This document shows, in pieces, positions 1 through 64,000 of a DNA stretch of 64,000 bases (position 1 is its first letter; each line of letters starts with the position of its first letter). Position numbers and translations under genes: made by a program. Origin of the DNA: Diprion similis (Eukaryota; Arthropoda; Insecta; Hymenoptera; Diprionidae); the NCBI RefSeq assembly GCF_021155765.1, contig NC_060114.1:9233501-9297500 (forward strand). The letters run 5' to 3'. The notes beneath the pieces are model-generated. The model did no database searches, was not told the origin of the DNA, and saw only the letters and a list, made by a program, of their open reading frames with translations.

Positions 1-3000
1 ACCTTTATGCATCAGCTGTGCCTCGGTCAAGCCCAGGAATGCATACTGGAGAAAAGCATGCTAGACAATCGTAAAGCAACTATCGTTGGTACGACACTTT
101 AGTTTTATTTCACTCGTTTCACCTCACAATTTGCAATCTACCATACTTATTCATATCTGCTTGATGCTTCTGATTCCACAGCTAAGGTAGCCACTCAAAT
201 AGTTGACTACTACAACTTGGCATTAAACACACTTGAGCAAGGAGGAAACGACGATGGCTGTGTCGCAGATACAGTCGGCAGTAAAATCTACAAGGTACAA
301 ATAATTGGAAACTTGTGCTCGCCAACTGATACTTCTTGAAATTAAATTAGGCATTTTGTTGTTGTGAAGTTTAAATCAATTTGTTGTCTTGACTAGCAAT
401 AATATTAATAATGCTTTATTACATCTCAGAGCTGGAAGCGGTACGTCCGTTTCAAGAAACTCTACTACCTGGCGGTGTCTCAACTGTACCAAGGCCAGTC
501 GGCGGAGGAGCAGCAGAAGATGGGAGAGAGGGTGGCGTTCTACAATGCGTCACTGACAACACTGAACGAGGCTCGTGTTCTCTACACAAGTACAAAGGGA
601 GGTGGCATAATGACGACTAATGAGGACAAAGAGGCGGTGGAGGACGCGCTTACATTCACCAATGATGTCATTGAGGGGAAACGAAAAGCGGCAAAAAACG
701 AGAACGAATTTATTTACCACGAGGAGGTGCCGGAAAGGGATGCCCTGCCCTCAATAAAGGGCGCTTCTCTTGTCAGAGGAATTCCCTTCAGTGTTAGCGA
801 CTCTGAGGTTTCTGGTCCAGACATATTTGCCAGGTATGCTTTACAATATTTTTATATCGACAATAATCTAGTTCACTTCAATGAACTTCAGCAATTGTTT
901 TAATTCGCAGATTAGTACCAATGAAGGTGCACGAAGCGAGTTCACTGTACTCAGAGGAGAAAGCAAAGGTCTTGCGATTAGTTGGAGCTAAGATAGAAGA
1001 ACGAGATCAGCAGCTAGTCACGTACTTGGCATCCCTACGACTGGAAAACTTGAACCTTTGGGACCCTGACAACAAAGACTCCAACACTTTGGCTTTGCCC
1101 GAGGAGTTGGCTGAACGTTGCGCAGCCTTGAATGCAAAACCAACCGCTATTCAGGATTTGATTGATGCGATGGGGAAGCTCGCCGATACTTACCATGATG
1201 TTGAAGCCATGCTCAAGGACATAGACGAGATGTTAACTCATGAAAAAACTCGGTATGTAACAGCTGTTTGTGGTCAACTGTCTTTGTTGACTTAATGCTG
1301 CTCCACTGATGAAACTGTGTCGCTTTTCTTGAAGCTTAGGCTAATTTTACTATACTCCTACCATTGCAGAGAAACAGAGTATCAGGTGGTGCTTGGGAAG
1401 AGACCGCCATCCATAGTAGCAACGGATTTGACCCGAGAGGCCAACAAGTATCAAGAGGCTCATGCAAAGGCTTCAGAAAGCAATCAAGCCCTACACCGGG
1501 CGATGACTCTGCACGTCAATAACCTGCGAATTCTCGCCCAACCGCTGGCTGATCTGATGGCTCACATTCCTTCCCCGAAGACTCGATCTAGCGGTAAGAC
1601 CTTTGCTACTTTACCGTTGGGAAATGTAATTTCAGCAAGTAGGTACTTCTACTCTGAGGGAGTTGTGTTCACAACTTGCAAAAAAATTTCTTTTCATGCA
1701 GGAAACGAAGCAGCAGAGAAGGAGGGTGACGCAATTGCCAGGGAACTGAAACGAATCCTGGGTAAAGTGGACGAAATGCGACGCCAAAGGAGTGAACTAC
1801 ACACACAACTTAGAGACTCGATAGCCCAAGACGACCTGACTCGACTCTTGGTCACTGCCAGCACAGAGCCAGGATCGCTGGATCGTTTGTTCGCAGAGCA
1901 GTTAAGCAAGCACAATAGACTGGTAAGTGCAGCCATCTGTAAGTTGAGAAACCCATCTAGAATCATTTTGGGGCAGATTCAATCCACAAAATTTGATTGA
2001 TAGATCGGCCTGATAGAGCAGAACCTTGCTGCCCAAGACAACATCCTAACTGCCCTGACGGACGTCTATGCTCGAAGCGCGGACTCCCGCAAGGCCGTCG
2101 AGGAGGTTCTGAAGCGACGTGACGCGATGGTGAACTCATTGATCTCGTCCTACGATGCATACGAAGATCTGCTGGCCAAGTCGTCCAAGGGGCTAGAATT
2201 CTATAGAAAACTCGAGACGAACGTCTCAAAGCTGCTACAACGAGTCAAGAGCACATGCAAGGTACAGGAGGAGGAACGTGAGCAGATACTTGCACAGAAT
2301 AGTAAAACCAGCTCAAAGGCGGTCGAGTTTGCCGTGTCAGACGAGCCCGCGCCGACCAGTGGGGGCCTCAAGCTGAAGGACTACCTCGCTTCCAGGCAGA
2401 AAGGTATCATCCCCGTGGCAGCGGCAGTGGCGGCGCCGACCTACCAAAATCCGCATTACGGTCCACAACATGCGATTCAATCGGGCTCGCCACAGCCGCT
2501 ACCAGCTGTTCGGCCAGCGCCAGTGGGACAGGAAGGAAGCGACCCGACTTCAGCCAGTGTCTCGGATTCTAGTGATCCGGAAAGGGGATATCAATACCCC
2601 GTGGCTTACACCGACTATTACACAACCCAGCGGGGATCCAATGACTTGGCTCACGGCTACGGACACTATGCTGAATACGCCGTCGGCGGGTTGAACTCCA
2701 GCCTACCAAAGTCTGGTACTACTAACACAAACAGCACCTACCGCCAGGCTAATGGCTCAACCGATACAACAGAGGTCACCAGCTTCAACGGACAGTACAG
2801 TAATTACGAACAGTCGCGCTATCCCCAAAACAATCAGAGTCAATATCCATCTGCTGCCATGCAGCAGTTGCATTACAATCCAGCTGCTTACACCTCTTAT
2901 CCAGGATACTCGTACTCTGAGCAGGGTTACCTGCCACAGAATTTAGTGACTCCGCCTCAGAGTGGTCAGCCTGCACACTCGGCTGCTGGGAATACTGACG

Positions 3001-6000
3001 CTGCTAAAGGAAATCCTCCGGGCATGTCAACGCTTGGTGACAATCGGCAGAACGTGGTACAAGCCGGACTGCCTCTTAGGGAGGATCAGCAGAATCTGAG
3101 TCAGGTCTCGAAAACCCAGCCGCAGCTCAGCCAAAGCCAGCAGATTGCTGGGCAGATACTCCAGTATGAGACACAGAACACCCAGCTGCAGCACAGCCTG
3201 CAGCAAATGTCTCAGCAGAATGTGCAAGTATCGCAGATACCAGCTGCTCAGATTCCATCCCACAGTCACCAGTCCTACGCACCTAATCAACAAATGACAT
3301 CTCAGTATCAAGCCGCCATACCAGGCCTGCAGCAACCCGTTTCTCAATCTCAACCTCAACAGATCTCTTCTCAATCTCACAACATCCCTCCGCCCAGCCA
3401 AGAAAGTACGCAGTCGTCGACTGGCATTCCGGCCCAGTATTCGCAGCCCCAATACTCCAACAGCACATACACAAATCCATATCCACCAGGTGTGCACCAG
3501 AATCAACAGGGCTATTCAAACTCCACTTCATCCCAGCATCAGCAGATTCAGTCACAGTTGCAATCGCATCATGGACAGTCTCGAGTCCAGGTTCAACCTG
3601 GCAACGAGGTACAAGGGCAAAACACGCACGTCACTCAGAGTTATTCCAATAGCCAACCGAGCTACGAAGGCTATCAGAATCCTTACGGTGCGACGGGATA
3701 TCTGACACAAACTACGCAGAATTCGACCATACCACTAGGCTATGTAGCAGAGGGCTACGCTAACCATTCCGAGATGATACAGAGCCACACCAAATCGTAC
3801 TCCACTTCACAGAGTTGTTATCCTCAAAGTTATCCTTACTCCTCTCTCCAGGGCAGTCAGATTCCTGGACAAATGCAGTACCAAGGCTACTCGCAGAGTT
3901 ATGAGAACACCTACAATGCACCTCTGCAAACAGATTCGTACAAGGGTCATCCTGGCTACACTTATGACCCGATGACCGGGGGCTATCAGTATAGTTCCGG
4001 GTACCAAAATTCGCAGATTGCGCAGCCTGAGGTAAGCAGTATTGTTGAAAGCAGCGGTGGCTCGATACTTCAGCAGCACCAGGCGTCTAGCAATTATGCG
4101 CCGCAAGATGCCAACACGCAGTATACTATTGCCAGTAATAATAATGGCACCAATCACACACCATCATCTCAGTACAATCAGCAGTCCTACCAGACACCGA
4201 ATTACAATCAAGCCTACTATACACCACCGTACGGCCATCAGGGACAAGGTGAGCTGGCATATTTTATCTCTAACATGTCTCCAAAATCCAAGAGTTATTA
4301 TTGCGATGTATTATTATGGACAAATTAATTGAAAAAAATCGTCAGAGTCGAAGGAATAATTTATTTGTAATAAATTACCCATATAAGCATATATTTACTC
4401 TTACAAAAATTATATGTTTTCGGAGTCACTGAATCGTAATTTCAATTTGACGTCAGATTTTAAAAATTCAAGATAGCAGATCCCATATGGCAGACGAAAA
4501 TTTCAAATTTTATCACATCTAGACAAAAAATTGTGTTCAGGGATTTCTTGGGTTGTTCATTGAATTGTTGAATTCAATTCCGACGATTCGACTTCAGATT
4601 CACAATCATCGACCCTAAAAACCTCAGTTCAAATTAAAAAGTTTTATCCGCAATTTTGGATCTGCCCTTTTGATATCCTTCAATACTGCATTTTCGAAAT
4701 CTTACTTCAGATTTGTAATCAGCGTTTCTAAAAACCCTAGGAAACCATATTGTTATAAAAGTTGACTCAGCACAATAATGTATGACCCAAGGGGTAAAAC
4801 ACAACTTACAAAGAAACAGCGTGGCCGTGCCTTTGATTTTTTTCTGGTTTTCCATTCAGTATCATAATGTTTTTTTCACAGAAAGCAGTAGTTCTGAGAT
4901 AAACCAGAATGGACGAACGCAGACGTACATGCAAGCGACGAATAACGCGACGAACACGACAACGAGTCCATCGGTGGAGGAGAAGAAAATAGAGATAAAT
5001 TCGGACAAGCCGAAGTCCAACATAGATTTGTTGGCAGACCTCGAATTCAGCATAAATCACGTCCCTCTGGTTCCTGAAGTGAACCCTGCGAGTAAACCAG
5101 ATGGTAAAAGCAACACCACAGATGGTGAGAAGGTGTTGAAACCTTTACCGAAGGCTAGTGATGAGGTGCCCACCAAACCGGAACCGGAGATCGAGATAAA
5201 GAGCGAAGAAAAAATGGAAAATCTGCAGATCGTTTGGGACACCTGGTACAATGATGTTCAACCCAAAAAAGACCCGCTCGGAGATCCGCAGACATTGCAA
5301 AAGTTTGCCTATGATGTTGAGAAGTATGAAAAATTTATGGATAGCCTGCTGACGAAGACGCTAAGCGGTGCAACGACATTGGACATTAAATGGAAAGAAG
5401 TTCGGGACTTTCAGGTGCGCGTGCGGCCCTCTTTCCTCTGATTGTTTTATTCTCAAATTGCCGATTTGCGATTTATCTACATTGACGTGAGTAATATTCA
5501 AATGGTGATTGTGTTTTAGGAACGAGAGGAACAAAAACAGTCCACGCTTGTTGCGCTCGCTCACGCTGCCGAGAACAGGTCCCTGGGGTCTGTTCCTTAC
5601 GATTCATCGAGAGTCCATCTCTGCGCTGAGGATTCTTATGTCAACGCGTCTCACGTCAAAGACATAACGCCATGCATACCGGTTGCTTTCATCATTGCGC
5701 AAGCACCGACTACTGACACAATGATAAACTTTTGGACGATGATCTGGGAACAGGAATGCGAAGTTATCGCTTGCCTGGCATCAAATTTGCAGGTTCATAA
5801 TTAATTAATACATACTTGATTTGATAGTGTTTTCTAGTACAGTCCTACCTCCCAATAAGAAACCCGGCAATAAGAAATTTTCCCCAGTTTCTCACTCGAG
5901 CGCTTCCCCCACTCTGACTTGAACTCCGAGCTCGAGAATTTTGTGCGCGGAACCTCTGGTTAAGAAACCAGCCTGGGAGAGATTATTTGGGTAAAATAGA

Positions 6001-7921
6001 GTGAACATTGTAGTGTAAGTTGATGTATGCATGCGTGCTTGAGTATGTGTGTGTACGTGTGTGCGAATGTAACACAAAATCTACAAGTTTATTAGAAAGT
6101 TTTTGTATTCATTAAAAAACATACATACGTGTGTTGACAAGATTTCATATAAAATAAAAACAAAGATAAGGGCGTTTAAAGATTTTCATGTAAAAATGCC
6201 TTTGCAGCGACAATCAGAAAGCCACGGGAATAATTCGGCGTGGAGTTCATTTGTTTCGGAAACTTTTTTCAATGTTTTGGTATGGCTTGTTTTGGCGGCA
6301 TTATTTATTATCTCGTCATTAGATCTCTATTTGCTGAGAACACTTTAATTTAGGCCTTATTTGACACATAGTTCTCCAGATTTTAGGGTTTTACATTTCC
6401 AAAATTTTCTTCTTTTTCTCAAACGTATATCGATTACGTTTGGCCACAGCCAGCTCTTTGTTTAAATTATCACCTTGTGGTGCAGATTCTGTAATATTTT
6501 TTTCGACTTGTGTACTATGGTCTGATCTCTTACGCTTTTTTACAGTTTCGGTCATTTTATGACAGTTAATAGTAATTCAGATACAGTAGTACACAATAAT
6601 ATTGAATAGTATATTAACGTGAAACAAAAATTCGATAAATAAATGTCCATGCGCAGTCGAAAACGTTTTTGCATGGGCGATGTGAATACAACTAAGTTGG
6701 AACTCGTTCGAGTGTATTTCTTGTTGAGAGGATCGCACGTGGAAAAGAGTGAGAGAGACAGACAGAGGTAGGGAACGCAGAGCGCTTGCATGGTGGGGGT
6801 ATGCGATATATAGGAAAAACTCTTCTCCTTGGAGGCTTTTGGTTTCTTATGTGGAGGTCAGACTATATTTATACCCACGTAAGATATTTTATGTATAACG
6901 ACAATCTTCTTTTACGTGCAGCTGAACAACGAAATTTACTGGCCTACAGCAAAGGGAGAAGACTTGATCGTTGGGAATTTCATATTGTCACTGGAGAGCA
7001 GCATAGACCACACGACTTACGTCCAAAGAATAATATCATTGAAATACACAGAGAAGAAAACTTCACGTATCGTGGTGCACATGCAATTCAGCATGTGGCC
7101 GGTCAAGTGAGTATTTTTCAATGGCAGATGATTGATGCCACTTCGGTATCGGCTTTAAGCATTCACTGAACAACAAAAATTACCCTATTTCAGCGGTTAT
7201 CCAAGCAGTCCTGGACCTTTACTGACATTTTCGAACGATACGCTTTCGGAACAGGCCCTCAGACGATCTCGTAGGCCAATCGTGGTACACTGCGTCGACG
7301 GCGGTACACTGAGCGGATTATTCTTGCTGGCGGTAGCTTCTGTGTGTAACGTGCGAGCTGGACGCGGACTCGTCGATGCAGGTCTTGTATTTTCGACCCT
7401 AGTCAGATTTCGGAAATCCCTCGTCGATCAGGACTCCCTGTTGTTTGCGTATCGTACGATTTTGTACCACGCTCAAGACACCCTTATGAAACGTGAGTGC
7501 TCTGGTCCCTAGTTTCATTTTCCAGTAGGAAAACTCTTTCTTCATGGTAATATAACGTAATTGCCCACAGGTGGAATTTTGTCCTCGTCACGGTCAACCT
7601 TTGAGTGCTTCGATGGAAACAAATCAAGGAAGGGAAGAAGCAAGATACAGCAGCGGCATCCTTCGGATGACTTTCTTCACAACCTGGCAGCCGGCATGCT
7701 GCGCACCTCGCAAGATTTTGTCACAGGTATTATTCTCTTTTCAGTTACACTGTACGTACTTATTAAACCTTTTTCATTTTGCCGTTTCAGGTGGCTCGAA
7801 GAGCTCTTTGTCTGACAGTTTGTCGTCGACTACATCTGTCGAGACTCGCGAAAAATCCGAGGAAGTTAAACCCGTGGATCCTCTGAGTCAGCTAGACCCT
7901 ATGTGGTCGATTAGGAAATAA
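1..7921 (+). CDS. mop: HD-PTP / myopic (PTPN23-like BRO1-domain tyrosine phosphatase homologue), 5' partial
   Basis: Endosomal ESCRT-associated scaffold of the ALIX/Bro1 family. Thirteen exons are visible: 1-88, 182-294, 430-833, 911-1252, 1370-1593, 1702-1922, 2004-4248, 4882-5414, 5520-5792, 6922-7106, 7194-7492, 7571-7726 and 7791-7921. They give 1737 codons plus stop. The start lies left of the window. In order: the rest of a BRO1 domain (for example CLGQAQECILEKSMLDN at the very start), a coiled V-shaped domain to about residue 580, a long Gln/Tyr/Ser/Pro-rich region (about 585-1213), a linker, and a C-terminal PTP fold (from about 1330). BRO1 and V domains in this family bind ESCRT-III and ubiquitinated cargo. 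The PTP loop reads HCVDGGTLSG, so the Cys is kept but the catalytic Arg is Leu. The WPD loop reads WPVNGYP, without the acid Asp. A pseudophosphatase is therefore inferred. The identity is firm; only the 5' end is missing. Confidence 0.93.
4472..4750. repeat. Degenerate dispersed-repeat remnant in HD-PTP intron
   Basis: The 633-bp intron 4249-4881 holds two similar stretches about 110 bp apart, near 4585-4635 and 4700-4745. They share ACTTCAGATT, then AATCA, then CTAAAAACC. A stretch near 4472-4500 (CAAGATAGCAGATCCCATAT) is written in the same style. They look like decayed units of a short interspersed or tandem repeat. The family is unknown. Confidence 0.35.
5837..5990. repeat. Possible decayed DNA-transposon fragment in HD-PTP intron
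   Basis: Within intron 5793-6921 a sharply bounded, more GC-rich block begins with CAGTCCTACCTCCCAATAAG and repeats AATAAGAAA twice. It contains the inverted pair CTCGAG / GCTCGAG. The leading CAGT and the paired AATAAGAAA resemble the ends of pogo/Tigger-like elements, but no matching inverted end was found nearby, so only a fragment can be proposed. Confidence 0.25.
6196..6348 (+). CDS. Possible nested small ORF with one membrane segment
   Basis: A 50-codon ATG-to-stop frame inside the 1.1-kb HD-PTP intron. It has a polar N-terminus (MPLQRQSESHGNNSAW) followed by one hydrophobic stretch (VLVWLVLAALFIISSLDLYLL, in part). Base composition is less AT-rich than the surrounding intron. I do not recognise it. 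It could be a small membrane protein, a transposon remnant or chance. Reading-frame conservation in a related species is what would separate these. Confidence 0.2.
   Translation: MPLQRQSESHGNNSAWSSFVSETFFNVLVWLVLAALFIISSLDLYLLRTL
6391..6555 (-). CDS. Possible nested small lysine-rich ORF, antisense
   Basis: A 54-codon ATG-to-stop frame on the minus strand of the same intron, convergent with the ORF at 6196-6348. It starts MTETVKKRKRSDHSTQ and ends in KRNRYTFEKKKKILEM. The basic, helix-like end is reminiscent of the start of transposase DNA-binding domains, so a transposon remnant is as likely as a gene. The product is unknown. Confidence 0.2.
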   Translation of the reverse strand: MTETVKKRKRSDHSTQVEKNITESAPQGDNLNKELAVAKRNRYTFEKKKKILEM

Positions 7922-8230
7922 GGAACGGATGGATTGTTTGATTGAAATGTCTTCTTGTTTGGCAATTATATTCGAAATGATTTTTGCCATAGAAGAGACC
8001 GACTTGATGATTTATTTCAAAGAGATTATTTCATTAAACGTATGTGTGCACGATATAAAGAATCAGTATAAATTTCTAATTTATATGAAGTTGATGATAT
8101 ACATTGTACAGTTAGAATTTGTACAAAATATTAATTGACCAGTTACTCTGTTGGATTATATTTTTAATCCAGAATGATGCTATCATTTTACAATCAGATT
8201 TATAAATGTATATATCAATATAATATTTAC
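7922..8230 (+). other. HD-PTP 3' untranslated region, probable
   Basis: AT-rich sequence directly after the HD-PTP stop codon. No conserved ORF was seen. The hAT element starts where this stretch ends. A canonical AATAAA is not present before the element; the next one is at 8934-8939. Confidence 0.5.
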
Positions 8231-8658
8231 TAGGACTGTGCGGATTCCAGAATTTTTGGGGAAAAAAGTTCGGTTTCGAGACGGGTTTGTATCGGACCGA
8301 GTTTTTTGCCGAAATCTTCAAAAAAACAAAAATTTTTCAGAAACCCGAAACGTAATTAACTTAACTTACCTAATATTTATAATATTGGACAAATATTGAA
8401 TACTAATAGTAAATAGTATATATCTAAATGACATAAATATTTTCAGTAAAAAGTACATCATCTTTCATTGGGAGATCCGAGAATCCCGAAAATTTTGACG
8501 AAACTCATATTTTCGGGAATCCCGGCATTTTCATGAATCCCGATGTTTTCAGGGATCCCGAGATTTTCGAAAACTTGACCCGAAACAAATATATTTTTCT
8601 CGACCCGACCTGACCCGCCTGGAGAAATTTTGGTACCCGCACTGCCCTTACAGCCCTA
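8231..8658. mobile_element. Non-autonomous hAT element (MITE) with 8-bp target duplication
   Basis: A 428-bp block flanked by the exact 8-bp direct repeat ATATTTAC (8223-8230 and 8659-8666). The ends are TAGGACTG and CAGCCCTA, complementary apart from one base, and an internal terminal match follows (GTGCGGATTCC on the left against GTGCGGGTACC on the reverse of the right end). The interior is built of repeated CCCGA/TTTTCG motifs and has no transposase frame. An 8-bp duplication with TAGGG-type ends is the signature of hAT superfamily elements. It lies just downstream of HD-PTP. Confidence 0.85.
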
Positions 8659-9453
8659 ATATTTACTATAATAGACACACAGGCATATGCATTTCCTTAC
8701 TCAACAAAGGTAGTATACGGAGAGGGAGTTCTTCAGGGTTATTACCAGATACGATATTTCCAACCCTAGCCGTAGACTTGTTGAACCTTGTAATTTCGGT
8801 ATGTAGTGTTGGGTTATTCTATTATTATTAGTATTATTTACAATCCAATCCTCTAGACCAATCAACACGCATACTTGACTGAATTATTATTATGTGAATT
8901 ATATGACGTATGTATGTAATCACACACTACGCAAATAAATCCTACTAGAATAATTAAAATTATAAAAATTACTAAATTTGCAACAGTATTATATATAGTT
9001 ACCGTAGCTAATCAGTTTGAATTTGGTTAAAACAGTATCAGTAAAAAATTATAGAACAATGTGATTTCTCTACGAAGTTCTTAGCTTTTTCAAATTTAAT
9101 TCGCAATTTTTAAGGAAGCTGGCCGGCGCGGTGATACGCTTTTTCTCAAGCAACACCTTTTACGAATTTACCTTTAGATTACCAGCGACATCAATCAATG
9201 ACCGTACGCCTGGCCACAGGCAACATCACCGCGTCACTATATATCAGTAGGCAACATTGACTTTTTGACAGCGCTCCTATCCACAGGTAATCTGCAAATT
9301 TATTTTTTTATCTCTCTGCCAGATGGCGACTCAATCGTTTCTATAAGTTGCGGCTGCGAAACGAGCGTTGAAGCTGGTAGCGGGGGGCGGCGTCGGCGAT
9401 AGTCAGTTACGCGCGGGCATCGGATCGCGTCGTACCGTTTCTGTCACCGTGTG
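8659..9453. other. Intergenic: HD-PTP 3' side and spire upstream region
   Basis: AT-rich to about 9120, with an AATAAA at 8934-8939 that could end a longer HD-PTP transcript. It becomes GC- and CpG-rich toward 9350-9450, which probably contains the spire promoter and 5' leader. No ORF of note. Confidence 0.45.
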
Positions 9454-12400
9454 ATGGCACTTGATGTAACGGCCATAGCGGAGTACAACGACAACGACAA
9501 CGGAAAAAGCAAAGAGGCGTTTGTTGAGACGGCGACTGGAGATAATAGCGAAACTTCGTCAGCGTCCGTCGGTGCCGTCAGCAGTTGTCGGGCTACGCGG
9601 AATACCGCCGCTGATAAGGTTTACAGTGCTAAACGAGGAGTACGGTGGTGTACGGTGCGAAGTGCTGGTGCTAGTTTCAGTGACGATAACAACAACGAGC
9701 AGAACAATAATGATGAGAACGAGAATGACAATGATGATAACAACAACGTTGACGATAACGCGAGGAGGGGAGTGAACGACGGTGATCGTTCAACGTTCGA
9801 CGCTCGCGGTGAGTTTGAATCGGAGTTCGATAAAGGCGAACAATTATCGTTCAAAGCGTTGGGCCGTAGCCATTCGGCCTCCGGAGATAAGAACAATTAC
9901 AACAACAATAATCGCGGAGCGGATCGGGTTCACGTGAATGAGTGCGGTGGTTGCGCGGGGGAGGAAATCAATGGTAGCATCGAGAGCGGCAGCAGCAGCA
10001 TCGGCTCGTTGGGCCGGACCGCAACAACCGGCGAATTAGGCATGATCGCCGAGTCCCCCGTTTCTAACTCGGGCGATAACGGCGGCAAGAATGCAAACTG
10101 GAGAAAGAGCGAACGACTCGCGGAAATCGAGATGACCGCCGCAGCGGGCGGCGACGAGGAGGAGTCGACCCTCGCCCGCATCGTCTCCTGGAACGAGCGC
10201 GACCACCGAGCAACCAGGTCCTGCGAAAACACCCCGGTCACAGCCGGCTGCTGTCCGACGATCGTCCGCAGCTGTAAAAAGCTGCACCAGCCACCTAGGC
10301 CTCGGTGTAGGCTCAACGCCGACAATTGTCTCAGCCTCCGCGACATCCTCCTATCCTTTAACGGCCCGATCAGCGAGGAGCAGGCTTGGGCTCTCTGCTA
10401 TCAGTGCGCCAGGTGCTTCAAGAACGCGATTTTTTCCCACCCTCATCCCTCGCCGAGGAACGACGACCGGCTCTACCACGTCACCGAACTCTCCCACGTC
10501 CTCCTCCACAGGGACGGCGACGTGCATCAATCTACCATACGCAAACCACCGAACAATGCCGATCCAGGTGAGTGTCCAGTGTTCATTTGCCTGCGATGCG
10601 TGTTTGGAACCGATCAGGAATCTGGCAAAACTTGGTGTAGTACAAATTTTTTCATTTATGTATTTCAGAAAGTTTGCGAACATGTTTCCCTGCCAGAATA
10701 CAGTGCCCTCTCTCAATAGAACGGCTCAGCAAATGCAATGGTTTCGTCATTTCTTTCAGCACATAAACAAACTTATTCCCAGTTAAACACACAGTCTTGC
10801 ATGTGAAATTTTTACACGAATAATTATGTGGCATACAAGTATTTTTCCAGGTTAAAATAAAATTAAATGGGAGTCTAACCGATGTAAACAATGTATCGGC
10901 GCGTGCAGTTTACGACTTTTTCCTGACGCTACACTCGCTCGAATTTAACTGGGGACCTTCGATTTCTGGAAAATGACTTCCCTCTTGTACTGTTGCGGCC
11001 CTATCGAGAGAGTGCACTATAAATACGATATTTTGAAAGTTTCATCTGCAATCGAAAGGAATCCGTACACCTGTAGGTGCAGGAATCTCGAATTATCCGG
11101 GACCCCTGCTCGTTCGCCTGCCGGGTAAGAGGGGTGTTGTTTTGATTCCGGTCGGAGTGTAGGTGAGATCCTCCTCTGGGTTGGGTCAGGTCGCACATCC
11201 GGTTTACGCACTTCGCCCACGCCGCGCATACTATACAATATGGCATTATATACATATATCAGTAGGTATAGACAACAGCGAAGGAAGCGAATCCGCAGCG
11301 AGGCGAGGCACTGCTAAATCGGGTGAGCGGGAACGGATTCTCTGCAGGCAAGGTCGCGCTTCATCGATCAATACGGGCGCCCACATCGGATCGTGTCACA
11401 ACTCTTGTACCTACCGGCTAACCTTATATGCCAGGGTAATATGATGATAGTTTACGGCGTGCGTGGAAAAGATACCTTAAAATTTGGCAAAAGTCGCTTT
11501 CAAACATATTTATGTGTATGTAGTACAATAAGTATGTTTATTAAAGCCTTAGATTTTCGGCCTCACTTGTTTTCGGTCTGAAACAAAATGCGAGCTCGAT
11601 TCTATACGAATCACGTGACAATGACTCCCAATCTATCACGACGGCTGCATCGCTGGTCATTGTCACATGATTCGTATAGAATCAAGCTCGCATTTTGTTT
11701 CGGAGCGAAAACAAGTGAGGCCGGAAACCCAAGACATTAATGAACATTACTGTACATACATAATCATATCAGCATGAACATTGTATTTCCCGTACATACT
11801 ATTTATTGTATTTACTATATTAATAATTGGTACAAAAATTTTTCGTTAAGACTATTTAAACGGGCATTCATATCAAATTTTTAATAAACTTTCTCTCCTA
11901 CTCCCACTAAAGATTTTCTCCATGTGGCTGCCTTATGTGTTTCAGCAGTAATTCAAGGAGACAGTTTTCGGTAACAGAATATATAGAGGCTCGTAAATTA
12001 ACGTTAGGAAGGCTCGTACCGTAGGCCTTCCAGTTTAGTCGTTGAGTAGGAGTTTGTAGGTTTGTTCTCTATGGTTATTCTCATTTCCAGTTCATCTCTC
12101 ATCGAGGAATATTATCATAATGAAATCGCAGGCGGGCAAGTGATGCTGTAGAGAAATACAAAGAGAGAGAGAGAGATAAACAGAGTTGTAAAAAAAAAAA
12201 AAAAAAAGAAGAATTGCCCCAATTACGGTGACACGAAATCAAAGCAACCTCGTTTGGTCAACAGCGTGCTTATAAAATTCTGCTGCCATGCCGTATCGTC
12301 TGTGCATTGTATGTACGCTAGTATAGTAAAATTGTGTAACAGAAAGATTATGTCTATACAGGTATGTGTTTGTTACATGTACCCGATTATATCTCGTAGC

Positions 12401-15400
12401 TCGCGCCTAGGACTGATTGCAGAGCCGATCCGAGAGCAATGGGCGTTGGATGATAAACTCGTGATAAGGGGGAACCTTGCAAGGTCGATTAGAGAAAGAA
12501 AATTTCGCGATAAGAAGTTAATAATACAGCATATCGCAAGGATTGAACTCATCCCTGTCCAAGCTTCGTTATGTCTCTGCCTGTGACAATGATGAACTCT
12601 CATACCTATAAATTGGTAGTCGTAATAATATTCTTAGAGCCAATTAACCCGAAACTTGGACGTTGTACGGTTGACACGTCGTATACTTCAATTGAATATC
12701 TTTGTGTCTCTATTGATATTGATAACGATGCATTTTCATTATTTACTGAGCCAGCGGTTATTCGTCAACGACGACTCAAGTATAACAATAAACAACGGTT
12801 TAGTCATCAACCATCGCCATATTATGATGTCAAGTATTTACGTCAGCTTTGGGAGATTAGCTTGCCACTCAATTTTGCTATCGATAAAACGCATCGTCTC
12901 CGTGTCCTGTTAATACTTTACAATATAAAACGGTCATGTTCGTTGCGAATACTCTGCAGAGAAAGATGATCTTTAGCCGTAAAACAATATGATTTTGTGC
13001 AACGAAATCTCCATGGGAATTTTTTATTCCTCATACTTATAAAATGTTTAAAAAAAAAATTGAAATATTGATTGCGGTATTTTCTTCGTTATGTTACAGA
13101 TTCGAGGGAACCGTTCACATCGGAACACAAGGTAAGCCGATCACTCACCTGCCTAGCGATAATCCTCTATCTTTTTCTCCGACACCAGACAGCTTGAGTG
13201 CTAGCATTCATATTGTATGGACTTGCCGCTGTACAGGACCAACAATTCACCGTTTCAAGCCTCCGAGCGTTCGCTTCTTCTTCTTCTTCTTCTTCATATT
13301 CTCCTCCTCCTCTTCCTCTTCTTGTTCCTCTTGTTGTTGTTATACTCGAACCCGCTGATCTGTTGCTTCTTGGCACGCTGACCCCCATTCGCTCTTACAT
13401 AGCTGTACGCTGGTCATCCTCCGACCTGGTTGATTACGACGATGACGATGCCGCCGGTGTGGCTGATCTCTCTGCTTGTCTCAAACCTACGTACGTACGT
13501 ACATAAGTTGTACTACTCGCTCTGCGGAATCTCCAGTTCGTGGCACACTTTGCCTCTTTGTGCTCTGCACGCTGCTGCAGAGACCTTTTGCTTCTCTCTT
13601 CCTCTTGACTTCGTTTGCCTTCCATATTCCTCCCACGAGCGTTATCCGCGTTCTCACGGCCTTAAAACTCCCCAAGCTACGAGGAGGAGACTTATTATTA
13701 TAGGTGCAAAGATCTCCTTACTACCTCCCATCTACCATAACATACTTATCAAAGTCCGATAATAGCTGCTGGATCAACTATATATGTATAATTACTCATC
13801 ACATATCATTATATGCAATTCACTGTGCAGGTAATTCTTTTCACATTCATCTACTCAGTCCCGAAATTTATAATGTTCATAACTACGTTTCTATACGACA
13901 GGATTCGGAGATCCTTGCACCTGTTCACACAACCCATTGTATACATTTCGTTTTATGTACCAAAGTACAGGATAGCTTTAATCTCTGTCTGGGGATTGCA
14001 GAACGGCGCGTTTCAAACGGCATAAATAACGGAACCTTCTTCGGTTAAAAAATAACGCAGCAGCGGCACGAGAGCGTTGATAAATGCTCGTTAGGCGATA
14101 TTCCACGCGCTGGTTGACCCTGTAATCCCAAAAACTGCCCCCCTCCCGTGTTCTCGCCCCTCATTCATCTCGTTCTCGCACCTGTTTGGCCCTCGTTCGG
14201 CATCTGGATACCTGTAGCTGTGCACCCACGCCCACAGAAGACAGCAGAAAAAAAAAACGTCAAACCGGAATGATTGTCCTTGTTGAAGTGTGTAAAAAGA
14301 GAGAAATGAAACATGACTATGAACGGCAATACGTTATTTAATAATATGCGTAATGGTGAATGATATTTCTCATATTATACGTCTTGTTTTATTTTTCAGC
14401 TGGTGTTCTCGCTGGGTATGATAGTTTTCGCCGCTCTAGACTTTGGTCTGGACGAGGAGGAGGAAAGACGCGTAGCTCCAGATCTTGAAGCCCTAATAAC
14501 GCTGATGACACAACCCGGTGAGGATGCGATGAGTTTCCTCATATTGCCCCATGTACTCTAGTATCCGTCCTTTGTGAAAAACAGAAGTAAACACGTGGGC
14601 GCAGGGGGGTGAGAATTTCCTGTTCAAAGTCCATTTTTACTCGTTTGCAATTAGCGGACTCTTGAGAATCGGGTAGGTTCTTCCAAAGCTTGAGCTTCCT
14701 ACGGTATTCTTGAAATTTTTCCCATTACTAGTATTAGACTCGAGGTAGGGTCAATATTTACAACCCGAGGGCGCAGGATCTGCGAACCACGTGTTGAGCA
14801 ACTCACTCGTGGGAAAAGAATACCGGGTCGTCTCCTGTCGCCGGTCGTCGGGTGGGTGGGTCTAAGGTATTAGCTTTAGAAGAGCATAATAACGTAGCCT
14901 GGCAGCCTGGCAATTCGAACCACGAGCGTGAGAAATATCAGGCCCGGGTCTTGTCGAGTATCCTGCTATGCGAACTTCGTTGAAGCAGAGTCGCAGATTT
15001 GATTCTACAGAGAGTCTGACGCCGAAGAATACTCGCGGACGACATAGTACCGTCGTTATTACTGCATCGGTTAATTATATAGCTTCCCCTTAATTACACG
15101 ATGTGACTTGTGATGTGTGGGTATGAAATTATAATTGGCACAATTGTCGTACCACGGGAGCTCTCCTTCGGGAAAATTCTTGTATGAGATTTGCATAAGG
15201 AATGCGCAGTGGAATGTTGTTATTGAAAAACGAAGGCGCGATTGCAGTGTGCGAAAACTTTCATTTTTCAAATATCTTTGCTTGACGTTGCAACTTGTAT
15301 GAGATTTTCACGAGACGTGAATTGGAAGAAAGGAAAAAAAAATTCACACGCAAAGTTATTGCAGAAGATAATAATATGTATGTCGTATGTACTGCAGAAA

Positions 15401-18400
15401 AAAAAAGTTTAGCCTTACATTTGACATTGCTGAGAAAACTGTTAATATTCTTTCAATTTTCTCGATTTTTTTTTCAATCAATTTGTTTGTAACAATAACA
15501 GTTTACATTATATTGCAATAAGATCAGAAATAGCAAAAAACCGCTAAGAAATGTGTTGAAAAGTTCTGTAAATATATAAAAAGTGAATGGTAAATAGATG
15601 GTCAGAATACTTACCATTATGACTCAAAGGATTAACTGAATAGACCATTGCAGAATTTGAATTGTATTTTTCAATTACGATTTTCTGTTCGCTGGAATTC
15701 TATCAGTTTTGTGCATGTTTTTGATCGTGTACAAATATAATCGAGGAAGGGTCTGCAGGTGCATTGTGCCGTCTATCGTGCGTCGCGGTACGTTGGCACC
15801 GAGAGGCCTCAGGCGGCAAATAATTTTTCACGGTGTAAAAATCTTGCATGTATAACATGGAGTGCCACCGGAAGTAGTTAGTACCCCGCCAACGAATCCG
15901 GTTCCGGCGCCATCGCCCTATCCATCCGTTGTTTGGATTACATATTTGAATTTAGTACAGCTTTATAACGTCATATGATATATTATATACGCTTCAAGCT
16001 TTAAATACCCACGATCGTTTCAGAGGATGAATCCGAGGCGGAGGACCGGCTCCAGGAAACCGACGACGAGGGTATCGAACGGGATTCAGGGGAGAGCGAG
16101 GACGACCCGATTCATCAGACTCCCGATGCTCACGGAGCTCATCCTGCTGGCTACATCCGGAGGGCTTGTACACCACGCACCCCTGCACCATGCTCCGTCA
16201 ACACCGTGATACAGGTCCGTTTTTCAACTCGCTGCACCGCAGTTGTCGATGCCGATATTTCATTCATTTTACGAATGTATATCGTGATATCGAATCAATG
16301 CATCTGTGTCACTTGAACGCAATCGAATCATGATGCATTATACTCACTGGAGCTCATTGAATGGGAGCATCGATATTTCAGGCTTCGAAAAATGGAGGTC
16401 ACCGTATGGTCCAGTTTTGTCGATGGCGGATACATTCGATGTAACCCCTCGTGAAAAGAAAGTAACTACCTAAATTCTCGATTATACCCAGTTGAACCGC
16501 GTAATCATGATTATAGTAAAAAGGTTCGGATATCACGAATACCAGCGTCCTTAGGAAGGAATTCTCATCACGTTGATCACTATGTTCGCAGCTATGCACG
16601 AGGCATTTGCAGGGGACGTCGGAACAGGCGGATACTCATTACAAGGCCGTCGTCCGGGCTCTCGTCGCCGAGGCTCTGGAGTTGTCTCATTTTCTGGAAA
16701 AAGTCGCCGCCGACAAACAGGGGAATAATTCTACGTCGACCACAACCGGCGACACCACGGAGCGGAATCTCGACACCCTCGACTTCAACGACTGGGTGAG
16801 TGCCCGTCCTTGATGCGGATGATTTTGCTTTTTCCTCGGATGATTACACGGGGTGAATTGTAAATAAAGCACACCGACGTTATCCGATTCATTCTCATTT
16901 TGAGATTAGATATACATGACAGAGAAACTCTTGCACTACGTACACATATCGATATAATACGTTTACCGATGAATAATCGTTTGTAGCGTACTTTTTCAAA
17001 TAACACCCCATAAAATCTCGTATCTGTCACTGCGTGTGTGCACACTTTGGCATTACAAAATAATGACTATACAACCTTCCTCTATCATTATAGACTAACG
17101 TCAGGATATGGCGGGCGCTGCAAGTACGTAGGTATAAGATAGCCATGAAATACCTACCCTTACCTAATCTAACCTTGATGTAGCACATATGCGTGTGAAT
17201 GTTAATGTTCTAACTATACATGATACGAATTCGTACGAGATACACCGTGCAATAGAAAGCTTTTCGATGGCTCGTCCCATACATTCACCATTTATCACCA
17301 TGCAGTATAATATATTCGTAGCGATTTTCACGTGATTTTGAATGAAGCAATACTGTATACATGTACAATACATACCTAAACAATATCCAAACATGACGCG
17401 TTACATTTGTGAAAGCATTTACCCACGTGCATGCGGCATGTTCAATACGCATTCCAATATACACGTGCACGCATACCTATCTTCGGATGTACAGAGACTG
17501 TTGATAGAATTCAATGTAGCATGTGCCGAGGGGTTAATTTATTGCGTTTGTTTTTTCGTTTTGAATGACTGCAGAATATTCAAAAATTTAATAGTAATGG
17601 AACTCAGATGATGAACCTCTCGGCTCTGCATATTTAATATGCATATCTAATCCTTTGAACAACTGCTGATTGTCGTAGGCCAGATTCTGGGTCCAAGTGA
17701 TTGGAGAACTGAGGCGCGGTGTCAAGTTAAAGAAAGTCGAAGGGTCGATCGGCCCAGGAGGCGAGGGAGGAACCGGAAGTGGACATCCCGGTGGAAAGCG
17801 TACTCGCGTCACCGGTCGAGGTATCGAGTTCGAATTGACACCTTACGAGATTTTGATGGACGATATCAGGGCGCGCCGGTATCGACTGCGGACGACACCA
17901 TCACCGTCGCCGGCTCACCTCAGGAAAGACGCCCACGCCGTCATTCTCGATTTCATTAGGAGCAGACCACCCCTTAAAAAGGTACGATCGCCGATCGTGG
18001 AAAAAATTTAGTACTTGATCACTTTTACTGAAATGTTAATGAAAGGAAATTATACGTAATTTTTTATTCTAACGTTGCAAGATTTTAACTTTTTTTTAAA
18101 AGTTTGTACGGATTTGTTTGTTTTTTAACCTCACAGGTATATACGTAACAAACTGTGTGCCTATGTAATCAATACATGTAAATATCATGTAATATGTAGT
18201 CACTGGCATCTAATTGACGAAGCGGAATGTATCGTATAGGTACGCGTGTCAGCATCTATAATTCTGTCTGACACCACTCCATCTAATACGTGTTTATCTA
18301 TTTCACTTGCCGCACGTGATAAGTATTAGAGGTATATATTTTGCCTGGCGGCTTCCGCGTACTTCACGCAAACGGAGCTATTATACGCTCGCATATCATT

Positions 18401-21400
18401 ATCAATTCGCGGAGATAAGATATGAAAAGACGGCAAGATTAAACTTTATACAGTTGTATAGGAGGAGATGTAGTGCAGGCTATTTTATATCAGCTGGACA
18501 TTTGACAGGACTGAGAGAGATATGGACAGATTTTCTATAGATACTGTGGAAAAGAATCAAAGAAAGAAAAGAAAATGATTACAAAAATTTTTTCCACAGG
18601 CGTCCGAGCGGAAGCTGCCGCCGTTGAAGCGACAATCGACGCCGCATGAACTGCTGATGGAGAGTATAAAACGACCCCCTAAACCACTTCGGCCATCCTG
18701 CAGCCCGAAAAAGCTGGGGAAAGACGACGCGGCGGAACGAAAGACGCCAACGCGGGATTCCTTACTTTCAGGTAAGAAATACAAATTCGGACTCGTTTTT
18801 GACTATACTTTATTGTATAGAGCGGTTAGGTAATAATTGTAGAAGCAGATATTAGCGGTAAATTGTACGAGTGTGTACAACTCTGCCTGTCTATGTATCT
18901 ACTTAGTCTGCACATCGATGAGGGAAAGGGATGTGAAAGGAAAGGAGAGGTGAGCAGAGGAGGGCCTCTTGCGCGGTCCATCCGTCTTGCATGCCAGTCG
19001 CCGCAGTCGCCGCAGTCGCCGGGGACACTTTGCACCGTTCCACACACCGGAGCTTTCGGTCTCAGATCCGTATATTCGTGTATACCTATTAAAATTGCGA
19101 AATTTCTCGCCGCAATACGCGGTTAGTCCTCCCGCGTCGATCGAAACTTTACCTCGTGTACACTGTATGTATACGCGAAAAAAAACCGCGCACGCATCGG
19201 TAGTTGGAGTCTGTATTACAATTGTAATCCTTATGTATGTACGGGAATCGACTTTCTCTGCCGAAAACTTTGGATCGTGTTCAATATGGCAGTCGAACGG
19301 GATTCGAATCGCGCGTAACTCAAGTTGCGTCATCACCCACTTGTAATAGCCATTCCGTATGTGAGTTTCAAATTTAATCGAATGTTGTGCAATATTATCC
19401 GATAACTGAGTTGTTTGGTAACGGGATCGCGCGGCTTCTCTAATTTTTTTAACCAACATTGTGTAAGTGAAAATCGACGTCGCCGCCGCAACGTATATAT
19501 CTGACATGCAATTGAAGATGGAGACGACGGAGCGCGACGACGCGTTGAAGAGTATAATAGGTAAAGCAACACTAATCATTGATTTCCCCATGGTATTTAG
19601 TAAGGAACTTATAATTCTCAATTTTTTAGCTGTAACTTTTATCGTATAAATCGTGAGAAGGTACACGTATAGACGTTTGTTTTTCCCACGCGCTAGATTT
19701 CCTTCCGGAGATAATTCTTACTCACAAGAGGGGGGAACGGAATGCATATGATTGATACGTGGAGCACTGTTGAAAATTTCCTGTGAATCCCAGTCCATTG
19801 TCCCGTGCGTTTATATAAAATTTGTTTGTCAGCATATGCTGTAAAGAGAATTGGTGTAATTAAATTTGTTCATTTCAAGTGGAATTCCATAAAGAGCGAC
19901 TTGTCTCGATGATGTGAAATGTCGCTTTAGTAACGAGGCTGAAGTTAATAATATAAACGTAAGGAAACACTTGGTAGAAACTGGTTATTAGCTAGGCAAT
20001 TTTAGAATAACTTTGAAGGAGTTGATTTTTCAAAATAAGAATTTGTTTGGTTGCTGGAAGAATATGTTCAACTAAATTTTAGACATTAAATTACTAAACG
20101 ACTTTTCCCTAAACATGCATCGTTACAGTAACGTTACTAAATCAATTCATCCTACCAGCTGAATATCTTGTACAGGTGATGTGAGTCGATAAAACTACAA
20201 GCAGATGTAGTCCCAGATGCAGCTGCATTCAGCTCTTAGTAGAGAATATATCGGAAATTCACGTCGTACTGATTGAGAGTGTTCAAGACTGTTTGCATAT
20301 AACGTCCTTTATAGACGTATCATGCATTATACCTATATATACAACTACGATGACGGAAGTCGAGTAATGCGTCATCGACGGCAGAGCGCATTACAGACAT
20401 GCTATATACATATCTAATAACAACGGGCATGCGCATTTCCGAAGGGCTTAAAGTCTCGTCCGGGCGAGTTTAGTCTGGGGTGAACGTCAGTTGAGTCATC
20501 TACACCCTCAGCTCGAGCCGATACCGTGACCTTTATCGTGCAAAATAGTCCAAGCATAGATTGTGCAGCGTTGATAAAGATTCGGAGGTTTGCGGTATCG
20601 TTGCGCCCGCTAACGTGTAGCAATTCCTATAAACATTTTTCTCAAGACGAGCACCGACGAGAGGTGAAGCTGTAGAGGATGTGGCTCCGGCCTTTTAAAA
20701 ATCAATGAATCCGCGCAAAGTCTGCACGCGTTTCATCTGGTGATATCACCGTTTTACTTATATTGAATTCCCAAGGTCACAACCTCGTACATATCCTTGA
20801 ACATCTCTATGCCTGCAGGCTTGATTCAGTTTAAAGGTGTTTTCATTTATTCGTTTAATTGTTTTTCGAAACTACGTGTCGATAACAATCCTGTCAAGTT
20901 GTTGAAAGAAGTGCGATCTCTCGGATGCGTATAACTGAAATATAGTGTTTCTATTCGAGTAACCATTGGTACATGGTATCTCGGAGACGTCGTCGAGGAA
21001 GATGGACGGCGCGATGACGAGAGTGACTTATATACACCCAGCTGTGCGACGCGATCAATAATCCACCTGACCGTCTCTATGCCTGTGTATGCGGGATCGA
21101 GTAAATCACGTTTCACAGGGTTTTGATCCGGGTCAACGTCGCGATGAACTCGAAGCTTCTTAATTCCTCGAGGAAGAAATCATCGTCGTGATTTAGATCC
21201 TTGTTCGCTGCGTCTGCTCCACGGTGATGATCCTGGGAATGCAGGATCAGACTTATACACACGAATTCGAATCCAGGATCAAGACTCACCGAGGATAGTG
21301 ACTAGGTTTTCTACCTGCACAATGCTGCTCGCGGTGGGTGGCGAGTCGCGTCGTATCGTCCTTGGCGAGGTTCCGCCCGTTCAACCTGAGCAGGAACAGG

Positions 21401-24246
21401 AGCCGGCTCAGGACGTCGCGGCCCAGTGGCGCGTTCACGAGGGTCAGGACGCGTCAAATTCGAGGCGCGCTTCGTTCTCTCGAAATTTAAAACCGAATTC
21501 AACCGGCGACAAGGGCGATCAGCAACAAGGCGCGGCTGGCTGGGACTGCAAACCTCACGCGAATAGGAATTGTAAGTCGCGTTGTAGGAGGCGCTTTAGG
21601 GTCCCAGGTAATCATCCGTTCATACCTCATCGTACGTCGTCTGTGTTTTTATAGGTACTATTACGCTTCATCCACCATCTTTTCGCCATTTAGAACGCTT
21701 TTAATTGGCTGCGGGGCATGTACCGTACACCAGCCTCTGCCTAACTTCCTGCCTAGCCCCAACACTCTAAACGCGCTCGAGCGGGAATTTACGCGGAAGC
21801 TGGTTCATATACCTTGTCCTGGACGTATGCTACTCTGCAAAATGTTAAGTTATTATTGATAATCGGTTTTATCGTTTTACTTCAGGTGCTGGAACCCGTG
21901 ACGAAGCCGAGACCACGAACGCTGGACTCGTTACAACACCGAAAAGTTCGAGGCGTGCATCGAACGATCTATCTCGCCCGCCTCACCATCCACCGCGCCG
22001 TTTGATCATACCCGACGACGTCAAGGTAACGTAATTATTTCACTGCTGTATGGTGTGTTGAATCGGATTCACTAATTTTCGATAAATATTCACCCATGAG
22101 AAAACTAGAGAAACAAAGCAATACGAAAAAAAAAAAAATTAATTTGGCAAACAGCTCGACGGTGAGGATGACGACGACGACGACTGCTGGGGCGATGGAA
22201 ATGAGATCGAGGACGACAACGATGAAGCCGACGTTGAAAGGGAGATAGAGAGGGCCGGTGAGTCGGCGAATCCATGGCGACGGACAGGTGGGCTCAGACT
22301 TACAAGAAACGAGTATCATCGTTTCTGCGACACGCAACTAGAGTGTAAATAATTTTTGTAAATTGAAAAAGATATTATATTATCTATTTATGCATATATC
22401 ATGCGTACAGAGTTTAGTTACATATTGTTAAAAGACTTTTTTTTGCATGCTCTTATATCGTTGCCTTATGATTCACACGTAGTGTGGCATGTTGTAGATT
22501 ATTGCATTGCATTTTACTGTGCAATTGTTTGTTTTTTTCTTTTTTTATTATTACACCCTCGTTGTATGTCTGCACTTATCGATATACTTTTATTTAATTT
22601 TACGTTTTTTCGTATTTTGTATAATTTCTCCTAAATCTATCCAAAAACCTATCTTCCCGTATAATTCGTTGAATTTCCAATTAGACAAGGTATCTGTATG
22701 TAATTCCTTTTAATTTCTTTTATACTTGTTAATTCAACATACAGCAGGGTTTCGATTTCCTCACACTTACACTTGTTCCTCGTGCAGCTTATGACCTAGC
22801 GACCCAGTGCCCGACAAGGAGGGTCTCCACTCGCCGGCACACGGTCACCAGCGTGATTGGCACCGGACTAGGAACGCTGTCGCTTCCCCACTCGAGGCCA
22901 CAGAGTCGACAGTACGAGTCTCGGAATCTCAGGGATACGACTCTTCCCCGTGCGCCAAGATCGAAAGACCGAGATCGCTTCATCGAGCCGGAGTTGCCCT
23001 CCAGTGTAAGCAGCTCGCAGGACGAACTGGGACAAGAGGTATCGATGCTGGTTAAATTAAATAATTGCTAACCCTGAGAGTTGAAATTATCTCGAAAAAA
23101 AGGACTAGTTTCATTAATCATTTTGATGCCTGAGAAAAACTTGAAACTGTTTTACTTTTTTCACCAGAAATCGTCAAGCAAAGGGGGAGGAAACTCGTCA
23201 CTCGGCAATATGTTCCTCGACGAACGTCTCTCGCTTACTCTCGAGGAGATTGTTCATATACGCAGCGTTCTGACCAAGGCGGAACTCGAATCGCTTCCGG
23301 TTGAGGGGCGGGTCAAAGAGGACGTGGAGAAGAGGCGCGTTTGTTTCTTATGCTTGAAAACGAGGTTCGGCATCCTCGGTCCGTGGGGCCAGCGCTGTCG
23401 GCTGTGCGAAAGGACCGTTTGCGGAAAATGTTACATCAAGGTTCGCTTTTTTGAAAATCACATAAATTGCCGTCTCCATCTGAAAAAAAAAAACTCTATC
23501 CATGGATTTTTCGAGTGTAGATGCGGATACCAACGGAACATTTCGCCCACGTGCCGGTAGTCCTTCTGTCACCGAGTCTGATGTTGTCACCGGCCTCCGA
23601 AGTCGATGGAAAGGAATACTCATCGCCGAGCCATGGCGCTGTTCGAAATCTCTGGCCCAGGCCGGCGGGTGGCGTTGGGTCCGCACCAGCATCTCCGGCC
23701 ACGAAACGCCGTGACCCGACCTTGAGAAACACTCCGACACCGACCCCAACTCCATCCTCTGTGAACGTCTCGCATCACGAGGATGACGGGACGGCCTGCA
23801 ACAGCCTGCCGCCGGGCAACAGCAGCCCTGCCGCATCTTCCCAAAAAATGGACAAAAGGTAGGAGAGCGATTGGGACTGATGTTGTTCTGAGGGTACAGG
23901 TGGGGGTGGGATTGCGAGGAGAGTGAAAATGGACGTTTAAAGTTCCACGAGGATTCACTTCGATATGAAATTATACAACCTTTTTGACGTCTCTTTGTTT
24001 TCCAGTCGAAGATTTTACTGTAGCAGCGCGAACAGCAGCCCGGCTCGGACCTCCACATCGACGGCGCGTTATGGAGCTGGTGATTTACGGGTCGCCGAGC
24101 AGCTACGAGGTGTAGCGATGGTCGTTTGTCAAGACTGTCGGATCCTGGTTCTTCAAATAATACAAAGCTCCCGTACCACGCGAGCGACGATACGTAACAA
24201 CGTGATCTCACGGCTGACATTGAATTTGTCTCCCATTTACGTTTAG
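9454..24246 (+). CDS. spir: Spire, actin nucleation factor (KIND, WH2 x4, Spir-box, FYVE-like)
   Basis: Nucleates unbranched actin filaments, with formins, on vesicle membranes. Exons: 9454-10567, 13100-13131, 14400-14517, 16024-16214, 16592-16795, 17679-17981, 18600-18771, 21886-22025, 22155-22257, 22788-23038, 23168-23440, 23521-23858 and 24006-24246, giving 1159 aa. The N-terminal about 285 residues are low-complexity, with Asp/Asn runs. KIND begins near residue 288 ([20 protein letters not shown]) and runs over the next four exons. Four WH2 actin-binding repeats follow at about 554-700 (cores [56 protein letters not shown]). The Spir-box is [20 protein letters not shown] (near 893). A cysteine-rich FYVE-like domain follows ([22 protein letters not shown], later CQDC). 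I chose 9454 as the first ATG; the frame just upstream opens with GTG. The exon at 21.2-21.6 kb is optional and listed separately. Confidence 0.92.
10568..13099. other. Spire intron 1
   Basis: A 2.5-kb intron in the KIND region. It holds the palindromic MITE at 11526-11752, an AG-rich run and a poly-A run near 12165-12210, and otherwise unremarkable AT-rich sequence. Short ORFs here look like chance. Confidence 0.6.
11526..11752. mobile_element. Palindromic MITE (foldback), TA-flanked
   Basis: A nearly perfect inverted repeat. The left arm, including GGCCTCACTTGTTTTCGG and AACAAAATGCGAGCT, returns in reverse complement on the right as AGCTCGCATTTTGTT and GAAAACAAGTGAGGCC. The arms are about 95 bp and the spacer about 36 bp. 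The outermost parts are more diverged (CAATAAGTATG against CAGTAATGTTC read inward from the right). Both ends abut TA, consistent with a Tc1/mariner/pogo-type TA duplication. No coding capacity. Confidence 0.75.
13263..13345. repeat. Polypyrimidine (TTC/TCC/TTG) microsatellite in spire intron
   Basis: Runs of CTT, then CCT/CTC, then GTT triplets in intron 13132-14399. The tract is almost pure pyrimidine on the plus strand. The rest of that intron shows no gene. Confidence 0.8.
14518..16023. other. Spire intron 3
   Basis: A 1.5-kb intron with mixed composition. No repeats, RNA genes or supported ORFs were recognised. Confidence 0.6.
18772..21196. other. Spire intron preceding the optional exon
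   Basis: A 2.4-kb stretch. It contains CpG-rich patches near 18950-19350 that hold a long antisense ORF judged to be chance, and a short tandem run of CAGTCGCCG near 18995-19020. No RNA gene was seen. Confidence 0.55.
21197..21571 (+). CDS. spir: Optional or alternative first exon of spire
   Basis: An open, GC-rich frame runs from 21145 to a strong donor (GTAAGT at 21572). If entered after the AG at 21195-21196 it takes the phase-1 junction left by exon 18600-18771, adds exactly 375 nt (125 codons), and leaves in phase 1 into exon 21886-22025 without shifting frame. Alternatively the ATG at 21322 could start a short isoform beginning [16 protein letters not shown] that keeps the Spir-box and FYVE-like part but lacks KIND and WH2. 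The acceptor has a weak pyrimidine tract, which favours the alternative-start reading. Fly spire is known to make isoforms with different domain sets. Transcript data are needed to decide. Confidence 0.5.
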
Positions 24247-26936
24247 CGCCGTACTGTGACCTGAGGAGTTGTTCGACGGCAGGTTTTTTTTTTAAATAAT
24301 TGAAGACCCTAGTAGGATAAGCATGGCTGCTTTAACTTGAATTGGTTTCATATTTTTACAGTACCCTTCACCGGTACAGAAAAATTCACCTTCCAAATAA
24401 TCTTTTTCTGAAATTTACTGAAAAGAAAATCGCCAAATTTTTTTTTATCAATATTGAAATTTGCAGGACATTAGAATTATAATAGTAGTAACGTGTACTG
24501 TCTTGATATTTAATAAATGCGTGTTAAACCAGTACACCCATGCTTATCCTGCTATGTCATTTTAATAGCGAATTACATTTTTACTTTAATTACATTTAAA
24601 AAGCAATTATCAACTGCAATTGCATTAATAATTATTTTTTCTTTTGATTCACGAATTACAATTCGGACATGATTTGTGTTATCGGATATAATTTTATGGT
24701 AAAATTTTCAATTCGCTTGATTTGTTTCAAATTACATACTATCTATCGAAAGAATCATTACTGATTTTTTCGAAATTTTTATCTCAATTTGTTTTACAGT
24801 TATGAATTTTTTTTCAAATTTCCGTCTTCAACTATCCAAATGAATGTAACTCAAAATCGAATGATGAAACGGACTAAGAATTTCGGAAAACAGCGAAACT
24901 ACCTTTCGATAGGCAGAATACAAACTAAAAATATGAAGCAAATCAAAAATTCGAGCTTAAAATCTGTTTCGATTTCACAAAAAATTTCTCAATTGTAATT
25001 AGTAATTTCGATGTCATTAATTATAAAATGTAATTAGTGGTGCTCAACACTGCAATTCGACGGTTCTGGTGATTTCAGATAGCGCTTGCATAATGTGTAC
25101 AAATATTGCACGCAGATGTTGTACACCAAGGTTATCGGAAGATCAAATACTTATTATATCCATGCCTGTCGCTCTGCAAGGGTCCCTTGCCCGTCGGTCC
25201 TTTGGTAGTTATTAATTTTCAACGAATATTCCAGTTCGTATAGATCACTCTTGGTCTACATTTACGTCATTATTTATTATACACACATCGCACACACCAC
25301 ATTAGAACTAGAGTCAGAGAGAGAAAATACGAAGGAAAGAGCGAGACATTTTATCCATTTTCTTGTTGGTAGTCTTGCTATTATATTGTCCAAACCGACG
25401 TTATACCAAAATCAGATATGTGTAAATATTGTTACAAAGTTGACTTTAAAATAAGAGTTCACTGATACGAAATAAAGCGAATCCAAAACCGTGAGACAAT
25501 TCTGTATATTCTGAAATACGTGTTATCTCTTTAAAGCCTGAGACAAAACCATTTTCATAGAAAATCATCCATTTATCACATGCCTGTATCTTGAATGGTT
25601 ATTATTATTCTCTTATTCAAATATACAGGGTGAGATGGGTACCTTCGTAACAATATTTATACATAAATATGTATATCGATCATTGAATGATTTTTTTTGA
25701 GTCTCTCTCTTCTATTTTTCTTTATTATCATCTGATGTCCGAGATGGTGTTTGGAGAGGATGAATAACGAATCGGTCGGGTGTCGGCAAATTAACGAATA
25801 TATGTATTTAATGAGATCGCTTTGGAGTGGTTCACTACCTAAATCGCGAACACTATATATGTATTTATATTTGTATATATGTATACATATGTACGTATAT
25901 ATTATGTATGTATATGTACATGCAGTTTCTGTGAGACTGTGCGATCCCCAATATTTTTCTGTTTTAGGAAAACGTGTGTATGTATAATATAGAGATAATT
26001 AGGCTCCCTTTGTAGCAGTTCATTTGCATGTTTTTTTCGTCTTTAGTTCGGCTCGTATGTCTCGCTTTTTGTTTAAACGTTAAAAATTTGATTAAGAACG
26101 GTGGAATATCCTTCCGAATCAACAATGTTTCATTTTAGTTTTGTTCGGTGTGAACCATTATTTATTTTTTATTCAGACTGCAGAATACAACGTTCAACAT
26201 ACGCTCTACAGATATTCATTGTTACAATTCAGTGTGCGCATGTTAAATAAATGTATTATGTGTATGTGAAGGTTTGTGTGATAAGAGATTGCAGGGCGTA
26301 TACATATAGAAACACAAAATAAAAATAAAAAAAACGAAACAGTCATTGAAGGTCGTAGAATCCTGAGAGAAAATACATTATGTATGTATATGTATATGAA
26401 AATTTGTAAAGTATTTTGAATTTTGAAAATGTATCATATATTATACAATATATATATATGTGTGTATGTGTGTACTTAATATATACACATATATAAATAT
26501 ATAAGTCCTTAATCAGATGTATCTACCTATTTTTCCTATACCTATAGAGAATTTAGAAGAAAAAAATCATTCCTCGGATCAGAAATACTCCACGTGACGA
26601 TCCATTATACCTAAGTATATAATAAAAGTGATCGAAAAAAAGTATCTATTGTTGGTTCAACGAGGAAATTGAAGGAACAAGCCGTGTTAAAGAGTAGAGA
26701 TATTAAATTAAAACAAATTGTAATTAGTATATGAACTGAAACGAATTTCCCTGGAAGTTGTTGTAATTAAACAAATTAGAAAAAAAAAAGTCGATAGATT
26801 GTAAAACATAGCGAAAAGTAATATTGATTTAGGTGAGCATAGAAGTACTATGGTTTATTGAACTCTAAAATATACATATATAAAATATAACTTATGATTA
26901 TATCATTGCTGAATAAACCCAATTAATATAGTATAA
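24247..26936. other. Intergenic between convergent spire and C-type lectin gene
   Basis: 2.7 kb of AT-rich DNA covering the spire 3' UTR. An AATAAA stands at 24512-24517 and others follow to about 26325. TATG/TA microsatellites lie near 25850-25925 and 26380-26505. Small AT-rich ORFs are not supported as genes. Confidence 0.6.
26854..26859 (-). terminator. Probable poly(A) signal of the C-type lectin gene
   Basis: TTTATT on the plus strand reads AATAAA on the minus strand, about 80 nt beyond the stop codon. Confidence 0.5.
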
Positions 26937-28580
26937 TCACTTGTGGGTTGCATCATTCCTTGCAGACTGACCGACTCGCTTTCTCATTCTCCCTGTACCT
27001 GAGTGACTGCCGCAGCCCATAGATGGTGACGATTCCTGCGGTGAAGCTGAGGGCAGTATTTCGCAGAGGAATGGCAAAGAGGCGTAGCATGAAACCACTC
27101 TCCATGTTCGATCCTTGCCCAGAGCAACGCATCCTCGTCTCGAGTGTGGCTCCCGCTGTGCCCATCCCCGAAAGTCGAAGCAGTCCAGAAGCTCATCTGC
27201 AGAGTTTTATCTTCAAGACTGAGCGACCCTTTTTTTTTAATTTACTTTTTTCACCTTATATCCAGTCGAGTATATCGATCATTGCAATATTATCATACCA
27301 AACTCGTTCTTCCAGAGCCGCTCTTTGCCTTCACTGCTGAGTCCTACAAATACTGCGTTGATGTTCCCGGTCATCAACGAGGCTAGGAGATCTGTGCGAA
27401 CAGCACTGGCTACATGCGCCAATTTTCCACCCCAAGCTGCGCACTCCTTACGAGCTGTGCTGTAGTTTGATGGGATGTCTGCGAGCCTGAACACCCCTAC
27501 CTTTGGTAGGCAACTTGCTTTTATTCCATGTCCGTACGCTATATCCAGTTTGCGACATACAGACAGTTCAGGGGTAGCGAATCCAACTATTCTTGTCTTT
27601 CATTTTTGTGTATATGTCAGGTGCAATTAGCAATACTTGTGAATCCACCAATTTTTACTGGTACTTGTAAAGATCTTAATTTTGACTTAGTTTTAGTTCC
27701 GTGAGAGATGCTCAAGTAGATATTTCTTTCAAGTTATTATGTAACGACAAATCTGGATTGAGTATTCGAAAATCGGTAGACTCAACCCTGCAGCATGTTT
27801 GCATAGGTGTAAATGTGGCATTCCATGCCAAATCAACCTGCAATGTCTGGTTCTTGGCGTAAAATGAAGACTCAGAAATTCCGTATAGATTTTTTATCTG
27901 CTAGTTTTGATTACATGAATTCCTTAATATATTGACTACATGTTATTTTCCAAACTGTTATTTTTTTTCACAAAATTTGTTCCAACGAAATTATTTGAAA
28001 TGTACAAAATTGCAAGAAATGCTAAAAATTCATTTCATCTCGAGAATATCAATAGACAATTAGGTAAGGGTCAAGCGTTGATTGAATTGGCGTAAAATGC
28101 CTTGATAAATCCCTTTATTCGTCTGCACTGTTATGCTCACCTACGTTGCCGCCGTAAGCGCTATAGTATTCGAACCTCGAATCCTTGACAAGACTGGTCG
28201 ATTGAGGATGCAATTCCACAGGGCATTCCAAAGCGATGCAATTATCTGATGATTATAAATTATATGAGAATTGAATAGCCGCGGTGTAATTTAATTCAGG
28301 TAAAATATATAAACTCACCGTCAATCGTGATATTGTTTGAGGAATATTTCTTTGGACGAAAGTTGAACGCTAAAGCCTTTTTAGAAACGGCAAATTCTCT
28401 GCAGCTTTTCAGATCCTCCGAATTACGTCTCGATATCGGCGTTGCGGTCGACCGGGTACATCGTTTCGTTAGGGCGTAAACCGGGTTTTTGCGAAATGAA
28501 ATTTGCGAGCACTGAGCAATCGCCGGAGTCCAGCTCAACCGGCTCGCGACGACGAGTACCAGGACCATCCAGAACGCCAT
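26937..28580 (-). CDS. Secreted C-type lectin-domain protein
   Basis: Four exons on the minus strand (28580-28319, 28245-28141, 27586-27299, 27196-26937) join in phase to 304 aa. The N-terminus is a signal peptide (MAFWMVLVLVVASRLSW). A Cys-containing linker follows, with conserved-looking CIALECPVELHP and YYSAYGGNV. The C-terminal half is a C-type lectin-like fold: ARKECAAWGGKLAHV, then VFVGLSS, then the closing block GCVALGKDRTW, SCYASLPFLCE. The calcium/sugar motifs are not canonical: AQREPH replaces an EPN/QPD site and WRV replaces WND. Carbohydrate binding is therefore doubtful and a protein-binding or adhesive role is possible. It converges with spire and is tandem with AK1. The exact subfamily is not recognised. 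Confidence 0.8.
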
Positions 28581-29124
28581 GCTCGACGCAAATTATAACA
28601 ACTAAACTCGCCTGGATCATTTCGTTATATACTCTACCCTTGATATATTTACAGTTGACGCTGATTTTGCACGACGTTGACGGTTGCGGAAACGCAACTA
28701 TCCTCGCAGACAATGCAAAATCTGCAGAGTTCAATTTACTCATCATTAATTGTCATGTGTATGCGTAATTGAATGGCTTCACATCCTGGCCGTGGACATT
28801 GGACGGTAGACAATGTCACCTGACAATGCCAGACTCGTCCACTTATTTTCAGGTCGGGATTTCAAACTCGAGCGACGCTGCCCACTGTCCTTAAAAATTG
28901 AGCAACCGTCGCCTATGATTGCTACTGATTTTTATGGATATTAATTAACAACAATTGAATCTTTCGACTAGTCAATTATCTTTATTCGTCGTTGGGGTGT
29001 AAATGTGCGTGAAGGGGTTTTGTGATATTAGGAAAGACAAGTGAGTAAATAATTCGCTATAAAATCCTATATTATGTCTATGAGATGATGAAGGGGAAAA
29101 TTAGGGAATTTTGCGGATTCTAAT
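28581..29124. other. Intergenic: AK1 3' UTR and lectin-gene promoter
   Basis: Both neighbours are on the minus strand. An AATAAA (minus strand; plus 28981-28986) about 140 nt past the AK1 stop is the likely AK1 poly(A) signal. The lectin-gene promoter must lie between it and 28580. No ORF is supported. Confidence 0.5.
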
Positions 29125-30075
29125 TTAAACCTTGTTCACGGCGTCTATGGCTTTGCTCGCTTCGGCGAAGATTTCCTCGACCGCGCCCTCGGCGTTTATC
29201 TAGCGAAAAATGTTACGATAAATCATTGGAATTGAATATCGGTGTAAATATTTATTGCAGCTATGAAACTCCAATTATCACATGCGTTGTATGCATGTAC
29301 GTACCTTGACAACCTTGTCCTTGTAGTGCTCGACGATCGGTCCGTTCTTCTCGTTGAATACTGCTATGCGTTTTTTGATTGTCTCCTCATTATCGTCGGC
29401 TCTTCCCGACGAGGCCGCACGCCCCAGTAACCTCTTTGTCAAGGTCTCGTTCGCCACGTCGAAGAAGAGCACTAGGTCCACCGGCCCGATCTACGATAGA
29501 AAAATTAGACGCTGGATATATGCGTGGCGGATGTGTTTGGTCAGCCAGAAAATAATGGTGAAAGCAAAATTTTTACCTCTTTCTCAAATTCCAGCCCTTG
29601 GCTAAGTTCCCGCGGATATCCGTCGATCAGGAACCCCGGGACCTTGTCTTCCTTTCCCTTGTTTATCTTCTCTTTAATCAGTCCGAGGACGACGTCCTGT
29701 ACAAATGGTGATTAATAAAATAAACCGTTGAATACGATTTTTTTAAAGATGTATTTCTGACTTCATATGCAACGTTTCAAATTGCGACGAGAACGCGGTA
29801 ATTAATTGTTTCGATGTTGTCCGAAGACAGACAAGGAAATAAAAAGGAACTCCTTAGGAATTCAAGCCGAGTGTGCCACAACTTACGGATGGTACGAAGA
29901 GGCCTTGAGACATGAGTTCCTGGAGTTGGGCGCCCCTCGGACTGCCGCTGGCGACTTCGTCCCGAAGAAGATCGCCGCTGCTAAGATGAAGGAAGCCGTA
30001 CTTTGCAACGATTTTTTCGCACTGGGTGCCCTTGCCGCACCCGGGACCGCCGACGACCCACAGTGTAACAGTCAT
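29125..30075 (-). CDS. Adk1: Adenylate kinase 1 (short cytosolic form)
   Basis: Catalyses ATP + AMP = 2 ADP. Exons on the minus strand: 30075-29887, 29696-29577, 29490-29305 and 29199-29125. All junctions are phase 0, giving 189 aa, close to the usual length of about 194. The P-loop is [11 protein letters not shown] (residues 9-19). The AMP-site block is [11 protein letters not shown]. The core strand is [10 protein letters not shown], and [15 protein letters not shown] precedes a short lid ([15 protein letters not shown]), as in AK1-type rather than AK2-type enzymes, which have a long lid. The ATG at 30075 is used because it is the first Met. The frame is open 14 codons upstream to a good acceptor, so a longer N-terminus from an upstream exon is possible. 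It is divergent from SYF1. Confidence 0.93.
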
Positions 30076-31733
30076 CCTTCTCGATTTTTCGCTAACGTGT
30101 GATTCCTGATTCGGTGCCTAAAAAACCGACAGCAGGGTCAGTCGTCGTAGGTTTCTGAGCCACGAGCAGTATAAGAGTAGAGCTGATAACTCGCGCAGCT
30201 AGGCGAATTTTATTTTTGAATTATACGATCTACTGGCGCCCGTCCAATTCCGGCCGTTAAATGATACGCTTTCGCATGAATTTATACAACCGACGATCAC
30301 GCGCGCGTTCTCAATTTATTGAAAACTCCGAGGCCGGTCGAGTTATGTAATTGAACAGATTGTGTTCGAGTAATTAGATTAATTAAAATGACAGAGTATC
30401 GTTGCGAGGCATGATTAATATTCCGGCTTAGAAACTGATGATTATCACTCTGCACCCAAAAACGGCGCGAGATCTCGCGTCACGCAGGTGCAAATTCAAA
30501 CTTAATTAACGGACTCACCTCGATTGTTACACCTTACCTGAGCGTGTTTGATCTTCTTTGCGATCAGCAGAGTACAAGTCTTGTCTCGATATTCGTCGAC
30601 GAGGAATAACGAGGTGAACAGCAGCAGCGGAAGGATGCTACCCCAGAATAAATGTATGTCGGCGGCAGCGGCGGCGAGACCGTCGTTCAAATAATTATGC
30701 AAGTTCTTACGCGCGGATATACATAAAATTATTGCGATATTGCGGGTGCTGTCTCAGCCGTCCCTCGCTAGACAATATCATACAGCGCGCGCGTTAAGCA
30801 GAGCTGCGTTTATAAATAAGTGCGTTATAGACACGCGTTCAAGGTTTTGACGAACTCTTAACACCTCTTCGTAGTTCTATTATACCTATTAATTCTTACA
30901 AACTGGTGTCAGAATTCCTGAGTGCATCAATTTTCTTCGATATACGATAAAGAATTAGCTCGCAGGCGAGGAAAGCAGCTTCTATCCATATTCTATAAGT
31001 TGAAAATACGCACCCTTGTTTATATTGTATGAGCCACTCTCACAGTAGGCATCTCACATGGCAAGAGTATATAATAATTAAGCGATCAAAATACCCAAGG
31101 ATACACATTTTTGACTCCTTATTTGCCGTCTGTACTTGTACAAGTGCCATGTTACTATGTAATGCGCGAATTATTGATGATGGTCAAATTATAGTCTTAA
31201 AATAATATATAAAAACGAATATAAGAGGAACTGGGAGGAATCGATAGTCGGGTGCATGTATAAGTGTACGCGTATAATCCGCATCTAATTGCAGAAACGA
31301 TGCAGCTGGTAATTCCACTATAAAACGGAAGAGAAAATACTCAAAATGTGTTTGTTTACCTCTACTGTTAGAATTACTTTACAAACAGCACAGGAACTTG
31401 ATTTGCGTTGCTTTCATTGCAAGCGATGTATAATTTGGAATGCGAAACTGTTCAACCCCAATTCTTGCGGTTGACATTCGACGACAGGGCTGCCGTCCTC
31501 TGGTGTCGTCGCGGTTACCATAGATTTGGAACTAACGAAACGATTCCCCATCTACTTTAGTCCGCATCTGTATCGTTTTGGTAGTTTCGGCTTGTTTGAC
31601 GCGGTCGACGCGGTGTTACTTGCTAGGTTAGGTCGTGCTATACTAAATACGACGGTATACGTGTGTCAGTTACGTTGCATTGTTGCTAATTTGAAGAGAA
31701 AAAAAGCCGGGTCTGGTTATTATTTGGGCAGAT
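30076..31733. other. Intergenic between divergent AK1 and SYF1
   Basis: 1.66 kb with CpG-rich parts near 30,100-30,800 and 31,480-31,700 that probably contain the two promoters and leaders. One open frame at 30538-30702 (minus) ends at a donor but has no ATG, so it is not called. No RNA gene was seen. Confidence 0.55.
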
Positions 31734-34700
31734 ATGATGCAGCGAGAAGATTCCGATGGGAATAGTTACGTTTTCGTGAGTATACGCTCTAAATCTTGTC
31801 GGTAACTAAACATAACCTCAAAAAGAAATCAACATTCCTTGTTATCTCTCGCAGAACGAGGAAGATCTGCCGTACGAAGAGGAAATCCTGCGAAATCCTT
31901 ACTCCGTGAAGCACTGGCAACGCTACATTGATCACTTGAAGAGCACGAAGAGCGTTAACCTTAATATTGTCTATGAACGAGCCCTGAAGGAGCTGCCGGG
32001 AAGGTGAGCAAACAGTTGCCCCATACTTCAAACGGTCACTAAATAAACATATTTTGTAGTTACAAGCTATGGTATAACTACTTGCGCCAAAGGGTGAAAC
32101 AACTGAAGGGACGCTGCGTAACAGACCCGCTCTACGAAGATGTAAATAATGCTTTTGAGCGAGCACTTGTATTCATGCATAAAATGCCTCGCATCTGGAT
32201 GGACTATTGCACTCTGATGACTGATCAGTGTTACATTACTAGGACCCGTCAGGTCTTCGATCGCTCGCTTCGGGCTCTTCCAATCACACAGCATCATCGT
32301 GTCTGGCCACTCTACATTGGCTTCCTCAAGAAACACAATGTATATGAAACGGCTGTACGTGTCTTCAGGAGATATCTGAAGGTGAGTACTCTCCGATCGA
32401 CTTGTTTTCAGGCAAACGTGAAATGTTACTTAAAGAATATACAGATTAAGTAATATCGTTACAGTTAGCTCCAGAAGATGCGGAGGAGTACATAGAGTAT
32501 TTGATATCGACGGGAAGGTTGGACGAAGCTGCGCTCAAATTAGCCCAAATTGTAAACCAGGACGACTTTGTGTCGAAGCATGGTAAATCGAACCATCAAC
32601 TGTGGAACGAGCTCTGCGACCTAATATCAAAGAATCCTACTAAGATAAAATCCTTGAACGTCGATGCCATAATCAGAGGTGGACTGAGGCGATATACTGA
32701 TCAATTGGGGCCTCTGTGGAATTCCTTGGCTGATTATTATGTTCGTAGTGGCCTTTTTGAGCGAGTAAGTATCTTGTCCCCATTTGCAAATCATTGGGCG
32801 AGAACTTTGTGCCTGGATCAAAAGTTTGTTGTTTCCACAGGCCAGAGATATCTACGAAGAAGCCATCCAAACAGTTTCCACCGTCAGGGATTTTACCCAA
32901 GTGTTTGACGCTTATGCGCAGTTTGAGGAACTCAGCCTCAGCAAGCGGATGGAGGATGCTGCCAAAAATCCCAATCCAACCGAAGAAGGTGAGTCTGAAA
33001 TTCTTGGCTCAATGACACAAGTGAGATTATCTATCGTCTATAATTTACATGACTTTCTAGATGACATTGAACTTGAACTTCGATTAGCAAGATTTGAGCA
33101 CCTCATGGAAAGAAGATTGTTGCTGCTGAACAGTGTACTGCTTAGGCAAAACCCGCACAACGTACAAGAATGGCACAAACGAGTCATGCTCTACGAGGGG
33201 CAACCTCACGAGGTAACGAAAGTTGAAGAAACAGTAACACCTCTGCTTGTTTGATCAATTCACTAACAAAGATGAAATTCCTCAGATAATCAACACGTAC
33301 ACAGAGGCTGTTCAAACAGTGTTGCCGCAACAGGCAGTCGGCAAGCTACACACACTGTGGGTTGCGTTTGCCAAATTCTATGAAGAGAACGGACAAATTG
33401 CAGATGCCAGAGTCGTGTTTGAAAAAGCGACGCATGTCGCTTACACCAAGGTTGATGACCTTGCTTCTGTTTGGTGCGAGTGGGCAGAAATGGAGATTAG
33501 GCACGAGTAAGTATCGATTATTAAAAATAGTCGACATTTTTTTTTAGACAATGTACTGTAATTATGGTGTTCCTTTTTCTTGTAACTAGCAATTGCAAAG
33601 AGGCCTTGAAGCTCATGCACAAGGCAACCACTATGCCCTCACGCAAAGTCGCGTATCACGACGAGACTGAGACCGTTCAAATGAGATTGTACAAGTCACT
33701 GAAAGTCTGGTCCATGTACGCTGATCTCGAGGAGAGCTTTGGCACATTCAAGGTATGCCGTTTGATATGTCTATTGACTGTCAATAAAACTGGTCAACGT
33801 CGAGTTCCTGATTGCAGATGCATTTTTCTCTTTCAGACCTGTAAGGCTGTGTATGACAAGATCATAGATCTCAAAATTGCGACGCCGCAGATCATCATAA
33901 ACTATGGTCTATTTCTGGAGGAGAATAACTATTTCGAGGAAGCTTTCAGGGTGCATATTTCTTTAATCTCACAGTATATAGCAATACACCTTGTATATGC
34001 ATATTTCGGAATTTTCCACGTTTGTGCTTCTTTCTTTCAGGCCTACGAAAAGGGTATCGCTCTGTTCAAATGGCCAAATGTATACGACATATGGAACACG
34101 TACCTCACCAAATTCCTGAAACGATACGAGGGAACGAAATTGGAAAGAACTCGCGACCTGTTTGAACAATGCTTGGAACATTGCCCGCCAAAGTATGCCA
34201 AGGGTAAGTTTGTTCTAAAATTGAATAGGTATATCAAATGTTGCCTAAAGTCTGTCCATTCTGATTTTAAACGACATTAAAATTCTTTTTATTCGTCAAG
34301 CACTTTACTTGCTATACGCGAAGCTGGAGGAGGAACATGGCTTAGCAAGACACGCGATGTCGGTGTACGAGCGAGCTACTAGCGCCGTTTTACCAGAAGA
34401 AAAATTTGAGGTGGGTTACAGCGTTCGAAAGAGTTGGTAAAAGTTTCTAGGGTGCAGTTCTCTCAATTTTTCAATCCTTTCAGATGTTCAACATATATAT
34501 AAAGAAAGCCGCTGATATATATGGAGTACCGAAGACGCGGCAGATCTATGAGAAGGCGATTGAAGTTTTGAATGAAGAAAATACGCGGGAGATGTGTCTC
34601 CGGTTTGCAGAGATGGAAACTAAGCTCGGTGAAGTCGATCGGGCGAGGGCGATTTACGCTCACTGCAGTCAGATATGCGATCCCCGGGTGAGCGAATTAC

Positions 34701-35418
34701 TTAAATTTATTTTAGTTATGTTTCTAAATGCTCTGTATGAGAAGCAAATAAGTAATGCAGTGGTTCTTGTTCCTCAGGTAACATCTAATTTCTGGCAAGT
34801 TTGGAAAGAGTTTGAAGTCCGCCATGGCAACGAAGACACGATGCGGGAAATGCTGCGAATCAAGAGGAGCGTGCAAGCAATGTACAACACCCAAGTGAAC
34901 ATGATGTCAGCACAGATGCTTAACAGTGCGGCAAATCTCTCTATCGACGACAGTGCCGGCGCTGGTGACGCTATGCGACTTTTGGACAACAAGATACCCC
35001 CATCCAGTACAGGTCAGTCTCTGGATAGGCGTATGAACTTGAAGAAAAATTCGTAACATTACTCATGTCTAATTATCGTTTCTTTTTTCAGACGCTGCTG
35101 CGCAACCTGGATTCAAAGACAATATCAAATTTGTACGAGGAGTAACGGAAGGAGCTGGAAGGTCCGAACCTCAAGTAAACAATCCAGATGAAATAGACAT
35201 TGACATGGACGATGACAGTGAAGATGAAGAGAAGGAAATTGAAGAGGGTATAGTGTTACATCTTGTTTACTAGGAACGAAAGTTACAAAGTCTTGTTACA
35301 TCAATATCCCAAGTTTGATGGTTGACTCGTTTTTCTAGATGTACCAGTTGAGAAACAAGCCATTCCGTCGAAAGTTTTTGGAAGCCTCAAGACCACCACA
35401 GAGGACGAAGCTGACTGA
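31734..35418 (+). CDS. fand: Pre-mRNA splicing factor SYF1 / XAB2
   Basis: HAT-repeat scaffold of the Prp19/NineTeen complex, acting in the spliceosome and in transcription-coupled repair. Fifteen exons: 31734-31775, 31855-32003, 32060-32381, 32465-32764, 32841-32988, 33061-33212, 33286-33506, 33590-33752, 33837-33951, 34041-34203, 34301-34410, 34484-34687, 34778-35011, 35092-35247 and 35339-35418. They give 852 aa, like the human protein (about 855). The start MMQREDSDGN leads into EEDLPYEEEILRNPYSVKHW. Half-a-TPR repeats run almost to the end (for example WYNYLRQRVKQ, WPLYIGFLKKH, WSMYADLEES, WKEFEVRHGNEDTMREML). The tail is acidic (IDIDMDDDSEDEEKEIEE). Either of two adjacent ATGs may start it. 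The identity is firm. Confidence 0.95.
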
Positions 35419-36088
35419 AGTGTTTTCAATACTACATATTTGTTGTCAAACAAGATTTCACCACTATGGTTTTTTACCTAGTGGAAAAAAAACTGGACAA
35501 GTAACCTACTGTATATGTAATTCGTCTGTCGGCTCCGAGCATGGGCATGCATATGGGAAATTGAAAATAAAATTCCGATTCGCGTCTCTATTGTCTTCGC
35601 CGTTTCTGTATCAACCTCACATTTTAGAAAAACTTATACATTACAAAATATCAAAATTATATCAAATGAACTGCTGAGCGGTTTAGCTCCTAAAATTTGA
35701 ATCGGTTGCGTTTTGATGTAATGCAATATAATTCGATGGTTTTCGTCCTGAGAATGCACCACAAACAACATTGTGCGTCACGTTAACTATACTTTGGTTC
35801 ATTTCGGTACATATGGGCAGATGCCCCTAGTGAATTTTAAAAGACCCTAAATTTTGAATTTTAGAGGTCATCCAACTAGAAATCCTGTAGCTCCCGAAGC
35901 GCTATCTGGTGAAATTCTGGTCGTACCAGGGTGATCAGATCTTAAAAGAGCATTAAGGATGGCGTTCCCGGCGATGAGCTGGGGAATTTTCCGGCGTGGT
36001 ATTAGCGGCAAGTCGTAGCTGTCGGTGTCGCCGCATGACGATCGACTCGGAGGTGCTTGCGCAGTGATTCATTCGTTCGGCGGTGACA
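35419..36088. other. SYF1 3' region and importin-5 promoter
   Basis: 670 bp between two genes on the same strand. AT-rich after SYF1 and CpG-richer from about 35,950, where the importin-5 promoter and leader are expected. No ORF is supported. Confidence 0.55.
35567..35572 (+). terminator. Probable poly(A) signal of SYF1
   Basis: AATAAA about 150 nt after the SYF1 stop codon. Confidence 0.45.
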
Positions 36089-39000
36089 ATGGCGGCAGAC
36101 CTCGAGCAGTTCCAACAGCTTTTAAACACACTCCTAAGCACCGACAACGATGTCCGGACGCAAGCCGAGGTACGTAACGGCGTTCCTTATTTCCCCCTTG
36201 CGAAGGCGACGTCCCGGTTTGACTGGGACACGTCGTTGCTTTTGAAATACAAGCGATTCAACGCGGCTGCACGCCCGTCGGCAACGTGTTTGTCACGAGA
36301 GAGAAGCCAACATGCGGTCGCTTCGCGAGTCGCCGTCGCCCTTTTTTGACCCCAACGCTACCGCTTCAGCCGCCTACCGTAACACCCTCGCCGCGTCTAC
36401 TTATATCAAACCACCCTTCGCGGCCTGACAGGTGTCCTGCATTTTACCGAAAGGTCAAAATGGTGGCGCGTGCTGCGCGGCCCGCCAAACCGCTTCTACC
36501 CACGACCATGGCCACGCCGCATGCCGTCCTCCATGCCGCCGCATCCCTCGAGCCCCGATTCCGATTTCCCAATAAGCACATCATCTGCGTCCGAGATTAC
36601 CGACGCGCAATTCATTGTCCGAGCCACGCGCTCCGAGCGATTTGGCACAGTCATGCACCCTGAGTTTATATATACGTATATGTCGCGAGATACTCGCACG
36701 CCTCGCGCATCCACCTCACTTCTCATCGCGATTCCCAAATTCGCCTTCTGTCCACATGATCGGCTCGTGTCCCTCGTCAATGACAGACTCACACGATCTT
36801 AGTGATACTGCCTATTGATATATGCTATATGTTGCGCGATGGCTTGACAAGAAACACGTACTTCCTATTTGTATGTACATACATACACAGGAGAGGCATG
36901 GATACGTGTCGGTCAGGAACCACATGTATGCACAATGATATGCGAGAGATAGAAGTGCCTTTTTTTATCCTGATTTTTCTTCTGAATTCATTTTAATCTT
37001 TGATTTTCAACTTGACGCGATGCATAGTTCAAAGAGAAATCATACAAGACATGATTTTGTAACGCAGCTCATTTTATGAGTAACTCTTGTAACTTGTACC
37101 TTTTAGGAAGCGTATAATAGCCTACCAGTGGAGAACAAGGTGACATTCCTGCTCGGCTCGATCTGCAATGCTACGCTCGCCGAGGAAATGCGTGCAATGG
37201 CGGCGGTCCTACTACGAAGATTGTTTTCTTCAGAGTTTATGGATTTTTATCCTAAAGTAAGTGAATTATAGCCTGGTTTCATTTATCAAAAATATTCAAC
37301 AAAGCAGGTTTACAAAATTGTGCCGTTCAGCATGAATACTCTATTGCCTCTGACCAACTTCGTCTTGTCAACTTGAAATTAGTTGTCTTATTTTTCCCAC
37401 ATTGACCATTTGACATTTGCCGAGAATAAGTTTGATAAAAATATGCATAGGCATAAGTGTTGCGTCTGCATATTCATTTTAGTTTGCCATGTGGAGTCAG
37501 CAGTCATTTTCGGATAATGAGTTTGACAGCGTTACACCCATGGCAGATGAACTTGCGAGTCCAGCCTTTCTCCCATCTGTCGTTTTGATTGCTGGGATAA
37601 CGAGGCCCTTGTAAGGCGTTTCTGAGAGTTGGCTGCGTATTTCTCATTGCGTAGTCATAGTTTCGAAACATACACCACCATATGAATAGTTCAAATAATT
37701 TTTGACTGCACATAATGTCGCTGTTACAACAGTTTTGAACAAATTCTTGTTCAGATTCCGCCAGAAGCTCAAGTTCAGCTGAAGGAGAGAATCTTACTTT
37801 CCGTTCAAACGGAACAAGCCGATACAATCAGACGCAAGGTATGCGAAGTTGCTGCCGAAGTTGCACGAAATCTTATCGATGACGATGGCAACAATCAGTG
37901 GCCAGAATTCCTTCAGTTCCTATTCCAGTGCGCCAATGGGCCAGTCCCTGCCCTCAAAGAGAGTGCTCTCCGCATGTTCACGTAAGATTCACGTAACATT
38001 CACGTAAGAAACAAGTGACTAATTTAAATCTACTATTTTTTTTTTCACGTAGATCTGTACCTGGTGTCTTTGGAAACCAGCAAGCCCATTATTTGGATCT
38101 AATAAAGCAGATGTTACAGCAGTCTGTGCTGGATGCAACGAATTACGAAGTGAGTCACATGTATGTAATGTATATATTGGGAGGAAGATACGTTAGTGGA
38201 TGTAAAGTTTTGTCCACTATTCACAATTTCTCCCCAAATTATATCTGCTTTCTGATGACTGTAACTTGTTGAGTGTTAAATTACAGACAGATACGGAGCA
38301 AATAAATGATCCATTTACAAGTACTGATTATTGACTAACGCTTTTCTTACTTTCATTCTATCTTCGTACATGAATATATAACCCGACACAAACTTTTTTA
38401 ACATTGCTTATTCTCTGTGGGGAAATATAGGTGAGATTTCAGGCAGTACGGGCAATCGGCGCCTTCATCATGCTGCATGAGAAGGAGACCAATATCCAGA
38501 AACATTTCTCGGAGCTGCTGCCAGCAGTGGTCCAGGTGATGGCGCAGTCAGTCGAGAAGCAAGATGATGAATTTTTGCTCAAGGTTCTTATCGACCTGGC
38601 AGAGTCGACGCCAAAGTTCCTGCGACCCCAGTTGGAAAACATTATGGAGATGTGCATGAAGATATTCTCTAACGAAGAGATGGGAGACTCCTGGCGACAG
38701 CTAGCACTTGAAGTCTTGGTCACACTGGCAGAAACAGCACCAGCCATGGTGCGCAAAGTTGGAGGTAAATATATCGCCGCTCTGGTGCCGCTCGTGCTCA
38801 AGATGATGACCGATCTCGAGGAAGATGAGGAGTGGAGCTTCTCTGATGAGATTATCGAAGAAGACAACGATAGCAATAACGTCGTTGCTGAGAGCGCCTT
38901 AGACAGACTGGCATGTGGCCTTGGCGGCAAGACGATGCTGCCACAAATTGTACAGAACATTCCAACGATGCTTAGCAACACAGACTGGAAATACAGGTGA

Positions 39001-42000
39001 GATTTTGACGATTGATTTATCTTTGCAACCGATGTACGCTTCATGTGGAGTCAGCAGCTATGTTCGATTAATGTGTATAGCAGCGTTACACCCATGATAG
39101 AGAAACCTAGGAGAACGTTATCTTGTCCAGGTTCGTCGTTTTGACGACACGGATATAGAGCTCCTCTTGGGAAGTTTCGATATGCAGACCATGATGTTTT
39201 CCATCATGGCCAGCACTTTGAAACAAACAAAACAACTTGTTTTTCTATCAAAGAGAAGAACATTAATTTTGCAAATAATCAAACCATGACAAATTTCTCA
39301 TTTGCAAATCGCTTAATATCGTCTTTCAGACACGCAGCTCTGATGGCCATATCGGCAGTCGGCGAAGGTTGCCATAAGCAGATGGAGGCCATACTACCTC
39401 AGATCATGGATGGAGTCATACAATATCTTCAGGACCCAGTAAGTAATAATCAGCAATACTTGGAATTGCAATCTCTTCTATCGGGTGAATGTGCAATTAA
39501 TTTTTTTCTCCGTTTCATTCTCAGCATCCACGCGTCCGTTACGCCGCTTGTAATGCTGTAGGACAAATGTCGACTGACTTCGCGCCGATTGTGGAAAAAA
39601 AGTTTCATGACAAAATAATACCTGGTCTACTAATGGTGCTAGATGACAATGAGAACCCTCGAGTGCAAGCACATGCCGGTGCAGCGCTAGTTAACTTCAG
39701 CGAAGACTGTCCAAAGAACATCATGACTCCTTACCTTGATGTCATCATGGCAAAGCTCGAATCTATACTTACGGCAAAGTTCCAAGAACTGGTCGAAAAA
39801 GGCACGAAGCTCGTTTTAGAACAGGTAAGAAAGAGATTCTAAACAATTTTTTTCAACTAGTTGATTGTCAGCAGAGAGCGAGGGCAAAAAATTACCTCTT
39901 CACAATCCACCGATGAGTTCGCTTCAGATTTGATCGGTCACTTATGAAGAGGATATCAATTCTTTTGGTTACTGTCAGCGGTTCGTTTTCATGTCTTAGA
40001 AATCTGCCGCCACGATCAAACGATACAACTGCTCCTTGTTTTCTTTCTGCTTTGTACAACTTGGTTCAACGTTGAGTTGATTATCCCTGATTCAAGATAC
40101 GATCTTTCCCGTTAGGTTGTGACTACGATCGCCTCGGTCGCCGACACGTGCGAGGAACAGTTTGTGGCCTACTACGACCGGCTGATGCCGTGCCTAAAGT
40201 ACATTATCCAGAATGCAAATCAACAAGAGCATAAAATGCTCAGGGGAAAGACCATTGAATGCGTCAGCTTGATCGGCCTGGCGGTCGGACCAGAGAAGGT
40301 AGTAATTTGTTTTTGTTTGTTTCGATAATGGAAATGCTTTGCTTGGATCACGATTAAAAAACTGAAATTCCCACCATCCAGTTTATCACCGACGCTAGCG
40401 AAGTGATGGACATGCTGCTAAAGACACATTCGGAAGGTGAACTTCCAGACGATGATCCTCAGACTAGCTACCTCATTTCCGCATGGGCTCGGATTTGTAA
40501 AATTCTTGGTAAGTTTCTTTATCACGTCTTGTTCACAGGCCCTAAAATTTTTCCCAAACCGTAAATTTTATCACTGGTAAAGTTTTTGAACTTCTGTCTC
40601 CTTTGCACCAGGCAAACAGTTCGAACAATATTTGCCGTTGGTGATGGGCCCAGTTCTCCGCACAGCAGCGATGAAGCCAGAGGTAGCCCTTCTGGACAAT
40701 GAAGACATGGAAGGTGTCGAGGGAGACTTGGACTGGCAATTTGTTTCCCTGGGGGAGCAGCAAAATTTCGGCATCAAGACAGCAGGTTTGGAGGACAAGG
40801 CCTCGGCTTGCGAAATGCTTGTTTGTTATGCCCGCGAATTGAAGGATGGGTTTGCCGATTACGCCGAAGAAGTCGTCAGACTGATGGTCCCCATGCTCAA
40901 ATTCTACTTCCACGACGGTGTCAGAACGGCAGCCGCAGAAAGCCTGCCGTGCTTGTTGGACTGCGCCAAAATCAAAGGTGTGTCCTCGCACTTCGGTCAA
41001 TTTCGTCTCGTTCAGCACTGAGGTTCGTTTTGACTCACTTCGCATCTTCTTGTTTCAGGACCTCAATACCTGGAAGGTATGTGGGCGTACATTTGCCCTG
41101 AGTTGCTAAAGGCCATAGACACGGAGCCCGAGTCTGAAGTTTTGTTAGAGTTGTTATTCTCCCTAGCAAAGTGTATAGAGACTCTGGGCGCCGGGTGTTT
41201 GGGTACGCAACAAATGGCCGAACTCCTCAGGATTCTTGACAAATTGTTGAACGAACACTTTGACAGAGCCGTTGCGAGGCTGGAAAAACGCAAAGACGAA
41301 GATTACGATGAGGTACGTTAACGAGAAGTCTTCATTTCGTTTTTATTTCTTGCACATTATTTATGGTATAAGTTTTTCTTTAAGAATTCACATCGATTCA
41401 AGGTACTGCATTAATAAATAAATATGTGAAGAGAAATTCGTTGATATTTCATAGATGGTAGAAGAGCAGCTGGCCGATGAGGACAACGAGGATATATACA
41501 CGCTGAGTAAAATCGCTGACATACTACACGCTCTCTTCACAACGCACAAGTCCGCGTTTTTCCCATACTTCGATCAGATTTGTGGTCACTTCGTGAACCT
41601 CCTGGCTCCCGAACGTTCATGGCCAGATCATCAGTGGGCCTTGTGCGTTTTCGACGATGTGATAGAGTTTGGTGGGTCAGACTGTGCCAAGTATCAAGAG
41701 TACTTTTTGCGGCCGATGATACAATACGTCTCCGACAAGTCCGCGGAGGTGAGACAGGCAGCCGCCTATGGTTGCGGTGTGCTCGGACAGTACGGTGGTG
41801 CGGCTTTTGCCCAAGCCTGCGCCGAGGCCTTGCCGAGGTTGGTGGAGGTCATCAACGACCCAGAGTCCAGATCGCCGGAGAATGTTAATCCCACGGAAAA
41901 CGCGATTTCGGCAGTTACGAAGATACTGAAATACAATAACAAGGCGATCAACGTCGACGACATGCTACCCCATTGGTAAGTTTTCTAAACGGGTTTCTCG

Positions 42001-42460
42001 GGTTTCGCGATGCCTTAAATCGTTCGTTACATTTCTGTCATTATTAGGTTGTCGTGGCTGCCGGTCGTGGAAGACGAGGATGAGGCACCGCATGTGTACG
42101 GCTACCTCTGCGACCTGATAGAAAGCAATCATCCCGTGGTTCTGGGACTGAACAACGCAAATTTACCCCGACTAATCAGCTTCTTCGCCGAGGCGCTTTT
42201 TAAGGACGCGGTGCCGGCCGAAAATCCCGTAATGGCCAGGATTCTCAGTATCGTCAGACAGATCCAGGTGCGCAAATATTCGTCGATATTTCTTTGTCAA
42301 TGTAATATTTGTCAGGTGGTAGTTAGATAGTAAACCCTGTATTCACGTATTGTATTTTTTTCAGAACAACGAGACGATGTTCCAGGCCTGCATAAGCGCC
42401 CTGACGACGGACCAGCAGCAGGCTCTTCATGAGGCACTCAGCGGCCAGCCGGCCAACTAG
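36089..42460 (+). CDS. Karybeta3: Importin-5 (karyopherin beta-3)
   Basis: Nuclear import receptor of the importin-beta family that carries ribosomal proteins and histones through the pore under Ran control. Fourteen exons: 36089-36169, 37107-37256, 37755-37981, 38053-38149, 38431-38996, 39330-39438, 39525-39824, 40116-40298, 40382-40508, 40612-40977, 41059-41312, 41455-41975, 42048-42267 and 42365-42460. They give 1098 aa, the usual length (about 1097). HEAT repeats run throughout. Diagnostic blocks are [33 protein letters not shown], the acidic loop [14 protein letters not shown], and [19 protein letters not shown]. The C-terminus ends [11 protein letters not shown]. Three introns carry candidate H/ACA snoRNAs. 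An AATAAA at 43071-43076 is a likely poly(A) site. Confidence 0.96.
36170..37106. other. Importin-5 intron 1
   Basis: A 937-bp first intron, GC/CpG-rich in its first half. The open frames there are composition-driven. No RNA structure was recognised. Confidence 0.6.
37483..37677 (+). ncRNA. Candidate H/ACA snoRNA 1 in importin-5 intron 2
   Basis: In intron 37257-37754, ending 77 nt before the acceptor. Hairpin 1: outer stem TTTGCCATG (37483-37491) / CATGGCAGA (37539-37547), pocket strands TGGAGTCAGCA and AGCGTTACACC, inner stem GTCA (37503-37506) / TGAC (37525-37528). An H-box-like AGATGA is at 37545-37550, 16 nt below the pocket top. A middle hairpin carries GTCGTTTTGA. The last hairpin has lower stem GTTTC / GAAAC, upper stem GGCTGCG (37631-37637) / CGTAGTC (37650-37656), and ACA at 37672-37674, 15 nt from the pocket top. 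A close relative lies in intron 38997-39329. The first H-box A may pair in the stem, and the third hairpin is unusual. The target is unknown. Confidence 0.65.
39038..39232 (+). ncRNA. Candidate H/ACA snoRNA 2 in importin-5 intron, paralogue of the first
   Basis: In intron 38997-39329. It has the same architecture as the element at 37483-37677 and keeps its pocket strands (GTGGAGTCAGCA and AGCGTTACACCCATG). The inner stem is different but paired: GCTAT (39057-39061) / ATAGC (39077-39081). An H-box-like AGAGAA is at 39099-39104. The middle hairpin is GTCGT-TTTG-ACGAC (39135-39148). The last hairpin has lower stem GTTTC (39174-39178) / GAAAC (39220-39224) and a perfect 8-bp upper stem CCATGATG / CATCATGG. 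ACA is at 39227-39229. The pocket-to-box distances are 17 nt, one over the usual range. Compensatory stem changes between the two copies are the strongest evidence for a folded RNA. Confidence 0.65.
39889..40030 (+). ncRNA. H/ACA box snoRNA in importin-5 intron 39825-40115
   Basis: A textbook two-hairpin H/ACA RNA of about 142 nt. Hairpin 1: CCTCTTCA (39895-39902) pairs with TGAAGAGG (39945-39952). The pocket is CAATCCA / TCACTTA and the inner stem CCGAT / ATCGG (39933-39937). The H box ATATCA (39953-39958) starts 15 nt below the pocket top. Hairpin 2: TTTGGTT (39964-39970) pairs with GATCAAA (40014-40020) and the inner stem is GCGG / CCGC (40007-40010). The ACA at 40025-40027 is 14 nt below the pocket top and 3 nt from the proposed end. 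Both pockets obey the 14-16 nt rule of pseudouridylation guides. It ends 85 nt before the splice acceptor. It is unrelated in sequence to the other two candidates. The target was not identified. Confidence 0.82.
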
Positions 42461-45400
42461 CCCCACTCCCCGTCCTCTACTTCCTCCTCCATGTTTCGCA
42501 CCGCCCGAAGACTCCGTTCGACGAATGGAAGTCCTAGTTCGTAAGCGCTCTATGCAGTAAACGGCAGAGACTTTAGGTAGATAGATTTTACTTTATCTCG
42601 ATACCGAAACGCGTTTACCCCGGGTTATGAACCATTGTCGCAACCCAGAGGCAAACGCATCGGTCGTTTGTTGTTACACACATCATTGGATGACAAATAT
42701 TTTGATGCCATACGAATTTCCCCGTTGATTTATTGTTGTTACTCTCATCTCACACATAACGTTATTCTGTCTCTTTGCGTTTTTACAAATTTTTACCCCC
42801 TCTTAAACGATTGTGCGATGTCGAAACGCGGCTGTGGAAAACTTAAGCGCCGAAACGCGGTCTTGTAGAAAAACTACTATCGTGATCACGTCGAAAATAA
42901 TACCCAGTCGCATCCGGTGAAGACGGTCGTCTTTCGACGACGCAAGGGTAAAATAAACGAGCGTTGACGATCGAGGAGAGCCTGTTAGACTGGAGGCCAC
43001 CGTCGCGGCAAGCATAGGGTGGCGGCACGAGATTGTGATTTAGGTATTTTATATTATTAAATTTAGGAACAATAAATGTTATTTAATGAGATAATGTCGG
43101 TAATATTGCAGTGGTGAGATAAAAGCTAGACGGGCTTACGATGCTGATGTTATTTAAATGAAACAGCAAGCGCGCGCTGAATTGGGAGCATTTGTCTGAC
43201 TTACTTTACTACGTATGTCGTGCCGGATGTAGATACATATTTTAACCCTAGATCCGAAGCTCCCTATAGTTTTTCTCTCTCACTCTCCTTTTCTCCACTC
43301 CGTCAAGACAGATAAGATCTTTGGAGTGAATTCTGTCGGAGGCCGCGGTGATTTCGGCACCACGAGAGAATTCATGTATGTTTACACATATGCGAAAGTA
43401 GAGGGTGGGCGATGTGTTACGGGCTGTCAGCATACTTCGTTTTAACTTAATTTGAGAAAAATATCTAATAAGAATTGAAAGAAGCTTTAGAATAGCAATT
43501 CCAACGCGTAGCTTTTTTATAACTAATTTTATACGTGGTTATAACTTTATTTTATCCTGGAAAAAAAAAAATAAAGAGAAAAAGAAAATCACTATTTCCC
43601 TAATCATGACTAATTGCGTAGCTAACGATACGTGCATTCGGAAGATGCGCGTGTCGCACAATTTTCGTGCAATTGCCAGAGATCGCCCGATCGTTTTTTC
43701 GATGAATCAGAACGAGAATCCCACCAACTTCCCTATTTAAATCCATTTAAATCCACGAAGGCAATGACAATCGCCATAAAATACAGCGGTACGCATCGCG
43801 AGTACGTACATTCGTGTCGAATAAGTATAAATTTTACATTTCACCACGCGCAGCATCCCTTATTGTTAATCATGTCCAACCTGTCTAATAAATCCCTGGG
43901 TAAAATCAGGCTAAAATTGAATATGCGCGGGGCGAGCGGCTCTCGTTAAGTTTGAATGATATGAGCAATGAAATTTTATTCAAACTGATATGTTGAGTAA
44001 AAGAGACGCACAGCTTGAATGTCGACATTGCTCTATCGATTGCGGCACGGAGGTGAAAGACTTTGGAAACGATAAGCGTCTATAAGATACAACAATGTGA
44101 CATACGTGCGATACGAGCATACAGATTTGTTTTAATTCATTTAATTGGCTATCACGTGTACATGTATACTATTGTAGGTCTTGATGAACAATTTGAGGCA
44201 AGAAAATGAAAAACGGCGAAAAGAAAAAAAATAGAGAGAATAGAAAATCGACTGTGAGAATTAAGTGTTTGACTAACTACACCCCGTTCTCGTTGCTATT
44301 TATTTAAACTTATTTACTACACTTATTATTATTATTATTATTATTATTATCTACCATAAATCGTAGTTATTATTACACCGTTAGAATTAATGAGTCCATA
44401 CTCGAAAAAAATTCACTACCGACCGCAGGCGTAGTAAATTGATTCCGACGGAGGTTTTTTTTTTCCCCAAACGATCGAAGGTATGGAATAATACCGGAAA
44501 ATCGTCTGTACTTCTTTTGCTCCTGTGTCGTTTTTACTATTATTATTAAAAAAAATTCTACCTTTATTAAGATTCTTCTGTACATATTGAAGGAATGTAC
44601 ATAAATGTTAAGGAACACGTTGAGTGACCAAATGCAATAGGGCGTATTGCAGGTGTTTGGGATCGATCGTGTTTTGCCCTGCAGATTTTAGACAACTAGT
44701 TGAGTCTTCGAAATATTGTACTGCTCAGGCAACAATGCCGATTTCTTGTTAGATTTGGACAAATATCTTCTATACACAACGTGTAATTAAAGTTGAAACC
44801 GATCGTTTACGTGCGATATACATCGTAAATAATGAGAGACAGAGAAAGAAAAAAAATGAGGTATTAAAAAACCATGATACCGATGGAAAATTATAAATAT
44901 AATTATTATATAAGAGATTATTTTATAGTTATTATTCACTGAAATAAATCTCAGCTTTATAAATCCATTGTTCTCATTGACACGAATATACTTTTGTCTA
45001 ACTATATTGTAATTAGGTATTATTCGCATTTTCTTGCGCTGTTGAAATCGTATAACGGCTCGAGAGTTTTGTGTAGGGAGTTAACGCCACAGGAATATTC
45101 AGAGCTTCAAGCATGTAATGATTCAAGTTCTATGACTGTACATTCAATATTATTATTTACTGCATTCTTGTACCATCGAGGTTCCACTACGTTTTTGTTG
45201 ATCGAGGTGCGATTAGATTACCTTTATCTTACGGAGTAAATACACCATCGCTGCTGTGTTAATAATTCAACGATAAGTGATTCTAAGGGCCTCTAGACTT
45301 TACGTGTTGGTAAAGCCCAAGAAGTTCTGACTTATCAAACTTATCCTCAGACGCGTAGCTATTTTCCATTTCATCAAATATAATCCGCCGATGTACACAG

Positions 45401-46365
45401 ACGAATCGTTGATATCTTGTCACTCGTCAACCAGTTGAAATTCTCGGCCGTCTTTCTCCCTATTCACAAATTCTATTTGTAGCTCCGTAGTTGAATGCTC
45501 GTTAAGTATTACTCCACTGTAATAATCCTCGTATAATACTGTCTGATATTGTAAACAGTAACAATAACAGCTTTGATAAATATCGAGATTATAATATTGT
45601 TTGTCCAGCAGCTTCTTCGCAGGCTGGATTCACATATGGTATTTGGCTTAGGTGGAATAATAAAATCCTCCGATTAAGCAGACGCGCAAAAGCTTCCAGG
45701 CATGTTGCAATAAAAGTAGAACGACGTCTGGTCCACGGTTGTCGATGACGGGCGCGGTGGTTGGATCGCACCGTGTCTCGTCGCTACCGGAAGTTCTTAA
45801 TTCGAGCTAATCATTGCGAAGACAGTGCAGGCTGCAGTGTGCAAAGTACGTCATGATTTCAGTCTAAACTTTCAAGAAGAGTTTCGACAAACCCACAAAG
45901 TGCAAATATGAGGATAATCTACGTTCACGAAGAACAGGGTGGTAAGCGAGTGAAGAATTCAGAAGCCGCGTCTAGCGCTCGCAAGCCCCCAAGTGCCATG
46001 GTGTCAGTTTGGACAACACACTTGGAATACGCGATGACAGTTTTTTGATAACAGCCAAGTATGGCAGTGTATAACGTCCGACTGTTCCCCTACTCCGCCA
46101 CCGAGTACTGCATGTACATACATCCATTGTAGATACGTTGATACATACGCAAAGCGAATACTGGTCATTTACGCATCCGTATACCTGTGTGCGCATACGA
46201 CGAAGCAGTTTAATATAAGCTTGAACGGGAAGGGTTTTTATACCATTCAATCAAGTGGTGCCGATCCGACGTTTGTATAATTTGTAGCACAGAAGTGAAA
46301 GAGGTATATTCTCAATTTGCCGCGAGTGGTTTTTTGACTATTGTTTATGCATATAGATAATTACG
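42461..46365. other. Importin-5 3' UTR and intergenic DNA before the ZIP gene
   Basis: 3.9 kb. The importin-5 UTR probably ends after AATAAA at 43071-43076. The remainder is AT-rich, with an ATT microsatellite at about 44323-44350 and poly-A/T tracts. A GC-richer stretch near 45700-46000 may hold upstream, non-coding exons or the promoter of the ZIP gene. No coding exon was recognised. Confidence 0.55.
43071..43076 (+). terminator. Probable poly(A) signal of importin-5
   Basis: AATAAA followed by TGTTATTTAATG, about 610 nt after the stop codon. Confidence 0.45.
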
Positions 46366-49063
46366 ATGCCGAGACGATACGGATTCTGCGGTTGTTGGTT
46401 CGTCGTTATGAGTTTTGCGCTTTGCTACACGTGCGGCTCCGAAGACACGATTATCCCAAATCAGGCACACCGTGATCACCGATTCTTTCTTCAGCAAATT
46501 TTCGATAAGTACGGAGACAAGGGCATCATCACTTTCGAGGTAGGGCCTTAATTCATGCGTCATCCTTTGACTTTCGGCACCAGTACAGATGAAACCTGGA
46601 TTTCTTCTTTTTCTTTCCTCATTTCGATGATCACCGGCGCTCAATAATCCTTGCAGGGCTTTGAACATCTGCTGGAGAACCTTGGACTCGGGCGGTTGTC
46701 ATTTGAAAAGAACCACAACGTCTCGACGCACCGTATAAACGGCTCTTTCCAAGAGTTGCACGACGCCCTCCAACTTCACGACCATCGCCACGGCGCCCAA
46801 GAGCTTTCCGAGCTCTACGGGGACGATGACGTGGGTTACCAGGATAAGGCGCACTTCGTCAAGGCCGATGAGGTCTTCGCCAAAGCTGACGATTTCTTGA
46901 CATCCGAAAGAAACTTTGGACAATCCACCACGAGGATCGTAAAGAGGAACATAGCTGAAGGTGGTTATCAATACATAACACGATATCCGTAGAATCTGAG
47001 ACCTTCGGCGAGACCTTCACGTTTTCGCACTGAAGTATAATCAAACGATTATCTAGCTATAAGGCCATAGATGACTTAGGTTGGGAGAGATAATCTGCAC
47101 AGCTGTGCTCTCAGCGATAGCGTTAGCAAATTAAACGTAGCTTGTTATAGATTATATAAAATCTCATCAAAATACCCTCAAGTGCTCCATGAGATTGCGT
47201 CACCGACACTCGATCGTTGGCTCATGTCTATAACGAGATGTTGATTCCTAATAACGCACGTTTTCAAATTTGCTTCTTTTCCGGATTTCAGAAACATCCG
47301 GAGAACGAGTTGAGCCGTATGAGGACAGTCTGTGTCTCTCGCATCAAGCCCTGCTCCAGACTTTTGGTCTGCGACCAAATCATTCCGTTGCCATTAAACC
47401 GGCGCGGTTTTTGCACCTCTGTCCGGCGATCGTTTACCAGCTCGATCGCAGGGCTTGCGATGTCAGAGTCAATCCACCGCCGACGTTCAAGTTCAAAGTA
47501 GGACCAAGTAAAAAGGTGTCGCGGACCGAGGGTGAGTTCTCGATTAATTCTTCTCAAGTGGTGTTCCCGGTACACCAATATTATCTCCGAGGGTTTAACC
47601 ATTCCTGAAATCCGGTGTACTTACACGTTGCTCAAATCACTTGAAGTCACTCGAAGTCATATGAAGCTACGTGGAGTCACCTCGATTCACTTGAAGTTGA
47701 AGTCATTTCAAGTCAGGGAATTCAATGAATTCACTTGAACTCACATGAAGTCATTTGAAGTCGATTGACTTCACGAAGTCTCTTCAAGTCTTGCAGTCAT
47801 GAAATCAGGTGTGCGGTCAATCGACGCACTGGTTAACCCCTCGATTCTCTCTAATCTCGATAATTGGCAGCCTGGATCCACGCGACTTTGGCCACTGGGG
47901 TGATCAGCTCCGTGGGACTTCTGGCCGTTACCATGGTGAAACTGACGCGGCGTCCGTCGTTCCTCCACTTCCTGGTCGCCCTGGCTGTCGGCACGCTCAG
48001 CGGGGACGCCCTGCTACATCTTCTGCCGCATGTGAGCTTAATCGTTGTGAAGTCAGCTGGACTAAGAGTAACGAAGACAATTAATAATTTTTAGGCTCTG
48101 CTTTCAGAGGATATGGATCACGAGACCGCTGCGCTCAGATGTAGTGCGACCTTCTTAGCCGTCGTACTTTTTTACGCACTCGAGGCCACCCTTTTCCTCG
48201 TCAGGTTACCTAATGTAAGTTACGTGGGATCCAATCTCCTGGCCGACCACAGTAACGGTTATACCTATCTATAATGCTGATACGATTCCAGCTTCGGAAG
48301 AAGGCGGCTCCAGGCGACGAACGCGACGTCTCTTTCGAGCTCGGGGCCACATCGGCTGTGAATAAGAGCGTGGAGGAGGCCGACTCGATGCTGACGCAGC
48401 ACGGTCACTCCCACGGTCTCCCCGAGGGAAAATCGTCCTCCCTGGTCTTCCTCGTCCTCGTCGGCGACGGGCTCCACAATATGGCAGACGGCCTCGCGAT
48501 CGGCGCCTCCTTCGCCAGCGACCCGGTCGCTGGGTTGGCGACAACAATAGCTGTCTTCTGCCATGAGCTGCCTCACGAACTCGGTAACGCTTCCAGAAAA
48601 TCGCGTATCGCAAGGGTGCATACAGAGTTCACATGCTCATCGTTCTTCGAATGTCTACAGGTGATTTCGCGGTCCTGATCAACGCTGGAATGAGCGTGAG
48701 ACGGGCTTTGATGTATAACCTTCTTTCTTCGGCACTCAGCTTCGTCGGCGCCGCGGTCGGTGTCTGCCTTGGCGAAATCGGGAACGCAAGCCACTGGATA
48801 TACGCTGTGACCGCTGGCAGCTTTATGTACATCGCCTTGGCCAATTTGGTACGGACGCATCGTATTACGTTTAGGAGGGAATTGTGGTCTTACATGGTAA
48901 TAATGTTGCGATTCAATTTCAGGTACCAGAAATGATGAGGTTTGTGAAAACCGACGCGAAGGCACATGGAATTCTTATCCAGCTCTCAGGAATCGCTGTC
49001 GGAGGCATGTTGATGCTGCTTATCGCTCTACATGAGGAAAAGCTCATGGGTCTTCTTTCATAA
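46366..49063 (+). CDS. ZIP zinc transporter, LIV-1 subfamily (SLC39A)
   Basis: Imports zinc into the cytosol. Exons: 46366-46539, 46657-46960, 47292-47531, 47871-48031, 48095-48214, 48292-48583, 48661-48848 and 48923-49063, giving 539 aa. The start is a signal peptide ([19 protein letters not shown]). A luminal/extracellular domain follows with [15 protein letters not shown] and [17 protein letters not shown], the Cys-bearing block before the membrane part of LIV-1 proteins. Membrane segments run from [16 protein letters not shown] to the C-terminus. The zinc site is [13 protein letters not shown] (TM4) and [10 protein letters not shown] (TM5, the HEXPHEXGD signature, split by an intron). A small His loop, HGHSHG, lies before TM4. 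The short N-terminus suits Zip71B/ZIP5-like proteins better than the long His-rich foi type, but the orthologue is not settled. Confidence 0.9.
47630..47800. repeat. Degenerate minisatellite (GAAGTCACTT-type) in ZIP intron
   Basis: Intron 47532-47870 contains about 170 bp built from imperfect copies of a roughly 10-11 bp motif, TTGAAGTCACT, with both direct and inverted (AAGTGA / TCACTT) versions. The units vary at nearly every copy, so the tract looks old. Confidence 0.75.
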
Positions 49064-50352
49064 AACGATTCTACTCCGTAGAGCGTCAATTATCTTCGTT
49101 GGTATATGCGTTCGAATAGGATCACGAAAATTATGCCGAATTAGTTCCAGCGTAGTCGTCACGTAGGAAAAGAAAATTACCAGTTATGACTCACGGTCGC
49201 ATGTTCCATACCAAATAAGAAATCGTATACATACTAAACTATACGTTCGACTCAAGCCAACACAACTAAATATTGGAGTATAGACTGTATGATATTTCAT
49301 TTGACTAGTTTCATTCGACACAAATATGCAGTTGTAGGCACGAATATCGTGTGGATATGGCATATCCGTGTAGACGAAATTCTATCACACGTTCTGAATA
49401 TAAATTAAATGAATAGAATTACTGATAATAATATTACAATTACAGAATCGATGATATTAATAATATTTGGTCCTATGTAACCTTATACATGATAGGTACA
49501 TTATACATACACAGATATATACTTATGCGTCTTTATTGTTCAATTTTGTACGCAAATAAGGTATTTGATAAATGTATGTTTTAACATTATTGATACCATA
49601 TCACGAATCATACGCGCGATGACAATGCCGATGACGACGACGATGACGATAATGACTATAAAGAGTAATTAATTAATTATAACATACGACTTAATTTTTT
49701 TTTTTTTTCACTTTTTTCTCGTCTTTACACAAAAATTGTTTTTTTTCTTCGTTCGTTTGTATTTTATTAATTTATCATTACATCTCACTCAACAGTCTTG
49801 TGTACATCTTTTATTTTACCTTTTAACTATTATTGATGTTGTTTTACTTATTATTATTATTTTTATTAGAGAGATCTCACCGAATTATCGATTATTACTA
49901 TTCAATACACGCTTCTGCTAAAGCAGTTTTACGTACGGCGGCTCGGTTAATTTCAAACTCGCTTAAAAATCGTCACATACCTACATAAGTTGCTAGGTAC
50001 AATAATCGTATGTATGTATGTATAACGTTACACTCAGAGAATCATCAGGTGCCATTTCTCTTCTCTTTACATTATACATTTATACTTAAGACCTACTCTC
50101 TACGCTATACCATATTCAGTATGTCGATAATAATATTCAATTTTCAGAGATAATTGTGTTTTTGTCCCTCCTCGAAACAATTGTCAATGGTTTTATTACG
50201 ATACTACTTTTTATACATAGTATATATTTTATACACAGGAATCTAATTAATGCACCGATAAGGCTCACACGTATAACAAAATTGCTTTATTTTCGACGTT
50301 CACTGTGTACATATACATACATACATATAATAATTTACTCGCACAGACAAAT

Positions 50353-50434
50353 ACATATATATATATGTGTGTATATATATATATATGTGTATATATATAT
50401 ATATATGTGTGTATATATATATATGTGTGTGTGC
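50353..50434. repeat. Alternating TA/TG dinucleotide microsatellite
   Basis: About 80 bp of TA runs broken at intervals by TGTG. This alternating purine-pyrimidine tract can adopt Z-DNA or cruciform structures. Confidence 0.9.
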
Positions 50435-50481
50435 GAAGATATTATTCATTCAAGTAATTACAACTAGCTTCAATGACACAT

Positions 50482-50501
50482 GGGGGGGGGGGGGGGGGGG
50501 G
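50482..50501. repeat. Uninterrupted run of 20 G
   Basis: Twenty consecutive G residues directly after CACAT and before TGATGGTGG. Such a run can form a G-quadruplex and its length is prone to sequencing error. Confidence 0.9.
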
Positions 50502-52544
50502 TGATGGTGGTGTATGAATGATAACGTGATGCCCCGGCTAAATGTTTCTTATAGCATTATAATATCGTGATACTCGTCGCAGGGTACATTTGAAATTCGG
50601 CGCGTCCAGTATAACTACTAATATTTATACCTTTTAAATAGTCGGATATGAGATATTGCCCTGGATTACGGCCCTGTTTCTTCCCCCCTACTCTGATAAT
50701 TTTCTCGCGTTTTTCGGTTCGTGTTTCAGGTCGAGATGAAAGAGAATTTGTGGTCATCCTGGCCTGAATTTTTTCCGATTCCAACGAAAGAGATGAAAGA
50801 AATAAAGTTTTAAAAAATACATGGATTTACGGGGAAGAGAAGTGGCGGCGATATTGCGGAATATACACGGATGGATATCATGTTCGCTAAAAGGGAAGAA
50901 TATTCGCTGCGAACGCTATTCTCTCTCTACTGATTCATTTAAAAAAAATTATTTCATCACGAATTAGAGAAGAGAAAAAGATGTAGTTCGCGGGACAGAC
51001 ACTACAATAATAAACCGTTCCGCACGAGTATTTATGTGTATTTACTAGCGGCGTAAATATCGTTACAGAAATCTCTGTTGATATCTATGAGGCTGGTTAA
51101 CCCTTGCTAACGGCCAAAGACCGAACGTTAGGGTTCAATTGTGTATTTATGACATGTAGAGAATGGTTCAAGCCGGATGGATTCTCTCCTGGCTACATCG
51201 TTCCAATTAATGTAACAAGGTCACATTGTGTTTTCGTTTCAATTTTTTTTCTAAACCTCAACATTGAGATTCTGGTTAGACACATAATCAATAAAGGATT
51301 ATAAGCATTTTCCTTAATTGTTCGATAGTTCAATAATCATATGTCCTGAAATTTTCAACCGCATATCGGGATCTGGAAGATCGTTGAGTTCCGTGCGAGC
51401 AAACATGGACAAATACCTGTTCGCGCCGCTGTATGATTTGCCGGGAATTGATGAAAGACTCACCGAATCCTCCCTCGCTCCCTGACTCTTTCGCTTACTA
51501 CCTTTCTACCGAATTCTTCTAATATCACAGGGCGTTGGAGAAGTCTGCAATATTTATCGAAGGCTCGACATTATATTTATTTTTGCAAATTGTGTTTGAG
51601 TGATAACTGAGTATGAATCGAGACGGGCAACGCGGACCTGACACCACGTGTCAGATTTTGGCAGTTTTTCCATACCCGTGAGCTGACGCAACGACATTCG
51701 AGTCGACGTATCGTTACGAGCAAAGGTAGCGAGTGCCAGTTGGGATTACAATTTTACAAAAGAAATGATAGACTTCCATATTTTTTACTAAACAATTGTA
51801 ACCGACTGATCGCTGTTTGTAATTACGAAAAAGGATAGTAACGTATGAATAATGAGAAAACTTATTCTTATAATGAACAAAATCTTCAGCTGTACAAGTA
51901 ATGTTCTACACAACAACAATAACTTTGCCTCCAATTTTGAACATCGATCTTTGGCACGGTACATTATTACAGGAAACAAAAAATAAAAATAAAATAAAAA
52001 TTATAGTAATACGCACGGGAGAGCGTCACAAATTTTCTTGTCGACGTTTGCGTAGACTGGGCGCCGTTCGACGAAACACCGTACGGTTTCATTTGTGGCC
52101 AGCTAAATCAGCGAGCACCAATGCAGCCCTTTGAATTGTATTATTATCGAGTAAATTGATTGAAAGAAGTTAATTCGAATACAACACACTCGACTAGTCA
52201 ACCAAGCATTTACCTTTCGCTCCTTCACCCTTAATCGCAGGAGGCGTGAGTCAAGGATTGCGATATCGTGCGCGCATTCTCAACTCTCTGCTCTCCTCTC
52301 AGTTTCTATTTCTCTATTTCACTTTCCCTTCCCGCCCGCCCGCTCTCTATCTCTTTCACTTCCTCTTTTTCGTCCCTCGCGTATTGGCTCAAAAAAACAT
52401 AAATTACGCACAGCACGGTCCTGTAACTCCGCCACGGCTACTGCTCGGTTCCGGCGCGATTGTCCGACACACAGTAAAATAGCACATCGTGTTTGTGTTG
52501 TCTCTGAGAAACGCAAGCCAGCACTCCCAAGCGACAAAGGCAAA

Positions 52545-53798
52545 TCAGTTCCAGCTCGCGTCGCTGGCGTCGCCTTCGTCATCTGAGACCATCGCGTCGT
52601 CATCCGGTACTGGCACTACCTCCGGCGGAAAGGCACCGGGGCAATTGCCCGACCGCTTGTTTCCAGCCAGACCTCGCTTCTTGATTTGCAGGGCAAGCTG
52701 GTCCTCCGGCGTTCGTTCCTTGCGGAACTCGTAGACTAGTGGAAAGATGTGTTCAATCGCTGCCTGCACTGCCGCCACACTAGGAGCTGCAATAAAGCAA
52801 TTGCTCAGATACAAGTAACAAGTTTTTCGGAACAATAGAGGCAGTTTTAGGAATGATTCAAACCTTTTTTGAACTGACTATATGTCGACATATCCCTAAA
52901 TTGAACTAATCTTACTGTTATTATTGTTTTTACTTAAGTACGAACCAGTCACGGTAACGCTTCCTGTTGAGAATATTTTGAGGGTGGCCTTTGGCTCCTT
53001 CAGTTTGTATGTAACGCCAGGATGAATCTCTGGCTCGTAGCTGTTGCAGAAAGATTGAGGAAAGAATGCAAAGGTTAGACTATATATACAGAATATTGGG
53101 AATTGTACAAGCTTACGAGCCTGAAATATTGCCGAACTTACTCCGCAATATCTTTGTGCCGGACCGAGAATGATGTGATTTTTATGGCGAACGGCATACA
53201 GCATGTGCCCAGGACGTTGACTACCCGGAAATTATTGAAACGGACTTTGAAGTCAAGCTTCTGCAGGGAGCGGGCAAAGCGTCGAGCTGCGATCTTTGCC
53301 TGGTCCTCGCTTGTTGCTCCTGTGCACGTCACTTTGCCTGATGACCATATTGATGCAGTCGTATAAGGCCGGCGCAATTTCATAGTTATCATCTGTGGAA
53401 TAAGTTGATCAATAGTTTTTAGGATGTCTTGATCTGACGATAAGAGTAATCATGGTAAAATTATTTTCCAGAAGAGTGCCTACCCCATTTTCTCTCCGGT
53501 ACTCAACATTTGATCCTTCGAGCGCGATCTTGCGCAAATTGAGGTGGCACCTGACGCTGAAACTGCACACTACGTTGTTTATCACAATGTCTATCTCAGG
53601 GGCCTCCATCTCCGGGGCCTCAGTCTCGCGAACTTCCATCTCTCCCTGTATCTCAGGCTGTTCCTGTTCCTCGGCGAGCATGACATCCTTGCTGTCCGGG
53701 TGCATACCTGTTCTTTCCAGACTACTGACATTGTCGACATGATTTAGCGCTCCATTCGTCAGGTGTTTCATGCCATTCTTCTGAATAGCAGTTGCCAT
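52545..53798 (-). CDS. Trf2: TBP-related factor 2 / TBP-like protein 1
   Basis: Core-promoter transcription factor that lacks TATA specificity and works with TFIIA/TFIIB at TCT and DPE promoters. Exons on the minus strand: 53798-53484, 53392-53142, 53040-52946 and 52786-52545, giving 300 aa. After an acidic, Glu-rich N-terminus (about 70 residues) comes the two-lobed saddle: IVINNVVCSFSVRCHLNL, EYRRENG joined to MITMKLRRPYTTASIW, SSGKVTCTGATSEDQAK, FNNFRVVNVLGTCCMPF; then YEPEIHPGVTYKL and a second CTG-type strand in the third exon. The tail is Ala/Asp-rich and acidic. The ATG at 53798 sits 15 nt inside an exon with an acceptor at its 5' edge, so at least one non-coding leader exon lies upstream, probably near 54.5-54.7 kb. 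Confidence 0.94.
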
Positions 53799-55479
53799 AA
53801 TATTAGCCACCTGAAATGTTGCACAATGCAAATTGTCAACATATACACATTATTCGCAGCGCCTATTTTGACCTTAGTTATGAGAGCCTCATCTCTCACC
53901 TTGGCTCGACCAAGCAGTTATGACCTTCCCTTTTCAATTTTGCATCATGGGGACAGCGCCTGTTGATGGGTAGTCGCTGTGCATAATGTACGGAAAAAAT
54001 CCGCTGAAATAGAAACAGTAAATTCTGATAATTTAAACTCTATCATGTCGGATTACGGTAATGGAAAATAAATCAAACCGAGTATGATATAGGAAACAAA
54101 GCAGGAGACTTCTTTCAGGATTAGCAAGGCTGAGGGGGTTACATTATCAATATAACAAGGGTGGGAACCTGAGAAAGGTAAACGGCAACCGGAAAAGGTA
54201 ATCCAGAGCCACAGAGGAAAGTGGATTCTAGATGATTCTGACGAAGACGAGAGAAATGCGTGCAACCGATATCGGTTAGGGTACGCAAAAAGTTGTACGT
54301 TCACGGGAAGGAGTAAGAGCCAAAGACGGTTGCGTGTCGACCATCTTCAGTGAACCGGCGGCGTTTTTTAATTGATTCGAAAATCGAAAACCTTGCCGCA
54401 ATGTCCTGCGTGTGTGTATCTGGTGTATGTACATACATACCTGTGTATTTGGGGTGAAGTACTCAATAACAAGGAACGAGGGGGCGGGGGCCCGAGATGG
54501 GGGTTGTTCCGCAGGAGCGACGATTACTCACTTTGCTGTCGGACAGATGAGTTAGCTTTTAGTTTTTATCAGAGGCCTCCGCTTCGGTACTGACAAGTGC
54601 GCAAGGGATACAACAAAGTCGACTCAGTAACCATTGCCATTGTTTTCGGCCATGTTCAATAGACTCGCGACACCACTGAATGCGCACAGCCTAGACACGC
54701 CGATAAAATGAAGAACAAAACAACCCGTGAATAGCAAGAACTACCGACGTATATTGGAGGACTGGCAACTGGCAACTCCGGCAGTATCGCGCCCCCTCAT
54801 TGACTGCTAGTAGGTGCCTTCACCGTTGTGGCGCTGGTAGTGTTTACGCCAGTCTTGTTTTTTAATTTTTTAATCTATTTAACGTTTTCACAACCGATTT
54901 TTCTGGAAAAGGAACTGAAATAACCAGACTGTTTGACGATATTTAAAATATCGATCGTATTTTGAAGTGTATTTGTTTCGCTTGTTTATACTGGTTGCAC
55001 GGTTATGTTTATCATCCAGGTGAAACTTTGAAGTGACTGCCAGCGCACCACAGTCAAAACGACGGTACAACGCGAAACTAGCCGACAATATGGGAGACCG
55101 ATCATAAAGCTGCTTTTTTACATGCACCAAACAGATGGATGCTGCAGCAGCAAAAATGTTCTGATTGGTCATTTTTCCAGGTGAGAACTACTGATGTTAT
55201 CTAAATGTTTGACAGAGGACCCCGCTTGTTTGGAATGTTGGCGCCTGGGCTGGTGCTTCTATGCTAGCCTGCATGCCGTTATGTGAATTGGGTACCCTTT
55301 TGAAAGCGCGCTCGGCGTATCTCGCAATGCACGTCTGGTTGACAGAGTTTAACGGACCTAACCGAAAAGAACTCAGATAACCAATCGGAAAACAGTGAAA
55401 ATTACTGGAAACCAACGACGCTAGACTCAAATTCTGCATACAAGGTTCCGTCGTGTATATCACACAAGGAGCCACTGTC
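53799..55479. other. TRF2 5' leader, promoter region and intergenic DNA
   Basis: 1.7 kb upstream of TRF2. A splice acceptor lies just before the coding start. A GC-richer part near 54,330-54,860 probably includes the first exon and promoter. No other gene was recognised. Confidence 0.5.
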
Positions 55480-55730
55480 TTTTTTGCGTTCCTGTAGGTC
55501 AGAATGGTCTGGAAAGGCTCGTACAAATCGATTTTATATCGAAAATTTGTTTGGTCAAAAAAGCACGGGCAGACCTTTGTGGATTTTCATTGAGGGATTT
55601 GACCCTCTTGGAAAATGCTGGAATCAATTCTTGTATGCACTGCATCAACGTCATTTTGCAAGAGAAATCGATTGCGCGTAGTCCGAATACGCCACAAGTA
55701 GCAAATCAGGAGTAACTGTGTGAAACATTG
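55480..55730. repeat. Strongly diverged single copy of the 312-bp satellite monomer
   Basis: This stretch aligns along its length with the array monomer: GTTCCTG-GGTC, TACAAATCGATT, AATTT, then a gap-free block from GGATTTTCATT to AGAGAAATCGATTG, then GCGTAGTCCGAATACGC against the array's GCGTAGTCCCAATACGC. It lies about 540 bp from the array edge. Its frame 55484-55681 is open and parallels a frame in the first array monomer. Confidence 0.8.
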
Positions 55731-56272
55731 GGTTCCAACCGGGTTTTCAGAACAGTGGAGTAGGAGAATGAGAAATTCGTGGCAAGAAGTATTTGTTATA
55801 ATTGAGTTACGGTTTTTTTAATATATGTGAATGACAGTACAAATGGTCGTATGTAAGTGTGGAGTATTTCAACAAAATGCCATTTTTAAGCACATGTAGA
55901 AAAAAATACTATAAACTACATTATTTGAAGTGCTAATTCGAAATTGTTGAATCAGATGGATATCATAATAGTTTGTAAGAGTAGGTGATGGTCTGGCCTG
56001 CATATAGATAGAATGTACTTATGCAGAATATGCTATGTATGATGACATATTGTTTGTATATCACGTAATCTGTATTACAGTATGAAATAAAATAAATTTT
56101 TCCGTATACTCTTGATATTTTCTTACACGATTTTACATGCCTTTCTTGCAACGGTTGATAATTCCTCTGCTGTAAGTCCCTTGATTTAATTGACGTCTTC
56201 TTGGAATCCTGAGGGTACAGAGAGTTCAAACGGTGATAAAAATGAATTCTGAAAGGGGAAATTGAATGATCT
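55731..56272. other. Spacer between diverged monomer and array
   Basis: AT-rich unique-looking sequence with no recognised gene or repeat. Confidence 0.5.
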
Positions 56273-59200
56273 GGCGAAGTAAGGCTGACCCCTTTTAATT
56301 TTTAGCGAGGATTTCGACGATTTAGAAAAGTGCTGTAATAATTTCTTTGTAGCACTATTCCGACGTAATTTTGCGAGAGGAATCGATTAAGCGCAGTCCC
56401 AATACGCTGCGAGCGATAGCTGAAAAGTTACGGCTAAAAACTCATGATTTTCATCATCATTTCTCTGATGCTGGTCCTACGCTCTTTTTGATGTGTTTTC
56501 TGAGTTCCTGGGGGTCGAATTACTCTAGAGATGGTCATACAAATCGATTCCGAGACGAGAAATTTTCGGCTCCGAAAATGACCAGAAAAGCAAGGCTTTC
56601 CCTTTGGATTTTTATCGAAAATTTCGACGATTTCGAAAAGTGCTGCAATCAATTTTATGGGGCACTGTTTCGACGTAATTTTGCGAGAGAAATCGATTGA
56701 GCGTAGTCCCTATACGCTGCGAGCGATAGCTGAAAAGTTACGGCCGAAAAACTCATGATTTTCATCGTCATTTCTGTGTTGCTGGTCGTACGCTCTTTTT
56801 TTATGTGTTTTCTGAGTTCCAGGGGGTCGAATTACTCCAGAGATGGTCATACGAATCGATTCCGAGACGAACAATTTTTGGCTCCAAAAATGACCAAAAA
56901 AGCAAGGCTAACCCCTTTGGATTTTTGGCAAAAATTTCAACGATTTCGAAAAAAGCTGCAATCAATTTTATGGGGCACTGTTTCGACGTAATTTTGCGAG
57001 AGGAATCGATTAAGCGCAGTCCCAATACGCTGCGAGCGATAGCTGAAAAGTTACGTCCGAAAAACTCATGATTTTCATCGTCATTTCTCTGATGCTGGTC
57101 CTACGCTCTTTTTGATGTGTTTTCTGAGTTCCTGGGGGTCGAATTACTCTGGTGATGGTCATACAAATCGATTCCGGAACGAGAAATTTTCGGCTCCAAA
57201 AATGACCAGAAAAGCAAGGCTAACCCCTTTGGATTTTTGGCGAGAATTTCGACGATTTCGAAAAGTGCTGCAATCAATTTTATGGGGCGCTGTTTCGACG
57301 TAATTTTGCGGAAGGAATCGATGAAGCGTAGTCCCAATACGCTGCGAGAGATAGCTGAAAAGTTACGGCCGAAAAACTCATGATTTTCATCGTCATTTCT
57401 CTGCTGCTGGTCCTACGCTCTTTTTGATGAGTTTTCTGGGTTCCTGGGGGTCGAATTACTCTGGAGATGGTCATACAAATCGATTCCGGAACGAGAAATT
57501 TTCGGCTCCAAAAATGACCAGAAAAGCAAGGCTAACCCCTTTGGATTTTTTGCGAAAATTTCGACGATTTCGAAAAGTGCTGCAATCAATTTTATGGGGC
57601 ACTGTTTCGACGTAATTTTGCGAGAGGAATCGATTAAGCGTAGTCCCAATACGCTGCGAGAGATAGCTGAAAAGTTACGGCCGAAAAACTCATGATTTTC
57701 ATCGTCATTTCTGTGATGCTGGTCCTACGCTCTTTTTGATGTGTTTTTTGAGTTCCTGGGGGTCGAATTACTCTAGAGATGGTCATACAAATCGATTCCG
57801 AGACGAGAAATTTTCGGCTCCAAAAATGACCAGAAAAGCAAGGCTAACCCCTTTGGATTTTTGGCGAAAATTTCGACGATTTCGAAAAGTGCTGCAATCA
57901 ATTTTATAGGGCACTGTTTCGACGTAATTTTGCGAGAGAAATCGATTAAGCGTAGTCCCAATACGCTGCGAGCGATAGCTGAAAAGTTACGGCCGAAAAA
58001 CTCATGATTTTCATCGTCATTTCTCTGCTGCTGGTCCTACGCTCTTTTTGATGTGTTTTCTGAGTTCCTGGGGGTCGAATTACTCTAGAGATGGTCATAC
58101 AAATCGATTCCGGAACGAGAAATTTTCGGCTCCAAAAATGACCAGAAAAGCAAGGCTAACCCCTTTGGATTTTTAGCGAAAATTTCGACGATTTCGAAAA
58201 GTGCTGCAATCAATTTTATGGGGCACTGTTTCGACGTAATTTTGCGAGAGGAATCGATTAAGCGTAGTCCCAATACGCTGCGAGAGATAGCTGAAAAGTT
58301 ACGGCCGAAAAACTCATGATTTTCATCGTCATTTCTCTGCTGCTGGTCCTACGCTCTTTATGATGAGTTTTCTGAGTTCCTGGGGGTCGAATTACTCTGG
58401 AGATGGTCATACAAATCGATTCCGGAACGAGAAATTTTCGGCACCAAAAATGACCAGAAAAGCAAGGCTAACCCCTTTGGATTTTTGGCGAAAATTTCGA
58501 CGATTTCGAAAAGTGCTGCAATCAATTTTATGGGGCACTGTTTCGACGTAATTTTGCGAGAGGAATCGATTAAGCGTAGTCCCAATACGCTGCGAGAGAT
58601 AGCTGAAAAGTTACGGCCGAAAAACTCATGATTTTCATCGTCATTTCTCTGCAGCTGGTCCTACGCTCTTTTTGATGTGTTTTCTGAGTTCCTGGGGGTC
58701 GAGTTACTCTAGAGATGGTCATACGAATCGATTCCGAGACGAGAAATTTTCCGCTCTAAAAATGACCAGAAAAGCAAGGCTAACCCCTTTGGATTTTTGG
58801 CGAAAATTTCGACGATTTCGAAAAGTGCTGCAATCAATTTTATGGGGCACTGTTTCAACGTAATTTTGCGAGAGGAATCGATTAAGCGTAGTCCCAATAC
58901 GCTGCGAGAGATAGCTGAAAAGTTACGGCCGAAAAACTCATGATTTTCATCGTCATTTCTCTGCAGCTGGTCCTACGCTCTTTTTGATAAGTTTTCTGAG
59001 TTCCTGGGGGTCGAATTACTCTAGAGATGGTCATACAAATCGATTCCGAGACGAGAAATTTTCGGCTCCAAAAATGACCAGAAAAGCAAGGCTAACCCCT
59101 TTGGATTTTTGGCGAAAATTTCGACGATTTCGAAAAGTGCTGCAATCAATTTTATAGGGCACTGTTTCGACGTAATTTTGAGAGAGAAATCGATTAAGCG

Positions 59201-62200
59201 TAGTCCCAATACGCTGCGAGCGATAGCTGAAAAGTTACGGCCGAAAAACTCATGATTTTCATCGTCATTTCTCTGCTGCTGGTCCTACGCTCTTTTTGAT
59301 GTGTTTTCTGAGTTCCTGGGGGTCGAATTACTCTAGAGATGGTCATACAAATCGATTCCGAGACGAGAAATTTTCGGCTCCAAAAATGATCAGAAAAGCA
59401 AGGCTAACCCCTTTGGATTTTTTGCGAAAATTTCGACGATTTCGAAAAGTGCTGCAATCAATTTTATGGGGCACTGTTTCGACGTAATTTTGCGAGAGGA
59501 ATCGATTAGGCGTAGTCCCAATACGCTGCGAGAGATAGCTGAAAAGTTACGGCCGAAAAACTCATGATTTTCATCGCCATTTCTCTGCTGCTGGTCCTAC
59601 GCTCTTTTTGATGAGCTTTCTGAGTTCCTGGGGGTCGAATTACTCTGGAGATGGTCATACAAATCGATTCCGGAACGAGAAATTTTCGGCACCAAAAATG
59701 ACCAGAAAAGCAAGGCTAACCCCTTTGGATTTTTGGCGAAAATTTCGACGATTTCGAAAAGTGCTGCAATCAATTTTATGGGGCACTGTTTCGACGTAAT
59801 TTTGCGAGAGGAATCGATTAAGCGTAGTCCCAATACGCTGCGAGAGATAGCTGAAAAGTTACGGCCGAAAAACTCATGATTTTCATCGTCATTTCTCTGC
59901 TGCTGGTCCTACGCTCTTTTTGATGAGTTTTCTGAGTTCCTGGGGGTCGAATTACTCTGGAGATGGTCATACAAATCGATTCCGGAACGAGAAATTTTCG
60001 GCACCAAAAATGACCAGAAAAGCAAGGCTAACCCCTTTGGATTTTTGGCGAAAATTTCGACGATTTCGAAAAGTGCTGCAATCAATTTTATGGGGCACTG
60101 TTTCGACGTAATTTTGCGAGAGGAATCGATTAAGCGTAGTGCCAATACGCTGCGAGCGATAGCTGAAAAGTTACGGCCGAAAAACTCATGATTTTCATGG
60201 TCATTTCTGTGATGCTGGTCCTACGCTCTTTTTGATGTGTTTTCTGAGTTCCTGGGGGTCGAATTACTCTAGAGATGGTCATACAAATCGATTCCGAGAC
60301 GAGAAATTTTCGGCTCCAAAAATGACCAGAAAAGCAAGGCTAACCCCTTTGGATTTTTGGCGAAAATTTCGACGATTTCGAAAAGTGCTGCAATCAATTT
60401 TATGGGGCACTGTTTCGATGTAGTTTTGCGAGAGGAATCGATTAAGCGTAGTCCCAATACGCTGCGAGAGATGGCTGAAAAGTTACGGCCGAAAAACTCA
60501 TGATTTTCATCGTCATTTCTCTGCTGCTGGTCCTACGCTCTTTATGATGAGTTTTCTGAGTTCCTGGGGGTCGAATTACTCTGAAGATGGTCATACAAAT
60601 CGATTCCGGAACGAGAAATTTTCGGCACCAAAAATGACCAGAAAAGCAAGGCTAACCCCTTTGGATTTTTGGCGAAAATTTCGACGATTTCGAAAAGTGC
60701 TGCAATCAATTTTATGGGGCACTGTTTCGACGTAATTTTGCGAGAGGAATCGATTAAGCGTAGTCCCAATACGCTGCGAGAGATAGCTGAAAAGTTACGG
60801 CCGAAAAACTCATGATTTTCATCGTCATTTCTCTGCAGCTGGTCCTACGCTCTTTTTGATGTGTTTTCTGAGTTCCTGGGGGTCGAGTTACTCTAGAGAT
60901 GGTCATACGAATCGATTCCGAGACGAGAAATTTTCCGCTCTAAAAATGACCAGAAAAGCAAGGCTAACCCCTTTGGATTTTTGGCGAAAATTTCGACGAT
61001 TTCGAAAAGTGCTGCAATCAATTTTATGGGGCACTGTTTCAACGTAATTTTGCGAGAGGAATCGATTAAGCGTAGTCCCAATACGCTGCGAGAGATAGCT
61101 GAAAAGTTACGGCCGAAAAACTCATGATTTTCATCGTCATTTCTCTGCAGCTGGTCCTACGCTCTTTTTGATAAGTTTTCTGAGTTCCTGGGGGTCGAAT
61201 TACTCTAGAGATGGTCATACAAATCGATTCCGAGACGAGAAATTTTCGGCTCCAAAAATGACCAGAAAAGCAAGGCTAACCCCTTTGGATTTTTGGCGAA
61301 AATTTCGACGATTTCGAAAAGTGCTGCAATCAATTTTATAGGGCACTGTTTCGACGTAATTTTGCGAGAGAAATCGATTAAGCGTAGTCCCAATACGCTG
61401 CGAGCGATAGCTGAAAAGTTACGGCCGAAAAACTCATGATTTTCATCGTCATTTCTCTGCTGCTGGTCCTACGCTCTTTTTGATGTGTTTTCTGAGTTCC
61501 TGGGGGTCGAATTACTCTAGAGATGGTCATACAAATCGATTCCGAGACGAGAAATTTTCGGCTCCAAAAATGATCAGAAAAGCAAGGCTTTTTGGATTTT
61601 TGGCGAAAATTTCGACGATTTCGAAAAGTGCTGCAATCAATTTTATGGGGCACTGTTTCGACGTAATTTTGCGAGAGGAATCGATTAGGCGTAGTCCCAA
61701 TACGCTGCGAGAGATAGCTGAAAAGTTACGGCCGAAAAACTCATGATTTTCATCGCCATTTCTCTGCTGCTGGTCCTACGCTCTTTTTGATGAGCTTTCT
61801 GAGTTCCTGGGGGTCGAATTACTCTGGAGATGGTCATACAAATCGATTCCGGAACGAGAAATTTTCGGCACCAAAAATGACCAGAAAAGCAAGGCTAACC
61901 CCTTTGGATTTTTGGCGAAAATTTCGACGATTTCGAAAAGTGCTGCAATCAATTTTATGGGGCACTGTTTCGACGTAATTTTGCGAGAGGAATCGATTAA
62001 GCGTAGTCCCAATACGCTGCGAGAGATAGCTGAAAAGTTACGGCCGAAAAACTCATGATTTTCATCGTCATTTCTCTGCTGCTGGTCCTACGCTCTTTTT
62101 GATGAGTTTTCTGAGTTCCTGGGGGTCGAATTACTCTGGAGATGGTCATACAAATCGATTCCGGAACGAGAAATTTTCGGCACCAAAAATGACCAGAAAA

Positions 62201-64000
62201 GCAAGGCTAACCCCTTTGGATTTTTGGCGAAAATTTCGACGATTTCGAAAAGTGCTGCAATCAATTTTATGGGGCACTGTTTCGACGTAATTTTGCGAGA
62301 GGAATCGATTAAGCGTAGTGCCAATACGCTGCGAGCGATAGCTGAAAAGTTACGGCCGAAAAACTCATGATTTTCATGGTCATTTCTGTGATGCTGGTCC
62401 TACGCTCTTTTTGATGTGTTTTCTGAGTTCCTGGGGGTCGAATTACTCTAGAGATGGTCATACAAATCGATTCCGAGACGAGAAATTTTCGGCTCCAAAA
62501 ATGACCAGAAAAGCAAGGCTAACCCCTTTGGATTTTTGGCGAAAATTTCGACGATTTCGAAAAGTGCTGCAATCAATTTTATAGGGCACTGTTTCGACGT
62601 AATTTTGCGAGAGAAATCGATTAAGCGTAGTCCCAATACGCTGCGAGCGATAGCTGAAAAGTTACGGCCGAAAAACTCATGATTTTCATCGTCATTTCTC
62701 TGCTGCTGGTCCTACGCTCTTTTTGATGTGTTTTCTGAGTTCCTGGGGGTCGAATTACTCTAGAGATGGTCATACAAATCGATTCCGAGACGAGAAATTT
62801 TCGGCTCCAAAAATGACCAGAAAAGCAAGGCTAACCCCTTTGGATTTTTGGCGAAAATTTCGACGATTTCGAAAAGTGCTGCAATCAATTTTATGGGGCA
62901 CTGTTTCGACGTAATTTTGCGAGAGGAATCGATTAAGCGTAGTCCCAATACGCTGCGAGAGATAGCTGAAAAGTTACGGCCGAAAAACTCATGATTTTCA
63001 TCGTCATTTCTGTGATGCTGGTCCTACGCTCTTTTTGATGTGTTTTCTGAGTTCCTGGGGGTCGAATTACTCTAGAGGTGGTCATACAAATCGATTCCGA
63101 GACGAGAAATTTTCGGCTCCAAAAATGACCAGAAAAGCAAGGCTAACCCCTTTGGATTTTTGGCGAAAATTTCGACGATTTCGAAAAGTGCTGCAATCAA
63201 TTTTATAGGGCACTGTTTCGACGTAATTTTGCGAGAGAAATCGATTAAGCGTAGTCTCAATACGCTGCGAGCGATAGCTGAAAAGTTACGGCCGAAAAAC
63301 TCATGATTTTCATCGACATTTCTCTGCTGCTGGTCCTACGCTCTTTTTGATGTGTTTTCTGAGTTCCTGGGGGTCGAATTACTCTAGAGGTGGTCATACA
63401 AATCGATTCCGAGACGAGAAATTTTCGGCTCCAAAAATGACCAGAAAAGCAAGGCTAACCCCTTTGGATTTTTGGCGAAAATTTCGACGATTTCGAAAAG
63501 TGCTGCAATCAATTTTATAGGGCACTGTTTCGACGTAATTTTGCGAGAGAAATCGATTAAGCGTAGTCCCAATACGCTGCGAGCGATAGCTGAAAAGTTA
63601 CGGCCGAAAAACTCATGATTTTCATCGTCATTTCTCTGCTGCTGGTCCTACGCTCTTTTTGATGTGTTTTCTGAGTTCCTGGGGGTCGAATTACTCTAGA
63701 GATGGTCATACAAATCGAATCCGAGACGAGAAATTTTCGGCTCCAAAAATGACCAGAAAAGCAAGGCTAACCCCTTTGGATTTTTGGCGAAAATTTCGAC
63801 GATTTCGAAAAGTGCTGCAATCAATTTTATGGGGCACTGTTTCGACGTAATTTTGCGAGAGGAATCGATTAGGCGTAGTCCCAATACGCTGCGAGAGATA
63901 GCTGAAAAGTTACGGCCGAAAAACTCATGATTTTCATCGCCATTTCTCTGCTGCTGGTCCTACGCTCTTTTTGATGAGCTTTCTGAGTTCCTGGGGGTCG
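56273..64000. repeat. 312-bp satellite array, continuing past the window
   Basis: About 25 head-to-tail monomers of 312 bp. The anchor TTGATGTGTTTTCTGAG (or a GATGAG/GATAAG variant) recurs at 57112, 57424, 57736, 58048, 58360 and so on to 63971. One unit is 307 bp because of a 5-bp deletion near 61588. The first units (56273-57100) are the most diverged, as expected at an array edge. Each unit holds a short dyad, GCGTA-GTCCCAA-TACGC, and a second, AGTGC / GCACT. Since 312 is divisible by three, the same 60-90-codon frames recur on both strands; these are products of the repeat, not genes. The right end is cut by the window. Confidence 0.97.
58250..62580. repeat. Tandem duplication of a seven-monomer block (2184 bp) in the satellite
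   Basis: Monomer variants recur in the same order 2184 bp (7 x 312) apart: TTTATGATGAG at 58360 and 60544, the GAGTTACTC / CCGCTCTAAAAATG variant at 58672 and 60856, the GATAAG variant at 58984 and 61168, and the GATGAGC variant at 59608 and 61787. The two blocks differ at only a few visible sites (for example GGAGATGG against GAAGATGG near 60583, and the 5-bp deletion). The match is lost before about 58250 and after about 62580. Confidence 0.9.

Follow-up and report, generated by a model that had tools for sequence, protein, structure and literature searches.

Within the window analysed here, a stretch of 64,000 nucleotides of Diprion similis DNA, the importin-5 gene is very probably an ordinary host of H/ACA guide RNAs, carried one per intron in introns 2, 4 and 5, and intron 7 probably harbours such an RNA as well. 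The novelty lies in the host location: three of the RNAs are recognisable ancient kinds and no new kind is involved, their family matches, their architecture and their guide complementarity to the insect's own RNAs being established by computation. A single nuclear-import gene would in this way house two ancient guide families together with an H/ACA-like RNA without family.

The host gene was modelled as follows.

36089..42460, + strand: importin-5 coding region from ATG to stop, 14 exons and 13 introns, the host gene

The spliced frame of this model is open throughout its 14 exons, the donor of intron 8 lying at 40299 or 40302 with an open frame in either case. A PDB search assigns the encoded protein to importin-5 (6xte_A, E=0, residues 2-1093), and Pfam places it in the family TPR_IPO5 (E=1.7e-88). 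Five introns exceed 280 nt, and all but one of them hold a predicted H/ACA RNA; the remaining eight are short (71-142 nt). The original prediction had placed H/ACA-type RNAs in three introns, each ending 77-97 nt before the intron end. All three were recovered, with ends at 78 nt (intron 2), 98 nt (intron 5) and 85 nt (intron 7), but the set proved incomplete, a fourth RNA, SCARNA8/U92, having been overlooked in intron 4, where it ends 123 nt before the end of the intron. A pattern search for related importin-5 loci gave no match in viral contigs and 31 matches in genome contigs, none of which was confirmed.

This SCARNA8/U92 candidate is the best supported of the four predicted RNAs.

38178..38307, + strand: SCARNA8/U92 H/ACA scaRNA in intron 4 (38150-38430), by Rfam RF00286
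38236..38241, + strand: H box AAAUUA of SCARNA8, by motif; right pocket strand begins 14 nt upstream
38270..38273, + strand: CAB-like UGAG in the hairpin 2 loop of SCARNA8, by position; loop predicted by the fold
38302..38304, + strand: AUA replacing ACA in the SCARNA8 tail, by motif

Its score against Rfam RF00286 amounts to 84.7 bits, over the gathering score of 53, and that against the Drosophila PsiU2-35.45 family RF02666 to 58.4 bits, under the gathering score of 89. The folding z-score is -3.61, and no second match came up in the genome, where 44 of 15187 candidates were scored. The UGAG of the loop fits the CAB consensus ugAG, as given in passages of PMC4041459, and is consistent with a putative Cajal-body element.

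Introns 2 and 5 carry two further RNAs of known kind.

37486..37676, + strand: SNORA74/U19-like three-hairpin H/ACA RNA, copy 1, in intron 2 (37257-37754), by Rfam RF00090
37545..37550, + strand: H box AGAUGA of copy 1, by motif; right pocket strand begins 14 nt upstream
37672..37674, + strand: ACA box of copy 1, by motif; hairpin 3 right pocket strand begins 14 nt upstream
39040..39232, + strand: SNORA74/U19-like RNA, copy 2, in intron 5 (38997-39329), by Rfam RF00090, fold and alignment
39099..39104, + strand: H box AGAGAA of copy 2, by motif; right pocket strand begins 14 nt upstream
39227..39229, + strand: ACA box of copy 2, by motif, picked from several ACA at this spot

Copy 1 matches RF00090 with 66.4 bits (E=2.2e-15, model 1-201) and copy 2 with 39.3 bits (E=1.7e-7, full model); since both scores lie below the gathering score of 71, the two RNAs are named U19-like relatives. 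That they are paralogous, as had been proposed, is borne out by 84% identity over 55 nt, which correspond to hairpin 1, and by predicted folds of the same three-hairpin layout. Among the 12 pairs of hairpin 1 compared between the copies, eight are unchanged, three carry changes in both partners that preserve the pairing and one is broken in copy 2, a covariation that is weak, coming from two sequences only and being reached by 67 of 500 shuffles. A DNA search of the genome with a U19 copy returned these two copies only, and the SNORA74 family search (32 of 2403 candidates scored) gave copy 1 without copy 2 among the matches listed, so that it was not exhaustive.

The folding z-score of copy 1 is -3.78, one of 200 shuffles being as good. 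Copy 2 could be a decaying pseudogene devoid of any working guide, considering its lower Rfam score and, in the alignment, the loss of the guide letters of hairpin 3. This appears unlikely, however, given that the guide letters of its hairpin 1 are identical to those of copy 1, that the stems of this hairpin are maintained through paired changes, that the H and ACA boxes are retained, and that it folds strongly, both as a whole RNA (z -5.20, none of 200 shuffles as good) and for hairpin 3 alone (z -5.40). A U19 duplicated within one gene, with one guide retained and the other lost, makes a small test case of guide RNA divergence.

Eight guide pockets, those of hairpins 1 and 3 of both U19 copies and of the two hairpins each of U92 and the intron-7 RNA, were scanned against the 18S, 5.8S, 28S, U2, U5 and U6 RNAs of the same genome. 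With pocket borders placed at the guide motifs expected beforehand, all five pockets having a family-expected site ranked that site first, with or without U6 among the targets; target prediction, suggested as a check of the original prediction, yielded no convincing target for the intron-7 RNA. The four expected sites are two uridines in helix 69 of the 28S rRNA and U34 and U44 of U2, the latter two being the family targets of SCARNA8, numbered 35 and 45 for the fly, as in the name of RF02666. Of the four pairings, only two clearly exceed what shuffled targets give, namely that of U19 hairpin 1 with the first helix-69 uridine, ranked first in both copies (one of 150 shuffled target sets as good in each), and that of U92 hairpin 2 with U2 U44, also ranked first (2 of 150). 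Hairpin 3 of copy 1 ranked the second helix-69 uridine first with 11 pairs, 57 of 150 shuffled target sets being as good, and U92 hairpin 1 ranked U2 U34 first, 44 of 150 sets being as good; these two predicted targets, not significant alone, would rest on family knowledge. For hairpin 3 of copy 2, the second helix-69 uridine is not among the best sites listed.

Looser scans placed U2 U34 second for U92 hairpin 1 in one case and outside the four best sites in another, and missed the site of copy 1 hairpin 3 (wrong right strand; piece end cut). Such relaxed scans, in which known targets stood barely above shuffles, were too permissive and were therefore replaced by the pocket-fixed ones. A 28S pattern spanning helix 69 and beyond had no match in viral contigs, a similar pattern had none in the insect's own genome, and the only uninterrupted helix-69 sequence fetched from that genome (L015) breaks off directly 3' of helix 69.

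It is conceivable, though quite improbable, that copy 2 has been retargeted, its rebuilt hairpin 3 guiding U2 U34, the same uridine as the neighbouring U92; if true, one RNA would act on ribosome and spliceosome alike. When the register is relaxed, CACUUUGA of this hairpin pairs with U2 at 8 of 8 positions and GAUAU at 5 of 5 (one G-U) adjoining U2 U34. This pairing is better than with 40 of 40 shuffled U2 sequences, but when the full target set was shuffled, 8 of 40 sets did equally well. An earlier scan of the same hairpin put U2 U37 first, one of 60 shuffled guides being as good. Against retargeting, the pairing with U34 demands opening of the upper stem base and UGAG is absent from copy 2; under strict geometry, this pairing is absent from the best sites listed. 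The preferred reading of copy 2 remains that of a U19-like guide acting through hairpin 1.

The intron-7 RNA had been described as unrelated in sequence, and a genome DNA search with this element indeed returns itself alone (one candidate).

about 39895..40030, + strand: two-hairpin H/ACA-like RNA without Rfam family in intron 7 (39825-40115), by descriptor
39953..39958, + strand: H box AUAUCA of the intron-7 RNA, by motif; hairpin 1 right pocket strand begins 14 nt upstream
40025..40027, + strand: ACA box of the intron-7 RNA, by motif; hairpin 2 right pocket strand begins 14 nt upstream

It consists of two hairpins with an H box (ANANNA) between them and ACA after the second, its end being set 3 nt past ACA by assumption. 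The pocket-to-box spacing of H/ACA RNAs is about 14 nt, and both its pockets lie 14 nt from their boxes, in a test written with this RNA in mind. On both strands of the window, it obtained the best score (-43.1) of an H/ACA descriptor composed after its structure had been seen, a value reached by none of 2000 shuffles of its intron, nor by any of 12 shuffled windows (768 kb in all) when one strand was scanned with ACA as the only tail box; an earlier descriptor without upper-stem requirement, now superseded, had given -43.1 for intron 7 and -41.0 for the next place.

That this element is a chance fold, genuine guides being carried by introns 2, 4 and 5, is a minority reading to which we give limited weight. 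It would account for the Rfam search having no match even at an E-value cutoff of 5, for the finding that 25 and 52 of 150 sets of shuffled targets do as well as its best 28S sites, and for a fold of 39860-40030 into one joined structure instead of two hairpins (z -2.87, 4 of 200 shuffles as good). The descriptor also gives high scores at other places of the window (-41.1 and -38.6), and the Rfam-supported U92 receives -30.6 only, behind intron 7 and seven other places, importin-5 exon 5 among them. Conversely, the whole intron 7 folds into a hairpin-hinge-hairpin-tail layout, the element matches its sister introns in position and length, and the box spacing and the shuffles of intron and window point in the same direction, that of an H/ACA guide RNA.

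The broader view that the elements of introns 2, 5 and 7 are all fold artefacts and that importin-5 hosts no guide RNA can draw on the similarly scored descriptor matches elsewhere in the window, but it is hardly credible, being contradicted for introns 2, 4 and 5 by Rfam matches, which combine sequence and structure, and by the first rank of the expected targets. The covariance-model check proposed at the outset had a graded outcome, with SCARNA8 above gathering, the SNORA74 copies matched below it and intron 7 left without family.

For these RNAs, we infer transcription, processing and modification along the usual lines of a hosted guide: once spliced out, the introns would be cut back until the H/ACA core is left, and this core would bind the pseudouridine synthase complex. 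U19 copy 1 may then direct pseudouridylation of the two helix-69 uridines of the 28S rRNA and copy 2 that of the first one only, while U92 would act on U34 and U44 of U2 snRNA.

A link between the import of ribosomal proteins by importin-5 and the modification of rRNA by snoRNAs had also been suggested, a reading not adopted here, with arguments on both sides. In its favour count published passages reporting that the human IPO5 and IPO7 mRNAs are core 5'TOP mRNAs serving ribosomal-protein import (PMC7584452), that the 5'TOP class includes several snoRNA host transcripts (PMC7277114) and that human IPO7 hosts SNORA23 (PMC8763008). Against a specific link, SCARNA8 is predicted to guide U2 snRNA, which is no rRNA, and flies as a rule carry their snoRNAs in introns: according to passages of PMC13228274, 95% of the snoRNAs expressed in S2 cells are intronic and ribosomal-protein genes make up 30% of the snoRNA host genes. 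Among the results listed by searches of open-licence literature, no earlier description of importin-5 as host of a snoRNA cluster came up, and the passages on IPO5 consulted in papers that also mention snoRNAs do not present it as hosting one.

These data should be useful for annotation and for tracing both the moves of guide RNAs among hosts and their duplication within one host. The intron-4 RNA shares with SCARNA8 (U92)/PsiU2-35.45 two pockets complementary to U2 and a CAB-like UGAG in a loop, but differs in its tail box, AUA instead of ACA, and in not reaching the gathering score of the Drosophila family. In the same line, three hairpins are common to SNORA74 (U19), yeast snR191 and both copies described here. 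For human U19, the hosting transcript reportedly has scant coding potential, as stated in the title of a 1998 paper by Bortolin and Kiss cited in PMC7277114; compared with SNORA74, two copies are present here in one protein-coding host, and copy 2 is without the hairpin 3 guide. Predicted guides of the U19/snR191 type against the insect's own helix 69 lie in hairpin 1 of both copies and in hairpin 3 of copy 1; human U19 and yeast snR191 modify both equivalent large-subunit sites, according to a passage of PMC2584109. Finally, as for SNORA23 in human IPO7, H/ACA RNAs lie within the introns of an importin gene (passage of PMC8763008), although the importin and the RNAs are different ones and three or four RNAs are present instead of one.

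The host gene is a complete importin-5, its spliced protein matching importin-5 in the PDB (E=0) as well as the Pfam family TPR_IPO5:

36089-42460, plus strand: complete importin-5 gene (coding extent), 13 introns

Introns 1 to 13 measure 937, 498, 71, 281, 333, 86, 291, 83, 103, 81, 142, 72, and 97 nt, and an H/ACA or H/ACA-like RNA is present in introns 2, 4, 5, and 7. Among 11 Rfam matches at E values up to 5, none is an H/ACA RNA in the 937-nt intron 1; the remaining eight introns are 71-142 nt long. An ORF with Syf1/CRNKL1 HAT repeats (a splicing factor), at 33564-34280 of the window, precedes importin-5 in the same orientation.

The clearest of these RNAs, U92 (SCARNA8) in intron 4, had been overlooked in the original prediction. 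It scores 84.7 bits where the gathering score is 53, the sole gathering-level Rfam match across the 64 kb window. To the Drosophila family PsiU2-35.45 it matches less well, with 58.4 bits, short of that family's gathering score of 89. The RNAs that had been predicted in three introns are found in introns 2, 5, and 7, through Rfam matches for the first two and an H/ACA layout for the third, and they end 78, 98, and 85 nt before the intron end, respectively, close to the 77-97 nt first given. The two described as paralogues are those of introns 2 and 5, which share 84% identity across 55 nt of hairpin 1 and diverge more outside it, while the intron-7 RNA is, as proposed, unrelated to them. The suggested covariance-model check thus returned SNORA74 relatives in introns 2 and 5, below gathering score, together with a fourth RNA that the prediction lacked.

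Both relatives cover the full length of the SNORA74 (U19) model, copy 1 in intron 2 with 66.4 bits (E=2.2e-15) and copy 2 in intron 5 with 39.3 bits (E=1.7e-7), under the gathering score of 71. Of the 12 pairs of hairpin 1, 8 are unchanged between the copies, 3 have both partners replaced and still pair, and 1 is broken in copy 2; since this covariation comes from two sequences and is equalled in 67 of 500 shuffles, it lends mild support only. Against 200 shuffles each, folding z-scores were -3.78 for copy 1, -5.20 for copy 2, -3.61 for U92, and -2.87 for intron 7. Eight segments folded separately ranged from -0.57 to -5.40, the latter being hairpin 3 of copy 2, a strong stem from which the U19 guide is absent; the two intron-7 segments (-0.57 and -0.92) were cut off the element's borders and do not support it. 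Folding of the whole intron 7 shows a hairpin, an H box, a second hairpin, and an ACA, with a UGAG at 39914 outside any clear terminal loop:

39895-39952: intron-7 hairpin 1 (whole-intron fold)
39953: intron-7 H box AUAUCA, following hairpin 1
40025: intron-7 ACA, after the second hairpin

With an H/ACA descriptor composed after this layout had been seen, and not designed for the three-hairpin U19, the intron-7 element obtained the best score on both window strands (-43.1), which was reached by 0 of 2000 intron-7 shuffles and, on one strand and for ACA tails only, by 0 of 12 window shuffles (768 kb in all; best -41.3). The runner-up (-41.1; minus strand, near 8396-8537, AUA tail, H box AGAUGA), where no gathering-level Rfam match was found, may be due to chance, and the third place (-38.6) lies near 48458-48631. 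Because U92 itself gets only -30.6, being outranked by seven places besides intron 7, the descriptor is a weak ruler.

Target RNAs were taken from the same 269 Mb assembly of 60 contigs (window at G000:C10:9233501-9297500): 18S and 5.8S from locus L012, 28S in three separate pieces (L015, L020, and L017, a dispersed copy that may differ from the expressed 28S), U2 from L003 (179.1 bits), as well as U6 and U5. In L015 (G000:C20, minus strand; about 2870-2910 of the reverse complement), helix 69 directly abuts another, incomplete copy and sequence foreign to it, presumably the arrangement to be expected where an R2-type element occupies its customary place in 28S. A comparison of short motifs shows differences between the dispersed 28S fragments L017 and L019, which lie on a long contig (G000:C14). 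Four U2 matches, two per orientation, lie within about 8 kb (G000:C5:2998498-3006592), with one more on C14 and one on C4.

In a strict scan, each pocket was delimited by its anticipated guide motif next to the upper stem, with a spacing of 13-15 nt from the box. The family-expected site ranked first in 5 of the 5 pockets having one, and adding U6 left the top sites unchanged. Hairpin 1 of both U19 copies selected GUAAC-U-A-UGACUC in 28S helix 69 (score matched by 1 of 150 shuffled target sets for each copy), copy 1 hairpin 3 selected AACUA-U-G-ACUCUC two bases further (57 of 150), and U92 hairpins 1 and 2 selected U2 U34 (44 of 150) and U2 U44 (2 of 150), respectively. Two of these four distinct pairings are therefore striking alone, whereas the remaining two depend on what is known of the family; in looser scans, U34 came second for U92 hairpin 1 in one and was not among the best rows in another, and copy 1 hairpin 3 did not recover its site, for technical reasons. 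The human and fly numbers of the target sites, like the exact U2 targets of U92, serve here as background. The literature mentions both large-subunit positions as modified by U19 and snR191 (PMC2584109), several modified bases in helix 69 (PMC7277114), and an activity of U92 on U2 (PMC8522698).

The remaining three pockets, those of copy 2 hairpin 3 and of both intron-7 hairpins, were scanned without an expected site. Target prediction, also suggested at the outset, gave no convincing target for intron 7, whose best sites both lie in 28S, 88 nt apart in L017 (GCG-U-UGGAUUG and a position just 5' of the sarcin-ricin loop), where 25 and 52, respectively, of the 150 shuffled target sets score as well; the element remains an orphan. 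For copy 2 hairpin 3, a relaxed register pairs with U2 at U34 better than 40 of 40 shuffled U2 sequences and is equalled by 8 of 40 full shuffled target sets. Under strict geometry U34 was not among the best rows, and an earlier scan placed U2 U37 first, with a score equalled by 1 of 60 shuffled guides. A retargeting of this hairpin to U2 has a low probability.

In the literature searched, as far as its accessible text goes and with IPO5 looked up specifically, importin-5 was not found as a snoRNA host; it may already be annotated as one in insect databases, which lay outside this scope. Human IPO5 and IPO7 mRNAs are reported as 5'TOP (PMC7584452), a class including several snoRNA host transcripts (PMC7277114), and importin-5 would by inference be a type of gene in which one might expect guide RNAs. 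Flies as a rule carry their H/ACA RNAs within protein-gene introns (PMC13228274), and in human a different importin gene, IPO7, is the host of SNORA23 (PMC8763008).
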